From Desulfobacula toluolica Tol2 (GTDB lineage Bacteria; Desulfobacterota; Desulfobacteria; Desulfobacterales; Desulfobacteraceae), in assembly GCF_000307105.1 (NCBI RefSeq), contig NC_018645.1:4164001-4228000 (forward strand): 64,000 nucleotides of DNA. The letters run 5' to 3'. Each line of letters opens with the position of its first letter. Position 1 is the first letter of the stretch. Below the pieces are notes generated by a model that saw nothing but the letters and a program-made list of their open reading frames with translations, made no database searches and was not told where the DNA came from. Positions 1-64,000 of this stretch are shown here, piece after piece. The position numbers and the translations under genes are program-made.

Positions 1-1208
1 TCTCCTGAAAAAAAGAAAAAATAAGTCAAAGGAACAGCAATTCCCAGAACAACCAATACAGAGGCACAGGCAACGGCAAATTTTGATTTGTACCACTTGG
101 ATCTTGCTTTTTTATTTGATTTTTCAGTATGATCTTCTTCTTCCAGAACAACCTGACCCTCATCTTCTTTATCTGTATTGTCAGGCTCAGACAATTCGTC
201 TTCACCAACTTCATCTTCACCAACCGGATCTTCTAGGCTGCTGCCAAAATCATTGTCCATTAAATCACCAAGGACATCTTCATCTTCCTGGTCTGCAACC
301 ATTAAGAGCGTATCAATATCATCCTGGGATATGAGGATATCCTCATAATCCTCTTCTCCTTCTTCTCCTTCTTCTCCTTCTTCATCTTCAAGCAGGAACG
401 CATCAATATCATCCTGAAAATCATTTTCATCTTCCTGCACACCCTCATCGTCAAAATCAAAGGCTGAGACATCTGAATCAGGCGTTAAAAAATCCTCTAT
501 ATCATCCAGCTCCGAGGCTTTTTCCTCATTTAATTCATCCGGCTCAGGCTGTGACCCGGGATCAGATGCAAATTGTGTTTGGTCAACTGGTTCCGGTTGG
601 GAATCCAAGAACGGGTCTTCGTCCAAAACGACAGGTTCAGAGGGTACATCAGTATCAAAATTTCGCATCAGATCATCAATTGTTTCCTGGACAATCAAGC
701 AGTTCCTGGCATCTACTGCTTCAGATTCATCAATTACACCATCATCCCGGCTGATATCTTCCGTAGACCCTCCACCCATAAGCGTGTTAATATCATCCTG
801 TGAGATCAGTTCGACATCTTCATCCGAAGCGTCATTTGAATCCATCAAATCATTAATATCATCCTGGGAAATGAGTTCTATATCATCATCTTCAACATCA
901 TCTTCATCTATTGGATCTTCAGAATCTGATACACTTGAATTCATTAGCTGATCAATATCATCCTGGGAAATAAGTTCCATCTCATCATCTTCGACATCAT
1001 CTTCATCAATGGAATTTTCAGAAACCGATACACTTGAATTCATAAGAGCGTCAATATCATCCTGAGAAAGCTCACCAAATTCATCATCTCCATCAGCAAC
1101 ATTGTTGGAAAGGATTTCTTCCGCTTCTTCAATGGAAGATGAATCTAAAAGTTTGTCAATATCATCCTGGGATATTAAACCGTCTTCTTCTAAGCCTGGA
1201 TCAGACAT
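1..1208 (-). CDS. Acidic single-pass membrane protein with tandem FliM-like CheY-docking motifs (3' partial)
   Basis: The gene starts at an ATG at 1208 behind GAGGTC and stays open to the left edge (402 codons seen), so the C terminus is missing. Residues 1-360 are very rich in Asp and Glu. They carry six near-identical copies of the motif (I/L)SQDDI(D/N)xL(L/M), at about residues 11-21, 46-56, 79-89, 112-122, 134-144 and 292-302. Weaker copies lie near 171-181 (IVQETIDDLM), 235-241 and 264-273. A basic stretch (about 363-376) precedes a hydrophobic segment (377-400), so the acidic part should be cytoplasmic. FliM in this same cluster begins [16 protein letters not shown], and in the FliM/FliY family this N-terminal peptide binds CheY-P. 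Inferred role: a membrane-anchored CheY-P docking array. It follows fliA by 13 bases and is probably co-transcribed with it. I do not recognise the family, and the unseen C terminus could identify it. Confidence 0.8.
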   Translation of the reverse strand, partial: MSDPGLEEDGLISQDDIDKLLDSSSIEEAEEILSNNVADGDDEFGELSQDDIDALMNSSVSVSENSIDEDDVEDDEMELISQDDIDQLMNSSVSDSEDPIDEDDVEDDDIELISQDDINDLMDSNDASDEDVELISQDDINTLMGGGSTEDISRDDGVIDESEAVDARNCLIVQETIDDLMRNFDTDVPSEPVVLDEDPFLDSQPEPVDQTQFASDPGSQPEPDELNEEKASELDDIEDFLTPDSDVSAFDFDDEGVQEDENDFQDDIDAFLLEDEEGEEGEEGEEDYEDILISQDDIDTLLMVADQEDEDVLGDLMDNDFGSSLEDPVGEDEVGEDELSEPDNTDKEDEGQVVLEEEDHTEKSNKKARSKWYKSKFAVACASVLVVLGIAVPLTYFFFFSG

Positions 1209-1221
1209 TTAATGACCTCTT

Positions 1222-1968
1222 TTAATGAAAATAATCTTGAAGCCCGGCTTTCAACTTCGTCAGAATCGCCGTATGAATCTGGCAGATGCGCGACTCAGTC
1301 AATGAGAGAACTTCACCGATTTCTTTTAACGTTAATTCGTCATAGTAATATAGTGACACCACCATTTGTTCTTTTTGAGTTAATGTTTTAATAGAGTCAG
1401 CCAGAACAGATTTGAGTTCTTTTTTGTCAAAAAGATCGACCGGGGTTTCATCGCTTTTAATATTGGACTGGAAGCTTGTTTTTGAATAAGCTTCGTTTTT
1501 CTTTGTTTTAATGAAATCATCCAGGCTCAGCACGGATCCCCTGTGAATATGGGTGAGCATATCATAGTATGCTTCAAGAGTAACACCCAGTGCCCGGCAA
1601 ATTTCTTCATCCGTTGCCGGTGATCCCTTACGGTCTTCAATGGTTTTAACAGCCCGGGTAATATCCTGAATTTTTTTTCTCATGGATCTTGAATAGGTAT
1701 CCTTGCGTCTGAGTTCATCAAGAATCGCTCCCTTTATCCGGTACTGAGCATAGGTTTTTAAGCTGACATGTTTTGAGGAATCAAATTTATCCACAGCATC
1801 AATCAAACCAAGAGATCCTGCAGAAACCAATTCATCAAAAAAAACACTGGAAGGAAGGCGCATGGAAAATCTTGCAGCAATATGTTTAACAAGATATGAA
1901 TACTCAATAATACTTTTTTCACGCCATTGGGCTTTATCTGCTTTATTTTCCTGATACCGAAATCTCAT
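1222..1968 (-). CDS. fliA: Flagellar sigma factor FliA (sigma-28)
   Basis: The 248-residue product has the usual FliA length. Region 2 begins with the VKHIAARFSMRLPSSV stretch and includes FDELVSAGSLGLIDAVDKFD and the core-binding YRIKGAILDELRR. Region 3 follows (residues about 100-150), then region 4 with a helix-turn-helix (LTLKEIGEVLSLTESRICQIH). In this family it directs RNA polymerase to late flagellar genes such as filament and motor genes, and is held by FlgM. Neither flgM nor fliC is in the window. It follows flhG by 19 bases, the flhF-flhG-fliA order seen in many polarly flagellated bacteria. In gammaproteobacteria cheY usually comes next; here the CheY-docking-motif gene does. Confidence 0.95.
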   Translation of the reverse strand: MRFRYQENKADKAQWREKSIIEYSYLVKHIAARFSMRLPSSVFFDELVSAGSLGLIDAVDKFDSSKHVSLKTYAQYRIKGAILDELRRKDTYSRSMRKKIQDITRAVKTIEDRKGSPATDEEICRALGVTLEAYYDMLTHIHRGSVLSLDDFIKTKKNEAYSKTSFQSNIKSDETPVDLFDKKELKSVLADSIKTLTQKEQMVVSLYYYDELTLKEIGEVLSLTESRICQIHTAILTKLKAGLQDYFH

Positions 1969-1987
1969 ATGAATTATAAATTTCCCC

Positions 1988-2881
1988 CTATGTTGCGGTA
2001 TGAAACATTTTACTCATAAAAAAATTCAAATTCCCTTCTGAATTGGGCCTTGAAGGACCATTCCCCAAAGTAAATGCAATATCTTTTATGGCGTTTGCCG
2101 ACAATGAATCCGGAGCTGTATCCATAACCAGCCCCCTTTTTTGAACCGCCTTCTGCAACTGCCTGTCAAAAGGGATGTGGCCCGCATATTCCAGAACAAC
2201 ATTTTTCAGGAACTTATCCAGAGCCCCGCTTAAGGATGCATAGACCCGTTTGGCATCCGCAACCGAATCAACCATATTAACAATCAGTTTAAAATATTTT
2301 GTTCCGTATTCACGGGACATGACCTTCATCATTGCATAGGCATCTGTTATGGATGTGGGTTCTTTTGTTGAAATCACAATACATTCATCACAAGCTGAAT
2401 TAAAATAAAGTACATTTGATGAAATACCTGCACCTGTATCCACAAAGATAATATCCGCCAGATCAGACAAAGTTTCAAATTCACTTAAAAGATTAAGTTT
2501 TTCACCTTCAGTCAGTTGAGTCAAATCGGAAAACCCCGATCCTCCTGGAAGAATTTTAATACCATGGTCTGATTCCACCATGACCTGTTCCAGAGTTTTT
2601 TCCGAACTTATCACATGCCGTATACTGTACTCGGGCCTTAAATTAAAAATAATATCAACATTTGCCAGTCCTACATCCGCATCAATAATAACCACCCGCT
2701 TGCCCATCCGGCTAAGGGAAACCGCCATATTCCCGACAATATTGGTTTTTCCCACACCCCCTTTTCCGCTGGTCACTGCGATAACTCTTGGAAGTTTTTT
2801 TCTGCCCAATGCCATACCTGCCTTTCTCCTTGAAAGTGCTTGCGATTTAACGACGTTTCGAAGTCCGTTTGCCTGATCCAA
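1988..2881 (-). CDS. flhG: MinD-type ATPase FlhG (FleN), flagellar number regulator
   Basis: A 297-residue ParA/MinD-family ATPase. The deviant Walker A motif SGKGGVGKT is at residues 38-46, followed by VVIIDADVGLANVD and IIFVDTGAGIS; the C-terminal part should form the membrane-associating region. The N terminus reads MDQANGLR, matching the DQAxxLR element by which FlhG stimulates FlhF GTPase activity. That motif and an AAGGAG sequence 10 bases upstream support the rare TTG start at 2881 rather than the internal ATG at 2815. Only one base separates it from the flhF stop codon. Known role in the family: it limits flagellar number and antagonises the sigma-54 master regulator. Confidence 0.93.
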   Translation of the reverse strand: MDQANGLRNVVKSQALSRRKAGMALGRKKLPRVIAVTSGKGGVGKTNIVGNMAVSLSRMGKRVVIIDADVGLANVDIIFNLRPEYSIRHVISSEKTLEQVMVESDHGIKILPGGSGFSDLTQLTEGEKLNLLSEFETLSDLADIIFVDTGAGISSNVLYFNSACDECIVISTKEPTSITDAYAMMKVMSREYGTKYFKLIVNMVDSVADAKRVYASLSGALDKFLKNVVLEYAGHIPFDRQLQKAVQKRGLVMDTAPDSLSANAIKDIAFTLGNGPSRPNSEGNLNFFMSKMFHTAT

Positions 2882-2882
2882 C

Positions 2883-3983
2883 TTAATTTTTCTCCTTTGG
2901 TCCCTTTCCCAGAATAATCTGCAGCAACTGCCGCTTATCGGGAATAATTAAATCTTCAGGAACTCTTTGACCATTTGCAATCAAAGAAACAGGCAATTGA
3001 ATATCATTTACCTGATCCAATATTTTACCACATCTTTTTGTTTCGTCTATCTTTGTAAATACAACCGTATCCGGATTGAATACTGAAAAAGCTGCTGCCG
3101 CGTCCGTCATGATAATAGCTTCAGATGTGACACTCAAAACCAAATGAACGGAAATTCTAAAATCAGTTTTGATCAATTGCAATATAGAATCAATCTTAAG
3201 TTTATCAAAATGACTGTGTCCGGCTGTATCGATTAACACCATATCCATGGATTTCATTCTATCCAGAGCGCAGGACAGATCCTGGGAGCTGAAGGCAGGA
3301 ACACATAACAATCCCATGATCGAGGCATATGCTTTTAATTGTTCAAATGCGCCCACCCGGTAATTATCAATGGAAATTAAGCCCACCTTCATTTTTCTTT
3401 GAAAACTCAGCATGGCCGCAAGTTTTGCAATGGTTGTTGTTTTGCCTACACCTGTCGGGCCGACAAATGCCGCCACATGAGGAACACCGGAACTGTTATC
3501 CCTGTTAAAAAAATCTTTGGTGGCGATTTGATTCAGGCACTGGTGCATCACACCCTTTTTTAAGGATCTTATTCGTGCGTCCTGATCAGCTGTTTCATCC
3601 ATCAAACCGCTTGCTTTTCGAATAATATCGCCTGCCAGTGTTTCGCTGACACCTGCTCGCAAAAGAGAGGCCAGAACACCCACCGACTCAAAATGATCAC
3701 AGACCATGTGATGCATTGTATTTCCAAAGCCGGCAATGGAAATCAAATCTTTTATATCTGCAATATCCTCTTTTATGGATTCGATCAAAGGATCGTTTCC
3801 GGTTTTTGCATCCTGATTTTCCGGCATGGCCGCTTCCACCTCAAACATTGTTTTTGCGTAAGGATCAAGAGGCTTTTTAGGAATTTTTCGAGTGCTTAAA
3901 ATCATGGCATCCGATCCAAGCTCTTCTTTGATATTTGCAATGGCTTGTTGAATATTTTCAGCTTTAAAAACTTTCCTATTCAT
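2883..3983 (-). CDS. flhF: SRP-type GTPase FlhF, flagellar placement
   Basis: A 366-residue FlhF. The N-terminal basic domain carries ELGSDAMILSTRKI near residues 21-33. It is followed by a short N domain and the SRP-like NG domain: G1 GPTGVGKTTT at about 175-184, IDNYRVGAFEQL, the DTAGHS switch and TKID specificity loop. FlhF recruits early flagellar parts to the cell pole, and its GTPase is activated by FlhG, encoded next. The start overlaps the end of flhA by 8 bases, indicating translational coupling. The pair flhF-flhG implies polar or otherwise number-controlled flagella. Confidence 0.94.
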   Translation of the reverse strand: MNRKVFKAENIQQAIANIKEELGSDAMILSTRKIPKKPLDPYAKTMFEVEAAMPENQDAKTGNDPLIESIKEDIADIKDLISIAGFGNTMHHMVCDHFESVGVLASLLRAGVSETLAGDIIRKASGLMDETADQDARIRSLKKGVMHQCLNQIATKDFFNRDNSSGVPHVAAFVGPTGVGKTTTIAKLAAMLSFQRKMKVGLISIDNYRVGAFEQLKAYASIMGLLCVPAFSSQDLSCALDRMKSMDMVLIDTAGHSHFDKLKIDSILQLIKTDFRISVHLVLSVTSEAIIMTDAAAAFSVFNPDTVVFTKIDETKRCGKILDQVNDIQLPVSLIANGQRVPEDLIIPDKRQLLQIILGKGPKEKN

Positions 3984-6075
3984 TCTTCAAACTCACCTTT
4001 CCACTTGCCTGTAAATTTATATCATCCACTATTTCCGCATGGGATACAACACAAACAGTGGGTAAAGACGGTTCAATCAGTTTCCTGAAATGCCGGCGCA
4101 GACTTGGAGATGTCATGATAATGGGTTGTGTATTAAATGCCACCTGTTGTTCCACCTGTTTTGTCACAGCTCGAATGATTTCTTCTATCAACCGGGGATC
4201 AAGTGCAAGATACGAACCATGTTCCGTATGTTTTATATTTTTAGATAAAATTTCTTCCAGAGTTCGATCAAGGGTAATGACCTGTAAGATCTTGCCTTCC
4301 TGAAGATAAGGGGCCAGCATTCCTTTGGCAATTTTCTGCCTGACATATTCGGTGAGAAGATCCGGATCTTTGCCCATGGGCGCAAAATCCGCCAAAGTTT
4401 CAACAATGGTGAGCAGATCCCTGATGGAGATTCTTTCCCGCAACAGGTTCTGAAGTATTTTCTGAACAACTCCCAGGCTTAACAGGTTGGGAATCAATTC
4501 TTCCACTGCCTTGGGACTTGTCTTGGCAAGATTATCCATCAGATGCTGCACCTCTTGTCTGCCCAGAAGATCGTATGCGTTATTTCTAATTATTTCAGTC
4601 AGATGAGTGGCAACAACCGTTGAATTGTCCACTACGGTATATCCTGCAAACTTTGCTTCTTCTTCGCGATCCATTGGAATCCATACGGCTGGCAGGTTGA
4701 ATGCCGGTTCAATGGTTTCTATTCCCTCTATTTTCTGAGCCGTTCCCCCGGGGTCCATGGCAAGATAATGGTTCACCATCAATTCGGTTCCGGCAGCTTC
4801 CACGCCTTTTATCAGCAACCGGTATTGAGCCGGGCTTAAGTTCAGGTTATCCCGGATATGAATGGGGGGGATAATAATACCCATTTCCGTGGCAAACTGT
4901 CTTCGTATGGCCCTGATCCTTCCCAGCAATGTCCCGTCCTGCTGTTTATCCACCAGGGGGATCAATCCATATCCAACCTCAAGTTCAATGGTATCCAGAT
5001 TTAACAAATGATCCACATCTTCCGGGGAACCGGATGTCTCTTCTTGTTCAGAAGCTTCAATGTCTGCCTGTTTTTCTTCTTTGTCCGTGTCTTGTCCCCT
5101 TAAAAAATACCAGGCGATTGTCCCGAGAACCAGCCCCAGGGTCATAAAAGGGATGGAAGGCAACCCGGGTATCAACCCCATACAGAAAATAATCACCGAT
5201 CCGATAAAAACCGGAGTAGCGCTTGAAAAAAGGTGCTTTGCAAACTCTTTGCCCATTTTCATATCAGATCCTGATCTTGACACCAGAAGCCCTGCGGCGG
5301 CTGAAATCAAAAGGGCCGGAATCTGTGAAACCAGGCCGTCACCAACGGTTAGAAGAGTATAGACGGTTAATGCTTCCTTCATTTCCATGCCCTGCTGAAG
5401 CACACCGATAACAAACCCGCCCACTATGTTGATCATGGTGATGATAATACCGGCAACAGCATCTCCCCGGACAAATTTTGAGGCACCATCCATTGCACCG
5501 TGAAACTGGGATTCTCTGGCAATGGCTGCCCTTCTTTCCCCGGCTTCCACTTCATCAATCATCCCGGCATTCAGATCCGCATCAATGGCCATCTGTTTTC
5601 CAGGCATGGCATCCAGGGTGAACCGGGCCGCAACTTCTGCAATTCGGCCGGAACCTTTTGTAATGACCATAAAATTGATCAGCACAAGAATAATAAAAAT
5701 AACAAGTCCAACCACATAATTTCCCCCGACAACAAAACTGCCGAAAGACTGGATCACTCCCCCGGCTGCAAGCGGCCCCTCACTGCCGTGCAAAAGAATC
5801 AAACGGGTGGAAGCCACATTTAAAGAGAGCCGAAACAATGTCAACACCAGCAAAAGTGAAGGGAAAATAGCAAACTCCAGAGGGGCGGTTGTATACATGG
5901 TTGTAATCAGCACCACAACTGCAAATGAAATGTTCAATGCCAGAAAAAAATCAAGAAGTATGGGGTGCAAGGGTAAAATCATGGCCATAAGAATTCCGAT
6001 AAAAGCGACCACCATCAAGATATCTGAAGATTCTCGTTTGATCCCTGCAATAATTCCTGTTTCGCTTGCTGCCAT
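3976..6075 (-). CDS. flhA: Flagellar type III export gate protein FlhA
   Basis: A 699-residue FlhA, the usual length. The N-terminal half has about eight membrane segments, including the conserved FPSLLLVLTLFRLSLNVAST stretch and the cytoplasmic FHIPEP-type loop (PGKQMAIDADLNAGMIDE...). After an acidic linker at about 335-360 comes the soluble C-terminal domain that binds export chaperones. FlhA forms the nonameric ring of the export gate and uses proton flow with the FliHIJ ATPase complex. It follows flhB after 60 bases and overlaps flhF. Confidence 0.96.
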   Translation of the reverse strand: MAASETGIIAGIKRESSDILMVVAFIGILMAMILPLHPILLDFFLALNISFAVVVLITTMYTTAPLEFAIFPSLLLVLTLFRLSLNVASTRLILLHGSEGPLAAGGVIQSFGSFVVGGNYVVGLVIFIILVLINFMVITKGSGRIAEVAARFTLDAMPGKQMAIDADLNAGMIDEVEAGERRAAIARESQFHGAMDGASKFVRGDAVAGIIITMINIVGGFVIGVLQQGMEMKEALTVYTLLTVGDGLVSQIPALLISAAAGLLVSRSGSDMKMGKEFAKHLFSSATPVFIGSVIIFCMGLIPGLPSIPFMTLGLVLGTIAWYFLRGQDTDKEEKQADIEASEQEETSGSPEDVDHLLNLDTIELEVGYGLIPLVDKQQDGTLLGRIRAIRRQFATEMGIIIPPIHIRDNLNLSPAQYRLLIKGVEAAGTELMVNHYLAMDPGGTAQKIEGIETIEPAFNLPAVWIPMDREEEAKFAGYTVVDNSTVVATHLTEIIRNNAYDLLGRQEVQHLMDNLAKTSPKAVEELIPNLLSLGVVQKILQNLLRERISIRDLLTIVETLADFAPMGKDPDLLTEYVRQKIAKGMLAPYLQEGKILQVITLDRTLEEILSKNIKHTEHGSYLALDPRLIEEIIRAVTKQVEQQVAFNTQPIIMTSPSLRRHFRKLIEPSLPTVCVVSHAEIVDDINLQASGKVSLKNE

Positions 6076-6135
6076 TTACACTCCCAAGTTAAAAAATATA
6101 ATTTTGACGCCCATTGCCAAATTATTGTCACACGC

Positions 6136-7209
6136 TTACATTTTTTTGCCCTTTAATTTATACACATGTGCCAGCAATTCAGCAACTGCCTGGTATAATT
6201 CCATGGGAACTTCCCCGCCAATGTCAACATTACTATACAAATTTCGGGCCAATTGTTTATCCTCAACCAATGGAACATCATTTTCCCTGGCAATTCTCCT
6301 GATATTTTCCGCGACCTGACCCGCCCCTTTTGCAAGCACTGAAGGCGCATCCATCTGGCTTCCATCATATTTAACCGCAACTGCCAGACGGGTCGGGTTG
6401 GTCACCACCACATCCGCATCAGGAACATCCGCCATCATCCTCTTTCTGGCGGCTTCATACTGGAGTTGCCGTATCCTTGATTTTACCATGGGATCACCCT
6501 CTGCCTGTTTTGCTTCATCTTTGACTTCTTTTTTGGTCATTTTCTGATCTTCCAGAAATTTCCATTTCTGATAGGCATAATCCAGAACAGCCACAATGAT
6601 CATGATCAGGCATACCTTAATGAAAATCCAGAACGAAACTTTGAGAATAAACAATAGAATTTGGCCTATGCTATAATCATACAACAGTGATATTTCTGCA
6701 AATTCTGCCTTGACTGAAGAGTAGGCCACCATGGAAATGATAGTAATTTTTAATAAGGATTTAATAAATTCCACGACAGCCCTGGAAGAAAATTTTTGTT
6801 TAAATCCACTGATAGGGTTAAGCTTGGATAGTTTGGGTTCCAATGCTTTCCATGAGATGGAAAACCCTACCTGTGAAACGTTTGAGAGCAACGCCACCAA
6901 TACAATTGGAAGCAGGATCGGAATACAGATAAAAATGAATTTTTCAGTATGAAACGCCAGCAGTCGGACAACCTCAAGATGAGTTAACAAAGGAATTTTT
7001 TGAAAATTGAAATTGAAATGAAACACGGATAACAGATTGTTATAAATATAACCGGCTGATGCATTTACAGAGATAATGCCGGCAAGAAGAACGAATACGG
7101 AAACAACTTCCGTACTTTTAGGAACATTGCCTTCTTCTCTTGCCTTGGAAAGCTTCTTCGACGACGCATCTTCTGTTTTCTCTCCGCCGCCTTCAGGATC
7201 TTCAGCCAT
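6136..7209 (-). CDS. flhB: Flagellar export switch protein FlhB
   Basis: The 357-residue product has an N-terminal basic segment (EKTEDASSKKLSKAREEGN), four membrane helices and a cytoplasmic C-terminal domain. The self-cleavage loop reads NPTR at residues 271-274, where most FlhB and YscU-family proteins have NPTH. The Asn-Pro bond needed for cleavage is kept. The protein switches export from hook to filament substrates after interacting with FliK, which is encoded in this cluster. The start is preceded by GGAGGG, and fliR lies 6 bases upstream. Confidence 0.95.
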   Translation of the reverse strand: MAEDPEGGGEKTEDASSKKLSKAREEGNVPKSTEVVSVFVLLAGIISVNASAGYIYNNLLSVFHFNFNFQKIPLLTHLEVVRLLAFHTEKFIFICIPILLPIVLVALLSNVSQVGFSISWKALEPKLSKLNPISGFKQKFSSRAVVEFIKSLLKITIISMVAYSSVKAEFAEISLLYDYSIGQILLFILKVSFWIFIKVCLIMIIVAVLDYAYQKWKFLEDQKMTKKEVKDEAKQAEGDPMVKSRIRQLQYEAARKRMMADVPDADVVVTNPTRLAVAVKYDGSQMDAPSVLAKGAGQVAENIRRIARENDVPLVEDKQLARNLYSNVDIGGEVPMELYQAVAELLAHVYKLKGKKM

Positions 7210-7215
7210 ATTTTT

Positions 7216-8004
7216 TTACCCTCCGCCTGCAAAAAAAAGAAGATACATCAATAATTTTTTAAATTCCGCAACATAATTTTGAGTTATAATAACAATAATT
7301 TGAAGGGTAAAACTAAAGAGAAGCAGCCCGACCACTATTTTTAAAGGAAACGCCACGATCATAACATTCATCTGGGGCGAAAATTTAGCCATCAAACCAA
7401 ATCCCACGCTGACAAACATCAATGAGGCTATAACCGGGGCACCTATCTTTATGGCAAGAAGAAACAGATGGGCACCCAGATTGATTAATTTTGCCAGCAT
7501 GACCTCCTGCATCATAAAAAAACCCATGGGAACCAGTTCAAAGCTGTCAATCACTGCCAGGAACACAATATGATGCCCATTTAACAAGAGAAAAACAATG
7601 ACGCAGACCCAATAGCCAAGCTGATCCAGAATCGAAACATTTTCACCGGTCTGAGGGTCCATAACATTGATCATTGAAAATCCCATCTGGAATCCGATAA
7701 TCTGTCCGGCAAGCTGAACAGCACCAAAAAACATATGCAGACACAGCCCAAGAGTAAGCCCGATCAATGTTTCAGCAAGAATCAGCAGCCCTGTTGCAAT
7801 AACACTCATGGGAAATCTTTCCAGATCAACCTCCACCACTGAATAAAACAGCAGGGATACCACCAGGGCAAACCCCATTTTAAGGGTTGCAGGAAACACT
7901 TTTGATGAAAATACAGGAAACATGAAAAGAACAATACTGATCCTTAACAAAACCAGCAGATAGGTTCTGAACTCGACAGGATCAATAATATTAAGAATAT
8001 CCAT
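7216..8004 (-). CDS. fliR: Flagellar export gate protein FliR
   Basis: A 262-residue, highly hydrophobic protein with about six membrane spans. Family-typical stretches are RISIVLFMFPVFSSKVFPATLKMGFALV near the N terminus and QIIGFQMGFSMINVMDPQTG in the middle. FliR joins FliP and FliQ in the helical export pore. The start follows AGGATG, with 12 bases to the fliQ stop and 6 to the flhB start. Confidence 0.94.
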   Translation of the reverse strand: MDILNIIDPVEFRTYLLVLLRISIVLFMFPVFSSKVFPATLKMGFALVVSLLFYSVVEVDLERFPMSVIATGLLILAETLIGLTLGLCLHMFFGAVQLAGQIIGFQMGFSMINVMDPQTGENVSILDQLGYWVCVIVFLLLNGHHIVFLAVIDSFELVPMGFFMMQEVMLAKLINLGAHLFLLAIKIGAPVIASLMFVSVGFGLMAKFSPQMNVMIVAFPLKIVVGLLLFSFTLQIIVIITQNYVAEFKKLLMYLLFFAGGG

Positions 8005-8016
8005 AGGAAATGCATC

Positions 8017-8286
8017 CTATCGGATGTACATGGGAATATTTTCAAACACGTTTATGGTAAAATCGGTTATTTCCTCCAGCATCCAGGGGGCTGCAAACAA
8101 CAGCCCTAAAAAAACAGCTATAATTTTAGGAACAAATGTCAGGGTCATTTCCTGAATCTGGGTAACTGCTTGAAAAATACTGACCGCAAGTCCGACCAAA
8201 AGCCCGATGCCCAGCATGGGCATGGAAAGGTAAATGGTCAGTATAATGGCTTTTTTTGCAAATTCAACAACAAATTCAGGGGTCAT
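8017..8286 (-). CDS. fliQ: Flagellar export gate protein FliQ
   Basis: An 89-residue protein with two membrane helices, the standard FliQ size. It begins MTPEFVVEFAKKAI and contains GLAVSIFQAVTQIQEMTLTFVPKI, the hallmark loop between the helices. An upstream in-frame extension to 8334 exists, but the ATG at 8286 has GGAG 8 bases upstream, gives the family length and lies just 2 bases after the fliP stop, so it is preferred. FliQ packs around FliP and FliR in the export gate. Confidence 0.94.
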   Translation of the reverse strand: MTPEFVVEFAKKAIILTIYLSMPMLGIGLLVGLAVSIFQAVTQIQEMTLTFVPKIIAVFLGLLFAAPWMLEEITDFTINVFENIPMYIR

Positions 8287-8288
8287 GA

Positions 8289-9041
8289 TTACACTCCGAA
8301 ACTTTTTAACAGGGAAGCACAAATCAAATGCCATCCATCCACCAGCACAAACAGCATGAGCTTGAACGGCAATGAAATCATAACCGGGGGAAGCATCATC
8401 ATTCCCATGGCCAGAAGAACGGACGCCACCACCATGTCAATCACAATAAACGGGATGTAGAGAACAAAACCGATGATAAAAGCAGTCTTTAACTCACTGA
8501 TCACATATGCCGGGATCAGCACCAGCAAGGATACGTCATCTCTTGTTTCAGGCTTTTTCATATCCGCTCCTTTTACAAACAGAGCAATATCACTTTCCCT
8601 GGTATTGAGCAGCAAAAATTTTCGAATCGGAACTTGTGCTGATTCAAAAGCCTTCTCATAGGTGATTTCTCTTTCAAGATAGGGATTTAAAGATTGCTGA
8701 TAAATTTCCTGGGCCACGGGCTTGATGATAAAAAACGTCATAAACAATGCCAGGCCCACAATCACCTGGTTGGGAGGGCTGGACTGTGTGCCAATGGCCT
8801 GGCGCAAAAAATGAAACACAACTATCAGACGTGTAAAAGGAGTCATCAAAATCAAAATAGCCGGTGCAAGGGCAAGAACCGTGAGCAAAGCAATAATTTC
8901 AAGAACAACCGCAACCTCTTCAGGTGTTTTAGCGGTTTCAACATTCAATTGCAAAGAGGGAATGGGAAATGTCACGGCATAGGCTTCCCCAAAAGCACAG
9001 ACCAGAAAAAAAAAGATCAGGCAAACCATTCTACGGTTCAT
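8289..9041 (-). CDS. fliP: Flagellar export gate protein FliP
   Basis: A 250-residue protein with a cleavable-looking signal peptide (first ~22 residues, ending near EAYA) and four later membrane spans. Conserved FliP stretches include TPFTRLIVVFHFLRQAIGTQ and the C-terminal MGMMMLPPVMISLPFKLMLF. FliP forms the pentameric core of the export pore. Its start overlaps the end of fliO by 4 bases (ATGA type). Confidence 0.95.
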   Translation of the reverse strand: MNRRMVCLIFFFLVCAFGEAYAVTFPIPSLQLNVETAKTPEEVAVVLEIIALLTVLALAPAILILMTPFTRLIVVFHFLRQAIGTQSSPPNQVIVGLALFMTFFIIKPVAQEIYQQSLNPYLEREITYEKAFESAQVPIRKFLLLNTRESDIALFVKGADMKKPETRDDVSLLVLIPAYVISELKTAFIIGFVLYIPFIVIDMVVASVLLAMGMMMLPPVMISLPFKLMLFVLVDGWHLICASLLKSFGV

Positions 9042-9430
9042 GATCCTTTCCCTTTTTCCGACATGCTGCTCTCTTTATTTTTAAATAACCTGCCTGATTT
9101 TTGAGTTAATATGTCTGAAAATTTGAAAAGCGATTCATTTTTCTCGAAAGGAAAATCAATCTCCCGTTCAATGGAGGATATTTTTGAAATATTTGACGGC
9201 GTGACGCCAACAAGAATGATATCGCCCAATACATCCAGCAACACAAGTTTCTCTTTTGGAGAAAGATGGTGTACACACAATACTTTAATAAACTCCTTAC
9301 TCCCTTTACCACCTTTTAGAGTTGAAAATTTCTTGATCAGGTAAAAACAAAGTATCAAAACCGCCAGTACCAGGAACAGCATGGAAAACGTTCTGGCAAA
9401 GGCAACCCATATATCAGATGAGGTATTCAC
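9038..9430 (-). CDS. fliO: Flagellar biosynthesis protein FliO
   Basis: A 130-residue protein with one membrane segment near the N terminus (about residues 12-30) and a small cytoplasmic domain containing [33 protein letters not shown], typical of FliO. FliO assists assembly of the FliP ring. It is linked by 4-base overlaps to fliN upstream and fliP downstream, so the three should be translated together. Confidence 0.88.
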
Positions 9431-9771
9431 TCTTCTGATGCCAGGGATTTTACCCTGTCAATGGGAGTAACTACATCGGTAAGCCGGACACCGAATTTTT
9501 CATTCACAACGACCACTTCCCCACGGGCAATGAGCTTCCTGTTGATATACACTTCCAATGGTTCACCTGCAAGTTTATTCAATTCAATAATAGACCCCTG
9601 ACCCAGTTGAAGAAGATCATTCACAATCATTTTTGTCTTGCCCAACTCAACAGAAAGCTCCAACGGGATATCAAGAATAAAATCCAACTCTCTTTCTCCC
9701 TGCTCATAGGTCTTTTCAATACCCTTTTCAACACCATCTTCAATTTCCGTATTATCGTTTTTTTCAGACAT
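9427..9771 (-). CDS. fliN: Flagellar motor switch protein FliN
   Basis: A 114-residue protein. An acidic N-terminal region (about 30 residues) precedes a SpoA domain with [40 protein letters not shown] and the terminal [13 protein letters not shown]. FliN forms the lower part of the C-ring with FliM and docks FliH during export. It starts 2 bases after fliM. Confidence 0.94.
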
Positions 9772-9773
9772 AC

Positions 9774-10766
9774 TTATCTCTCACAATCGGTTATTATTCT
9801 ATCTTTTATTTGAAACGCCTGGAATCCCCTTTGAACCCCCACATATCCAGTCATTTTTTCCAACCCGTCAATATAACAACTCAGCGGTTCACCTGCATCC
9901 TTATCCAATTGAATGACATCACCCGGCTGCATATAAATCAATCGTTCACCGGTAATTTCAGTTGTACCCAATTGAATCTTCACATCAACCCAGGATTCCA
10001 AAATGACTTCCTTTATCATTCTTCGCCAATTTGTATCTACTTCTTCAGCCTCGGTCTGAACACCTGAAGACAATTTGCGTCTCATGGGTTCAATCATGGA
10101 ATACGGATAACACACCACCAGGTTGCCTGCAGACTGCTCAAGCTCAATCTCAAACCTTGTTACAAGAACAAGATCTGTAGGCAGAACAATAGCCGTAAAC
10201 TGCGGGTTCATTTCCGACCGGATCAAAGATGCCGTGACCGGCTCAATAGGGGCCCAGGAAGCTTCAATATTTTTAAGAACCGCCAAAACCGCCTTTTTAA
10301 TCATCACCTCTTCAATCCTGGTGAATTCACGCCCTTCAACCCTGGCTTTGCCAAGGGCTTCACCTCCAAAAAATGTATCAATCAGATTGTATACGAGCTG
10401 ACTTTCAAACACAATCAAGCCGTGTCCTCTTAAAGGTTCCAGCCGAAAAACATGCAGACTTGTCGGAACCGGCAAACTCCTTACAAACTCAGAAAATTTT
10501 AATGTATCAAACGGATTGGCGCTGACATCTACATTTGCTTGAAGCAAAGTGGATAATGTGGCGCGAACTTCCCTTGACAGTCTTTCATTTATAACATCAA
10601 AGGTGGGCATTCTTGCCCGCACAACCTTGTCCTGACTGCTAAAATCATATACAGAAATCCCTTCAACCAGCTCAGGGGTGAGTACATCTGTTTCAGTTTC
10701 AACATCGCCTGAATCCAATCCGTCCAACAGGCTGTCAACTTCGTCCTGTGATAATATTTCACTCAT
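9774..10766 (-). CDS. fliM: Flagellar motor switch protein FliM
   Basis: A 330-residue protein. The N-terminal peptide [13 protein letters not shown] (residues 4-16) is the CheY-P binding motif of the family. A long acidic linker leads into the middle CheC-like domain (about 45-225, with [24 protein letters not shown]) and a C-terminal SpoA domain (about 250-325). FliM connects FliG to FliN in the C-ring and receives the chemotaxis signal. This copy is the internal reference for the motif array in the gene at the left edge of the window. Confidence 0.95.
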
Positions 10767-10773
10767 AATTTAA

Positions 10774-11352
10774 TCACTGCATTATAAAGTAGGTAAAATA
10801 AATATTGCTGACCGCAGGCTTTGGAAAAATTGAATTAATCCGTTTGAGCAAATCATATTTGAGCATAATTTTGCCTTCCGGATTCCTCAACGAAAGCCAG
10901 TTCATATCTTCCACCTGCCCTGTAATAATTTTCCTGATCCTGTCCTGCATTGTATAAACCTGATTTTTGTATTGAGGATCTGTTAATTCCAAAGACAGGT
11001 GCATACTGATCAGGCCCATGGCAGAATTTGCTTTGAGTTGAATACGCTCAAACGGCTCAAGATCAACAATATCTTCAAAAACAACGTTATTTTCCCAAGC
11101 CACCTCCGGCAAACTATCTTTCGAAGACGTCATTGAATTTTGAACATCCTTGGTATCCTTGGCACTTCCTTTTAAAAAAAACAGCAGTATACCTGTAATA
11201 ACAATTATCAGAAAAAACAAAAATCCGGCAATGATAAGGATTGTTTTTTTGTATCCAAAAATCCGTTTAAACCTTTTTTTGAAAGATGTCTTCTTCACCT
11301 CAATTGCATTTGAAGAATCCTCCAAAGCATCATCTAAAATATCTTCAGCCAA
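10774..11352 (-). CDS. fliL: Flagellar basal-body protein FliL
   Basis: A 192-residue single-pass protein: cytoplasmic N terminus of about 34 residues, membrane helix at about 35-58, then a periplasmic FliL domain (about 95-192) with FERIQLKANSAMGLISMHLSLEL. FliL surrounds and stabilises the stator. It is the first gene of the fliL-to-fliA transcription unit, with a sigma-54 promoter about 55 bases upstream. Confidence 0.88.
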   Translation of the reverse strand: MAEDILDDALEDSSNAIEVKKTSFKKRFKRIFGYKKTILIIAGFLFFLIIVITGILLFFLKGSAKDTKDVQNSMTSSKDSLPEVAWENNVVFEDIVDLEPFERIQLKANSAMGLISMHLSLELTDPQYKNQVYTMQDRIRKIITGQVEDMNWLSLRNPEGKIMLKYDLLKRINSIFPKPAVSNIYFTYFIMQ

Positions 11353-11405
11353 ATCAGCTCCCGATATGAACAGTTAAATAGTTTTGCTGCATGCTTCAAA
11401 AACAA

Positions 11406-11421
11406 AGCAAGCCTTGTGCCA
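11406..11421 (-). promoter_or_regulatory. Sigma-54 promoter of the fliL operon
   Basis: Read on the minus strand the site is TGGCACAAGGCTTGCT, a full match to TGGCAC-N5-TTGCW with exact -24/-12 spacing. It would give a leader of roughly 40 bases before fliL. It is the best sigma-54 match in the window. Confidence 0.85.
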
Positions 11422-11627
11422 GTAAGAATATATTTTTCATATTTTCCAATGTCTCATATTTTCTAATATCACGGTTAAGAAGGATGCATTACCGTGCAGT
11501 ATAAATACGGCAGGCAAAATTTGCAAAGTATTTTATTTTCCTGTCAACCCTTAAGCATAAAAACGGTCAAAAAAACAGAAAATGAAATAAAAAAAACAGC
11601 TAAATGCCAATTAACCGTTAGACCGTC

Positions 11628-11676
11628 AAAAAACCAACAGCGGAAACAAAAAATCAATCTCTTTGTTCCCGCTGTT
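11628..11676 (-). terminator. Intrinsic terminator after flgE
   Basis: Arms at 11636-11650 and 11662-11676 pair over 15 bases (one G-U), with an 11-base loop. On the minus strand the stem is followed within two bases by a run of six T (11628-11633). It separates the fliK-flgD-flgE unit from the fliL promoter region. The rest of the 11,353-11,697 gap holds only the sigma-54 site and AT-rich DNA. Confidence 0.8.
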
Positions 11677-11697
11677 TTGTTGATTATGCTAATGTGC

Positions 11698-13758
11698 TTA
11701 CCGTTTCATTTGAATAACGGTTTCCATCATAGCATCAACGGTTGTTACAGTTTTTGAATTAGCCTGAAACCCTCGCTGGTTGGTTATAAGAGAGACAAAC
11801 TCTTCGGAAATATCAACATTAGACATTTCAAGAGAATTGGGTGCAATGGTGCCCAGACCATTCTCACCTGGTTTATTGGTAATAGCAACGCCGCTGTCCC
11901 GTGTTTCCATGAATAGATTTCCACCTTTAGCAGCCAGGCCATAATTATTTAAAAACTTAGCAAGCCCGACACGAAACAGGGGAACAAGCTGGCCATTGGA
12001 ATATACACCAGTCATGACACCATCTGATGAAACATCAACCCCTTGAAAATCTCCTGCAGAATATCCATCGGCATCCTGAAACACGGTGGATGAAGCTCGT
12101 GAGTATTGCGTTGTTGATAAGGCATTATTTAAAAAATTATCGTCTTTGTATACAGTTCCCAGATCAAGACTGATATCATTTTGAGTGGAACCGTACTCCC
12201 CTCCCAGAAAATCGGTTGAAAAGCTGAAATATCCGGACTTCTCAATATCACTGGTCGGAATTTCAGACCATGCCGTAGAACCAATTATATCAAAACCGAT
12301 CTCACTATTGTTTTGCAAAGAATCCTTAAAAACAAAGCGGATATCATCATTTGAATCATTTCCTGATCCATCAAGATCAATCATCACTTCATCCTGGTCT
12401 CCTTTTAAGATGGCATTGGTATATTCAGCCGGCGGGTCACCCACAGCCACCCCGGCATTGTTCCAAGACCATTGCCCGGCAACTGCATCCCATACAATAC
12501 TCAGACCGACGGAATCATGAGTCATAACACTGGGATCATTGATTTCCAACGTTGTATTATCATTTACAGTATCACCAACATACTGGGTATTCTCAATGCC
12601 CTGTATATGAAGATCATTTTCCCTGTTGATATCAAACCCAAAAGAGTCAGTTGCCACGGCAGGCTGGTCAAGCTTTATTATAATATCCGGATCAATCTGT
12701 GTCGGATCTGCCTGATTCAGCACGAGATGGATTTCCTGGTTATCAGAATAAACAATAGTCGCATTTGGATAATTATCCGGCATATTAGCAGGATCCGCAA
12801 AAGCCCAGTCTGAACCGTCAAACTCAAAATCAAAACCATATCCATCAAGTTCCATTTCATCATAGTTAAGAATTTGATAATTAATTTTTTCTGTTGTATT
12901 AACCCCATTGGCCTGAAAATTTCCAAGACGCCCTGTAAATTCACTCATTGTCAAATCAACGATATCTCCACTGCTCTGGCTGAATGTTATGGTTCCCCTG
13001 GCCAATAATCCCTTACTGTCCGTTCCCTGGACGGAATTTCGTTTGTCTTCCTCAGGATTACAGGTTACAATATATTCCCACTCCGTACCTGATTTTTTAT
13101 CATAATATATGGAAACCTCATGGGTACTTCCCAGGGCATCATACACCTTGACAACTGTTGGATACTCATAATTGTTAGCAGCGATACTGATATCCTCACT
13201 GCCGTCCCAATTATTGGATAAAACAACTGAATTACTATCGGAATCCGAGTCAAGATTGGTTATGGCAGAAATTTCCTTAGTCGCTTGAGGCGCACTGGTA
13301 AAGGTTTGCAACAAAATGTCTTTAATGGCTCCAACATCATCCCCGGTTTCCGGGTCAAGCTCCCAGCCCTGGACAACATACCCCTGAGAATTTACCAATT
13401 GTCCGGCTTTATCAAAATTAAAATCACCTGCCCGGGTATAATATGAAATATCGGAATCCGGCTGACTCACGACAAAAAAGCCGTCACCGCCAATAGAGAG
13501 ATCCGTAGCATTACCGGTTGACTCAAATGATCCCTGGGAAAAACTCTGTGATACACTTCCAAGAGACATCCCTCGACCCATTTGACCCGTACCGCCTTGA
13601 GTCGCAACACTCTCATACAAGGTATCTGCAAAAGTTGATCGGCCTTTTTTAAACCCGATGGTATTTAAATTAGAAATATTATTACCAACAACCTGCAGGG
13701 AGTTTCCCATATTTTTCAAACCGCTGGTACCTGTAAAAAGTGAACTTGATAAAGACAT
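11698..13758 (-). CDS. flgE: Flagellar hook protein FlgE
   Basis: A 686-residue hook protein. The N terminus (SGLKNMGNSLQVVGNNISN, then NTIGFKKGRSTFADTLYES) and the C terminus (EFVSLITNQRGFQANSKTVTT) are the conserved coiled-coil ends of axial proteins. The centre, about residues 150-560, is much longer than in enteric FlgE (about 400 residues in total) and rich in Asp, Asn, Ser and Thr, as in other long hook proteins that expose extra outer domains. It is the last gene of the fliK-flgD-flgE unit and lies before an intrinsic terminator. Confidence 0.94.
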   Translation of the reverse strand: MSLSSSLFTGTSGLKNMGNSLQVVGNNISNLNTIGFKKGRSTFADTLYESVATQGGTGQMGRGMSLGSVSQSFSQGSFESTGNATDLSIGGDGFFVVSQPDSDISYYTRAGDFNFDKAGQLVNSQGYVVQGWELDPETGDDVGAIKDILLQTFTSAPQATKEISAITNLDSDSDSNSVVLSNNWDGSEDISIAANNYEYPTVVKVYDALGSTHEVSIYYDKKSGTEWEYIVTCNPEEDKRNSVQGTDSKGLLARGTITFSQSSGDIVDLTMSEFTGRLGNFQANGVNTTEKINYQILNYDEMELDGYGFDFEFDGSDWAFADPANMPDNYPNATIVYSDNQEIHLVLNQADPTQIDPDIIIKLDQPAVATDSFGFDINRENDLHIQGIENTQYVGDTVNDNTTLEINDPSVMTHDSVGLSIVWDAVAGQWSWNNAGVAVGDPPAEYTNAILKGDQDEVMIDLDGSGNDSNDDIRFVFKDSLQNNSEIGFDIIGSTAWSEIPTSDIEKSGYFSFSTDFLGGEYGSTQNDISLDLGTVYKDDNFLNNALSTTQYSRASSTVFQDADGYSAGDFQGVDVSSDGVMTGVYSNGQLVPLFRVGLAKFLNNYGLAAKGGNLFMETRDSGVAITNKPGENGLGTIAPNSLEMSNVDISEEFVSLITNQRGFQANSKTVTTVDAMMETVIQMKR

Positions 13759-13794
13759 AATTCCTCCCCTTTATTTAAACTCAACTGTGTTGAT

Positions 13795-14907
13795 TTAATT
13801 AATTCCTGTAATGGATGATATGGCAGCCAGTCTTCCTGAGTCATTCAGCACAAGATATTGAGTACCGTTAATGTATTTAATGCCTGAAACCTCTTCTGAT
13901 ACGGATGTTTTTGCAAATCCGGTACCTGTTTCCACACCATAATAATATAAACCGTCAGACACTCTATAACCTGAATCAGCAAGCCCATCCCACTGAACCT
14001 TATTCTCTCCGCCGGTCGTATCTTCGGAAGACAATGTGATTGTCCTGACCAGCTCTTCGGATTCATCATATATTTTAATGGTTGCACCTTCTGCTGCATC
14101 CATAAAAAAGGTTAATTCTTTACCAGAAACAGAGCCCTTTTCCACTAGAACAATGGGAAGATCGGAAGTCACTGTTTTACCCAGATAGCTTAAGGCTGAG
14201 TCCGCAGATCCCGATTCGATTGTCTTTGCGGTATCTGCCACAGCTGTCAGTGACTGGGGATCAAGAAGCACGCCTTTAACAATCAGGTAGGCCTTTCCAT
14301 CATTGTATGCAACCCCTTCGACCGTTCCGGTAATGCTTGAAGGAACTTCAGTATATCCATATCCGGCATTTGCCATAACGGTATATTGATATGATCCGTC
14401 TTCAACAGCGTCACCGGCATTATTAGTTCCATCCCATGCAATGGTTTGAGAACCGGACTCCCGCTGTCCTTCAAATAAGGTTTTAACCGTATTTCCATCC
14501 GCATCCGTTATGGTGATCATAACATCGGCAGATTGATCAAGAGTATAGAATCCACCGGAAACCGTTCCGTCATCAACAGTCATTGTATCCATGTTACCGG
14601 TAACCTGTTTTCCGACATATCCTATGGCATCACCTTCTGAACCTTTGCTATAGGCATCGGTAAGCCCACCCATGGACTCATTTATATTGATCAATTGTTC
14701 AAGTTGAGAAAATTGCGCCAGCTGGGCGGAAAAATCCGCACCATCTTGCGGATTTAAAGGATCCTGATTCTGAAGCTGGGCCACGAGCATGGTTAAAAAT
14801 GTATCCCGTCCAAGAGCATCTTCTTTTTCGGATTTTACTTTTTCACTTGATTTATAGGAATTGTTAATTTGATCAAGTGAACTATTTCCCGTGGATATAA
14901 CTGACAT
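13795..14907 (-). CDS. flgD: Hook cap scaffold FlgD with a duplicated C-terminal Ig/Tudor-like unit
   Basis: A 370-residue FlgD; most are about 220-240. Residues 35-80 carry the conserved FLTMLVAQLQNQDPLNP and FSQLEQL elements that drive export and cap assembly. The C-terminal part contains two related units: about 95-224 (starting IGYVGKQVT, with IAWDGTNNAGD) and about 239-367 (starting LSYLGKTVT, with VQWDGLADSG). Each has the shape of the FlgD Ig-like plus Tudor-like region, so the usual single module appears duplicated. It lies between fliK (12 bases) and flgE (36 bases). Confidence 0.9.
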   Translation of the reverse strand: MSVISTGNSSLDQINNSYKSSEKVKSEKEDALGRDTFLTMLVAQLQNQDPLNPQDGADFSAQLAQFSQLEQLININESMGGLTDAYSKGSEGDAIGYVGKQVTGNMDTMTVDDGTVSGGFYTLDQSADVMITITDADGNTVKTLFEGQRESGSQTIAWDGTNNAGDAVEDGSYQYTVMANAGYGYTEVPSSITGTVEGVAYNDGKAYLIVKGVLLDPQSLTAVADTAKTIESGSADSALSYLGKTVTSDLPIVLVEKGSVSGKELTFFMDAAEGATIKIYDESEELVRTITLSSEDTTGGENKVQWDGLADSGYRVSDGLYYYGVETGTGFAKTSVSEEVSGIKYINGTQYLVLNDSGRLAAISSITGIN

Positions 14908-14919
14908 AATAATCTCCTT

Positions 14920-17280
14920 TTATGCTACAAAATGATGTAACCCGTCCCGGTTTAAGACATCAACAAGGCTTATGGGATCATTCATACCTTCACCATCAAC
15001 ATCCGCCCCCAAATGCTTTACCCTGTTTCGATTCCGCTTACCAGAATTTCCAGCCTGGTTTCCTTCATCTGCCATGGATTGTTTAAATTCACTGTTCGTA
15101 TCGACATCAAATCGTTCAAGATTAACACCGGAATTGGAAAGAACGGTCCGAAGCTCATTTACATTTGAAGTTAAAATTTCCTTTGCAGCAAGACTTTCAG
15201 TCATAATACTGATCTTCATGCTTTTTCCGGTGTTGTCTATGGTCATAATAAGCCGTCCGAGCTCCTGAGGCTTTAATTGAATTCTTAATGTACTTTCACC
15301 CTGATTAATGGCTCTGACAATGCTTTTTTGCACCTGGTTAGTGACATAGGTCGGTAAATTTTTAAAAGATGACTTTGTTGTTATCATATTCAGGTTGGAT
15401 TGCGTCTCATTTATTTTAAGGTCTGAAGTTGAAATCTGAGTTTGATCAAGACCCTTTGCACCCAAAGATTTCATCGGTTTTAAAAATTCTTTGTTTTCTT
15501 TGAGTTGACCACTCATATCAAAAGCCCCGCTTTTTCTTTCACTCGGAAGGAATTCCATCTCTTTTAAAGTTTTGTTTAGTTTTGTATTGATTTCAGAATT
15601 TACATTTTTATTGGCTTGCTCATTAACAGACAACAAAAATTTGTTCTTAAACTGATTTTTTATCTGCCCAAAGGAAAAATCAAATGCCCGAGTTTCTGCT
15701 GTATTATTTTCCAGTTCTACACCCTTGAACAAAGCATTAAAAAGGTCTAAAGATTTTTCATTGGCAATGGGCTTTTGATCATTTTGGCCCGGTATTTCAG
15801 TCTGTGCTTGCGGCTGTGATATTTTTTTGTGCAGTTTTTCCAGGGAACCGACTAATTCATTAAGGGTAAGTGGTGATACCTTTTGTTCAAGATTATTCTC
15901 ATCAAGCGAAGATGCTGCTCTAAGGAAAGTATCCGGTGAAGTTGTGGATTCGCTATGTTCAAGGCCAAGTTGTTTAAAAAGAGATCTGAAATTATCATCA
16001 CCATTCTTGGTTTCATAATGATTTTGAGTATAAAAAGATTTTTTCTGGATAGATTGAAGATTTTCAAGGATAGTATCAAGACTGATACCCTGATCACCTT
16101 TATGTGCTTTATTTAATATTTCCTGTGTTTTTTCCCAAGAGAGCCCCAATGAATTGGAAACAGACACCAAAAATTTATCCTTAAACTGATTTTTTATCTG
16201 CTCAAAAGAAAAATCAAATGCCCGGGTTTCTGCCGTATTATTTTCCAGTTCTACGCCCTTGAACAAAGCATTAAAAAGGTCTAAAGATTTTTCATTGGCA
16301 ATGGGCTTTTGATCATTTTGGCCCGGCATTTCAGTCTGTGCTTGCGGCTGTGATATTTTTTTGCGCAGCTTTTCCAGGGAACCGACTAATTCATTCAAGG
16401 TAAGTGGTGACACTCGAGATTTGTTTTGTCCAAGATTGTTCTCTTCAAGAGAAGATGCTTCTCTAAGGGAAGTATCCTGTGAAATTGTGGATTCGCTATG
16501 TTCAAGGCCCAGTTGTTTAAAAAGAGATCTGAAATTATCATCAACATTATTGGCTTCATAATGATTTTGAGTATAAAAAGATTTTTTCTGAATAGATTGA
16601 AGATCTTCAAGTATAACATCAAGGCTGATACCTTTATCACCTTTCTGTGCTTTATTTAATATTTCCTGTGTTTTTTCCCTGGGAATACCCAATGAATTGA
16701 GAATGGATTCTAAAAAAGGGAGGGCCGATATTTCAAGAAAATTTTCCTGGTCTGTCTCTGTCTTTGTTTCTGAAGCTTCTTCAAAAGGAAGTTCAAAAAG
16801 TTTATCAAAAAGGTCAGCCAGACTCAGATCCTTGTTTTCAAATTCTTCTGAAAGCTCGGCTATAAAATCATTGATATCATTTTCATTAAACCCGGCTTTC
16901 AATAAAATTTCTTTCAAGGCTTCAAGACCGTCAGCATCTATTGAACCAGTTTTCAAATCCCCATTTGATAACATTAAAAACATCTTTTTCAATTCTGCAA
17001 CAAAACCAAACCCTTTCTCTTGGCTCAATTTTTCTGATAAATGATTGATTATTTTATCCGAATCCATTGTTTTCCCTAAAGGATTTACCTGTACCTGATT
17101 TGACTGAGCCAGAATTTCTTTTTCAAGACGCTCAACATTTCCAAGTGCCTTGCTTAACTTTTCATCAAACAACTTGCTTCGAGAACCGGCACGACCCTTA
17201 TTCAACATGACGCCCCCGGAATGATCCGGTTGAACCATGTTTGAAAAAGAACTGCTGACATCTGTAAAAGTAAAATTCAT
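14920..17280 (-). CDS. fliK: Hook-length control protein FliK with internal tandem duplication
   Basis: A 786-residue protein. The conserved C-terminal hook-length domain (about 640-745) shows STLRIQLKPQELGRL and the LRTVLSNSGVNLERFDV end. Known role: molecular ruler that signals FlhB to switch substrate. The middle is built from two adjacent copies of a unit of about 180 residues with only scattered changes. The protein is therefore unusually long for FliK (about 400-500 residues in many species). The start ATG at 17280 follows AGGTG, with a sigma-54 promoter just upstream. Confidence 0.9.
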   Translation of the reverse strand: MNFTFTDVSSSFSNMVQPDHSGGVMLNKGRAGSRSKLFDEKLSKALGNVERLEKEILAQSNQVQVNPLGKTMDSDKIINHLSEKLSQEKGFGFVAELKKMFLMLSNGDLKTGSIDADGLEALKEILLKAGFNENDINDFIAELSEEFENKDLSLADLFDKLFELPFEEASETKTETDQENFLEISALPFLESILNSLGIPREKTQEILNKAQKGDKGISLDVILEDLQSIQKKSFYTQNHYEANNVDDNFRSLFKQLGLEHSESTISQDTSLREASSLEENNLGQNKSRVSPLTLNELVGSLEKLRKKISQPQAQTEMPGQNDQKPIANEKSLDLFNALFKGVELENNTAETRAFDFSFEQIKNQFKDKFLVSVSNSLGLSWEKTQEILNKAHKGDQGISLDTILENLQSIQKKSFYTQNHYETKNGDDNFRSLFKQLGLEHSESTTSPDTFLRAASSLDENNLEQKVSPLTLNELVGSLEKLHKKISQPQAQTEIPGQNDQKPIANEKSLDLFNALFKGVELENNTAETRAFDFSFGQIKNQFKNKFLLSVNEQANKNVNSEINTKLNKTLKEMEFLPSERKSGAFDMSGQLKENKEFLKPMKSLGAKGLDQTQISTSDLKINETQSNLNMITTKSSFKNLPTYVTNQVQKSIVRAINQGESTLRIQLKPQELGRLIMTIDNTGKSMKISIMTESLAAKEILTSNVNELRTVLSNSGVNLERFDVDTNSEFKQSMADEGNQAGNSGKRNRNRVKHLGADVDGEGMNDPISLVDVLNRDGLHHFVA
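15640..16705 (-). repeat. Tandem ~540-bp duplication inside fliK
   Basis: Two copies, about 15,640-16,165 and 16,174-16,705, are offset by 534 bases at one end and 543 at the other because of one 9-base indel. Both encode the same run of motifs, from KTQEILNKA through IQKKSFYTQNHYE, FRSLFKQLGLEHSES, LTLNELVGSLEKL and LDLFNALFKGVELENNTAE. The indel keeps frame, so both copies are translated. Confidence 0.9.
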
Positions 17281-17320
17281 AAAACACCTATAAATAGTTT
17301 TCTTTATGCTTCATTAAGAT

Positions 17321-17336
17321 AGCAAAGATCATGCCA
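17321..17336 (-). promoter_or_regulatory. Sigma-54 promoter of fliK-flgD-flgE
   Basis: On the minus strand the site reads TGGCATGATCTTTGCT, matching TGGCAY-N5-TTGCW with correct spacing. It lies about 40 bases before the fliK start. The rest of the 236-base gap between motE and fliK shows no other clear element. Confidence 0.8.
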
Positions 17337-17516
17337 CCACCTGATAAATGCTTATTATCGTTTCAATTCAAATGGTTATAAAAAATCATAACTTAAGTAT
17401 CAGGTTGTTTTATATTTTTTTGGGAAGTTATTTCCCAACTATGCAAACTTCATGGGAAAATATTACCGGATGATAAAAAAAAGTGGAGATGGGGAGAGAA
17501 AATTGCCTGTTTTTTG

Positions 17517-18152
17517 CTACTTTCTTTTAAAGGCAAGACGTTCGCTGATTTTAGCTGCTTTTTCACTGTCCACAAAAGTCAAAATTTGTGAAGCAGATGC
17601 TTCTCGCATTCTCAAAAATATTTCCTGAGCAACTTCAAGATTCATTTTATCAACAATCTGGGCGGCATTTTTCGGTTTCATGCCGGCATACATTTTGACA
17701 AGCCTTCCGATCTTGGCCTCATAAGCAGCTTCTTTTTCCAGATTTTTCTGAGTTTTCTTTTTTGTAAGAAGCGCCATATCCGCTTCGATCTGCTGCTTTA
17801 ATTTTTTTAAACTTTCAAGTTTCTCATCAATCTGCTCTTCATATAATTCAAGTTCTTTTTTCTCTTGCAATTGTATTTTTTGCTGTTTTTCAATCCTTGT
17901 TTTTTTTTCTTCAAGACCTCGCAAAACAACTTTTGCAGGATCAGGACACTCCGGGCATTCAGGACACGGCTTTTTTTCAACTGCATCATCACCCGTTTGA
18001 GGCATATCATTTTGTTTTTGGTTATCATCTGCAGCAAAGGCATCACTTCCACTTACAATAGAAAAAATATTTTGGGTATAAAAAGCACTGAACACAAAAG
18101 AAAACAACAAATAAATAGTAATAAAAACCACACCCTTTTTATATTGTTTCAT
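17517..18152 (-). CDS. MotE-like periplasmic/envelope flagellar protein (MgtE N-like domain)
   Basis: A 211-residue protein. An N-terminal hydrophobic segment (about 8-28) may be a signal anchor. It is followed by a short CPECPECP motif near residues 61-68, a long charged coiled coil (about 75-145), and a C-terminal MgtE-N-like helical domain with LVKMYAGMKPKNAAQIVDKM and AAKISERLA. Proteins of this layout encoded after fliJ are annotated MotE family and are thought to act in motor assembly as MotC chaperones in rhizobia; the role here is inferred. It overlaps fliJ by 14 bases and is the last gene of the flgB operon. Confidence 0.75.
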   Translation of the reverse strand: MKQYKKGVVFITIYLLFSFVFSAFYTQNIFSIVSGSDAFAADDNQKQNDMPQTGDDAVEKKPCPECPECPDPAKVVLRGLEEKKTRIEKQQKIQLQEKKELELYEEQIDEKLESLKKLKQQIEADMALLTKKKTQKNLEKEAAYEAKIGRLVKMYAGMKPKNAAQIVDKMNLEVAQEIFLRMREASASQILTFVDSEKAAKISERLAFKRK

Positions 18153-18597
18153 TGGATAATTTCCTTGCCGTTTTTATGGATGAAATCTCATCTAATTCCT
18201 TTTGTTCTATTGTTAAAACTTCCTGAGTATATTCATGTTTCAGTTTTTCCCGGTAAAGTTCCATTGCCTTTTTATCAACACTTCTTTTTTTTAACTCTAA
18301 TAATTTTTCTTGAAGAATCTTCTGTAATTCAATTTTTCTTGATTTTTCATCTTCAATACTGTTTTCCACTGCATTCAGGTATTGATTATGCAGCCTGAAT
18401 TCAAAAGCATTTACCCCGTTTGCCACAATATCTTCAATTTTTTCAACTTTTTGATCATAGGTCTGTTTTAAATAAACGATTTGTTTTGCACAATTTTCAA
18501 CATCCATGCTTGCTTTTGCTGTATTTTGCCGGGCAACCTGTTCCAGATATTTTCTATAATTGAGCAATGGCTGTAATTTGAATTCAAATCGTTTCAT
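18139..18597 (-). CDS. fliJ: Flagellar export coiled-coil protein FliJ
   Basis: A 152-residue, almost wholly helical protein that begins MKRFEFKLQPLLNYRKYLEQ, the characteristic FliJ opening. It forms a coiled coil that inserts into the FliI ATPase ring and contacts FlhA. It is placed between fliI (23 bases) and the MotE-like gene (overlap). Confidence 0.87.
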   Translation of the reverse strand: MKRFEFKLQPLLNYRKYLEQVARQNTAKASMDVENCAKQIVYLKQTYDQKVEKIEDIVANGVNAFEFRLHNQYLNAVENSIEDEKSRKIELQKILQEKLLELKKRSVDKKAMELYREKLKHEYTQEVLTIEQKELDEISSIKTARKLSNETI

Positions 18598-18620
18598 TGG
18601 CTATTCTTAATTAATTACTA

Positions 18621-19955
18621 TTATTTTATTCCCACGGCTTTTTTTAAACCGTTTACACTGGACGGCATGTCTACTTTCCTGGTCATGTCCTGCCTTAAAA
18701 ATTGAATAATCCCCGGCATCAAGCGTTTTGCCTCATCAATATCAGGGTCAGACCCATCCACATAGGCACCAATGGTAATCATATCTTCCGCACTCCTGTA
18801 GGATGATAAAACATTGACCGCCTTATCCCTTACAACCACATGATCTTTTCGGCTGACATCCCTCATGACCCTTGAAACACTGGCAAGAACATCAATGGCC
18901 GGATAATGTCCCCGGTTGGCAAGATCCCTGGACAAGACGATATGGCCGTCAACAATGGATCGAACCGTATCCCCAACCGGATCATTTAAATCATCACCCT
19001 CAACCAGAACCGTATAAATTCCTGTAATTGATCCCCCGTTTTTAATATTCCCAGCCCGTTCGAGCAGGATCGGAATCTGCACAAAAAATGACGGGGTATA
19101 CCCCTTGGATGTCGGAGGTTCGCCTGCAGCCAGCCCCACATCTCTTGAAGACATGGCATAACGTGTGATGGAATCCACCATCAACAATACATTTTTACCC
19201 CGGTCCCTGAAATATTCAGCAATGGTGGTGGCAAGATAAGCACCCCTCATCCTTACCAGGGGAGGAGAATCAGAGGTTGCCGCAACCACGACAGCTCTTT
19301 TTATCCCTTCTTGTCCCAATGTATCCTCAATAAAATCTTTCACTTCCCTGCCCCGCTCACCGATCAAACCAATAACGATCACATCCGCACTGGTATGCTT
19401 GGTCATCATTCCCATTAAAACACTTTTACCCACCCCGGAACCTGCCATGATAGCTACCCGTTGACCTTTACCAAGCGTGATCATACTGTTGATTGCCGCT
19501 ACCCCCACATCCAGAGGTTCTTTAATCTGTTCTCTTTCCAGAGGGCTTATGGGTTTTCCATACAAGCCATATTCCTGAGTGTACTTGATCTCTCCTTTAC
19601 CGTCTATGGGGATTCCCATGCCATCGACCACTCTTCCCAGCAGTTGATCTGAAACACCCACAACCGAAGATGCTGAAATGGGAATGATCCTGCTGCCAAG
19701 ACTGATTCCCCGAATATCTCCATAAGGCATAAACAAGGCTTTTTCCTTTTTAAATCCAACAACCTCAGCTTTTACTTCCAGGCCATTAGAATTAACAATA
19801 CTGCACAAAGCCCCAATGCCCAATCCCAGGCTGTCCCCTTCCGCAATAAGACCGATAACCTGGGAAACCTTTCCCTCCGGCCGTATCGTGACGCATTGAT
19901 CCAAAGCCTTCATGTATTTATGAAAATCAATTTTGTTTAAATGTTCCAAGGTCAT
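18621..19955 (-). CDS. fliI: Flagellar export ATPase FliI
   Basis: A 444-residue F1-beta-like ATPase, the usual size. The P-loop is AGSGVGKSVL (about residue 166), followed by LIGERGREVKDFIE, the Walker B segment LLMVDSITRYAMSSRDVGLA and GEPPTSKGYTPS. It unfolds export substrates at the gate together with FliH and FliJ. The start overlaps fliH by 4 bases. Confidence 0.96.
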   Translation of the reverse strand: MTLEHLNKIDFHKYMKALDQCVTIRPEGKVSQVIGLIAEGDSLGLGIGALCSIVNSNGLEVKAEVVGFKKEKALFMPYGDIRGISLGSRIIPISASSVVGVSDQLLGRVVDGMGIPIDGKGEIKYTQEYGLYGKPISPLEREQIKEPLDVGVAAINSMITLGKGQRVAIMAGSGVGKSVLMGMMTKHTSADVIVIGLIGERGREVKDFIEDTLGQEGIKRAVVVAATSDSPPLVRMRGAYLATTIAEYFRDRGKNVLLMVDSITRYAMSSRDVGLAAGEPPTSKGYTPSFFVQIPILLERAGNIKNGGSITGIYTVLVEGDDLNDPVGDTVRSIVDGHIVLSRDLANRGHYPAIDVLASVSRVMRDVSRKDHVVVRDKAVNVLSSYRSAEDMITIGAYVDGSDPDIDEAKRLMPGIIQFLRQDMTRKVDMPSSVNGLKKAVGIK

Positions 19956-20932
19956 TTCGTACCTGCGGTTTTAAATGCGTCAAAAATAGAATCAAGCCTT
20001 GATTCAAGATCTGTTGAAACAAAACCCGTATTTGTTTCAATTTTACAGCCGCCCCTTTTAATGGTGGGATCTGATCTTATGGACACGCTGTTTAACGAAT
20101 CAATCTGCTCAAAAAATTCATCCTTGATCATTTCAATATAGTCATAATCTTCCAGGGACACGCTTAACACAACTTCCTCGGGCTGGACAAGAGTTTTTAA
20201 TGTGTCCATTATCAGGGGCTTTATCATTTCGTCATCAATTTCCAGCCGGGCCATAATAGCTTTTTGGGCAATCTGTTGAATAAGCGCAATAATTTTTTCT
20301 TCATACTTTTCAACCAGCAGATCCAATGTCTGATCTGCTGTTTTCAAGGATGCTTCCAAAGCATTTAAAATTTCAACAGCTTTTTCCCGGATTTCTTGTT
20401 TCCCTTTAACTTCACCTTCTTTAAACCCTTTTTCAACTCCATGCTTATGGCCTTTTTCACTTCCTTGAGCTTCTCCTTGTTCAAATCCCTCGGCCTCGCC
20501 CTTTTTAAAACCATCTTCATACCCCTGTTTTTGCCCCTGCAGCATGCCCTGTTCCAACCCTTTTTCAAACCCCTGTCTATATCCTTTTTCATCAGATGTT
20601 TCCACAGGCTCAGAGGGTTCTTTCTCTTTCTCTGATAAGGGGTGCTGTTCCTGATCATCCATCTCGTTATTGGTCGCCTCTTTTTCAAGACGATCATCTT
20701 TTTTTTTAATCAAAGGGTTGAAAAAGATGTCGTCCCGTTCCTTTTCAGCATCATAAATCACTTTAAATTCAAAAACTTCATCTTCCAACTTTGGCTTTTC
20801 AAACAGCATCTTGAAACGATTAAAATCCGGATCCGACTCATCTGGTTTACTGGAATGTTCTTGATCAAAACGTTCCAGAGAGTTCAAAGTCATGGGCGAA
20901 AACTGATCACTCTTTTTATCAGACAAGGACAT
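19952..20932 (-). CDS. fliH: Flagellar export regulator FliH with a long GxxxG array
   Basis: A 326-residue FliH, longer than the enteric one (about 235). The N-terminal ~110 residues are charged and probably disordered. Residues 117-177 hold 16 glycines spaced exactly four apart, giving 15 consecutive GxxxG steps. Then comes the coiled coil and the C-terminal FliI-binding domain (about 200-326). GxxxG repeats are a known FliH feature, and this array is at the long end. It overlaps fliG by 14 bases. Confidence 0.93.
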   Translation of the reverse strand: MSLSDKKSDQFSPMTLNSLERFDQEHSSKPDESDPDFNRFKMLFEKPKLEDEVFEFKVIYDAEKERDDIFFNPLIKKKDDRLEKEATNNEMDDQEQHPLSEKEKEPSEPVETSDEKGYRQGFEKGLEQGMLQGQKQGYEDGFKKGEAEGFEQGEAQGSEKGHKHGVEKGFKEGEVKGKQEIREKAVEILNALEASLKTADQTLDLLVEKYEEKIIALIQQIAQKAIMARLEIDDEMIKPLIMDTLKTLVQPEEVVLSVSLEDYDYIEMIKDEFFEQIDSLNSVSIRSDPTIKRGGCKIETNTGFVSTDLESRLDSIFDAFKTAGTK

Positions 20933-21947
20933 CGTCTTTTCCTTTACCCAGCGTTATGGTGCCGTCAGCTTCAAGCTCCTTGGCAGAACGAACAACTGCC
21001 TGTTGGGCTTCTTCCACTTCTGCCAGACGAACAGGCCCCATGGACTCAAGATCATCTTTGAGCATTTCACCAGCCCTCTGGGAAAGATTGGAAAAAATCT
21101 TTTCTTTCATTTCATCTGTTGCGGTCTTAAGAGCATATGTCAACTGCTGGCCCTCAACCTTTTTGAGGATCTCTCGCATTGCAGAATCATCAATCGTTGT
21201 CAAATCTTCAAACACAAACATCAAGTTACGAATATCATTGGCCATTTCCGGATTATCCTCTTCGACAAAACTCATGACCACATCTTCTGTTGATTTGTCC
21301 ACTCCATTGATAATATCAACCAGCACCTGCAATCCGCCTGCTTTTCCACCAGGCCCCAAAGCACCGGAAAGTTCAAGTCTCAAGGCCTTGTCAACATCCC
21401 TGACAACATCTTCTGAAATCTGACCGAGTCTTGCAATTCTCACGGCCACATCCCCTTTTAACTCTTCGGGAAGAGCCATCATGATGTCCGATGATATTTC
21501 AGACGGCATGTGGGCAAGTATCATTGCAATGGTTTGAGGATGTTCACCTTCCACATAACCGGCAAGGGTTCCCACATTGACATTCCGGCTCCAGATAAAC
21601 GGCTTGTCCTGTTTTTTCTTCTCAAGATCTTCAAGAAGGGCATCTGCTTTACCGCCTTTTAATGTTCTGTTAACCACATTTTTTATAAAAGAATCGCTTT
21701 CAATGATCATTCTTGATTCGCCTTCAAAGCTCTCAACAAACTCAATTGAAACTGCTTTTAACATTTCCGAAGAAATCTGATCAATTGAAGACATTTCAAA
21801 AGCAAGTTCACCTATTTCCCTCTCACTCATTCTTTCAAATACTTTGGCCGTATATTCCTCTCCCATAGCCATCAGAAAAATAGCTGCTTTTCGAGTACCG
21901 GACAGGCTTTTGGGATCAAAACTTTCAGAGTCTAAAGCATCAGCCAT
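20919..21947 (-). CDS. fliG: Flagellar motor switch protein FliG
   Basis: A 342-residue FliG with three domains: FliF-binding N domain (SGTRKAAIFLMAMGEE), the middle EHPQTIAMILAH segment (about residue 134) that binds FliM, and the C-terminal torque domain with MREILKKVEGQQLTYALKTA and the charged helix DDLESMGPVRLAEVEEAQ. It starts behind AGAGGAC, 2 bases after the fliF stop. Confidence 0.96.
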   Translation of the reverse strand: MADALDSESFDPKSLSGTRKAAIFLMAMGEEYTAKVFERMSEREIGELAFEMSSIDQISSEMLKAVSIEFVESFEGESRMIIESDSFIKNVVNRTLKGGKADALLEDLEKKKQDKPFIWSRNVNVGTLAGYVEGEHPQTIAMILAHMPSEISSDIMMALPEELKGDVAVRIARLGQISEDVVRDVDKALRLELSGALGPGGKAGGLQVLVDIINGVDKSTEDVVMSFVEEDNPEMANDIRNLMFVFEDLTTIDDSAMREILKKVEGQQLTYALKTATDEMKEKIFSNLSQRAGEMLKDDLESMGPVRLAEVEEAQQAVVRSAKELEADGTITLGKGKDDVLV

Positions 21948-21949
21948 AA

Positions 21950-23665
21950 TTAGTCCTCTTCTTTATTTTTTTCGATCATCCAACCCTTAAGAATATTAAC
22001 TGTTTTGTCAAAATCTTTTTGGGCATAATATCTTGCTTTTTCATCAATCGGCATATTACTCAGATAAACAGCCCGTTCTGAGGAGCTCATTTCTTTGAGA
22101 AACGTTTCTTTCTGCTCTGCGGTCATCAGATTAATGTATTCTTTTTGCTGAGCGCTATCCATTTCAATGAATTCAAGCTCTTTTTCCTCATCGTCCGCAA
22201 TCAGGGCCAAATCTTCCGGTCCGGGCAAAGCTTCCTGTTCAACCGTTGTCTTGATCTCCTTCACGGTTTTTATGATGGGACGAATAACAAAAAGGAACAA
22301 CAACACTACCAGGAGCAGGTTTGCAATAGTTCGGCCATACTCTTTTTGAACCATTTTAAATCCGCTCATCATCGGCTCTGATTCAATTTCAGCAATAGAG
22401 GCAAACGGAAAACATTCCATTGATACCTGGTCACTTCTCTGTTCATTATACCCCATGGATTTAATAACAATATCTTGAAACTGCTTCATTTCTTCAGGCG
22501 ATCTTGGCAAATATACTTTTTGTTTATTGCCGCTTTCATCGGTTTTGTATTCATATTTTCCATCAATAACCGCAGCAACTGAAAGACGGGTTAAAACAGC
22601 CATGGGCTTTCTGGTCTCCCTGACCCGCTTGCTTATTTCATAATTAAATGTATCATCCCTTTTATTGACCAGCTCATTGTTCTGTTCTCCTGCAAGGTCT
22701 TGGGTCCCGACAATGGGATTTACACTGGACGGCGTCGGGGTTTCTTCTGAAGTTGTCGTGACTTTTTCTGCACGATTTTTACGACTCCTGATAAATTCGC
22801 CACCCCGTTCAAACGGATCATAAATCTCTTCATTCATATCATTTTCTGAAAAATCCATTTCAGAGGTGACCCTTACAATAGCCTTATCCTTGCCAACGAT
22901 CCTTTCAAGCATGGTCTGGATTCTTCGGGTCAGATTTTCTTCAAACCTGACTTTATATTGATATTGAGCATCCGCCATATTACGGGCAGTTATCTTGGCT
23001 TGTTCCTCTTCGGATTTGCCCTCAAACAAAATTCTGCCTGCCGTATCAACAATGGTGACAAGTTTTGGTGTTAAATCCTGAATGGAGCTTGCCACCAAAT
23101 GGGCAATGGCTGTAACTTTCTCTTTTTCAAGATCCGAATTAAGCTCCAGTAAAATGGATGCGGACGGTTTTTTCACTTCTTCCACAAACACAGACTCTTT
23201 GGGCAGTACAATCATTACACGGGCCGTCTTAACTTCATCAAAGGCGCTTATGGTTCTTGCAAGTTCGCCTTGAATGGCCCTTTTTTTATTGATCTTCTGA
23301 ACAAACTCGGTAGTGCCGAACTCCGTCTTGTCAAATATCTCAAACCCGACCCCCCCGCCTTTGGGAATCCCCTCTTTTGCCATTGAAAGCCTTACATCAT
23401 AAACAATGTCTTCCGGCACCATAATGGTTGTTCCATCCCCGGCAAGATGATATGGGGTATTGGATGCCTTGAGCATGTCAACAACAGATGCGGCATCCTC
23501 TTTTGTAAGGCCGCTGTAAGCAGTCTTGAACTGGGTCTTGTTTGTCCATATAAACAAGGTGCTAAACCCCGCTACAAGAACCATTGCAAAAACTCCCAAA
23601 GCAATTTTCCTGGAAAACGGCATTTCTTTGAATATAGTAATTATTCTTTCAATAACAGGATTCAT
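21950..23665 (-). CDS. fliF: Flagellar MS-ring protein FliF
   Basis: A 571-residue MS-ring subunit. Transmembrane helices lie near residues 19-40 and 445-465. Between them are YscJ-like ring-building motifs (FKTAYSGLTKEDAASVVDML, GVGFEIFDKTEFGTTEFVQK). The C-terminal cytoplasmic tail would bind FliG. The 84-base gap to fliE has only a small CTGCC/GGCAG hairpin at 23,688-23,700. Confidence 0.96.
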   Translation of the reverse strand: MNPVIERIITIFKEMPFSRKIALGVFAMVLVAGFSTLFIWTNKTQFKTAYSGLTKEDAASVVDMLKASNTPYHLAGDGTTIMVPEDIVYDVRLSMAKEGIPKGGGVGFEIFDKTEFGTTEFVQKINKKRAIQGELARTISAFDEVKTARVMIVLPKESVFVEEVKKPSASILLELNSDLEKEKVTAIAHLVASSIQDLTPKLVTIVDTAGRILFEGKSEEEQAKITARNMADAQYQYKVRFEENLTRRIQTMLERIVGKDKAIVRVTSEMDFSENDMNEEIYDPFERGGEFIRSRKNRAEKVTTTSEETPTPSSVNPIVGTQDLAGEQNNELVNKRDDTFNYEISKRVRETRKPMAVLTRLSVAAVIDGKYEYKTDESGNKQKVYLPRSPEEMKQFQDIVIKSMGYNEQRSDQVSMECFPFASIAEIESEPMMSGFKMVQKEYGRTIANLLLVVLLFLFVIRPIIKTVKEIKTTVEQEALPGPEDLALIADDEEKELEFIEMDSAQQKEYINLMTAEQKETFLKEMSSSERAVYLSNMPIDEKARYYAQKDFDKTVNILKGWMIEKNKEED

Positions 23666-23749
23666 AACATTGTATCACTCCGTCTGACTGCCAAGGGCAG
23701 ACTTGACATTGCTCTCTGATTTACCCAACACCTAATACCTATAATAATC

Positions 23750-24043
23750 TTATACCTGCATCCGCATTATTTCATTATATGCAGCCATGGCCTTATTTCT
23801 GACCTGTGCAAGAATTTTCAAGGATGTATCAGCTTTTCCAAGAGCCATCATTCCTTCATGGATTCCCATTTCTCCCTGGATCACTTTTTCAATTGAATCA
23901 TCCGCGATATGCTGTTTTGAATTCACATCCTTAATAGCCTCTTCCATTCTCCGGGCAAATTCAGGATTTCGCCTGCTGATTCTATCAGGCAGCGGCTCTG
24001 TATTTAAAGAAATTTTATTGATACCATCTATCCCGGTCATCAT
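23750..24043 (-). CDS. fliE: Flagellar hook-basal body protein FliE
   Basis: A 97-residue protein with FARRMEEAIKDVNSKQ and the conserved C-terminal segment LKILAQVRNKAMAAYNEIMRMQV. FliE joins the MS ring to the rod. Two adjacent ATG codons (24043 and 24040) could start it, both behind AGGGGGA. Confidence 0.93.
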   Translation of the reverse strand: MMTGIDGINKISLNTEPLPDRISRRNPEFARRMEEAIKDVNSKQHIADDSIEKVIQGEMGIHEGMMALGKADTSLKILAQVRNKAMAAYNEIMRMQV

Positions 24044-24057
24044 GATCTTCCCCCTGA

Positions 24058-24555
24058 TTATTTACCGATTTCCAGTGCTTTTAAAATCATATCCTTTGTA
24101 GCGGACATTGCTGTCGTGCTGGCCTCATAACTTCGCTTGGCCACCAGCATATCTGCAATCTCCGTCAAATGGTCCACATTGGGCATTTTCACATAACCGG
24201 TATCAGGATCAGCATCAGGATGGGCCGGATTATGAACCAGCCTGAAATCTTCCTGGGATCGAATAATCCGCTCAACCCTTACACCGCTACCCCGGTTCTG
24301 TTGTTTTTCAGAATCAAACTCAATGGGTGACAGCTCTATTCCTGATTTATGTTTTTTATATTGTTTTTTTTCAATAACACTTTTAAAAGAATCAATATCA
24401 TCACCTTTGAAAACAACCATTTTTCTTCTATACGGGCCACCTTCCCCGGTTCGTGTGGTATCCACATTCGCAAGATTTTCTGAAATTACATTTAATTTGG
24501 TTCTATGGGCTGAAAGAGCGGTCCCGCTGATTTTTGAAGCAGTTAAAAGATCCAT
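24058..24555 (-). CDS. flgC: Flagellar proximal rod protein FlgC
   Basis: A 165-residue rod protein. Axial N-terminal motif SGTALSAHRTKLNVISENLAN and C-terminal PNVDHLTEIADMLVAKRSYEASTTAM are conserved. It starts behind GGAGG, 3 bases after flgB. Slightly longer than enteric FlgC because of the charged central insert (about residues 55-85). Confidence 0.95.
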   Translation of the reverse strand: MDLLTASKISGTALSAHRTKLNVISENLANVDTTRTGEGGPYRRKMVVFKGDDIDSFKSVIEKKQYKKHKSGIELSPIEFDSEKQQNRGSGVRVERIIRSQEDFRLVHNPAHPDADPDTGYVKMPNVDHLTEIADMLVAKRSYEASTTAMSATKDMILKALEIGK

Positions 24556-24558
24556 AAG

Positions 24559-24972
24559 TTATTTTCCTCCCTCATCAATGGAATAGTGCAATATTTTCAT
24601 TTTTCTCAATAACATTTCCGTTGTAGTCCGGTATTTAATATTATTCTCCGTAAGATTCATCATTTCCGTATCAATATTCACGGAATCCAAATGATAAATA
24701 TCCACAGCGTCACTGTTTTCCCCGTTCATGGCAAAGGAAGGGTCGTCATCATCCGTTGACAAATGCATGGGATGGGTTTTATCCAGGAAATCAGGTTCTT
24801 TTTCACCCATGGCCCGTTTAAGCGTTGAGTTAAAATCAAGATCCTTGGGTTGATATCCTATGGTATCCATATTGGCGATATTGCCTGCAATCAAATTATG
24901 CCGCCGGGCTGATACATCCAGTGCTGTCTCAATCACCTTTGATGTGTGCCCGAAAATTCTTGAATCCGCCAT
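24559..24972 (-). CDS. flgB: Flagellar proximal rod protein FlgB
   Basis: A 137-residue rod protein with ALDVSARRHNLIAGNIANMDT and the C-terminal NLTENNIKYRTTTEMLLRK. An in-frame ATG exists at 24987, but the one at 24972 has GAGAGG just upstream, so it is chosen. It is the first gene of a nine-gene unit (flgB to motE) with a sigma-54 promoter about 110 bases upstream. Confidence 0.93.
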   Translation of the reverse strand: MADSRIFGHTSKVIETALDVSARRHNLIAGNIANMDTIGYQPKDLDFNSTLKRAMGEKEPDFLDKTHPMHLSTDDDDPSFAMNGENSDAVDIYHLDSVNIDTEMMNLTENNIKYRTTTEMLLRKMKILHYSIDEGGK

Positions 24973-25083
24973 TTTTCCTCTCATCACAAATTAACTAACA
25001 ATAAAATTACCATATACAAACAAATGTCTGACTTATAACTTAAATTATCATTATGTGTCATTAAGCAATATCCAAGATTCGAA

Positions 25084-25099
25084 TGCAATTTATATGCCT
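25084..25099 (-). promoter_or_regulatory. Sigma-54 promoter of the flgB operon
   Basis: On the minus strand the site reads AGGCATATAAATTGCA: GG and GC are at exact -24/-12 spacing, with a perfect TTGCA. It lies between the FlrC-like activator gene and flgB, giving a leader of about 100 bases. Confidence 0.75.
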
Positions 25100-25137
25100 G
25101 CACATGGGGATAGATTTAAAACCTTCTCCGTCATCCC

Positions 25138-26505
25138 TTAATTATTTTCTTTATACTCGTTAAGTTTATTTCGAAGAGTCCTGACACTGATACCCAGAAT
25201 TTTTGCAGCATGGGTTCTATTACCGTCTGTTTGATCCAGGGTCGTATAAATCATTTTCTGTTCCATTTCTTTTAATGAAACAGGCTGTGTTTCGCAGTCT
25301 TGATCCACAAAAGAGTATGAAGCAGGCATTCCACCCGTGGATTCGATCCCTTCAATCATAAGATCCTCAGGCTCTATCAGATCAGAATCCGCAAGAAGAA
25401 CCGCTCTATGAATAATATTTTCAAGTTCCCGCACATTTCCTGAAAAAGGGTGATCATTCAGGAGGGATACAGCCTGTTTTGTCATTCCTTTGACATCACG
25501 GCCGTCAATTTTACAATATTTTTGAACAAAAAATTCGCATAATATCTCAAGATCTCCCCTGCGGTCTCTCAAGGGAGGGATGACCAGGGGAATGGTATTT
25601 AATCTATAAAAAAGATCTTCTCTGAACTCACCTTTTTCCACGGCTTTTTTTGCATCCCGATTTGTTGTGGCAATCAGCCGTACATCCACATCAACAGGTT
25701 CGATTCCACCCACTCGGTCCACAACTTTTTCCTGAAGAACCCTTAACAATTTTGCCTGAAGGTGAAATTGCATCTCAGTGATTTCATCCAGAAACAAGGT
25801 GCCTTTATTCGCCAATTCAAATTTACCTGTTTTTCTTGATATCGCACCTGTAAACGCCCCTTTTTCATGGCCGAAAAGTTCACTTTCCAGAAGATTTTCC
25901 GGCAAAGCAGCACAATTTATTGCAACAAAAGGCTGATCCCTCCTGTCACTTTGTTCATGGATAAATTTTGCAAACAACTCTTTTCCAGTACCACTTTCGC
26001 CCTGAATGAATACGGAAGCACTTGAATTTGCAACCCGTGCTGCAAGAGCAAGCAGCTTTTGTATCTCTTTGTCTCTTGCAATGATTTTAACCTTTTTCCC
26101 GGATGACAATGATGCCCGTTTAGGAATTTTTTTTTGTTTCAATACCGCTAACGCTCTTTTGGCGCTCAACTCAAGCTGTTCCATTTCAACCGGCTTGACC
26201 AGATAATCCAGAGCACCAAGTTTCATCAACTGAACGGCATGTTCAACAACAGGCTCTGAGGCAAGCAAAATTATCTGGCATGGAATATGGGCTTCATCAA
26301 CTTTTTTCAAAAATTCAACAGCAGAAAAACCAGGAGTTGCTACATCTGCAATCACCATGTCTGTTTTCTTTTCAATCACACAAGAAACTGCATCCGATCC
26401 ATCAGGGGCCGCATCCACCAAAAAACCAAGATCCTCGAAAAACCGGACATATTCCATTCTTTCCTTAGGATTTTCAAGTATGATAAAAATTCTATGTCCC
26501 GGCAT
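25138..26505 (-). CDS. FlrC-like sigma-54 activator with degenerate receiver
   Basis: 455 residues from the ATG at 26505, which keeps it clear of the upstream TPR gene; a longer frame to 26595 would overlap that gene. Domains: receiver (about 1-120), AAA+ (about 150-390) with GESGTGKE and the sigma-54 contact loop GAFTGA, and a Fis-type helix-turn-helix ([18 protein letters not shown]). Asp54 and Lys104 of the receiver are kept, but the usual acidic pair is ILEN (Glu11-Asn12). Placed just before the flgB promoter and after the TPR gene, it is the likely activator of the flgB, fliK and fliL promoters, as FlrC is in Vibrio. No cognate FlrB kinase is adjacent. Confidence 0.85.
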
Positions 26506-26528
26506 ATTTTTCTTGTTTCCCCGACCGC

Positions 26529-29078
26529 CTAAGAGTTTTGAAGCATTTGTGCCAACTCCAGCGTATTCAGTCTCTGCTGTGAAAGTTTTGCCCATACAGA
26601 ATCATATGATGTGACCACCTGCTTGAAAGCCGCTTTGGCTTTTGGGATAATATTTCCCTTTTGATATGCATCTCCAAGCAAAAATCCAAGCGTTGCCCTT
26701 TCCCGGTCATTTTCTGAAAAGCTTAATGCTTTCAGATAAGCATCTGCGGATTTTATATATTTTTTAAGCGAACGATATGTTCCGCCCAATTGTTTATAGG
26801 CATGGGTTAAAACCTCATAATTTTCACCAGATGCCAAAGCAAGCTCTTTGACTGCTTTTTCACGAAGATTTGAAGTAATGTCCATATCCCCTTTTTTTTC
26901 ATATACGTTTGAATGCAACATCAAAATTTTACCCTTATCAAGGTGAGTTTTTGAAATTTTGCATGCTTCATTAAAACAGGCTGAAGACAATTTATATTTT
27001 TCTTTTGCAAGATAAATGTCTCCTGACCGCAAAAGCGCTTCCACCCGGTGCCTATCTTCCGGAAACCGCTTTGAAAAAGCATCAAACAATTTAAGAGCAT
27101 CATCATCCCTGCCGGACTCATCCATGGCAACCCCCAGCCCGAAAAGAAGTTCCGGTGATCTTGAAGATCTTTTATATTGTTTGTATGCATTAATCAAATG
27201 ATTAAATGATTCTTCATATAATTTTGCCTGAAGATATGCAAGCCCAACGCTTAAAGCGATCTGTTTGCTTCCCATTTTATCAATTTTTGTATGTTCAAGC
27301 TCGTATCTGTTCAACACCTTTGTATACTCATCTGATTTTAATTGTTTTTCAAACAATGCTTCATAGGCTTTTTGCATCAGCTTAACCGCTTCATACCGCA
27401 AGCCTCTGGGATGCGTGGATAACAAATCTTCTATTTCAGTAATGCATTTGTTGTATTCACCATTTGCCTGATAAATTTCTGCCAGACGCATCATTGAGAT
27501 TCTGGCAAATTTATTTTCAGGAAATTTATTTTTGATCATCGTATATATATCAATTTTTCCCTGATCTTCTTTCAGATACCGGGCAATCCCTATGGAACTT
27601 GCAATATACCCTTGGGAATCAGGAAATTTTTCCCTGACCAGCTCATAAACTCTAATGGCCTTTTCATGATTGTTCTCCATACCATAGGTATCACCTATTT
27701 TACTCAAAACAAGATCCCGGTCTTCAATTTCAGGAAACAAATTCAATACACGAGTCAGTGTTTGCCTTGCAGTTTTGATCCTGCCAACCTCAAAATCAGC
27801 ATTCCCGATATGAAGCAACAGTTCATGGGAAGCATACACTTTTCCGGGATTTGATTGAACAACATAATTTAAAACCTCTAATGCATCCAGATATTGCCTC
27901 TTCTTGAAAAGAGCTTTTCCATATCCGATACCGGCATCAGGTATATAACTATTTTCCATGGCATCCTCAAAAACCTTTTTATAATAGGTTAATGCTTTAT
28001 CCTCATACCCTTTCTGGTCATATATATCTGCCAGATTATACAAAATTTCAGCAAGTCCTGAATACTCGGGATAGCCTTGTTTGACGATATTAAAATAACC
28101 TTCGGCAACTGAAATATTATTTATTTTTTTTTGAATCATTCCAATGGCAGCATACCCGTATGGAACCAATGAGGAATCAGGATAAGATACCAAAGCATCC
28201 TGAAAAAATCTTTGTGCCTTGACCAGTTGGTTAAAATCACCCTTTTTCACACCAAGATAAAATGCATAGGCCTTTAAAAAAGATACCTGTTCAAGACATG
28301 TAAAATTTTCCTGGGAAACATATTGATCCAGAACATCTAAAGCCTCCTCATATAAATTCTTTTTTAAAAAAAGAAGACAATTGGCGATCTGTTTTGAATC
28401 GCATCCCATCTTTTCAATGAAATGGACAAGGTCACTGATATCCCCGTTATACTTGCCTTTTTCTCTTTTGGATGGAATATGGACAGACCCGGTCAAAATT
28501 TTTGCAGGCTTTTTTAATAAGGGTTTAGCGACATCCTTTAATGTTCCGGGCGATGAAGAGGATTGAATGTTTTCTTTTGCTTTTTCTTTTTGAGACAATT
28601 GTTGTTTCAAGGCCACAGCAGATTTTACAGCAGATTTTTTTACAACTTTTTTTTGTCTTCCTTGATCATTGTCTTTTTTTTCAAGGTTAATAAAAAAACT
28701 CAAATCAGATGTATTAAATCCTGATTTAATATATCCATACGGACGGTAGCCGGTTAAAATAAAAGCCATAACATTGCCTTGCAAATTTTCTATGGCAATA
28801 TCCTTAATTGAAGACCGACCGTTTCCTTTTATTTTGAATCCTTTTTCCAACTTCACATTTTTAAATGCAACCAGAATCTCTTTTTTTTCAACCTGAATAA
28901 GTTTAACCGGGACTTTTTGCGTCACAAAAATTTTCACAGACAAAGGATTGTCTTGTATTTGTACATTCTTAATCATTGCCTGTTTGGCCAATACAGCATA
29001 CGGCAAAAAAAGCAACACAAGGATAGATATAGCCAAGACCTGCAAAATGTTTAACAATTTATAGATTGATTTGATCAT
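26529..29078 (-). CDS. Large exported or anchored TPR protein, flagellar-locus associated
   Basis: An 849-residue protein. A hydrophobic N-terminal segment (about 11-32) looks like a signal peptide or anchor. Residues about 35-135 form a beta-rich AMIN-like region (KNVQIQDNPLSVKIFVTQ). From about 210 to the end there are many tetratricopeptide-like helical pairs. I do not recognise a named family. It heads a two-gene unit with the FlrC-like activator and has its own sigma-54 promoter, which ties it to flagellar biogenesis. TPR scaffolds near flagellar genes include FlgW/PflA-type envelope proteins in other phyla, but no specific homology is claimed. Confidence 0.7.
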   Translation of the reverse strand: MIKSIYKLLNILQVLAISILVLLFLPYAVLAKQAMIKNVQIQDNPLSVKIFVTQKVPVKLIQVEKKEILVAFKNVKLEKGFKIKGNGRSSIKDIAIENLQGNVMAFILTGYRPYGYIKSGFNTSDLSFFINLEKKDNDQGRQKKVVKKSAVKSAVALKQQLSQKEKAKENIQSSSSPGTLKDVAKPLLKKPAKILTGSVHIPSKREKGKYNGDISDLVHFIEKMGCDSKQIANCLLFLKKNLYEEALDVLDQYVSQENFTCLEQVSFLKAYAFYLGVKKGDFNQLVKAQRFFQDALVSYPDSSLVPYGYAAIGMIQKKINNISVAEGYFNIVKQGYPEYSGLAEILYNLADIYDQKGYEDKALTYYKKVFEDAMENSYIPDAGIGYGKALFKKRQYLDALEVLNYVVQSNPGKVYASHELLLHIGNADFEVGRIKTARQTLTRVLNLFPEIEDRDLVLSKIGDTYGMENNHEKAIRVYELVREKFPDSQGYIASSIGIARYLKEDQGKIDIYTMIKNKFPENKFARISMMRLAEIYQANGEYNKCITEIEDLLSTHPRGLRYEAVKLMQKAYEALFEKQLKSDEYTKVLNRYELEHTKIDKMGSKQIALSVGLAYLQAKLYEESFNHLINAYKQYKRSSRSPELLFGLGVAMDESGRDDDALKLFDAFSKRFPEDRHRVEALLRSGDIYLAKEKYKLSSACFNEACKISKTHLDKGKILMLHSNVYEKKGDMDITSNLREKAVKELALASGENYEVLTHAYKQLGGTYRSLKKYIKSADAYLKALSFSENDRERATLGFLLGDAYQKGNIIPKAKAAFKQVVTSYDSVWAKLSQQRLNTLELAQMLQNS

Positions 29079-29163
29079 AATCTTTACTCTAGCTTATGGA
29101 TTCATATCATCTCAAGATATTCTATTATGCGACCATCTCAAGAAACCGCCTCAAAACTGGAAA

Positions 29164-29179
29164 AGCAATAATCATGCCA
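29164..29179 (-). promoter_or_regulatory. Sigma-54 promoter of the TPR/FlrC-like unit
   Basis: On the minus strand the site reads TGGCATGATTATTGCT, matching TGGCAY-N5-TTGCW with exact spacing. It lies about 85 bases before the TPR start. The receiver-less activator gene directly upstream is a natural candidate to act here. Confidence 0.8.
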
Positions 29180-29326
29180 TTTTTCAAACACCCACACGCA
29201 TCATAGCAAATGAAATCAAAATATTAAACAAAGACTCACGTTACACTGATTTTACAAAAAGGCTGGTATTGAATTCAGATGGCTGTAAAGCCATGGAAAT
29301 GTCAAAAAACTGACATGGGACTATAA

Positions 29327-30391
29327 TCAAAAAAATGGTGTCACACGTTCTTGATCAATATTCATCTTTTTTATTCTTTCCACAAGAGTGGTTCTGTTCA
29401 TTTTCAGAAGGTCTGCAGCCCTTGCTTTTACCCAGCCGGTTTCATTCAAAGCATGCAGTATCAAAGACCTTTGATACTGATCCACAGCTTCATTAAATCC
29501 GATCCCGTTATTAAGAACAGATTCTACGGGAACTGATGTGTTGTCAGACGAGGCATTGGCAATATATTCCGGCAAATCATGAAGCTCAATGTTTCTATCC
29601 TCAACAAGAACGGATATTCTTTCAATTAGATTTTCAAGTTCCCGGATATTTCCGGGCCAGTCATAGCGAAGCAATGCCTGCTTGGCACTTTGAGAAAAGG
29701 TTTTTATCTGATAACCTTTGACCCTTTTGATCAGATTGTTTTGAAAATGATCTGCAAGTGATAGAATATCCTCTTTTCGTTCACGCAATGGAAGAATCTG
29801 TATGGGAATAACGTTCAGGCGGTAAAAAAGGTCTTCTCTGAATAATCCTTCTGCAATTGCAGCGGGCAAATCTTTATGTGTTGCTGAAATCACCCTGATG
29901 TCCACTTGGATGGTAGATGTCCCCCCAACGCGTTCAAAGCGTCTTTCCTGAATGGCCCTTAATAATTTGACCTGCAGGTCTGGACTCATATCGCCGATTT
30001 CATCCAGAAAGATAGTTCCCTGATCTGCAATTTCAAACCGTCCAACCCTTGAACGATGGGCACCTGTGAAAGCCCCTTTTTCATGTCCGAACAGTTCACT
30101 TTCAAGCAGTTCGCCCGGAATGGCACCGCAATTGATCACGACCATGGGGCCATCGCGCCTTGAACTGTTTTTATGAATGGCTTTTGCTATCAATTCTTTT
30201 CCCGTACCGCTTTCCCCTGTAATCAGTACGGAAGAATCTGATTTGGAAACTTTTCTTGCCGTATCAAGTACTTTTATAAGCCCTTTGCTGACACCGGCTA
30301 TTCCTAACCGGTCAAATTCCTTTTTTTCAGATTCCCGGTGAAGGTTATTCTCAGGCATACTTTTTGATCCGGACATGGGGACAATTATCAT
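29327..30391 (-). CDS. Receiver-less sigma-54 activator (FlrA/FleQ-type candidate master regulator)
   Basis: A 354-residue protein: a short N-terminal tail (about 28 residues), an AAA+ domain with GESGTGKE at about 59-66, GAFTGA, FLDEIGDM and RLNVIPI, then a Fis-type helix-turn-helix near the C terminus (KARAADLLKMNRTTLVERIK). It lacks both a receiver and the FleQ N-terminal domain. The start overlaps the cheY stop as ATGA, so the two are translationally coupled. By position it may activate the downstream TPR/FlrC unit; that is inference. Confidence 0.85.
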   Translation of the reverse strand: MIIVPMSGSKSMPENNLHRESEKKEFDRLGIAGVSKGLIKVLDTARKVSKSDSSVLITGESGTGKELIAKAIHKNSSRRDGPMVVINCGAIPGELLESELFGHEKGAFTGAHRSRVGRFEIADQGTIFLDEIGDMSPDLQVKLLRAIQERRFERVGGTSTIQVDIRVISATHKDLPAAIAEGLFREDLFYRLNVIPIQILPLRERKEDILSLADHFQNNLIKRVKGYQIKTFSQSAKQALLRYDWPGNIRELENLIERISVLVEDRNIELHDLPEYIANASSDNTSVPVESVLNNGIGFNEAVDQYQRSLILHALNETGWVKARAADLLKMNRTTLVERIKKMNIDQERVTPFF

Positions 30392-30762
30392 TTTAAAATC
30401 TTTTTAAGCTTGTCGGAAATCGCTTCAGCTGTAAACGGTTTAACAACATAATTTGAAACACCTGCCTGAACCGCTTCAATAACATTTTGCTTTTGAGCTT
30501 CAGCCGTAACCATTAGAAAAGGAGTTTTCTTATGCCTATCGCTTGCACGAACTTTCTTCAAAAGTTCAAGTCCGGTCATTTTAGGCATATTCCAATCTGA
30601 TATAATCAAAGCAATACTCTGCTCTTCCAACATATCCCAGGCAGTTGTACCATCATCAGCTTCAACAAGATTCTTAAATCCAAGCTGTTTTAAAATATTT
30701 TTAAGAATACGGCGCATGGTAGCAAAATCGTCAACAATCAAAATTTTGATGGATGTATCCAT
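30388..30762 (-). CDS. cheY: Chemotaxis-type response regulator CheY
   Basis: A 124-residue single-domain receiver with all active-site residues: Asp11 and Asp12, phosphoacceptor Asp56 (ISDWNMPKMTG), Thr86 and Lys108 (VVKPF). The length and the FATMRRILKNILKQLGF opening fit chemotaxis CheY, which binds FliM when phosphorylated. It has a strong TAGGAGG site and overlaps the sigma-54 activator by 4 bases. No cheA, cheW or cheZ is in the window. Confidence 0.9.
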   Translation of the reverse strand: MDTSIKILIVDDFATMRRILKNILKQLGFKNLVEADDGTTAWDMLEEQSIALIISDWNMPKMTGLELLKKVRASDRHKKTPFLMVTAEAQKQNVIEAVQAGVSNYVVKPFTAEAISDKLKKILK

Positions 30763-31003
30763 TGCCAGATTTTCCTCCTATATAGATTAAAAACCTCTTT
30801 TCCATCTTTCAAAGCACACTTCAAATGATTTTTTCCATGAATTTCAACAAGATCCGGATTGTTTTTACATATCTTGTTCTGGAATACTTACGGTTTTCAT
30901 TATTACTATTAAAGACTGCCATAGCAGATTTACTCCATGCTTTTTCTTTTCATGCAGTTAATTTTAAAGCAAGGTAGCACATTTTAATACAACGCTCAAG
31001 CCA

Positions 31004-32536
31004 TTAAAAATCATCTGGAAATTCCTGATTTGCAACTTTTAGAAACGCCTCAACAACAATTGGATCAAACTGAGTTCCAGAGTTCTCTTTGATAATATCA
31101 AGGACTTTGCTTTTTTTCATTTTTTTTCTATACGCCCTGTCAGAAGCCATGGCATCAAATGAATCAGCAACACATAAAATTCTTGCAAGCTTAGGAATTT
31201 GTTCTCCTTTTAAACCATCGGGATAGCCTTTTCCGTCAAATCGCTCATGGTGATGCCGAATAATCTTCATTTCCCGATCCCAAAGCCCCAGCTTACTTAT
31301 AATATCCGCACCAATAACAGGATGTTCCTTGATTTTTTCGTATTCATCATCTGTCAGCCTGCCCGGTTTTAAAAGGATATCATCTCTGATACCTATTTTT
31401 CCGATATCGTGAAGACTGCCGGCAAAACTGATAATATCAAGTTCTTCTTCATTACATTGCATTTCTACGGCAATCATATGTGCGTATTTTGCCACTCTTG
31501 TCGAATGTTTTCTCGTATACAGATCCCTTACTTCAAGAGCTGTTACAAATGCGTACAATGTTGAAAAAAGGTTATCATAAATATTTTCATACAAGGCAAT
31601 ATTTTCAATAGCAGCAGCTGCCTTCCGGGTAATAAAACTCATATAATAGATATCTTTTTCATTAAAAAAATTATCCGACCGGAATGAAAAGGCACTGGCA
31701 ATACCGAATATTTTGTCCCGGATTTTCAACGGGGCCAGCATTAATGAATGAACTACATCATCCAGCCGATCATTGTTTCCCGCTTCTGAAATAAGACATG
31801 GGTTGTGATCAGTGCTTAAAAAATCAAGAATAAATTCATGGACATTTGTTGAAAAATCTTTTCCAAATAATGAACATACTGTTTCATCTTCAATACCACA
31901 ATCCGAACTTGCAACAAGTGCAAGAGATTTCTCCTGCTCCGAATACAGATGAAAAAAAACTTTATCCGCTTTTAATTCTTCCACTCCTAAATCAACAACC
32001 TTATTAAAGACACCATAACTTGAATCTGTTGAAGAAAAGTCCTCCATCACCCGGTTCAATGTATTAACTTCGTCAATTCTTTCAAGCAGTTCATGATTTA
32101 ATTTTTTTAACCGTTCCTGCCGTTCAACTTCTTCTTTTAAAATTAAATTTTCGACAAACAGTGCGCGTTCCCGCAAGATTCTTTTGAGGGTTAACTCCAT
32201 TTGCTCAAGGTTCATCGGCTTAATCAGATAATCAACAACACCATTTTTCAATGTCTGTATGGAATTCTCCAATGACGGGCACCCCGTCATTACAACTACA
32301 GGAAGAGTACTCTCGTGAGCCCTGATCTTTTCAGCCAGCTCCAGTCCATCCATCATCGGCATATTAATATCGGTAAAGACACACCCTATTTTTACCCTGT
32401 TCAAAACGTCAAGAGCTTCAATCCCATTGCAGGCAGTATAAACCTCGTAGCCCTTTCTCTGAAAATACCCTTCGGTTACCTCAAGAATACCTTCCTCGTC
32501 ATCAACAATTAAAATTTTGATTGGATCGTCTCTCAT
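31004..32536 (-). CDS. HD-GYP response regulator, probable cyclic-di-GMP phosphodiesterase
   Basis: 510 residues from the ATG at 32536; an in-frame TTG at 32551 is possible but has no spaced ribosome site. Receiver (about 1-120; VFTDINMPMMDG holds the phosphoacceptor, Lys in IKPMN), coiled linker, GAF-like region (about 165-310), then HD-GYP with SLHDIGKIGI, the HHHERFDGKGYP signature and GEQIPKLARILCVADSFDA. The motif set is complete, so hydrolysis of cyclic-di-GMP is likely. It lies 241 bases upstream of cheY and may link second-messenger level to motility. Confidence 0.9.
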   Translation of the reverse strand: MRDDPIKILIVDDEEGILEVTEGYFQRKGYEVYTACNGIEALDVLNRVKIGCVFTDINMPMMDGLELAEKIRAHESTLPVVVMTGCPSLENSIQTLKNGVVDYLIKPMNLEQMELTLKRILRERALFVENLILKEEVERQERLKKLNHELLERIDEVNTLNRVMEDFSSTDSSYGVFNKVVDLGVEELKADKVFFHLYSEQEKSLALVASSDCGIEDETVCSLFGKDFSTNVHEFILDFLSTDHNPCLISEAGNNDRLDDVVHSLMLAPLKIRDKIFGIASAFSFRSDNFFNEKDIYYMSFITRKAAAAIENIALYENIYDNLFSTLYAFVTALEVRDLYTRKHSTRVAKYAHMIAVEMQCNEEELDIISFAGSLHDIGKIGIRDDILLKPGRLTDDEYEKIKEHPVIGADIISKLGLWDREMKIIRHHHERFDGKGYPDGLKGEQIPKLARILCVADSFDAMASDRAYRKKMKKSKVLDIIKENSGTQFDPIVVEAFLKVANQEFPDDF

Positions 32537-32700
32537 CTTTATTACTATCAACCTTATTTTACAAAATAATATAAATTATACTATCGGTCGAATGTATCTG
32601 AAACATTTCATTTTATCAACAAAAATCAAAATCCGACATGCTTCCAAGCCAAAAAAAAGAATATAATTCGCCATAACACACACATAAAACATACATATTC

Positions 32701-32729
32701 TTGACAAATATAAAAAAAGAGAATATTGT
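32701..32729 (+). promoter_or_regulatory. Sigma-70-type promoter before the Lrp/lysA-like pair
   Basis: TTGACA at 32,701-32,706 and TATTGT at 32,724-32,729 are 17 bases apart, about 45 bases before the regulator start. The divergent HD-GYP gene lies on the other side of this region. Confidence 0.6.
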
Positions 32730-32775
32730 GCTTGAAATAATTGATTATTGAAAATAAACTGGGAAAATTGAATAA

Positions 32776-33237
32776 ATGGACAACACAGACCTTCAAATCC
32801 TGAAAATTTTACAGAAAAAAGCCAGGATTCCCAATGTGGAAGTCGCCAGAAAAATTGGAATGGCACCATCTGCGGTTTTGGAACGGATCAAGAAGTTAGA
32901 AGCCCAGGGCGTGATTGAAGGCTATGAAGTTCGCCTTAACCCTGACATGTTTAATTGCTCAATGATTGCATTTATCCAAATCAAAACGGCAAGTCCGGGA
33001 CAACTCATTGAAACAGGAGAAAAGCTTTCAAAAATAGAGCAAATCCAGGAGGTACACTACCTGGCCGGACAGGATTGCCTGATGATTAAGGTGCGCGTGT
33101 CCGACAATACCGAGCTTGAAACCATTTTAAGAAAAAAAATTTCACATTTAGATGTTGTCAAAGCCACCAAAACGTTTATTGCACTTTCAACTTACAAGGA
33201 AAGTGCCAAAATATTGTTACCCGAAACACTCGAATAA
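32776..33237 (+). CDS. Lrp/AsnC-family transcription regulator
   Basis: A 153-residue protein with an N-terminal winged helix (DLQILKILQKKARIPNVEVA, then GMAPSAVLERIKKLEAQGVI) and a C-terminal RAM ligand-binding domain (about 62-150, with VHYLAGQDCLMIKVRV). Such regulators respond to amino acids. It lies 14 bases before a diaminopimelate decarboxylase-like gene, so lysine-related control of that unit is a fair guess, not shown. Confidence 0.88.
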   Translation: MDNTDLQILKILQKKARIPNVEVARKIGMAPSAVLERIKKLEAQGVIEGYEVRLNPDMFNCSMIAFIQIKTASPGQLIETGEKLSKIEQIQEVHYLAGQDCLMIKVRVSDNTELETILRKKISHLDVVKATKTFIALSTYKESAKILLPETLE

Positions 33238-33251
33238 GGAATAGTTTTATC

Positions 33252-34550
33252 ATGCCAATGTCAAACTCATATCAACAAAGACTTGCCGGCATTCTACCAC
33301 AGATTGTAAATACATTTGGAACCCCTTTCCATATTTATGATGAAAAAGGAATCAAAGAAACCTGCAACAACCTGAACACAGCCTTTGAAAAAATTAACGG
33401 GTTCAAGGAATTTTTTGCAGTCAAAGCTCTGCCCAACCCGTCAATCATGAAAATCATGCAGGAAATGGGATTTGGATTTGACTGCAGTTCCATACCGGAA
33501 ATTCAATTGTCCAGGCAGATCGGCAGCTTTAAAGACGATATCATGTTCACCTCGAACAACACCAGCAACATCCAGTTTGAAACAGCCCTGGACAATGGCG
33601 GATGTATCCTGAATCTGGATGATATTTCCTTGATTTCAAAATTAGCAAACATTCCCGATCTTATCTGTTTTAGATACAATCCCGGTCCTTTGCGAAAAGG
33701 AAATAAAATCATTGGAAATCCAGTGGAAGCTAAATATGGTGTCAGTCATGATCAAATCATGGATGCCTACCACCGCTCCATTCAGCTTGGAATCAAACGG
33801 TTCGGAATTCACACCATGCTGGCATCCAATGAACTCAACTATGAATACATGGTTGAAACCACCCGAATGCTGCTGGATATGATCAAACAGATCAGTGAAA
33901 AACTCAATATCACCTTTGAATTCATCAATATTGGCGGGGGCTTGGGCATTCCTTATACACCTGATGCAAAACCATTTGACCTTGATGCCATGGCCAGAGA
34001 AATCACCATTATTTTTAAAGAATTTAAAACCATCAATGGATGGGCACCCAAACTCTACATGGAAAGCGGCCGATACATCACAGGCCCCCATGGTGTCCTG
34101 GTCACATCCGTGATTAACCATAAAAACATTTACAGAAAATATGTGGGAGTGGATGCGTCCATGTCAGCCCTCATGAGACCGGGCATGTATGAAGCCTACC
34201 ACCACATCCACATTCACGGCAAAGAAGATTCAACCACACTGGAAACAGTTGATGTGGTCGGTGCTTTATGCGAAAACATAGATAAATTTGCCGTTCAACG
34301 AGATCTGCCGGCTACGGTTGAAGGCGACATACTGGTTATCCACGACACCGGGGCACACGGACATGCCATGGGTTTCAACTATAACGGCCATTTAAGGCCC
34401 AAAGAATTGCTGTTAAAAGAAGATTCAAGTGTTGAACTGATCAGAAGAGCTGAAACCATGGAGGATTATTTTTCAACACTGACTTTTGAACCCAAGGCAG
34501 TCACTTTTACTAACAGCCATGGCATATTGAGCAGCAACAACAAAAAATAA
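33252..34550 (+). CDS. Diaminopimelate decarboxylase-like PLP enzyme (LysA family)
   Basis: A 432-residue fold-III PLP decarboxylase. The PLP lysine lies in FFAVKALPNPSIM; also seen are NIGGGLGIPY (phosphate binding), ESGRYITGPHG and CENIDKFAVQRDLP, the last carrying the catalytic Cys. Most likely role: last step of lysine biosynthesis, meso-diaminopimelate to L-lysine. Related enzymes act on other diamino acids or carboxynorspermidine, so the substrate is not certain. It is co-transcribed with the Lrp-type regulator. Confidence 0.82.
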   Translation: MPMSNSYQQRLAGILPQIVNTFGTPFHIYDEKGIKETCNNLNTAFEKINGFKEFFAVKALPNPSIMKIMQEMGFGFDCSSIPEIQLSRQIGSFKDDIMFTSNNTSNIQFETALDNGGCILNLDDISLISKLANIPDLICFRYNPGPLRKGNKIIGNPVEAKYGVSHDQIMDAYHRSIQLGIKRFGIHTMLASNELNYEYMVETTRMLLDMIKQISEKLNITFEFINIGGGLGIPYTPDAKPFDLDAMAREITIIFKEFKTINGWAPKLYMESGRYITGPHGVLVTSVINHKNIYRKYVGVDASMSALMRPGMYEAYHHIHIHGKEDSTTLETVDVVGALCENIDKFAVQRDLPATVEGDILVIHDTGAHGHAMGFNYNGHLRPKELLLKEDSSVELIRRAETMEDYFSTLTFEPKAVTFTNSHGILSSNNKK

Positions 34551-34640
34551 AAGAGTTATGATATCAACCGTTATACATTCTTTCGTATCAAAACTCTGAA
34601 TTTACACTTAAATCTTTATTTAAAAAAGCATAAAAAAATT

Positions 34641-34955
34641 ATGGAATACTGCATTGTCCTGACAACCTGTCCCAATAACAACGAGGCAAAAACACTTGCT
34701 TCAAAACTAATTAAAGAAAAACTGGCCGCCTGTGTCCAGCTAAGTTCCATCACAAGTTACTATACCTGGAAAGGAGACATGCATAATGAAACCGAGATCA
34801 GACTGATTATCAAAACAAGATCCCGGCTTTATGAAACTATTGAACAATTCATTCAAAAAAATCATAGTTATGACGTGCCTCAAATTGTTCAAATTCCCAT
34901 TAATGACGGGTCAGACGAATACCTTGACTGGATAGATGAAAACACAACTGATTAG
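34641..34955 (+). CDS. cutA: CutA-like divalent-cation tolerance protein
   Basis: A 104-residue protein with the CutA1 signature: VLTTCPNNNEAKTLASKLI, LAACVQL, YTWKGDMHNETEIRLIIKT and the SYDVPQIVQIPI end. Family members are very stable trimers of debated function. It ends just before a hairpin terminator facing a convergent gene. Confidence 0.92.
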   Translation: MEYCIVLTTCPNNNEAKTLASKLIKEKLAACVQLSSITSYYTWKGDMHNETEIRLIIKTRSRLYETIEQFIQKNHSYDVPQIVQIPINDGSDEYLDWIDENTTD

Positions 34956-34959
34956 TTAG

Positions 34960-34997
34960 TGCCTGACCGAAAAAATTTTCAGTTTTCCGGTCAGGCA
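34960..34997. terminator. Hairpin between convergent cutA and flavodoxin genes
   Basis: Perfect 10-base arms TGCCTGACCG (34,960-34,969) and CGGTCAGGCA (34,988-34,997). Inner A and T runs extend the stem. It probably ends transcription in both directions, although the outer T runs are weak. Confidence 0.7.
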
Positions 34998-35022
34998 ATA
35001 GTTATAAATTTGACAGCATGCA

Positions 35023-35505
35023 CTAATCCGACAGCTTCAGTGCCAGCTGTGCAACTCTTGCCCCTAATTTTTTAGCATTTTCTTTGATTTCATCATCCGG
35101 AGTGCCTACACAGGCAACGCCATAATGACCGGTGGCAGACAAAGGATCACCCGTTATAACCATGCCATATATCAAGAATGCCTGAATAATTGACATCATG
35201 GTGGTTTCCTTGCCGCCGCTTGGGTCGCCTGATGTGGTGAATGCAGCCCCCACCTTTCCTTCCATTTTTCTGCGGGTGCTGACAAAATTATCAAATACAG
35301 CCTTGAGTTGCGCAGCCATGTTACCAAAATAGACCGGCGACCCGGCAATGATCCCGCCAGCTTCAATAAAATCCTCTTTTGTTACCTCATCCGTACTTTT
35401 TAATACACCCTGAACCGCCTCGACACTATTAACACCCTCAACAATTTCCCGGGCAAGCTTTTTGGTATTGCCTCCCTTTGAATAATAAAGAACAAGAACT
35501 TTCAT
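35023..35505 (-). CDS. Flavodoxin-like NAD(P)H-dependent oxidoreductase
   Basis: A 160-residue flavodoxin-fold protein with the FMN phosphate loop YYSKGGNTKKLA at the N terminus, GSPVYFGNMAAQLKAVFDN (flavin-ring loop) and TTSGDPSGGKETTM. It resembles the WrbA/multimeric flavodoxin group. It has a strong AGGAGGG site. The redox partner cannot be told from the sequence. Confidence 0.82.
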   Translation of the reverse strand: MKVLVLYYSKGGNTKKLAREIVEGVNSVEAVQGVLKSTDEVTKEDFIEAGGIIAGSPVYFGNMAAQLKAVFDNFVSTRRKMEGKVGAAFTTSGDPSGGKETTMMSIIQAFLIYGMVITGDPLSATGHYGVACVGTPDDEIKENAKKLGARVAQLALKLSD

Positions 35506-35897
35506 ATACCCTCCTGTTTAAGCCAATTTATATGAAAGTCTCCAAAAAATCCAAACCGTGACTTTCATGTTTTGTTATGGGCACACCAAAAAGCGATGAC
35601 AGGTCTGCCCGTGGCAGTTATTAGATGCTCAAACCATACCATTTGATGATATCTTTTGACAAGCCTGCAGATGAACCGACAGATGATGAAATCTATAATT
35701 TTCAAGCAACTCATACCGAACAAAAAACAGCAATCAATCGTTTTTATTATAAATATCGTGACCCTTAAGGACGGGGTTTCTACGTCGTACTAAAAATTAA
35801 AAACAAATCTCTTGTTTTTCCTGTACTTTAATTAAAATTTATTTAATAATTAGCCAATTTAATGAATTATCTTTTTATCCGCAGCAGGAGAAATTGA
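35506..35897. other. 392-base gap, possibly with a gene remnant
   Basis: No known element stands out. A 47-codon frame at 35,625-35,768 (plus strand, beginning MLKPYHLMISFDKPADEP) has no ribosome site and is preceded by an in-frame stop, so it may be a remnant. The last ~80 bases are AT-rich and should hold the promoter of the next gene. Confidence 0.4.
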
Positions 35898-37769
35898 ATG
35901 AATCTTAGGGAAACATGCCCGGAAAAAGTACTGAGTGCAGAAGACAGTGTCAAAAAAATTAAAAACGGCTCAAGGGTATTTATCGGCACCGGGTGTGGAG
36001 AACCGCAACGATTAATCAAAGCAATGATTGAAGATCTGTCCATACAGGATATTGTCATTTATCAAATGCTTTCTTCCACTCTGTCAAAATATGTCAATGA
36101 TGACAATTTTCTTTCAAGATTCTCCATCAAACTATTTTTTATTTCCGCATTAATGCGGCAATCCGCATTTGAGGGAAAAATCGACTATATCCCGGTCTAT
36201 CTGTCACAAATCCCTGAAATTTTTGAAAACCACGAAATAGGCCTTGATGTTGCCCTGATACAGGTCAGCCCGCCGGACCATCATGGATATTGCAGCCTGG
36301 GTATTTCAGTTGACATCACCCTTTCCGGAATGAAAAATGCAGATATTGTCATTGCCCAGGTCAATCCTGAGATGCCCAGAACATGGGGAGACAGTATTGT
36401 CCACATTGATGAAATCAATTATCTGGTCGAACATACAGAGCCTATACTTGAATCCCTTCCCGGAATCAAAAACCAGGAAGTCATTGAAAGAATTGGCCAT
36501 TACGTCAATATACTGGTGGATGACGGTGCCACACTTCAAATTGGATTCGGCCACCTGCCGGATGCCGTGGTTTCCTATCTTTCAGACAAAAAAGATCTGG
36601 GTATACACACTCAGGTTATCACCAACGGACTTTTACCGCTGTTTAAAAAAAAGGTCATCACCAACAAAAAAAAATCTCTTCTCCCGTACAAGGTTGTTGC
36701 ATCGCTTTGTATGGGTTCTAAAGAATTATATGATTATGTTGATAACAATCCAATCTTCTATTTTAAATCTTCTGAATTTGTAAATGATCCCAATGTCATT
36801 GCCAAAAACGACAATTTCATTTCCATCAGTTCAGCCCTTGAAGTGGACCTGACAGGTCAGGTCTGTACGGATTCAAAAGGATATCTTTTTTACAGCGGCA
36901 TTGGTGACCAGGTTGATTTTATAAGAGGTTCAGCCATGTCAAAAGGTGGATTTTCCATTATTATCATTCCATCGACAGCTCAAAATGACAAAATTTCAAG
37001 AATCGTCCCCCATTTAAGTGAAGGCGCTGGTGTGGCAACAACCAGGGGAGATATTGATATTATCGTCACAGAGTACGGCATAGCTGAAATGAGAAGAAAA
37101 AGCATCTATCAACGGGTTATGGAACTTGCCCGGATTGCTCATCCGAAATTCAGAAAAGAACTCATAGAAGAAGCGAAAAAAAGACATTATATATTCCCGG
37201 ACCAGATTCCCCCGACAACCCAGGATCTTTTGTTTCTGGATCAATACCACTATTCATTGAAACTGACCAATGGCAAAAACATTCTTTTCAGGCCGCTTTT
37301 GCCGTCTGATGAATTTGAATCCAGGCATTTTTACTATTCTTTGCAGGATGACTCTATTTATTACCGTTTTTTTAACAAACGCAAAGTGTTTTCAAGAGAC
37401 ATGCTTCAAAAGCAATGGGCAGATGTTGATTATCGAAGAAACATGACCTTCATCGGGCTGATGCAGTTGGGTAAAAGAAAACAGATCGTTGCTATCGGCT
37501 CTTATGCGGAAGCAGATGAGAATTCGGCAGAAGTGGCATTTCTTGTGAAAGAAAATCTCCATGGAATGGGAATTTGTTCATACCTCCTTGAAATTCTGGA
37601 AACTATTGCAAAAGAAAACAATTATAAACAATTTATTGCAACGGTTCTGGCGGAAAACCGGAAAATGCTCAAAGTTTTCCAGAAAAAGTATCCGTCTGCA
37701 AAATTCATAAGAAGCGGCAGCGGTGAAGTGGAAGTTGAAATGTCATTTCAACTTCCTGAAGTTTTATAA
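35898..37769 (+). CDS. Acetyl-CoA hydrolase/transferase fused to a GNAT acetyltransferase domain
   Basis: A 623-residue fusion. Residues about 1-430 match the acetyl-CoA hydrolase/4-hydroxybutyrate CoA-transferase family: SPPDHHGYCSLGISVD, LQIGFGHLPDAVVSYL and IVTEYGIAEMRRKSI, with the last stretch typical of the C-terminal subdomain. Residues about 445-623 are a GNAT domain, with the acyl-CoA loop in VKENLHGMGICSYLLEIL. The same fusion is known in deltaproteobacteria. It may move CoA between carboxylic acids while the GNAT part acetylates an unknown target. It converges with an acyl-CoA synthetase gene, suggesting shared short-acid metabolism. Confidence 0.85.
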   Translation: MNLRETCPEKVLSAEDSVKKIKNGSRVFIGTGCGEPQRLIKAMIEDLSIQDIVIYQMLSSTLSKYVNDDNFLSRFSIKLFFISALMRQSAFEGKIDYIPVYLSQIPEIFENHEIGLDVALIQVSPPDHHGYCSLGISVDITLSGMKNADIVIAQVNPEMPRTWGDSIVHIDEINYLVEHTEPILESLPGIKNQEVIERIGHYVNILVDDGATLQIGFGHLPDAVVSYLSDKKDLGIHTQVITNGLLPLFKKKVITNKKKSLLPYKVVASLCMGSKELYDYVDNNPIFYFKSSEFVNDPNVIAKNDNFISISSALEVDLTGQVCTDSKGYLFYSGIGDQVDFIRGSAMSKGGFSIIIIPSTAQNDKISRIVPHLSEGAGVATTRGDIDIIVTEYGIAEMRRKSIYQRVMELARIAHPKFRKELIEEAKKRHYIFPDQIPPTTQDLLFLDQYHYSLKLTNGKNILFRPLLPSDEFESRHFYYSLQDDSIYYRFFNKRKVFSRDMLQKQWADVDYRRNMTFIGLMQLGKRKQIVAIGSYAEADENSAEVAFLVKENLHGMGICSYLLEILETIAKENNYKQFIATVLAENRKMLKVFQKKYPSAKFIRSGSGEVEVEMSFQLPEVL

Positions 37770-37778
37770 ATTTTTATG

Positions 37779-39539
37779 TTATTTTTTTTTAGAACTCAGT
37801 TCCGGAAAATCCCAATAAAAATATTCTTTAATGCCTTCATCAACCGAATTGCCGTGTTTGGTAATTTCAATCTGCCGTAATTCAATTCTCCTGATTTTAC
37901 CACTTATGGTTTTTGGAACCTCAGGAACAAATTCTATCATCCTGGGAATCTTAAATTTTGGCAAAATGGTAACAGTATGTTTAAAAAGTTCCAGCGCCAG
38001 TTCCCTGGATGCCTGATAATTTGGATTTAAAATCACATAGGCTTTTACAAGCTGATACCGGTTTGGATCAGGCGAACCTACAACTGCGGCTTCCGACACG
38101 GCAGGATGTTCTACAAGGGCACTTTCAACTTCAAATGGACCAATCCTGTAATCTGAAGATTTAATCACATCATCGGCTCTTCCCACAAACCACCAATACC
38201 CGTCCTCATCAAAGGATGCACGGTCCCCGGTATAATAATAATTATCAACAAATACAGAACTCATTTTTTCAGGATTACCGATATATTCTGAAAAAAGTCC
38301 GATTGGTCTCCAGTTGTTCAGTTTGACCACAATATGCCCCACTTGGTCCGCCTGAGTGATCTCATTGCCTTCATCATCAGCCAATGCCATATCATACATA
38401 AAAAACGGATTTCCAAAAGATCCTGGCCTTATATTTTCTTTCTTCCATGGAGGAGTTCCAATCATGGCTGTTGATTCTGTCTGACCATAAATATCTCTGA
38501 TTTGTGTTTTTGTATATTTTTTCCATTTTTCAATCACATCGGAATTCAAAGGCTCACCTGCACTGACCGAGTTTCGCAGGCAAGACAGGTCAAAAGAGTC
38601 AAGATTCATATTCACAAAAGTTCTCCATACAGTCGGAGGGGCGCAAAAAGTTGTCACTTTATGCCTTGAGACTGCATCAAGATATTGTTCGCCATCCAGA
38701 AATGAATATTTAAACCCGATTGTTGTGGCACCGACATTAAAAGGGGCAAAAAAACTTGACCAGCACCACTTTGCCCATCCAGGGGCGCTCAGGTTGTGAT
38801 GAATATCATCCGGCCTGACACCAATCATTACAGCAGTTGACAAATGTCCCACAGGATATGATACTGCTGTGTGCCCGACACGCTTGGGAAGTCCGGTTGT
38901 TCCCGAGGTAAAAAAGCAAAAAAGGATATCGTCAGATTTTGTCTTTGCTGCTTTGGCATCAAAAGATTCATTTTCAATCACATCAAAGCATGTCCATCCT
39001 GCCTTTTGTCCTAAAACCAATTTAAGTTTGGGTTGAAATTTTATTTCTTCGAGAGCTTTATCAATAAGATCTGCCGATGCTTGATCAGCCACAACCACAT
39101 TGGGAGGATAAATTTCAAACCGAAATTCCAACTCTCTTTGAGTCATTGTCGTTGCCGTTGGAACGCTCACTATTCCGGCCTTGATACACCCCAGACAGGC
39201 AAACCAGTTCTCAGGCAAGTTCGGCGTCATCATATAGAGGCTATCCCCTTTTTCAACGCCTGATTTATGGAAAAAGTTGATCAGCTGATTCGCCTTTTGA
39301 AATAGAGTTCCATAAGAATATGTTTTGGTCTCTCTGGTATCAAGATCCGTCCAGATCAAAGCTTTTTTATCTGGATTTTCTTTGACATGAAGATCTTCAA
39401 ATATGTCTGAGGCCCAATTAAAATATTCAGGGATCTCCATTGCATTTAATTGGATAAATAATTTTTTGGCACACTCTTGAGTGGCCAAGGCGTCTTCCAT
39501 CATATTTATCCTGATAACCTCTTTAAAAAGCTCTTTCAT
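37779..39539 (-). CDS. AMP-forming acyl-CoA synthetase
   Basis: A 586-residue ANL-superfamily ligase. Motifs: P-loop FFTSGTTGLPKRVGH, the DIYGQTESTAMIGTP segment, YTGDRASFDEDGYWWFVGR with the hinge Asp, and the catalytic C-terminal Lys in PKTISGKIRRIELR. It activates a carboxylate to its CoA thioester through an acyl-AMP. Length and motifs sit closest to the medium-chain/benzoate group, but the substrate is unknown. A good sigma-70 promoter lies 70 bases upstream. Confidence 0.88.
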   Translation of the reverse strand: MKELFKEVIRINMMEDALATQECAKKLFIQLNAMEIPEYFNWASDIFEDLHVKENPDKKALIWTDLDTRETKTYSYGTLFQKANQLINFFHKSGVEKGDSLYMMTPNLPENWFACLGCIKAGIVSVPTATTMTQRELEFRFEIYPPNVVVADQASADLIDKALEEIKFQPKLKLVLGQKAGWTCFDVIENESFDAKAAKTKSDDILFCFFTSGTTGLPKRVGHTAVSYPVGHLSTAVMIGVRPDDIHHNLSAPGWAKWCWSSFFAPFNVGATTIGFKYSFLDGEQYLDAVSRHKVTTFCAPPTVWRTFVNMNLDSFDLSCLRNSVSAGEPLNSDVIEKWKKYTKTQIRDIYGQTESTAMIGTPPWKKENIRPGSFGNPFFMYDMALADDEGNEITQADQVGHIVVKLNNWRPIGLFSEYIGNPEKMSSVFVDNYYYTGDRASFDEDGYWWFVGRADDVIKSSDYRIGPFEVESALVEHPAVSEAAVVGSPDPNRYQLVKAYVILNPNYQASRELALELFKHTVTILPKFKIPRMIEFVPEVPKTISGKIRRIELRQIEITKHGNSVDEGIKEYFYWDFPELSSKKK

Positions 39540-39605
39540 ACCTTTAAAACACTCCTTGCATTCTGTTTTAATGTTATATATAAGCTAAGACCAAAAACAC
39601 TTGGT

Positions 39606-39635
39606 TGTATAGTTTATCATAATAATGTTTGTCAA
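39606..39635 (-). promoter_or_regulatory. Sigma-70-type promoter of the acyl-CoA synthetase
   Basis: On the minus strand TTGACA (39,635-39,630) and TATACA (39,611-39,606) are 18 bases apart, about 70 bases before the start codon. Confidence 0.6.
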
Positions 39636-39679
39636 AGTTTTTTTCTGATTTTTACAATATATATACCCTATTACACAAA

Positions 39680-40672
39680 ATGAGTCTCCAATTTATGAGT
39701 CCTTTGTTTATGAAAAAAGACCATATTACAATAATACTTGCCCCGCTTCAGGGGTTTACTGATGTGACCTATCGAAATGTATTTTCAGATCATTTTTCAG
39801 GCGTGGATGAGGCCGTAGCCCCTTTTATCTCAACCATGGGTCAGATGCGCCTGAAGCCTTCCAGGATCAAGGATGTGGCACCTGAAAACAATAAAAAGAT
39901 TTTTGTGATCCCCCAAATCCTCGGAAATGTTGCCAAAGATTTTATATTCCTTGCAGATCACCTTTATGAAATGGGGCATGAAAAAATAAACTGGAACCTG
40001 GGTTGCCCTCATTCAAAAATTGCTAAAAAACAAAGAGGATCAGGGCTTTTAATGTATCCTGATAAAATTGATGCCTTTCTGGATACCGTGCTGCCCAGAA
40101 TTTCAAATACACTTTCTGTAAAAATCCGGTTGGGAAGACGATCAAAAGATGAAATATTCAAGCTGCTACCTGTTTTGAATCAATATCCTCTGGATGAAAT
40201 CATCCTTCACCCCAGAACCGGAATACAGATGTATGAGGGAACCTCGGATCATGATGCATTTGCAAAAGCTCTTTTAAACTGTCAGCTACCATTAACCTAC
40301 AATGGTGATATAACGGATTTAAATTCATTTTGCACTGTTCAAAAAAGATTCCCCCATCTCAAAAGATTCATGATTGGCCGGGGAATTTTATCCAATCCAT
40401 TTCTTGCAGAGCAAATAAAAAAAATTGCAGTGGATAAAAACATAATTCAAAGGTTAAAAGATTTTCATGACGCTCTTTTTACCGGCTATCAAAAAATTTT
40501 CTCGGGCCCGGGCCATTTAACCGGCCGGATGAAAGGATTCTGGAGCTATCTTGGCCCTTCTTTCAAAAATAGTAAAAAAGAATTTAAAGCCATCTTAAAA
40601 GCTGATTCCATTACAAAATATCAGGACAAAGTGGATATTTTTTTCAAAAAAAACCCTGAGTTTATTAAATAA
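39680..40672 (+). CDS. tRNA-dihydrouridine synthase family protein
   Basis: A TIM-barrel flavoprotein of about 330 residues. It opens with ILAPLQGFTDVTYRNVF, has the catalytic Cys in NWNLGCPHSKIAKKQRGSGLL, and HPRTGIQMYEG and MIGRGILSNPFL for FMN and phosphate contacts. It reduces uridine in tRNA. The start is uncertain: ATG at 39680 or 39710 are plausible, and an upstream TTG is less so; none has a clear ribosome site. It is the more divergent of two such genes here (see 43,891). Confidence 0.85.
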   Translation: MSLQFMSPLFMKKDHITIILAPLQGFTDVTYRNVFSDHFSGVDEAVAPFISTMGQMRLKPSRIKDVAPENNKKIFVIPQILGNVAKDFIFLADHLYEMGHEKINWNLGCPHSKIAKKQRGSGLLMYPDKIDAFLDTVLPRISNTLSVKIRLGRRSKDEIFKLLPVLNQYPLDEIILHPRTGIQMYEGTSDHDAFAKALLNCQLPLTYNGDITDLNSFCTVQKRFPHLKRFMIGRGILSNPFLAEQIKKIAVDKNIIQRLKDFHDALFTGYQKIFSGPGHLTGRMKGFWSYLGPSFKNSKKEFKAILKADSITKYQDKVDIFFKKNPEFIK

Positions 40673-40759
40673 CTAGGGGTTTTTACCTATTGAATTATCC
40701 TTTGTTTTTTTATAAAAACATATTTTTTTTAATTGTTTAAGATAATATGGAGAGAATTA

Positions 40760-41044
40760 ATGAATAAGCTTGAATTGATTGAAATGCTGAAAAATAGATC
40801 TTCCCTGACTCTGGATGAAGCAACCAAGGTTGTAAATTTATTCTTTTCTGAAATAGCCCTTGCCCTGCAAAAAGGGGAGCGAGTCGAACTGAGAGGATTA
40901 TGGTCCTTTCATCTGAAAAAATATAAATCCTATACCGGCAGAAATCCGAAAACCGGTAAAATTGTTCAGGTTGCCTCTAAACACCTTCCTTTTTTCAAAT
41001 GTGGCAAAGAGTTAAAAGATAGAGTCAATTTCCCGCCCAATTAA
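40760..41044 (+). CDS. HU/IHF-family DNA-bending protein
   Basis: A 94-residue protein beginning MNKLELIEML behind GGAGAG. The family core is clear: GERVELRGLWSFHLKKY, then the DNA-intercalating arm TGRNPKTGKIVQV and FKCGKELKDRVN. It resembles IHF-beta more than HU. It fits a locus with many sigma-54 promoters, since IHF bends DNA between activator sites and promoter; that link is inference. Confidence 0.92.
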   Translation: MNKLELIEMLKNRSSLTLDEATKVVNLFFSEIALALQKGERVELRGLWSFHLKKYKSYTGRNPKTGKIVQVASKHLPFFKCGKELKDRVNFPPN

Positions 41045-41051
41045 TCATTAT

Positions 41052-42467
41052 TTATTCTTTGAGTTCTTTACCTCTGGCAAAGGTCACACCGATTCCAACA
41101 ATTGAAAGAACAACCCCCATTAACATTGTTCGCTTAAAGCTGATCATAAAAAAAGGTTCCATTACAGCCAAATAATTTTCAAGGCTTGACCCATTGGTAA
41201 GCGTTGAAAAGGAACTGGAAAAAATCAATCCGGCCAGGGCCACACCAATCACCATCCCGATATTCCTGGCCGTAGCAACCGCCCCGGATGCAATCCCCCG
41301 TCTTGATAACGGCACACAACTCATAACAGCAGTATTATTGGGTGACACATAAAGGGCGGTTCCAATTCCGGCAAGGGCAATTCGCCACAAAATTGACACA
41401 CACCCCATTGCCGGATGCAGATACATCAATGACACCAGGGACAGCATCAAAACACTCATGCCGGTCACGCACAACCTCCTTGATCCAAGCCGGTCATACA
41501 ACATCCCTGATATGGGGCTGACAAACAAAAGAAACAAAAAAGGAACAATCATTATCATTCCAGTTTTTGATGCTGAAAAACCACAAGGATATGTCAGGTA
41601 AAACGGCATCATAAAAATAATCACAAAAAGGGCTGCAAACAGTATGGACGAAGACATCACCGGAAAAACAAATAATTTAATTTTCAAAAGTTCCAGATCA
41701 AACAATGGGTAGTCGGATTTTGCCTCGTTTACCGCAAAACCGATACTTGCCAGAATACAAAGAGCTGCAAAAAAAAAGAAGGGAATTGAAAATACTCCCC
41801 ACCTGGACAACTGTGTCATAAAAACAATCAAACTGGACAACATAATTATCAATAAAAGGCTTCCTGTTTTATCCATGGGTTCCCGGCTTGCTTGAGCGCC
41901 TTTGACATCATTTAAAACAAATATTCCACCAATGGCTGCCACAATACCAATGGGAATATTGATATAAAAAATAAACGGCCAGGAAAGATATTCCAGAATC
42001 ATCCCACCGGCAACAGGCCCTGTTGTCAGTCCAGCCGCCACCACGGCCCCGATCATCCCAAGGGCTTTGCCTCTTTCCTGAACCGGAAACGCATCAACAA
42101 TAAGTGCAGGAGAACAGGCCATCAACATGGATGCACCCACTCCCTGTAATATCCTTGCAACAATCAGAAACAAAGGGGTTTGAGCCATGCCGCAAAAAAA
42201 AGACCCGACCACGAATATGGTAAATCCCATAACATACACAGGTTTTCTGCCTTTAATATCCGAAAGCCTGCCAAAGGTTAAAAGTAATGCGGAAACCGTC
42301 ACCAGATAAATCAACACCACCCATTGAATGGTTTGAATATCTGTCTGCAAATCCTGCATCATATATGGGAGTGCCACATTAACAATACTGGAATCCAGTG
42401 TTGACATGAAAATCGAGGTTGCAACAAGGAAAAAAATCTGCCATTTTTTTTCATACGCAGGTGTCAT
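41052..42467 (-). CDS. MFS multidrug exporter, DHA2 (EmrB/QacA) type
   Basis: A 471-residue, highly hydrophobic protein with 13-14 predicted membrane helices. DHA2 motifs: LDSSIVNVALPYM in helix 1, GRLSDIKGRKPVYVMG (motif A) and LQGVGASMLMACSPALIVD, then GPVAGGMILEYLSWPFIFYINIP (motif C region). It exports drugs or metabolites by proton antiport; the substrate is unknown. It converges on the IHF-like gene with a 7-base gap. Confidence 0.9.
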   Translation of the reverse strand: MTPAYEKKWQIFFLVATSIFMSTLDSSIVNVALPYMMQDLQTDIQTIQWVVLIYLVTVSALLLTFGRLSDIKGRKPVYVMGFTIFVVGSFFCGMAQTPLFLIVARILQGVGASMLMACSPALIVDAFPVQERGKALGMIGAVVAAGLTTGPVAGGMILEYLSWPFIFYINIPIGIVAAIGGIFVLNDVKGAQASREPMDKTGSLLLIIMLSSLIVFMTQLSRWGVFSIPFFFFAALCILASIGFAVNEAKSDYPLFDLELLKIKLFVFPVMSSSILFAALFVIIFMMPFYLTYPCGFSASKTGMIMIVPFLFLLFVSPISGMLYDRLGSRRLCVTGMSVLMLSLVSLMYLHPAMGCVSILWRIALAGIGTALYVSPNNTAVMSCVPLSRRGIASGAVATARNIGMVIGVALAGLIFSSSFSTLTNGSSLENYLAVMEPFFMISFKRTMLMGVVLSIVGIGVTFARGKELKE

Positions 42468-42551
42468 AAATTTATTCCATTCTTTTGGTTATAAAAAGAT
42501 TATGTTATATAAGACCAAATAATAAAAAAAATCAAACAGTATGAGGAGACC

Positions 42552-42950
42552 ATGACCACTGTCAATGATGTTGTCTTAATTTATCTTGAAGATGCACCCG
42601 TATCGTTTGCAAGGGTTGAAAGCATCCTGCCGGATGCCAAAAAGGACTGGTATCATATCAAATTATTAATGCTCCAGATTCCTTTACAGGTGGTCACATG
42701 GATTTTAAAAGATGAGTATATCAATGGCCTGCAATTTCATATGAATGGCAAAAAAATGAAACTGGAAAAGGTTGAAAGCCCTGTTGAAGATTTGCCGTTG
42801 TCAAACTCTGAGAATCCTTCTGATCTGAAAACCCCTGAAAAAATAAAATCCGGAAAAATAAAATCTGAAAAGACCGAATCTGAAAAAATCGGGGCAGAAA
42901 ACAAAAAAGAGGCCAAGATCATTTCCTTTTCAGACTTTAAAAAGTCATGA
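42552..42950 (+). CDS. Conserved hypothetical protein with low-complexity tail
   Basis: 132 residues behind a GAGGAG site. The first ~75 residues form a small mixed fold (VVLIYLEDAPVSFARVESI, then LLMLQIPLQVVTWILKDEYI). The rest is a Lys/Glu/Ser-rich tail. No function is recognised. It overlaps the DUF1848 gene by 4 bases and is coupled to it and to dusB. Confidence 0.7.
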   Translation: MTTVNDVVLIYLEDAPVSFARVESILPDAKKDWYHIKLLMLQIPLQVVTWILKDEYINGLQFHMNGKKMKLEKVESPVEDLPLSNSENPSDLKTPEKIKSGKIKSEKTESEKIGAENKKEAKIISFSDFKKS

Positions 42951-43894
42951 CCCAAAATCCGCATATAATCTTATCAGCATCAAGAAGAACAGATATTCCC
43001 GCTTTTTACACAGACTGGTTCATGGACCGTATAAAACTTGGAGTTTTCAACATAAAAAACCCATATACCAAAACCATTAAAGCTGTTGAAGCATCCAAGG
43101 ATACCATTCATTCAATTGTTTTCTGGTCAAAAAACTATGATGCCTTTATCAAGGCAAAGGCCGGAGAAAAGCTTACCCGACTGGGATTTAACATCTATTT
43201 TAATTTTACAATAAATTCCGAATCATCTTTGCTTGAACCTAATATTCCACCATTAAACAAAAGACTGGAACAATTAAAAGAACTTGTTTGCTTGTTTGGA
43301 CCTGAAAAAATATCCTGGCGGTTTGATCCTGTTTGTTTTTATAAAACCTCAGACACAGGGAGGGTAAAAAACAATCTTTCTAATTTTCCCGTAATCGCAA
43401 AAAAGGCTTCGGAACTGGGAATTCAAAAATGCGTTACCAGCTTTTTTGATCATTATCCCAAGATTAAAAGACGGCTTAAAATTTTATCTAAAATAAATCA
43501 TCCTTCTGTTTTTTTTACCGACCCGGCCATGGATAAAAAGACACAAGTGATTCATCGAATGGAAAAACTTTTGAACGGCACTAGGATAAAACTGTACTTG
43601 TGTTGTGAAAAAGAAGTCTTATCAAATCTTGACACACAAACCCGTGACATACAAAGCCCTGAAATAAAAAGCAGGGTATCGGCGAATTCATGTGTTGACG
43701 GCAATTTATTAAAAACAATCTTTGGCGGAAATCCCGAACTTAAAAGAGATTACGGCCAACGCTCAAAACAAGGGTGCAGATGCACCGAATCCATTGATGT
43801 TGGATCATATGACGACCACCCTTGTTTCCATAATTGCCTTTTTTGTTATGCCAACCCTAAAATCGATACCACATTGAAAAACGCAATCCAATGA
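42947..43894 (+). CDS. DUF1848 family protein with a cysteine-rich C terminus
   Basis: A 315-residue protein with the DUF1848 hallmark SASRRTDIPAFY at the N terminus, VFWSKNYDAF and ISWRFDPVCFYK. The C terminus holds Cys277, Cys279, Cys293, Cys297 and Cys300 (GCRCTES...CFHNCLFCYANP), an arrangement suggesting an iron-sulfur site as in radical SAM-like enzymes. The biochemical role of the family is unknown to me. It overlaps both neighbours by 4 bases. Confidence 0.82.
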   Translation: MTQNPHIILSASRRTDIPAFYTDWFMDRIKLGVFNIKNPYTKTIKAVEASKDTIHSIVFWSKNYDAFIKAKAGEKLTRLGFNIYFNFTINSESSLLEPNIPPLNKRLEQLKELVCLFGPEKISWRFDPVCFYKTSDTGRVKNNLSNFPVIAKKASELGIQKCVTSFFDHYPKIKRRLKILSKINHPSVFFTDPAMDKKTQVIHRMEKLLNGTRIKLYLCCEKEVLSNLDTQTRDIQSPEIKSRVSANSCVDGNLLKTIFGGNPELKRDYGQRSKQGCRCTESIDVGSYDDHPCFHNCLFCYANPKIDTTLKNAIQ

Positions 43895-44916
43895 AAGCTA
43901 ACAACCTGAAAATTCACGATCTGAAAATTCACGGCAAAACTTTTTTAGCGCCCCTTGCAGGTATAACCAACCTGCCGTTCCGGCTTCTTGTAAAAGAATG
44001 CGGCTGTGCAATTGTCTGTTCTGAAATGATCAGTGCCAAGGGGATTTTTTACAACTCGGAAAAAACCCTGACTCTGTTATCCTCAAAAAAAGAAGAAATA
44101 CCCCTGTCGGTTCAATTGTTCGGATCTGATCCCGACTCCATGGCAAGGGCGGCAAAAGTGGTACAGGATCTGGAAGTTGCCGCTATCATTGACATTAATT
44201 TCGGCTGCAGTGTAAAAAAAGTTGTAAAACAAGGTGCAGGGGTGGCATTGATGAAAGACCCCAAACTAAGTGAAACTATTTTGACTGCCGTACGAAAAGC
44301 AACCTGCCTGCCCTTGACCATAAAAATCAGGTCCGGCTGGGACCATTCGGGACACCAGGCGTTCAATATTGCACAAATCGCTCAAAATGCAGGAGTAGAT
44401 GCCATTGCAATGCATCCCAGGACCGCAAGCCAGGGATTCAAAGGCACGGCGAACTGGGACCTGATTAAAGAGCTAAAACAGCGTGTGTCTGTTCCTGTCA
44501 TTGGCAATGGTGATATTAATTGCGTTGAAGATGCCATCCGGATGATCGCTCACACAAAATGTGATGCCGTCATGGTTGGACGTGCAGCCATGACAAATCC
44601 TTTTATACTTTCCCAGATAGATGATTTTCTTGAGACCGGATCTTATCAAACACCTTCAGAACAGGACATATTCAAAATAATGAAACGATTGACACAAATG
44701 TATGTGGAATATTTTGGGGAACAGCCTGCCTGCAGAATGCTCAGAGGCAGGCTTTCATGGTTTGTCAAAGGCTTGCCCGGATGTTCTGATTTCAGAAAAA
44801 ATCTATCCCGGATTGATTCAATGAATCATGCACTGGAACTGATCAAAGAATTTGAAACCAAACTGCTTGAAACCAGACCACCTAAAATCGGACAGTTTGA
44901 AACCAGACCGGTATAA
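43891..44916 (+). CDS. dusB: tRNA-dihydrouridine synthase B-like
   Basis: A 341-residue DusB-type enzyme: FLAPLAGITNLPFRLLVKECG at the N terminus, SEMISAKGI, the catalytic Cys in INFGCSVKKVVKQGAGVALM, HPRTASQGFKGTANW and MVGRAAMTNPFILSQI. The Pro that usually follows the catalytic Cys is Ser here. The 3' end carries a short repeat (FETKLLETRP, FETRPV). It is translationally coupled to the DUF1848 gene. Confidence 0.9.
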   Translation: MKANNLKIHDLKIHGKTFLAPLAGITNLPFRLLVKECGCAIVCSEMISAKGIFYNSEKTLTLLSSKKEEIPLSVQLFGSDPDSMARAAKVVQDLEVAAIIDINFGCSVKKVVKQGAGVALMKDPKLSETILTAVRKATCLPLTIKIRSGWDHSGHQAFNIAQIAQNAGVDAIAMHPRTASQGFKGTANWDLIKELKQRVSVPVIGNGDINCVEDAIRMIAHTKCDAVMVGRAAMTNPFILSQIDDFLETGSYQTPSEQDIFKIMKRLTQMYVEYFGEQPACRMLRGRLSWFVKGLPGCSDFRKNLSRIDSMNHALELIKEFETKLLETRPPKIGQFETRPV

Positions 44917-44921
44917 GCTTT

Positions 44922-45326
44922 TTATTCCTTTTCATAAACAGCCGTTGCAATGGAACTGATCCCCCCTCTCGGAGTAAATTCGCCTGTGACCTCCATTTTC
45001 AAAGGTGTTAAAACTTGAACCAGGTCGTCTAAAATCTTGTTGACCACATGTTCATAAAACATGCCCACGTTTCTGAATTGCAACAGGTAATATTTTAATG
45101 ATTTAAGTTCCACAATGGTCTGGTCCGGTCTGTATTTTATCGTGATGCAACCATTATCCGGCAGACCTGTCATTGGACACACCGACGTATACTCCGGCTG
45201 TTTTATGATAATATCAATACTTCGCTTGGATTTGTATGCGTATGGGATGGGTTCAAGAAGATCTGCTTTCACAATGCTCGGATCTTCAATTTTATAACGT
45301 GTCACATAAGCTTTATTTTCGGTCAT
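44922..45326 (-). CDS. queF: NADPH-dependent preQ0 reductase QueF
   Basis: 134 residues from the ATG at 45326, which has AAGGAC about 10 bases upstream; a longer frame to 45374 lacks such a site. The short type I QueF motif is clear: YTSVCPMTGLPDNG with the catalytic Cys, then VELKSLKYYLLQFRN. It reduces 7-cyano-7-deazaguanine to preQ1 in queuosine synthesis. It converges on dusB, another tRNA modification gene. No preQ1 riboswitch was recognised upstream. Confidence 0.92.
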   Translation of the reverse strand: MTENKAYVTRYKIEDPSIVKADLLEPIPYAYKSKRSIDIIIKQPEYTSVCPMTGLPDNGCITIKYRPDQTIVELKSLKYYLLQFRNVGMFYEHVVNKILDDLVQVLTPLKMEVTGEFTPRGGISSIATAVYEKE

Positions 45327-45721
45327 GTTAATTTTGTCCTTAATGTCCATAAAAATTTTTATATGAAACTCCATTCAAAATACTGTAATAACAAAAGTTC
45401 CATTTTTTTTGTTCTGGCAAGCCAATCTGCCATGGGCGTTATTTAAAAAAAATAAATTTATCACAAAGCAAATCGTGTTTCAAACGAATAAAAATAACCA
45501 CAAAGCGAATCCTTGTCGTCATTTTGAGAATCCTAAAAAAAGCTTGACAAAGGCTTGAAAAAAATAGATAAATGACAAACCGACGTATTATGTAACCGAA
45601 ATTAAAGAAAATCTCAGAATTTTCTTTAAAAATTTATCAAAGAGTTGAAAAATTCAAGTATATAGTCAAACTTGGTGATGCCATTTTGACGTTTTAATAG
45701 TCCGAGGAGGATACAAACCCA
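45327..45721. promoter_or_regulatory. 395-base intergenic region with a sigma-70-type promoter at 45,544-45,572
   Basis: TTGACA (45,544-45,549) and GATAAA (45,567-45,572) are 17 bases apart on the plus strand and give a leader of about 140 bases before the next gene, which has a strong GAGGAGG site. The rest of the region is AT-rich with nothing else recognised. Confidence 0.5.
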
Positions 45722-46477
45722 ATGAACGATTTCCTACAAAGCCTTCGTAATGGCCAATCTGAAAAACCGCGCACCCCTAAAACGCGCAAAAACTATGATA
45801 ATTCTTATCATTATACAAGCCAGCCAAGATTTAATTCACATGGCGGATATCAGAACTCTAGAAATCAACAAATGAAAAGACCCCCCATACAACATCAGCC
45901 TGGAAATCAGATTCCAATGGATGAGACTACTACAACATCCATACTGGCAGAGGCCATTGAAAATTTAAGCACTCATTTTGAAACCCTGGCTAAAAATCAA
46001 GATTACCTTATCAATGTTCAAGAACGAACTGCAGATATGTTGGAACGACAGGTCATTGCTATTGAACGGATTGTAGATCATCTTAATATCGCCCCAGCAC
46101 AGGAGACAGAACCTGAACAAGAGAGTGTGCCAGAAAGAATATTTGAACACCATTATGTAACCTCTCAGGAACCGGAAATAGAACCTGAACTGAATATCGC
46201 TGAACCTGTAAAAGCACCTGTTGAAAATATCGAACCTGTAAAACCTGTGGTTAGAAAAAGAAAAAAAATCGTAGCAAAACCGACCCAAAAAACAATTGCA
46301 ACTGAAAACACACTTCTTAGCCGTGAAGCGATCATGGATATAATCCACAGCATGCGGTCCGAAGGCGCCACATTTGATCAGGTTGCCAGCCGTTTGATTG
46401 AATTGAATCAGCCTACCTTCTCAGGTCGAGGAGAATGGCACGCACAAACCATTCACAGGCTCTGTAATAAAAAATAA
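45722..46477 (+). CDS. Hypothetical protein with a recombinase-like C-terminal helix-turn-helix module
   Basis: 251 residues. The N terminus (1-65) is Gln/Asn/Arg/Tyr-rich and probably disordered; residues 70-125 form a predicted helical coiled coil (LAEAIENLSTHFETLAKNQ). A Pro/Glu-rich linker has repeats such as EPVKAPVENIEPVKPV, followed by a basic patch (RKRKKIVAK). Residues 198-251 (IIHSMRSEGATFDQVASRLI, then PTFSGRGEWHAQTIHRLC) resemble the linker/HTH module of large serine recombinases, but there is no catalytic domain. It may bind DNA; function unknown. Confidence 0.7.
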   Translation: MNDFLQSLRNGQSEKPRTPKTRKNYDNSYHYTSQPRFNSHGGYQNSRNQQMKRPPIQHQPGNQIPMDETTTTSILAEAIENLSTHFETLAKNQDYLINVQERTADMLERQVIAIERIVDHLNIAPAQETEPEQESVPERIFEHHYVTSQEPEIEPELNIAEPVKAPVENIEPVKPVVRKRKKIVAKPTQKTIATENTLLSREAIMDIIHSMRSEGATFDQVASRLIELNQPTFSGRGEWHAQTIHRLCNKK

Positions 46478-46503
46478 CAAAAAATCTTAATTTTAAAATA
46501 AAA

Positions 46504-46541
46504 AGCGGGCAAAACAACGCTTTAAATAATGCTTGTCCGCT
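46504..46541 (+). terminator. Hairpin terminator after the recombinase-module gene
   Basis: Arms AGCGGGCAA (46,504-46,512) and TTGTCCGCT (46,533-46,541) pair over nine bases with one G-U and are followed by a T-rich stretch on the plus strand. It also lies just after the convergent HNH gene. Confidence 0.6.
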
Positions 46542-46543
46542 GT

Positions 46544-46837
46544 TTATTTCTTTAAGGAGTCCATGTACTCCTTCCATTCAAAGGGAAGAAGCTGCCGTTT
46601 TTTTGTATTACACTCTTTACAGCATGGCACAAGATTAAATTTTTCCGATTTTCCCCCTCGGGATAGAGGAATGATATGATCCATAGTAAGTTCTTTGGGC
46701 AAAAAAGCATTATGACAATAGTGACAAATCCCTGAAGCTCGTTTGCGCTTCCACCATTGACTGGATCTCAGCTTTCTTGCCTTGTCCCGTTCTTTTTTCA
46801 AGAACGCTTCATCTGTAAAAGTAAAAAACTGATCCAT
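46544..46837 (-). CDS. HNH endonuclease family protein
   Basis: A 97-residue protein with a single HNH domain: CHYCHNAF zinc pair, the catalytic DHIIPLSRGGKSEKFNLV, then CCKECNTKKR as the second zinc pair. The N-terminal ~35 residues are basic and helical. It is the last gene of a housekeeping operon, 5 bases after era. Stand-alone HNH proteins of this size are common and their targets are seldom known. Confidence 0.85.
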   Translation of the reverse strand: MDQFFTFTDEAFLKKERDKARKLRSSQWWKRKRASGICHYCHNAFLPKELTMDHIIPLSRGGKSEKFNLVPCCKECNTKKRQLLPFEWKEYMDSLKK

Positions 46838-46842
46838 GGCAG

Positions 46843-47739
46843 TTAGTAACCAAATTCGCTTAACATCCTTCCATTGTCTATCCAGTTTTTGGTAACCTTT
46901 ACAAACAACTTCAGAAGCACTTTCTGCCCTGTCATTTTTTCGATATCTTTTCTTGCCTTCGACCCGATTTTGGACAGCATTGAGCCTTTTTTCCCGATAA
47001 TGATACCCTTTTGAGAATCCCTGACAACATGAATACTGGCATGGATCACAATCAGCTTTTTTTCCATTTTAAACGAATCCACAGTAACTGCACTTGAATA
47101 CGGTATCTCCATACCGGTCAATCGAAATACTTTTTCCCTGATAATCTCCTTGACCATAAATTTTTCCGACACATCCGTAAAAGTCTCCTCCGGAAAAAGC
47201 CTGGGACCTTTGGCCAATAAACTTTCAACTTCTTCAATTAGATTTTTCACCTGAATATCTTTTATAGCTGAAACCGGAATAATGGCTTTAAAGTCATGCA
47301 GTTTTCGGAATTCCTCAACAAGCCGATAGACAAGTCCCTTATCCACCAGATCAATTTTATTCAACGCAAGAACAACAGGCTTAGATGTTTTTTTCAATTG
47401 GGATATGATCAGTTTTTCTGCAGAATAATTCCTGGCAGCTGCGTCCACCATAAACAAAATAACATCTACATCTTCCAGAGCCAGCAGAGCCTGATCAACA
47501 ATTCTCCGATTCAGTAATGTGGTGCTTTTATGAATTCCCGGCGTGTCAACGAAAACAATCTGGGAGGAAACAGTGTTAACAATGCCAAGGATTCTATCCC
47601 GGGTCGTCTGAGGTTTTTTTGATGTAATGGAAATTTTCTGGCCCAGCACCTGGTTGAGCAAGGTGGATTTGCCTGCATTGGGAGCGCCGATAATGCCTGC
47701 AAACCCGGATCTGAAATTGGTTTCATTTTCCTTATTCAT
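46843..47739 (-). CDS. era: GTPase Era, 16S rRNA/30S assembly
   Basis: A 298-residue protein: G domain with GAPNAGKSTLLNQVLGQKISI, DTPGIH and NKIDL, and a C-terminal KH domain with the GIIIGKKGSMLSKIG signature (about 228-242). It binds the 3' end of 16S rRNA during small-subunit assembly. Its start overlaps engB by 8 bases. Confidence 0.96.
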   Translation of the reverse strand: MNKENETNFRSGFAGIIGAPNAGKSTLLNQVLGQKISITSKKPQTTRDRILGIVNTVSSQIVFVDTPGIHKSTTLLNRRIVDQALLALEDVDVILFMVDAAARNYSAEKLIISQLKKTSKPVVLALNKIDLVDKGLVYRLVEEFRKLHDFKAIIPVSAIKDIQVKNLIEEVESLLAKGPRLFPEETFTDVSEKFMVKEIIREKVFRLTGMEIPYSSAVTVDSFKMEKKLIVIHASIHVVRDSQKGIIIGKKGSMLSKIGSKARKDIEKMTGQKVLLKLFVKVTKNWIDNGRMLSEFGY

Positions 47740-48325
47740 TATATATGCCCATTAAATTTTCAATTTCTTCTAGAACCGTATCTCTTCCTTGTTTTGTCTT
47801 GGTTGAAAAAAGAATAACACCGTTCTTTTCCCGGCCCAGCCGGGTGCAAATGGATAACAGTCTTTTTTGCTGATTTGTTTTTGACAATTTATCCGATTTC
47901 GTTAAAATCACCAGATAAGGAATGTCATGGGTTTCCAGCCAGTCCATCATATCAAATTCTTCTTTTTGAGGGTCTCTTCGAATATCAATCAATAAAATCA
48001 ACCCCAGAAGATTTTGGCGATGTGAAAGATACAGTTCAACCATTGGTTGCCATTGTGCCCGGATTTTTTTTGACACCTTGGCATATCCATATCCCGGCAG
48101 ATCTACAAAGGAGAGGATCTCATTGATCATAAAAAAATTGATCAGCTGTGTACATCCAGGTTTTGAACTGGTTTTCACCATATCTTTTCTCTGGATCAAT
48201 GTGTTGATCAAAGAAGATTTGCCTACATTGGAACGACCCGCAAAAGCAATTTCCGGGAAATCATATTCCGGGTACTGGGAGGGTTTGACAGCGCTCTTAA
48301 CAAATTGAACTGTTTTAATTATCAT
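47732..48325 (-). CDS. engB: Ribosome biogenesis GTPase EngB (YsxC/YihA)
   Basis: A 197-residue TRAFAC GTPase. Motifs: FAGRSNVGKSSLINTL (G1), the switch FVDLPGYGYAKVSKK (G3) and LTKSDKLS (G4). It takes part in 50S subunit assembly. It overlaps era, and its start codon shares one base with the aminotransferase stop. Confidence 0.95.
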   Translation of the reverse strand: MIIKTVQFVKSAVKPSQYPEYDFPEIAFAGRSNVGKSSLINTLIQRKDMVKTSSKPGCTQLINFFMINEILSFVDLPGYGYAKVSKKIRAQWQPMVELYLSHRQNLLGLILLIDIRRDPQKEEFDMMDWLETHDIPYLVILTKSDKLSKTNQQKRLLSICTRLGREKNGVILFSTKTKQGRDTVLEEIENLMGIYNE

Positions 48326-49479
48326 TACAGACCTTTTAAATATCCTTCCAAACGGTCTAAACCAAGTTTCAGATTTTCCATGGAATTGGCATAGGAAAAT
48401 CGCAAATACCCTTCCCCGTTTGCTCCGAAATCAATCCCAGGGGTGACCCCTACATGGGCTTTTTCCAGGATATCAAAGGCAAGGGCATATGAATCATTTG
48501 AAATATGTTTTGCATTGACAAAAACATAAAATGCACCAGTTGGCTCTATGGTTATCCCAAAGCCCATCTGCTTTAATCGCCCAATAACATAAAGGCGACG
48601 TTTATTATAGATTTCTCTCATACGCTCAGTTTCTTTATGAGCATCGGTCAAGGCGGCTGCACCTGCGAGCTGAGCCACGGAATTAGCGCAGATGAAAAAA
48701 TTCTGCTGAAGGATCTGCAATGCCCGTACAAACTGAGGCGGCGATATCAAATATCCAAGACGCATACCGGTCATGGCAAAAAGCTTTGAAAACCCGTTCA
48801 ACACAAAGGCCTTGTCTGTAAATTCATAGATGGAATGTTCCTTTCCCTCATAGACCAGCCCATGATAAATTTCATCTGAAATCACATACAGATTGTTAAT
48901 CTCTGCAATCTGTACAATCTGCTGCATTCTTTGTTGGGAAATGACATTCCCTGTTGGATTGGACGGGGAATTAATGAAAATAGCCCGGGTTTTAGAGGTT
49001 ATTTTCTCTTTTATTGCTTCCGGAGTATACACAAACCCTTCATCCTCAAAAACCGGAACCGTCACAGGAACCCCTTGAACATAATTGATAAAATTTGCAT
49101 AGCAGGCATAATGCGGGTCGGAAATAATGACCTCATCCCCTGGATTTAAAAGAGCGGAAAACAACAGCAGCATAGCAGGAGATGTGCCCGATGTTACAAG
49201 TATCTGTCCCGGATCAATGGTTGTTCCATAGGTTGTTTTATGATACTGGCTGATGGCTTCTCTAAGACGAATATCGCCCAGGCTGTGAGTATAATGTGTC
49301 TGATTTGCCAAAAAAGATTCAATGCCTACTCTTGTGACGCATTCGGGCACATTAAAATCCGGCTCCCCGATCTCCATATGCACAACCTTAATACCTTCCG
49401 CCTCCATTTTATGAATTTTTTCAAGAATCTCCATAACAATAAAGGGAGTGATTGTTTCACATCGAGTGGCAGGTTTCAT
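48325..49479 (-). CDS. Class I/II PLP aminotransferase (AspC/AlaT-like)
   Basis: A 384-residue fold-I aminotransferase with MEIGEPDFNVP at the N terminus, NSPSNPTGNVIS, DEIYHGLVYEG, the PLP lysine in LNGFSKLFAMTGMRLGY and the C-terminal substrate Arg in EGYLRFSYAN. Likely amino donors and acceptors are aspartate, alanine or glutamate. Between hisG and engB it might serve as a broad transaminase, but a role in histidine synthesis is not shown. Confidence 0.88.
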   Translation of the reverse strand: MKPATRCETITPFIVMEILEKIHKMEAEGIKVVHMEIGEPDFNVPECVTRVGIESFLANQTHYTHSLGDIRLREAISQYHKTTYGTTIDPGQILVTSGTSPAMLLLFSALLNPGDEVIISDPHYACYANFINYVQGVPVTVPVFEDEGFVYTPEAIKEKITSKTRAIFINSPSNPTGNVISQQRMQQIVQIAEINNLYVISDEIYHGLVYEGKEHSIYEFTDKAFVLNGFSKLFAMTGMRLGYLISPPQFVRALQILQQNFFICANSVAQLAGAAALTDAHKETERMREIYNKRRLYVIGRLKQMGFGITIEPTGAFYVFVNAKHISNDSYALAFDILEKAHVGVTPGIDFGANGEGYLRFSYANSMENLKLGLDRLEGYLKGL

Positions 49480-50355
49480 TTACAGCACCTTGTTCAACGA
49501 GTATTCAATTATTCCTTCCGCACCTTCTTTGAGCAGCTTTGGAATCAAATCCCTGACCAGCCCTGTATCAATAATGCTTTCAACGGAAAACCAGTCGGAT
49601 TGATACAAGGTGGCAATGGTGGGTGCATTCAGGCTTGGCAGAAGAGAAACAATCCTGGCGATTTTATTTTCAGGAACATTCATTTTTATTCCCACCAGCT
49701 TGTCTGCAACCAGGGCTGCCTGCAGCAGCATGGCAATCTGTTCTATTTTTTCTCTTTTCGCAGGATTTTCCCAGGCAGTTTTGTTGGCAATCAACTGGGT
49801 ATTTGTTTCCATGACTTCATGGATCACCCTTAAGTTATGAGCCCTTATCGTACTTTCGGTTTCCGTAATCTCCACAATAGCATCAGCCAGCCCGGAAACA
49901 ATCTTGGCTTCTGTTGCACCCCAGGAAAATTTCACGTTCACATCAATGTTCCGATCCCTGAAAAACCGCTTTGTAAACTTTACAAGCTCGGTGGAAATAG
50001 TTTTTCCTGCAAGGTCTTCAAGAGTTTTTATAGACGAATCATTTGCCACGGCAATCACCCATCTGGCAGGGCGGGCACTGACCTTTGAATAAATAAGATC
50101 AGCCACCACATGAACATCTGATTCATGCTCTGCGATCCAGTCAAGCCCTGTCAATCCAGCATCAATAACACCGCTTTCCACATTAATGGACATTTCCTGG
50201 GCACGGCACAGGGCGCATTCAATGGTATCATCATTAATATCCGGAAAATAACTTCTGCCTTCAATATTAATTTTCCATCCTGACCGTTTAAACAGATTGA
50301 TTGTTGCATTCTGAAGACTTCCCTTTGGAATGCCCAATTTGAGTATTTTTTCCAT
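49480..50355 (-). CDS. hisG: ATP phosphoribosyltransferase HisG, long form
   Basis: A 291-residue long-type HisG. The N-terminal catalytic part has KLGIPKGSLQNATINLFKRSG, GVIDAGLTGLDWIAEH and the PRPP loop EITETESTIRAHNLRVI. The C-terminal ~75 residues (from about 215) are the regulatory ACT-like domain for histidine feedback. First step of histidine synthesis. It lies one codon boundary before the aminotransferase and 22 bases after hisI. Confidence 0.95.
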   Translation of the reverse strand: MEKILKLGIPKGSLQNATINLFKRSGWKINIEGRSYFPDINDDTIECALCRAQEMSINVESGVIDAGLTGLDWIAEHESDVHVVADLIYSKVSARPARWVIAVANDSSIKTLEDLAGKTISTELVKFTKRFFRDRNIDVNVKFSWGATEAKIVSGLADAIVEITETESTIRAHNLRVIHEVMETNTQLIANKTAWENPAKREKIEQIAMLLQAALVADKLVGIKMNVPENKIARIVSLLPSLNAPTIATLYQSDWFSVESIIDTGLVRDLIPKLLKEGAEGIIEYSLNKVL

Positions 50356-50377
50356 TTATTTATATACCTTTATACCT

Positions 50378-50764
50378 TTATTTATATACCTCTTTGGGAT
50401 CAAAAATTTTTGACTCTACTATTTTCAAATCATTGTCCTGAACTTTTGAAAAAAAGCAGCTTTTATAGCCCTTATGACAGGCTGCACCACCGACCTGATC
50501 CACCTTTAAGAGAACCGTATCATTGTCACAATCCACCCGGATTTCCCTGACATTCTGTACATGGCCGGATGTTTCCCCTTTTTTCCATAGCGTTTGTCTT
50601 GATCTGCTGTAATATGTTGCTCTATGTGTTTTCACGGTTTCATCAAAGGCTTGTTTATTCATATAAGCAAGCATCAACACCTCACCTGTTTTATAATCCT
50701 GTGCAATGACCGGAATCAAACCATTGCCTTTTTTAAAATCAAGTTCAAAATCAAGTTTTAGCAT
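50378..50764 (-). CDS. hisI: Phosphoribosyl-AMP cyclohydrolase HisI
   Basis: 128 residues from the ATG at 50764, the usual size of stand-alone HisI; a longer frame to 50800 is less likely. Motifs: [39 protein letters not shown], the metal-binding [12 protein letters not shown] and [13 protein letters not shown]. Third step of histidine synthesis. AAGGAG lies 12 bases before the start. First gene of the hisI-to-HNH operon. Confidence 0.94.
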
Positions 50765-50818
50765 GACAAGCACCAACTCCTTATAGGATATAATAATCAA
50801 AACTCTACTAAATACCCG

Positions 50819-50866
50819 GTATTGTTCAAAAAGTCAAATTTTAAAATTTTATTTTTTGAACAATAC
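50819..50866. repeat. 14-base perfect inverted repeat between divergent hisI and kinase genes
   Basis: GTATTGTTCAAAAA (50,819-50,832) and its exact complement (50,853-50,866) enclose a 20-base AT-rich spacer. It could be a hairpin or an operator serving either divergent unit. The other ~150 bases of this gap show nothing definite. Confidence 0.6.
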
Positions 50867-51018
50867 ACAAATAACTTTTTCAATTTTATGGATAAAACAA
50901 CAAGGATAACAATGGCACCTTTAATCTTTTTTAAGATATTCTATTGAAACTATGACCATATTCTGAGTATAAGTACCTGTCTAACACAATCAACCTGTAT
51001 TTTTTTCAAGGTGTATAA

Positions 51019-52929
51019 ATGAAATCGGCAGACAACCCATCAGCACTTCAAAACGCACAAAAAGCAGAAAAATCAGCCAGAAAATTGTACCAGAAAAGCC
51101 GTCTTGCACAAAAGCGGCTCCACACACTCTTAAAATTCCTGCCTGACCCGGTTTTTGCATTCACCCTTGACAAAAAAGTCGAATACATCAATCCCGCATT
51201 TGAAAGAGTCTTTGGCTGGACCCTAAAAGAGGTAAAGGGAAAAAACATTAAATTCATTCCTGATCACTTGATTGCACAGGCAAAAAAGGGAATGAAACAA
51301 TTGTTTGAAAACCAATCAATTCATGAGTTTGAAACCCAAAGATACACTAAAGACGGACGAATTCTTGATATATCAATTGATGGCTCAATTCTGTACGATG
51401 AACAGAATAAACCGGCAGGACAGGTATTGATACTGAGAAATATTACTACAGAAAAGCGCATGGAAAAAAGCAACCAGATTCTGTTCAGGATCTCCAGGGC
51501 ATTGCACCAGTATCTGGAATTAGGAGATCTGATCGCTTTTATCAACAAGGAAATCCAGAAACTGATATCCGTGGAAGGTGCTTTTATTTTACTTGCGGAC
51601 AAATCAAAAGATCAACTCTATTTTTTTTCTGCCCAGTACCGGAATGCTGAATCGGAAAAAAAGTTTAAAAAAATCAGGTTTTCTGCTGACCAGGGGGTTT
51701 CCGGACGTGTTTACAAAACCGGAGAACCCCTTATTATCTTAGATGCTGCAAATTGCCCGTTTTTTCTGCGACGGGTTGAAGATGAAACCGATCTTGTTAC
51801 AAAAAACATGCTGTCTGTTCCGATAAAACTCAAAGACCGGATCATTGGTGTCATTTCGGTTACCAATAAAAGCCATGGAGAATTTGACAACACGGATGTT
51901 GAACTTTTGAGCATGGTAACCAATACCATTGCTCTGCCCATTGAAAATACCCGGATACATGAAGAATTAAAAAGATCTTATAAGGAACTTAAAACATTAA
52001 ACCGTGCAAAAGACAATGTGATCAACCATCTTGCCCATGAATTAAAAACTCCTGTTTCAGTTTTGGGTGCATCCATGAAACTTTTATCAAAAAAACTTAA
52101 AGCCGCTGGATTACAAGACCCGCTCATTGAAAAAATTCTCACAAGAGGACAAAGAAATCTTAACAGGATTCTGGACATTCAGTATGAAGTTGAAGATCTG
52201 TTGAGAAAAAAAGATTTCAAAGCCTATCACATACTCAACAGGCTTCTGGATGCATGCAAAGATGAATTAAATATCCTCATTGAAAGTGAAACCGATAACA
52301 TTGATATTATAAAAAGGGTTCATGATGCCATAGAAAACCTTTTCGGTCCAAAGAAAATCCAATCCAAATATCTTCTCCTGAATGAATATCTTATCAACAG
52401 GATTGATCAGCTTCGACCGGAATTCCAGCATCGAAACTGTGTTTTAAACACTCGAATTGACAAAAATATTCCTGTTTTTATTCCGCCTGAAATTCTTGAT
52501 ATCATAACAAAAGGAATCATCCGGAATGCATTTGAATATACCCCGGATGCCGGTCAAATTGACATTGTCTTGAAAAATACAGGAAATGATCCTGAACTGA
52601 TTGTCACGGATTCCGGCATTGGATTTACCCGAGAAAAATTACACCTGATATTTGAAAACTATTTCACGCCTCCCGACTCAATTGATTATTCAACAAAAAA
52701 ACCCTATGATTTTAATGCAGGCGGCAGGGGCTTTGATCTTCTGAGAATAAAAATTTTTTCCGAAAAGTATCACTTTAAAATATGGATTGATTCAAACCGA
52801 TGCGGCGTCATACCAAAAGATAATGATATCTGTCCAGGTGACATTCATCTATGCCGGGCATGTAAAACTCCCAATGACTGTTTTGCTTCAGGAGGAACAT
52901 CCATACATATTAAATTTCCGGTAACCTGA
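51019..52929 (+). CDS. Cytoplasmic PAS-GAF sensor histidine kinase with C-terminal cysteine cluster
   Basis: A 636-residue kinase with no membrane segment. PAS (about 33-145; FLPDPVFAFTLDKKVEYIN), GAF (about 160-310), a dimerisation domain with His340 in INHLAHELKTPVSVLG, a helical insert, then an ATPase domain with the N box IIRNAFEYTP, VTDSGIGFTRE and a glycine-rich lid (GGRGFDLLRI). Near the end, Cys605, Cys612, Cys615 and Cys621 lie close together (CPGDIHLCRACKTPNDC). It lies 24 bases before a second kinase; together with the sigma-54 regulator at 58,427 it should form one system. Confidence 0.87.
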   Translation: MKSADNPSALQNAQKAEKSARKLYQKSRLAQKRLHTLLKFLPDPVFAFTLDKKVEYINPAFERVFGWTLKEVKGKNIKFIPDHLIAQAKKGMKQLFENQSIHEFETQRYTKDGRILDISIDGSILYDEQNKPAGQVLILRNITTEKRMEKSNQILFRISRALHQYLELGDLIAFINKEIQKLISVEGAFILLADKSKDQLYFFSAQYRNAESEKKFKKIRFSADQGVSGRVYKTGEPLIILDAANCPFFLRRVEDETDLVTKNMLSVPIKLKDRIIGVISVTNKSHGEFDNTDVELLSMVTNTIALPIENTRIHEELKRSYKELKTLNRAKDNVINHLAHELKTPVSVLGASMKLLSKKLKAAGLQDPLIEKILTRGQRNLNRILDIQYEVEDLLRKKDFKAYHILNRLLDACKDELNILIESETDNIDIIKRVHDAIENLFGPKKIQSKYLLLNEYLINRIDQLRPEFQHRNCVLNTRIDKNIPVFIPPEILDIITKGIIRNAFEYTPDAGQIDIVLKNTGNDPELIVTDSGIGFTREKLHLIFENYFTPPDSIDYSTKKPYDFNAGGRGFDLLRIKIFSEKYHFKIWIDSNRCGVIPKDNDICPGDIHLCRACKTPNDCFASGGTSIHIKFPVT

Positions 52930-52953
52930 TAAATCTGTTACAGGAACGCTGTC

Positions 52954-55032
52954 ATGGATTTTTTTATGAAAAAAAAATATTATTATAAAGATTTTACCAA
53001 AATCCATTTGATTATATTCTTCATAGGACTTTTTACTCTTTTTATTGTGATAGAAACCTTGATCCTGTCATCAGAGTATCGAAGCAGCATGACCAATGAT
53101 GTTCTGGAACAATTTAATAATCAGCAGATACACCTTGCCCGGCAGACTGCAAACGGGATTGAAAAATTTTTTGAAGACATTTTAAGGGATTTGACATTGC
53201 TCAGTCAATATCCCAATATTACAGGACAAAATCAAAACGACATCGACCTGACCCTGGAACAGTTTTATAAAAAAAGCAACCATGATGTGATTCATTTTTA
53301 CAAACTTGATGCCAATGGGATCATGACCAACATTTACCCTAAAAATGTTGCACGCGGCAAAACTTTTTTATTTCGAAATTATTTTATTCAGACCAAAGAA
53401 AGCCTTAAACCCCACGTCAGCAAATTTATTAAGGTTCAAGCTGATTACTGGACCATTGTTCTTTCCTGTCCCATTCTACGGATTGAAAATAAAAAAACAG
53501 TCTTTGATGGACTGGTTGCCGCTACAGTCAGCGTAGACAAACTTCGCACCCTGTTTTTTGAACCGTTTAGACTCTCTGCAAACGGTTACGGATGGATGAT
53601 GGATGATGATGGTACGGTTACCATCAATCCCATTGAAATGGGATGGACGGGAAAAAATATCAATGCCCTGTTTGACCATCCAGGTGAAAAAGGACTTGAA
53701 GCATTGACATCACGAATGAAGAAAGGAGAGGAAGGTCTTGGCAATTACACCTATCACTTTATTGATAAATCAGCGGCATTCAGCCCTCTCAAGATAGGCC
53801 AGAGAGTTTGTTCGGTTGCCATCTGTACACCAATTGAAGAAATCAAGCAATTTATGCAAAAAACCTTTATCAAGGAAAAAAAACTTCTGGCGTTTGTCAT
53901 TCTGGTGATCATTATCGCAGGGGGCTGTGTCATGTTTCTCACCCGTCATATCTATCTTTCCCGCATGGAGGAACACTCCTGGGACAAGCTTATGGGAATC
54001 TTCAAAGCCATGTCCAGCGGTGCCTGTATTATTTCACCGGACCACACGATTGCATTCATTAATCCCGCTCTGATGAAAAGCCTGGGAATTGATGAAAATA
54101 AAATCATGAATATTCCGTGCCATACCTTTTTTATGGGACAAGATAAGCCCTGCAAAGAATGTCCCATGGAAGACACATGGGGTCAGGGCATTCCAGGCTA
54201 TGCCCTCAAACGATTCACCCCTGTTTCAGGCCAGGCTTTTTCTGCTGAAGTGCTTACAATTCCACTTTCTGAAACACATGAAACACCTCCCCATGTTTTT
54301 TGCTATATTAAAAACCTCACAGAAGAGATCACCCTTAAAAGGAAACTGACACAGTCCCAGAAAATGGCTGTAATCGGGGAGCTTGCCGCCGGCATAGCCC
54401 ATGAGATGCGCAATCCTCTTTTATCCATCTGTTCAGCCAGCGAGATGCTTCTGGACAGTCCTAATCATGACAGTGAGGAAGCCACTCTGGCACAAGTCAT
54501 ACACACCGAGGCCAGAACACTTGAAACCGTTATCCGGGAATTTTTGCTCTATGCCCGGCCACCTGTACTGAACAGAACACATACCCAGCTCAACGACCTG
54601 GTTAAAAAAATATGCAAACAAGCAAAATCAAGGAATGACTTTGGATCTTCCATTATCATAGAAACAAGCCTTGCCCATGATTTACCCAAGGCGTACCTGG
54701 ATAAAAACAGACTCTCACAAATTATCTGGAACCTTGTTCAAAATGCCAGAGACGCAATAGAAGACCAGGGTATCATAAAGGTTATCACTGAATGGAAAAA
54801 CACAAAAGGGATAAGAAAAAATATTATATTAATTGTGGAAGATTCAGGCAAAGGAATTGATCCTGAAATGAGCAAAGATCTTTTCAAGCCTTTTTTTACC
54901 ACAAAAGAACATGGACTTGGCATGGGCCTTGCTCTTGTAAAGCAAGCGGTTGAATTGCATCAGGGCAGCATTAAATTTGAACAAAATTCTTTTGGAACAC
55001 GATTTACTATTGTATTGCCACTGATGTCATAA
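52954..55032 (+). CDS. Membrane sensor histidine kinase with dCache-like sensor and PAS
   Basis: A 692-residue kinase. Membrane helix 1 at about 18-40, an extracellular dCache-like domain (about 41-305), helix 2 at about 311-331, PAS (about 345-455) with a CH...PCKECP cysteine set, dimerisation domain with His483 in GIAHEMRNPLLSICSA, and an ATPase domain with IIWNLVQNARDAIED, VEDSGKGIDPE and HGLGMGLALV. dCache domains commonly bind small carboxylates or amino acids outside the membrane, which would suit control of the symporter downstream. Its natural partner gene at 55,081 is broken. Confidence 0.88.
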   Translation: MDFFMKKKYYYKDFTKIHLIIFFIGLFTLFIVIETLILSSEYRSSMTNDVLEQFNNQQIHLARQTANGIEKFFEDILRDLTLLSQYPNITGQNQNDIDLTLEQFYKKSNHDVIHFYKLDANGIMTNIYPKNVARGKTFLFRNYFIQTKESLKPHVSKFIKVQADYWTIVLSCPILRIENKKTVFDGLVAATVSVDKLRTLFFEPFRLSANGYGWMMDDDGTVTINPIEMGWTGKNINALFDHPGEKGLEALTSRMKKGEEGLGNYTYHFIDKSAAFSPLKIGQRVCSVAICTPIEEIKQFMQKTFIKEKKLLAFVILVIIIAGGCVMFLTRHIYLSRMEEHSWDKLMGIFKAMSSGACIISPDHTIAFINPALMKSLGIDENKIMNIPCHTFFMGQDKPCKECPMEDTWGQGIPGYALKRFTPVSGQAFSAEVLTIPLSETHETPPHVFCYIKNLTEEITLKRKLTQSQKMAVIGELAAGIAHEMRNPLLSICSASEMLLDSPNHDSEEATLAQVIHTEARTLETVIREFLLYARPPVLNRTHTQLNDLVKKICKQAKSRNDFGSSIIIETSLAHDLPKAYLDKNRLSQIIWNLVQNARDAIEDQGIIKVITEWKNTKGIRKNIILIVEDSGKGIDPEMSKDLFKPFFTTKEHGLGMGLALVKQAVELHQGSIKFEQNSFGTRFTIVLPLMS

Positions 55033-55080
55033 AACAATAATATGCGGTTAATTTAAACTGAAAACAGGATCAGAGGACAA

Positions 55081-55457
55081 ATGACAAAAATCCTTCTGGT
55101 TGATGACCAGGAATCCGTATTGACAAGTCTTTCTATTCTTTTGCGCAGAAATGGTTTTCATGTCGTTACCGCAAAAAATCCAACTGATGCAAAATGCCAT
55201 CTGGTTAAATAAGATTTCGACCTGGTATTAACGGATCTTCGTATGAAAAAGCCCTATGACGGCTTACAAGTACTCAAAGATGCCAAGGCATTAAGATCAG
55301 GAATCCATGTGATCATCATGACTGCCTTTGGAACCATTGAAAATGAAGTTGATGCAATGACAATGGGGGCTGATGACTATGTTACAAAAGGATTTTCCAA
55401 CAAGGAATTGAATAAAAAAAGAGTTTCATAAAATTATCGGCAAAAGCAAACCCTTGC
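55081..55457 (+). pseudogene. Broken copy of the sigma-54 response regulator (receiver only)
   Basis: It matches the first part of the intact gene at 58,427 almost base for base. Codon 44 is TAA (55,210-55,212) where the intact copy has GAA. About 35 further bases are missing after GGAATTGA, and homology stops near 55,457 at the start of the AAA+ domain. No helix-turn-helix remains. It still sits in the operon position right after the kinases. Confidence 0.9.
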
Positions 55458-55468
55458 TGCATAATTCT

Positions 55469-55503
55469 GTTTCACTTCGAAGCAAAGCGTTTCAACTTGA
55501 AAC
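55469..55503 (+). promoter_or_regulatory. Paired upstream activator-like sites of the symporter promoter
   Basis: Two related 15-base palindrome-like elements, GTTTCACTTCGAAGC (55,469-55,483) and GTTTCAACTTGAAAC (55,489-55,503), have the same form GTTTCA-N3-xGAAxC. Their centres are 20 bases apart, about two helical turns. They lie about 180-210 bases upstream of a sigma-54 promoter, the usual place for activator binding. Confidence 0.65.
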
Positions 55504-55680
55504 AAATACCTGAACCATTTAAATCTCCTCAAAAAGCAAGAATTATCAAAAAATAATTTAGTCTCATTTAATTTCTCCGGAATAAAAAATTAAAACCATC
55601 CACAGAGGTAACCCCTTAAACTGTTTTTCTTATATTTGCTACAGTCACGTCAACTTGGAGAGCAGGCCTAAAAATCCATT

Positions 55681-55696
55681 TGGCATTTAATTTGCT
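55681..55696 (+). promoter_or_regulatory. Sigma-54 promoter of the symporter operon
   Basis: TGGCATTTAATTTGCT fits TGGCAY-N5-TTGCW with exact spacing and gives a leader of about 78 bases before the small accessory gene. The remainder of the 55,458-55,785 gap is AT-rich. Confidence 0.8.
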
Positions 55697-55785
55697 TTAA
55701 GTAAACAATGAACAAAGATGCTGCAGCTCTAAGATTGTGTAAAAAAATACAAACCGTTTAAATCAATTTATCAGGAGGTAAAAAA

Positions 55786-55890
55786 ATGTTTGGATTAACA
55801 GATATCGGAATACTTATGGCATACGGTTTATCCGCTTTAAGTACACTGCTTTGTGTTGTATACGGAGCGATAAACTGGAACAAGGATTAA
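55786..55890 (+). CDS. 34-residue symporter small accessory protein
   Basis: A tiny gene with a strong AGGAGGT site. The product begins MFGLTDIGILMAYGLSALS and ends YGAINWNKD, with one membrane helix. Very small proteins of this type are known just upstream of sodium:solute symporters in sulfate reducers and are annotated as symporter small accessory proteins. The symporter starts 59 bases downstream. Confidence 0.82.
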   Translation: MFGLTDIGILMAYGLSALSTLLCVVYGAINWNKD

Positions 55891-55949
55891 AATCAAACAG
55901 GATTTGTCAACTCGTCTAACCTAATTAATTTCAGGAGTATATAAAGGCC

Positions 55950-57554
55950 ATGAACTACACGTTATTAAACAGTATTATTGTGATCTATGTCGGATTAATC
56001 GCCTATCTAGGGTACTTGGGATACAAACATACAAACTCGACCAAAGATTATCTTGTTGCTGGCGGAGAAATCAATCCTTTTATCATGGCACTTTCCTATG
56101 GGGCCGCCTTTATCAGTACGTCTGCAATAATAGGATTTGGTGGAGCTGCAGGCGCATTTGGCATGGGGCTGTTATGGTTGACTTTTTTTACCATATTCGT
56201 CGGTATTTTCATCGCCTTTGTCTTTTTCGGAAAAAGAACCCGGCAGATGGGACAAAACCTGGAAGCCACAACATTCCCGGATCTTTTGGGAAAACGTTAT
56301 GATTCAAACCTTATAAGGGCTTTTTCCAGTCTGATTATTTTTGTATTCATGCCCCTTTATGCGGGAGCTGTTCTCATTGGTGCGGCAAGATTTCTTGAAA
56401 CCGGCCTTGGAATAAGCTATATTACGGCCTTAATTGTTTTCACTGCCATTATTACCGTATATGTCACCACAGGGGGATTAAAAGGCGTGATGTATGCAGA
56501 TGCGTTCCAGGGCTCCATCATGTTTCTGGGTATGGCATTCCTTATCATTTACACCTATGTCCAGCTTGGCGGATTTACTAATGCTCATGTTCTTTTAACC
56601 GACATGGTCCACCTTGTGCCGGCAAAATTACAGGCCATAGGCCACCAGGGGTGGACCAGTATGCCGAAATTCGGCTCAGCCCTCTGGTGGGTAGTGATAT
56701 CCACACTGGTCCTTGGTGTCGGAATTGGAACCCTTGCACAACCCCAGCTGGCCGTTAAGTTCATGACCGTTAAAAGTAATAAATCCCTGAACCGGGCCAC
56801 CCTTATAGGGGGGATTTTTATATTTTCAATGACCGGTGTTGCTTTTGTTGTGGGCGCATTGTCTAATGCCTATTTTTTTAAAAATTTTGGAAAAACAGCA
56901 TTGGAAATGGTTGGAGGCAATTTTGACAAGGTGATTCCGCTGTTTATTAAAACATGTATGCCGGAATGGTTTGCATATATTTTTATGCTGACCCTTATTG
57001 CCGCTGCTATTTCAACCCTGTCCAGTCTCTTCCATGTAATGGGTGCCTCCATAGGCAAGGATCTGTACGAAAGCATGATCACAAAAGACAATAGGGGTTC
57101 CCAGAAACAATCAATGTTTCTTATCCGCACAGGCATTGTTGCCGGTATTCTCCTGAGCCTTTTGCTTGGGTATATCCTTCCCATCAGTATCATTGCCAGA
57201 GCAACCGCCATGTTTTTCGGCATCGCTGCAGCCACCTTCCTGCCCATGTTCATGCTGGGTATATACTGGAAAGGCGTAACCCGGATAGGTGCTATTTCAG
57301 GTATGTTCACCGGCGCACTAAGTTCAATCTTCTGGCTGGTATTTATCCATAAAAAAGAAGCCGTTGCCTTAGGGATATCCCAGGCGATCTTTGGGAAACC
57401 TTTTTTAATTGAAACCTTTCCATGGATGGTTGTTGATCCCATCATCGTTGCACTTCCCCTTTCTCTTGCGGTTACCATTGCCGTCAGTTTTTTTACAGGC
57501 AACACTGCCATTCAACCCCCTCACCTGAAAAAATGTTTTGAAGGAATTGGATAA
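55950..57554 (+). CDS. Sodium:solute symporter (SSS family)
   Basis: A 534-residue protein with about 13 membrane helices. SSS features: YLVAGGEINPFIMALSYGAA and the following SAIIGFGGAAG (sodium-site helix 1 region), TGGLKGVMYADAFQGSIMFLG (helix 5-6) and ISTLSSLFHVMGASIGKDLY (helix 8 with the Ser/Thr Na2 site). Likely substrates are monocarboxylates, amino acids or similar; none can be fixed from sequence. The operon has a sigma-54 promoter and paired activator-like sites, next to a sigma-54 two-component system. Confidence 0.9.
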   Translation: MNYTLLNSIIVIYVGLIAYLGYLGYKHTNSTKDYLVAGGEINPFIMALSYGAAFISTSAIIGFGGAAGAFGMGLLWLTFFTIFVGIFIAFVFFGKRTRQMGQNLEATTFPDLLGKRYDSNLIRAFSSLIIFVFMPLYAGAVLIGAARFLETGLGISYITALIVFTAIITVYVTTGGLKGVMYADAFQGSIMFLGMAFLIIYTYVQLGGFTNAHVLLTDMVHLVPAKLQAIGHQGWTSMPKFGSALWWVVISTLVLGVGIGTLAQPQLAVKFMTVKSNKSLNRATLIGGIFIFSMTGVAFVVGALSNAYFFKNFGKTALEMVGGNFDKVIPLFIKTCMPEWFAYIFMLTLIAAAISTLSSLFHVMGASIGKDLYESMITKDNRGSQKQSMFLIRTGIVAGILLSLLLGYILPISIIARATAMFFGIAAATFLPMFMLGIYWKGVTRIGAISGMFTGALSSIFWLVFIHKKEAVALGISQAIFGKPFLIETFPWMVVDPIIVALPLSLAVTIAVSFFTGNTAIQPPHLKKCFEGIG

Positions 57555-57564
57555 CTTTTTGGGA

Positions 57565-57729
57565 GGGGTCAGGGCAAACGCATTAAAAAAAACGGTTGTA
57601 ATAAATTCAGTCGATTGAAAGATGTAGTTGAAATGTTTTTTTAGTTTTTTAAAATTCATTAATTCTATAACTATTTAAATTTATTAAAATCAAAAAACAT
57701 GCCAAATTTTAATGCGTTCACCCTGCCCC
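57565..57729. mobile_element. 165-base MITE-like element with ~23-base imperfect terminal inverted repeats
   Basis: The ends at 57,565-57,588 and 57,707-57,729 are inverted copies sharing a GGGG...CAGGG...AACGCATTAAAA core with a few mismatches. The ~118 bases inside are AT-rich and code for nothing. No target duplication could be made out. It lies just after the symporter and about 95 bases before the kinase remnants of the second module copy. Confidence 0.6.
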
Positions 57730-57821
57730 ATTAGTCCATAAGTGTTGCCATGAGACATATAATTTGATAATAACGACCTAAAAAATAATAAATTTTGAAT
57801 CATTTTTCAGGTCGTTCAGAA

Positions 57822-58113
57822 GATTGTACCAGAAAAGCCGTCTTGCACAAAAACGGCTCCACACACTCTTAAAATTCCTGCCTGACCCCGGTGTTTGCAT
57901 TCACACTTGATAAAAAAGTTGAATAAATCAATCCTGCATTTGAAAGAATCTTTGGCTGTACCTTGAAAGAGGTAAAGGGAAAAAACATTAAATTCATTCC
58001 AGATCACTTGATTGAGCAGGCAAAAAAGGGAATGAAACAATTGCTTAAAAACCGATCAATTTATGAGTTTGAAACCCAAAGATATACTGATGGACGAATT
58101 CTTGATATATCAA
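57822..58113 (+). pseudogene. Remnant of a copy of the PAS-GAF kinase
   Basis: It aligns to 51,083-51,380 of the intact kinase (PAS domain). It has an extra C that shifts the frame, a TAA replacing the Tyr codon in VEYINP, a 3-base deletion and many substitutions. It stops abruptly after GATATATCAA and joins the tail of the second kinase copy. Confidence 0.9.
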
Positions 58114-58378
58114 AGGTATCATAAAGGTTATCACTGAATGGAAAAATACAAAAGGGATAAGAAAAAATATTATATTAATTGTGGAAGATTCAGGCAAAGA
58201 CATTGATCCTGAAATGAACAAAGATCTTTTCAAACCTTTTTTTACCACAAAAGAACATGGACTTGGCATGGGCCTTGCTCTTGTAAAGCAAGCAGTTGAA
58301 TTACATCAGGGCAGCATTAAATTTGAACAAAATTCTTTTGGAACACGATTTACTATTGTATTGCCACTGATGTCATAA
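58109..58378 (+). pseudogene. Remnant of a copy of the dCache kinase (ATPase end)
   Basis: It repeats 54,771-55,032 of the intact kinase with only about eight changes, keeping VEDSG through HGLGMGLALV to the stop codon. The His-containing and sensor parts are gone, so it cannot signal as a kinase. An open frame from 58,181 could still make a short 65-residue ATP-lid peptide. It leads straight into the intact regulator. Confidence 0.88.
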
Positions 58379-58426
58379 AACAATAATATGCGGTTAATTT
58401 AAACTGAAAACAGGATCGGAGGACAA

Positions 58427-59764
58427 ATGACAAAAATCCTTCTGGTTGATGACCAGGAATCCGTATTGACAAGTCTTTCTATTCTTTTGCGCAGAAATGG
58501 TTTTCATGTCGTTACCGCAAAAAATCCAACTGATGCAAAATGCCTTCTGGTTAAAGAAGATTTCGACCTGGTATTAACGGATCTTCGTATGAAAAAGCCC
58601 TATGACGGCTTACAAGTACTCAAAGATGCCAAGGCATTCAGATCAGGAATCCATGTGATTATCATGACTGCATTTGGAACCATTGAAAATGCAGTTGATG
58701 CAATGACAATGGGGGCTGATGACTATATTACAAAAGGATTTTCCAACAAGGAATTGATTAAAAAAATCAATAAGATCCTCAAAAAAAAGAGATTCAAATC
58801 AATTGACCAGCCAAAAGCAAAAGAATTTCATAAAATTGTCGGCAAAAGCAAACCCTTGCGCAATGCCTTGGAAATCATTCGAAAAGTGGCCCCTACCGAC
58901 AGTTGCCTGATGATCCATGGAGATTCGGGTACAGGAAAAGAACTGATTGCCAAAACCATTCACAGTCTATCCCTTAGAAAGGACAAAATTTTTCTGCCCG
59001 TAAATTGTGCGGCTTTTTCCGATACACTCCTTGAAAGTGAACTGTTCGGACATATCAAGGGAAGTTTTACGGGTGCAGATGCTGATAAGCACGGCCTTTT
59101 CTGTGCTGCTCATACCGGCACTTTATTTTTAGACGAAGTGTCGGAAATGTCAAAAGCCATGCAGGCAAGACTTCTGAGGGTATTGCAGGAAAAAAATGTA
59201 ACTCCCGTTGGAAGTACTTCCACCTATCCTGTTGATGTCAGGATTATTTGTGCAACGAATAAAGACCTTCTGGAAGAAGTTTCAGCAGGAAATTTCAGGG
59301 AAGATCTTTATTTTAGATTGTGTGTTATTCCAATTGTATTACCATCACTTGAGGAGAGAAAAGAAGACATCCCTCTGCTGATTGGTTTTTTCATCAACAA
59401 CCTGAGCAAAAAATTTCTTAAAAAACCTATAAAAATTGACAAAAAGGCCATGGACTTGATCATGGAGCGACACTGGCAGGGAAATATAAGAGAACTTGAA
59501 AATTTTATAGAACGAATGATACTTCTGCTGGATAAACCTGTTTGCAACGAATCGGATATTATATCTCTTCTGCCACCGGTCCAAAGCCACAAATTAACAC
59601 CATCTCCTTCTTCTCTTTCAATGACTGAGAGTGAGCAGATTTTAAACGTTCTTAAATACTGCAATTGGAATCAAAGCCTTGCTGCGAAAAAACTGGGTAT
59701 CGGCCGAACAACACTCTGGCGAAAAATCAAACAATATAAAATTACACATAAGCTTCAGGTCTGA
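58427..59764 (+). CDS. Sigma-54-dependent response regulator (NtrC type)
   Basis: A 445-residue protein behind GGAGG. Receiver (1-120) with Asp8, Asp9, phosphoacceptor Asp52 (VLTDLRM), Thr81 and Lys103. AAA+ domain (about 140-370) with HGDSGTGKE, the sigma-54 loop as GSFTGA (usual form GAFTGA), LFLDEVSEM and RLCVIPI. Fis-type helix-turn-helix at the end (NQSLAAKKLGIGRTTLWRKI). It is the only complete regulator of this system, since the copy next to the kinases is broken. Likely target: the sigma-54 promoter of the symporter. Confidence 0.92.
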   Translation: MTKILLVDDQESVLTSLSILLRRNGFHVVTAKNPTDAKCLLVKEDFDLVLTDLRMKKPYDGLQVLKDAKAFRSGIHVIIMTAFGTIENAVDAMTMGADDYITKGFSNKELIKKINKILKKKRFKSIDQPKAKEFHKIVGKSKPLRNALEIIRKVAPTDSCLMIHGDSGTGKELIAKTIHSLSLRKDKIFLPVNCAAFSDTLLESELFGHIKGSFTGADADKHGLFCAAHTGTLFLDEVSEMSKAMQARLLRVLQEKNVTPVGSTSTYPVDVRIICATNKDLLEEVSAGNFREDLYFRLCVIPIVLPSLEERKEDIPLLIGFFINNLSKKFLKKPIKIDKKAMDLIMERHWQGNIRELENFIERMILLLDKPVCNESDIISLLPPVQSHKLTPSPSSLSMTESEQILNVLKYCNWNQSLAAKKLGIGRTTLWRKIKQYKITHKLQV

Positions 59765-59782
59765 TCCTGATCGGTTAAAACA

Positions 59783-60340
59783 ATGTTTGAAGGTTTAACC
59801 CAAAAATCGAAAAAACCACTGATGGTTTTGGTTTTTCTTTTAACAGTTGCAGTTATAACCAATATAGTTATACTCAAATTATTTGATCAAAAAAGTGCCT
59901 ACAGGGAAGCTCATAGCCTGGTTGGAATCATAACGCTCATGGGATTTGTTTATACATTTGCAGATGACAAAACCTCACGAATCAAATTATTTTCCTTGTT
60001 CCTTATCTCCCTGGTTCCATGCTATTTGGGGACTGTATTTTCAGATCTGGACATAAAACTCCTGGGTATTGGCGGACACCGAAATCCTTTATTCCATAGC
60101 GGATTATTGTTCTTTATCTTATTGATTCCTGCAAAGCGGTTCAGGTCTTTTGTCCCTGCAGCAATTATAGCATCATTTGGGGTTGGTTTAGGCTCTCATC
60201 TGATATGGGATCTGTTCGATCATGCCGATGTCCGATGGATTCCAGGGTTGAACCTTGATCGTCTCTGGCTTGGCACAAACGGGCTGTTTTGTATTTTATC
60301 GGCAAAACTGTTTTTGTCGTCACGTCTCAACAAATCATGA
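59783..60340 (+). CDS. Membrane protein resembling YdjM/DUF457-type putative hydrolases
   Basis: 185 residues with about five hydrophobic helices. Polar residues set among them, TVFSDLDIKLLG, GGHRNPLFHSG and GSHLIWDLFDHADVRW, form the Asp/His pattern seen in membrane-bound metal-dependent hydrolase-like families. The assignment is tentative. It lies 18 bases after the regulator and is probably co-transcribed with it. Confidence 0.55.
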   Translation: MFEGLTQKSKKPLMVLVFLLTVAVITNIVILKLFDQKSAYREAHSLVGIITLMGFVYTFADDKTSRIKLFSLFLISLVPCYLGTVFSDLDIKLLGIGGHRNPLFHSGLLFFILLIPAKRFRSFVPAAIIASFGVGLGSHLIWDLFDHADVRWIPGLNLDRLWLGTNGLFCILSAKLFLSSRLNKS

Positions 60341-60746
60341 GTCAAAAATCATGTCTGAATAACTTGCTGAATGGCTTGATATGAATGACCTATGACAAAA
60401 GCGCTTAGAAATATTACCGAACAGCCGCACTCTTGTTTTCAGTCAATACTTATGTTAAAAACAGCCAAATTAACAGGGCTCATTTACAGGGGGCTGAACA
60501 CCCCGGAAATACGCGCTCATAAAAAATGGGCGCACAAAAGGAGTTGAACCGGACACCGTGAACCGAACAATAAAACTGCGTTTGCCTGCACAACCCCGGC
60601 ACAGCTCAGCAATGCAATCAGAGCCTGCAAAAAATGAAAACAAATTATTTTTAAAAGGCCGTAAAAGATGCAAAAATTTTATACCCATTTTCACTGAACC
60701 CTGATTTTCCGTAACAGCAAACCCAAACAACAACCAAGGAAAACTT
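60341..60746. other. 406-base leader region before carB with a GC-rich hairpin
   Basis: No gene was accepted here. An eight-base stem GCGCTCAT / ATGGGCGC (60,513-60,533, one G-U pair) with an A5 loop lies about 215 bases before carB. A weaker GGGG/CCCC stem precedes it. Regulatory function is possible but not shown. carB itself has AAGGAAA before its start. Confidence 0.4.
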
Positions 60747-63700
60747 ATGCCAAAACGCAATGACATCAACAAAATACTCATTATCGGCTCCGGGCCAATC
60801 ATTATCGGCCAGGCTTGTGAATTCGACTATTCCGGCACCCAGGCCTGCAAAGCCCTGCGCGGTCTTGGCTATGAAATCGTACTGGTCAACTCCAATCCGG
60901 CCACCATCATGACCGATCCCGAAACAGCCGATATCACCTATATAGAACCATTGAACCTTAAGGTGCTAACCAAAATCATTGACAAGGAACGGCCGGATGC
61001 CCTGCTGCCCAATCTGGGCGGTCAATCCGCATTAAACCTGTCTTCCGAATTGAACGAAGCCGGTGTGTTGAAACAATATGGCGTCAAGATTATCGGGGTT
61101 GATATGGAGGCCATCAAACGCGGAGAAGACCGCACAGCCTTTAAAGAAACAATGGAAAAGTTAGGCATTGCAATGCCCAAAAGCAGGACAGTCAACACAG
61201 TTCAAGACGCCGAAAAAACAGCCGAAGAGCTTGGATACCCAGTGGTGATCCGACCGGCTTATACCATGGGCGGCACCGGCGGCGGCCTTGTATATAACCG
61301 TGAAGAGCTTCAAACCATTGCAGCCCGGGGTATAGCTGCCAGCATGGTGGATCAGATTTTGGTGGAAGAATCGGTCCTGGGCTGGGAAGAACTGGAGCTG
61401 GAAGTTGTCAGGGACGCAAAAAACCAGATGATTACGGTTTGTTTTATTGAAAATGTGGATGCCATGGGCGTTCACACGGGTGACAGTTTCTGCACCGCCC
61501 CCATGCTGACCATTGATGAAGAACTGCAGCAGCGTCTGCAAAAATATGCCTATAAAATCGTTGAAGCCATTGAAGTGATCGGCGGCACCAATGTCCAGAT
61601 GGCCCATGATCCCAAAACCGGTCGTGTCGTGGTCATTGAAATCAATCCGCGCACATCCCGCTCCTCTGCCCTGGCATCCAAGGCCACAGGTTTTCCCATC
61701 GCCCTTGTCTCCGCCCTGCTGGCAGGTGGCCTGACACTGGATGAGATTCCCTACTGGCGTGACAAAACCCTGGACAAATACACCCCTTCCGGAGATTATG
61801 TGGTGACCAAATTTCCCCGCTGGGCCTTTGAGAAATTTGAAGGCGTGGAAGATGTTCTGGGCACACAGATGCGGGCCGTGGGAGAAGTTATGTCCATCGG
61901 CAAAAACTATAAGGAAGCCCTTCAAAAAGCCATCCGCAGCCTGGAAATCAGCCGTTACGGTCTGGGGTTTGCCAAAGACTTTAATGACAAATCACTGGAT
62001 GAACTCATGACCATGCTCAACCGGCCCAGCAGTGAACGCCAGTTTATCATGTACGAAGCTCTTCGCAAAGGTGCCGACATCCAGGCTCTCACAGACAAAA
62101 CCCATATCAAGGCATGGTGGATTGAGCAGATGAAAGAGTTGGTTGACCTGGAAGAAAAAATCATTTCATACAAAGGTAAACTCCTTCCTGACGACCTGTT
62201 GATTCAAGCCAAAAAAGACGGTTTTGCCGACAAATACCTGGCTCAGCTGCTGAACGTACCGGAAGAGCAAATCCGGGAAAAACGTCTGTCACTTGGCCTT
62301 GCAGAATCATGGGAACCTGTTCCGGTAAGCGGTGTTGAAAACGCGGCCTATTATTATTCCACCTATAACGCCCCGGACAGCGTACCTGTCAGCAGCCGGA
62401 AAAAAATCATGGTGCTGGGCGGCGGACCCAACCGAATCGGCCAGGGAATTGAATTTGATTACTGCTGCGTTCATGCGGCTTTTGCCATCCGGGATGCCGG
62501 ATATGAATCCATCATGGTCAACTGCAACCCGGAAACCGTTTCCACGGATTATGACACATCCGATAAATTATATTTTGAACCTCTGACCGTTGAAGATGTC
62601 TTAAGTATTTATGAAAAAGAAAAACCAGAAGGAGTTATTGTCCAGTTCGGAGGCCAGACACCTCTAAACATTGCCAATGAACTGGCCCAGGCCGGGGTGA
62701 AGATTCTGGGCACCACACCTGAAACCATTGACCTTGCCGAAGACCGTGACAGATTCCGCAAAATTATGCGCAAGCTGGGCATCCCTCAGCCCAAAGCAGG
62801 CATGGCCATTGATATTGATGAGGCACTGAAAATTGCCGATACAATCGGTTATCCCCTTATGGTCAGGCCGTCCTATGTTCTTGGAGGACGGGCCATGGAG
62901 ATTATCCATGATGATGACATGCTCAGGCATTACATGGCGGCAGCCGTGGATGTTTCACCTGAACGTCCGATTCTCATTGATAAATTTCTGGACAATGCAA
63001 TTGAAGCCGAAGCCGATGCCATATCGGACGGTACGGAAGTGTTTGTACCCAGCGTGATGGAGCATATTGAACTTGCCGGGATTCATTCAGGTGATTCAGC
63101 CTGTGTCATACCGCCGGTGAGCATCCCCCCCAAACACATTGACACCATAACAGAATACACCAAAGCCATTGCCACAGAACTTAATGTGGTCGGGCTGATG
63201 AATATTCAGTATGCCATACACGACAACACCGTTTATATTATCGAAGCCAATCCCAGGGCATCGCGGACCGTGCCGCTGGTTTCCAAGGTATGTAATATCT
63301 CCATGGCCCGTATCGCAACCCAGCTGATGCTCGGAGAAAAAATAGAGGACATGAATATTAAACATCGGGAGATCCCTCACTTTGGCGTCAAAGAGGCGGT
63401 TTTCCCGTTCAACATGTTTCCCGAAGTGGACCCCCTGCTCGGACCTGAGATGAGATCAACCGGTGAAGTTCTCGGTATGGCCGACAGCTTCGGACTTGCA
63501 TTTTTCAAATCCCAGCAGGCTGTCCAGCTTCCATTGCCCCTTGAAGGCAGCGTGTTGTTTACCATTGCAGACCGTGATAAATACCCGGCTCTTGAGTCTG
63601 TCAGGCTTTTCAGGGACATGGGATTTAACATCATTGCCACCAAAGGAACCTATGATTTTCTGGTTGAACAGGGAGTCGAGTGTGAACTGGTGAATAAACT

Positions 63701-63950
63701 TGGCTATGGCCGTCCCAACCTGATTGATGCCATCAAAAACGGAAACATCCAACTTGTCATCAACACCCCCAGCGGCCGACAAAGCCAGCATGACAGCTCC
63801 TATATCCGTAAATCCGCCATCAAATACAATATCTTGAATATTACCACCACTGCAGCAGCGGTCGCGGCTGCCAAAGGGATTGCAGCACGAAAGAATGGAA
63901 CCGGCAAGGTAAAATCCCTACAGGAATACCATGCTGACATAAAAGACTGA
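60747..63950 (+). CDS. carB: Carbamoyl phosphate synthase large subunit CarB
   Basis: A 1067-residue protein, close to the family length (about 1070). Two homologous halves: the first ATP-grasp half begins KILIIGSGPIIIGQACEFDYSG and contains RPAYTMGGTGGG and EINPRTSRSSALASKATG; the second begins MVLGGGPNRIGQGIEFDYCC with RPSYVLGGRAMEII and IEANPRASRTVPLVSKV. The C-terminal ~130 residues are the allosteric MGS-like domain. It makes carbamoyl phosphate for arginine and pyrimidines together with CarA, which is not in the window. Its base composition looks more GC-rich than its neighbours. Confidence 0.97.
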   Translation: MPKRNDINKILIIGSGPIIIGQACEFDYSGTQACKALRGLGYEIVLVNSNPATIMTDPETADITYIEPLNLKVLTKIIDKERPDALLPNLGGQSALNLSSELNEAGVLKQYGVKIIGVDMEAIKRGEDRTAFKETMEKLGIAMPKSRTVNTVQDAEKTAEELGYPVVIRPAYTMGGTGGGLVYNREELQTIAARGIAASMVDQILVEESVLGWEELELEVVRDAKNQMITVCFIENVDAMGVHTGDSFCTAPMLTIDEELQQRLQKYAYKIVEAIEVIGGTNVQMAHDPKTGRVVVIEINPRTSRSSALASKATGFPIALVSALLAGGLTLDEIPYWRDKTLDKYTPSGDYVVTKFPRWAFEKFEGVEDVLGTQMRAVGEVMSIGKNYKEALQKAIRSLEISRYGLGFAKDFNDKSLDELMTMLNRPSSERQFIMYEALRKGADIQALTDKTHIKAWWIEQMKELVDLEEKIISYKGKLLPDDLLIQAKKDGFADKYLAQLLNVPEEQIREKRLSLGLAESWEPVPVSGVENAAYYYSTYNAPDSVPVSSRKKIMVLGGGPNRIGQGIEFDYCCVHAAFAIRDAGYESIMVNCNPETVSTDYDTSDKLYFEPLTVEDVLSIYEKEKPEGVIVQFGGQTPLNIANELAQAGVKILGTTPETIDLAEDRDRFRKIMRKLGIPQPKAGMAIDIDEALKIADTIGYPLMVRPSYVLGGRAMEIIHDDDMLRHYMAAAVDVSPERPILIDKFLDNAIEAEADAISDGTEVFVPSVMEHIELAGIHSGDSACVIPPVSIPPKHIDTITEYTKAIATELNVVGLMNIQYAIHDNTVYIIEANPRASRTVPLVSKVCNISMARIATQLMLGEKIEDMNIKHREIPHFGVKEAVFPFNMFPEVDPLLGPEMRSTGEVLGMADSFGLAFFKSQQAVQLPLPLEGSVLFTIADRDKYPALESVRLFRDMGFNIIATKGTYDFLVEQGVECELVNKLGYGRPNLIDAIKNGNIQLVINTPSGRQSQHDSSYIRKSAIKYNILNITTTAAAVAAAKGIAARKNGTGKVKSLQEYHADIKD

Positions 63951-64000
63951 TATAAAAACTGATTCGATTAAAGCTAAAAGCGTAAAAATTAAGTTGAAGG

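Follow-up and report, generated by a model that had tools for sequence, protein, structure and literature searches.

A putative sigma-54-dependent two-component cassette for an SSS-family symporter and its small accessory protein in Desulfobacula toluolica Tol2

In Desulfobacula toluolica Tol2, a compact cassette probably couples the sensing of an external solute to sigma-54-dependent synthesis of an SSS-family symporter. The cassette lies within the window, the 64,000-nt stretch of DNA analysed here, and comprises the sensor histidine kinase B, the response regulator R, a pair of candidate R sites, a sigma-54 promoter, a small accessory protein, and the symporter. Judged from sequence comparison, it is likely that these parts form one functional unit that works as proposed, with the neighbouring kinase A as a bystander. 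First, B would bind the external solute and phosphorylate R. Phosphorylated R would then bind both dyads and, as an AAA+ enhancer-binding protein, open the sigma-54 promoter, so that the accessory protein and symporter would be made and the solute taken up. Sensing of a solute by a kinase, phosphorylation of an NtrC-type regulator, and the switching on of a target by that regulator with sigma-54 are established biochemistry of these families, and it is phosphotransfer, binding, induction, and a ligand of this kind that we infer for the cassette.

All parts of the cassette are found on the + strand. The gene for the dCache-PAS sensor histidine kinase B (52954..55032; Pfam dCache_1, PAS_9, HisKA, and HATPase_c) is followed by a dead first copy of the regulator gene (55081..55457), two candidate activator sites, TGTTTC-N5-GAAGCA (55468..55484) and CGTTTC-N5-GAAACA (55488..55504), and the sigma-54 -24/-12 promoter TGGCATTTAATTTGCT (55681..55696), identified by pattern match. 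Behind the promoter lie the genes for the 34-aa accessory protein (55786..55890) and the 534-aa SSS-family sodium:solute symporter (55950..57554), and the intact 445-aa regulator R is encoded farther downstream (58427..59764). On re-inspection of the sequence, the preliminary description of the sites, promoter, small gene, and symporter proved right, as did their coordinates. What it had called a tiny membrane protein ahead of an SSS symporter matches the NCBIfam model NF045580, "symporter small accessory protein" (60.3 bits, cut-off 35), and directly precedes the SSS gene, whose product matches PF00474 (195.8 bits, cut-off 22.8) and TIGR00813 (200.3 bits, cut-off 184). Against the named SSS subfamilies PutP, PanF, ActP, and MctC, all models listed fell below their curated cut-offs. 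Compared with its counterpart at locus L026 over 532 codons, the symporter gene differs at 70 first, 26 second, and 231 third codon positions, and it evolves under purifying selection.

The two regulatory proteins carry intact motifs. Kinase B contains the H, N, and G boxes. R consists of a receiver, an AAA+ sigma-54 domain, and a Fis-type HTH (Pfam Response_reg, Sigma54_activat, and HTH_8), which is the build of an NtrC-family sigma-54 activator. Its GAFTGA loop is present as a GSFTGA variant at residue 212, as it is at loci L026 and L027, and its Walker motifs are intact. The stretch AAKKLGIGRTTLWRKIK of the DNA-binding domain is identical in the window and both of these loci. The equivalog cut-offs of AtoS (213 vs 646 bits), AtoC (350 vs 714 bits), and ZraR (378 vs 760 bits) were not reached, and no DctB or DctD equivalog model stands among the best 25 NCBIfam matches for B and R.

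A search of genome contigs for related loci returned 15, two of which, L026 and L027, encode a symporter with 86% identity. These derive from two related Desulfobacteraceae MAGs, which contig coordinates identify as genomes G082 and G081. In both, B, R, the paired sites, the sigma-54 promoter, the small protein, and the symporter follow one another without interruption on one strand, with the B match (70-71% identical) directly before R (73-74%). The core of the preliminary description, which put the dCache kinase and NtrC-type regulator, the paired sites and sigma-54 promoter, and the small protein and symporter in one set, is thus supported: in these MAGs the set recurs intact and on one strand. 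The sensor domain of B was found at E<=1e-40 in three of 389 genomes of the order, including its own. At E<=1e-120, the symporter occurs in four of 86 family genomes, namely its own, the two MAGs (86-87%), and one in the genus that carries a 52% relative, and this relative was the single match at E<=1e-100 in the other 25 genomes of the genus. Wherever B or this symporter was found in the genomes searched, B, R, the small protein, and the symporter were all present. The set is therefore patchily distributed, with the B-R-symporter combination seen in one other lineage, that of the two related MAGs. Outside the family, the closest relatives of the symporter are at L040 (59%, cut by the contig end) and L028 (58%); among plasmids, the best relative is 48.6% identical, and no relative was found in the viral contigs searched. 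In the order, seven of 389 genomes carry accessory-protein genes, and in the phylum 36 of 395 do. The G+C content of B (0.40), the symporter (0.44), and R (0.39) does not mark the set as foreign against the window (0.40), so transfer is inferred from distribution alone.

Kinase A (51019..52929, + strand), a PAS-GAF histidine kinase, is a neighbour that probably stands outside the system as a bystander. If both kinases fed R, the symporter would integrate an internal signal, through the PAS-GAF kinase, with an external one, through the dCache kinase. With 24 bases between the end of A and B on the same strand, co-transcription is possible, and the 5' part of A was duplicated along with B and R. 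However, A-like kinases occur at E<=1e-80 in 54 of 86 family genomes (own genome included, paralogs counted), against the symporter's four, and a blastp comparison of eight neighbourhoods of A relatives with the window ORFs (E<=1e-20) detected neither B nor the symporter in any, two of the eight being contigs of <7 kb. Moreover, in the genomes of both MAGs the best A match is on a different contig from the symporter. A shared role of the two kinases is thus decidedly unlikely, and the part in the system that the preliminary description had given to the PAS-GAF kinase is not supported, as relatives carry A without the cassette. In one of them, G023 (locus L087), A has the upstream neighbours that it has in the window, four of them at 84-92% identity, which we take to be his genes, and is followed by a PBP1A-type gene, with no cassette. 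At L089, a different sigma-54 activator-like ORF lies 0.7 kb downstream of A. Two further features of this region were observed, namely a cysteine cluster in A, CPGDIHLCRACKTPNDC, near the end of the ATPase domain (52800-52926), which could be a metal or redox site, and a 48-base AT-rich palindrome (50819-50866; 24-nt arms, 92% complementary, no loop) between A and the divergent upstream gene.

The promoter of the small protein and symporter had been described as an exact sigma-54 promoter. The GG-N10-GC core is indeed exact, but the element has two mismatches to TGGCACGN4TTGCW. In the form matched by the promoter, this consensus has 18 matches in the window against 8.5 expected. At L026 and L027 the same element is found (TGGCATCCAATTTGC), conserved as TGGCAN6TTGC and placed 189 bp after the first site (212 bp in the window). 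The pattern TGGCAYN5TTGCW has six matches in the window against 0.26 expected, two of the six lying in the coding repeat of kinase B and its dead copy. Elsewhere in the window, three other exact matches to this pattern, at 11406, 17321, and 29164 (- strand), are candidate sigma-54 promoters. The placing of the paired sites about 200 bases before the promoter was confirmed, with its TGG lying 212 bp past the first GTTTCA start and 192 bp past the second.

The dyads are probably binding sites of R, a reading suggested by their conservation as a pair in one other lineage. In the window each is 17 bp long and the two are 20 bp apart from centre to centre. Dyad symmetry alone was dropped as proof of sites, being within chance: dinucleotide shuffles gave a bare dyad pair as good in 387 of 2000 cases for the window (328-base region), 245 of 2000 for L026, and 304 of 2000 for L027, and in a wider dyad search shuffles were as good in 191, 45, and 183 of 200 cases, respectively. 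Conservation was assessed with a dyad consensus symmetrised from the window and chosen after L026 had been inspected. The upstream regions of L026 and L027 (315 and 294 bases) each contain the pair with 4/24 mismatches and a spacing of 19 bp, against 20 bp in the window. A pair of that quality against this window-derived consensus arose in 0/5000 shuffles for L026 and 0/5000 for L027; the window's own 0/5000 is circular, and since L026 and L027 are close relatives, the footprint counts as one comparison. The next best pair has eight mismatches in each of the 17.6-kb L026 and L027 loci, and six in the window, compared with two at the sites. In local alignments of the upstream regions the best block is the dyad block, but its significance is modest, as mononucleotide shuffles equalled it in 74 of 2000 cases for L026 and 84 of 2000 for L027.

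The preliminary description had called for a search for the same paired sites elsewhere in the genome. A loose pattern for the pair, drawn up from the window and L026, matches the 5.2-Mb genome once, at this locus, with none in the reversed control, so no further pair was found. A scan of the genome for single sites with <=1 mismatch gave 249 forward matches against 303 in the reversed control, with places given only among the matches listed, so that single sites reveal no regulon. The second dyad core of the window with <=2 mismatches gave 24 matches against 16 in the control. The paired-pattern result bears on a rival account in which another NtrC-type activator of the genome drives the symporter operon with sigma-54, leaving the local regulator as a relic or a regulator of other genes. 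Many sigma-54 activators are usual in related bacteria, with 36 sigma-54 regulons described in D. vulgaris (PMC4641369), and one local regulator copy is broken. However, an intact copy is retained, regulator and sites co-occur in the MAGs, and the genome has a single match to the paired pattern, all of which make control from elsewhere very improbable.

The surroundings of the symporter record a duplication followed by decay, and the regulator pseudogene directly before the dyads and the kinase debris behind the symporter were absent from the earlier reading. The pseudogene has a stop at codon 44 and an internal deletion near 55420, and its homology to R ends at 55457. Behind the symporter lie a palindromic interspersed repeat with inverted arms (57570..57725), a sequence copied from just upstream of a PBP1A-type gene and left stranded here (57738..57816, + strand), a dead piece of kinase A (57817..58113, + strand; approximately codons 20-119), and a dead piece of the 3' end of kinase B (58115..58378, + strand). 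Three repeats are shared across the symporter: 51078-51376 with 57817-58113 (92% identical), 54769-55420 with 58115-58766 (97.5%), and 55424-55457 with 58826-58859 (97%). The PBP1A-type gene itself is located at 1.0 Mb in the genome, and the 79 bases directly preceding it are those also present, at 90% identity, at 57738-57816. In addition, the spacer between A and PBP1A in G023 is 75% identical to 57736-57811 over 76 bases. Together with the order of A and PBP1A in G023, this spacer match indicates that the cassette was most likely inserted between these two genes. The interspersed repeat, with ends CAGGGCAAACGCATTAAAA, recurs at 1.36 Mb as a copy of 74% identity, and 30 bases of one end are found at 0.34 Mb.

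The simplest account would be a tandem duplication that began inside A, ran to the PBP1A spacer, and was joined at 57816/57817. Through later deletions, the first copy would have lost the greater part of its regulator gene, and the second copy the bulk of A and B along with its small protein and symporter genes, while PBP1A would have been displaced. One intact copy of each gene is left, and R now stands behind the symporter. The kinases and regulator had been described as flanking the symporter; this arrangement is present, but the flanking regulator is the product of the decayed duplication. Homology of the dead regulator stops 10 bases short of the first dyad; the deletion thus removed the body of the regulator gene but left the sites untouched. 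Three pseudogene pieces and the repeats at the junction could be read as a locus in decay, with B and R split, regulation lost, and the symporter weakly or constitutively expressed, but one intact copy of each gene with intact motifs and the sparing of the sites render this highly doubtful.

The sigma-54 cassette as proposed may have acquired a new property through this history. R is encoded on the strand of the symporter, 873 bases farther on, and read-through from its own target promoter could raise R, in which case duplication and decay would have turned plain inducible uptake into a positive-feedback switch. In the MAGs R stands before the promoter and thus cannot be raised by it. A consensus scan of the + strand from 57555 to 58427 listed no terminator-like site, but the repeat at 57555-57735 folds strongly and might still halt transcription. 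A competing possibility is a separate promoter for R, as the consensus scan gave a sigma-70-like match just before it (58361-58389). We consider the feedback switch fairly unlikely.

For the solute, which the preliminary description suggested to be carboxylate-like, the guess of an organic acid comes from gene context in distant relatives and is weak, and an amino acid is possible. Among 56 loci with an accessory protein and symporter, phenylacetate-CoA-ligase-like matches at E<1e-100 were found in three, ACT-like matches in four, and IorA in one, the query proteins having been taken from L028, L031, and L109, themselves among the 56. The phenylacetate-CoA-ligase-like proteins do not reach the PaaK equivalog cut-off. 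At L028 and L031, the ACT-like proteins, which we take to be such by eye, matched no NCBIfam model at 1e-20. A cluster of AMP-binding ligases lies within 4.5 kb in eight of the 56 loci, five of seven among the matches listed coming from one family; the Pfam check of this cluster covered two proteins of one locus. At L026, B is preceded by a methionine-gamma-lyase-like and an Lrp-like gene, each scoring below cut-off, and these point rather to amino acids. The dCache domain of B has two weak matches among PDB sequences (E 7e-4 and 0.0025), and a structure model of this domain was dropped as a ligand clue (pLDDT 39.5). At L028 (4831-10138, Saelkia MAG), genes for IorA, an IorB-like protein, two phenylacetate-CoA-ligase-like proteins, and an ACT-like protein come after those for the accessory protein and symporter, and two receiver-only response regulators are encoded upstream.

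A literature search for the phrase "symporter small accessory protein" found no paper, and at title level none of the papers listed concerned this locus. In the DctB-DctD and MifS-MifR/PA5530 systems of Rhizobium and Pseudomonas, the kinase senses an external carboxylate, and an NtrC-type regulator and RpoN are needed for the uptake transporter (PMC4482717). The present cassette is of the same kind, combining a sensor kinase, an NtrC-type regulator, sigma-54, and an uptake transporter, but its transporter is an SSS symporter with a small accessory protein and its regulator is encoded behind the target. The sites of D. vulgaris sigma-54 regulons are likewise palindromic, with inverted repeats of 4-6 bp spaced 3-8 bp apart (PMC3333781); TGTTTC-N5-GAAACA can be written as TGT-N11-ACA. 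There, the biggest fraction of promoters is <=100 nt from the site, whereas the distance here is about 200. GTTTC has no occurrence in the main texts on these regulons, where individual motifs stand in figures and supplements. A Cache-domain kinase beside a sodium-driven transporter is shared with the sulfate-transporter clusters of Desulfobacteraceae (PMC11887813). In the sections used here, those clusters have WalR-type regulators and DASS or SulP transporters, with no sigma-54 named, in contrast to the NtrC-type regulator and SSS symporter of the cassette. The NF045580 accessory protein is known together with an SSS symporter, which it directly precedes here, but an R-like regulator lies within 4 kb only at L026 and L027 among the 56 loci, some of which have short flanks. 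Six further loci have a 38-42% identical regulator 4.5-6.2 kb away, and kinase-like ORFs lie near the symporter at L094, L140, L167, and L171. The pairing is thus not general among these loci. Tying an uncharacterised SSS symporter and accessory protein to a sensor, a regulator, and candidate sites makes the solute searchable through the promoter, and a sensor-regulator-transporter set that outlived a messy duplication with its sites spared offers a small natural test of regulatory rewiring. Set against the known systems, sigma-54 two-component control of an SSS symporter is an ordinary kind of system, newly delimited here, with an unusual local history.
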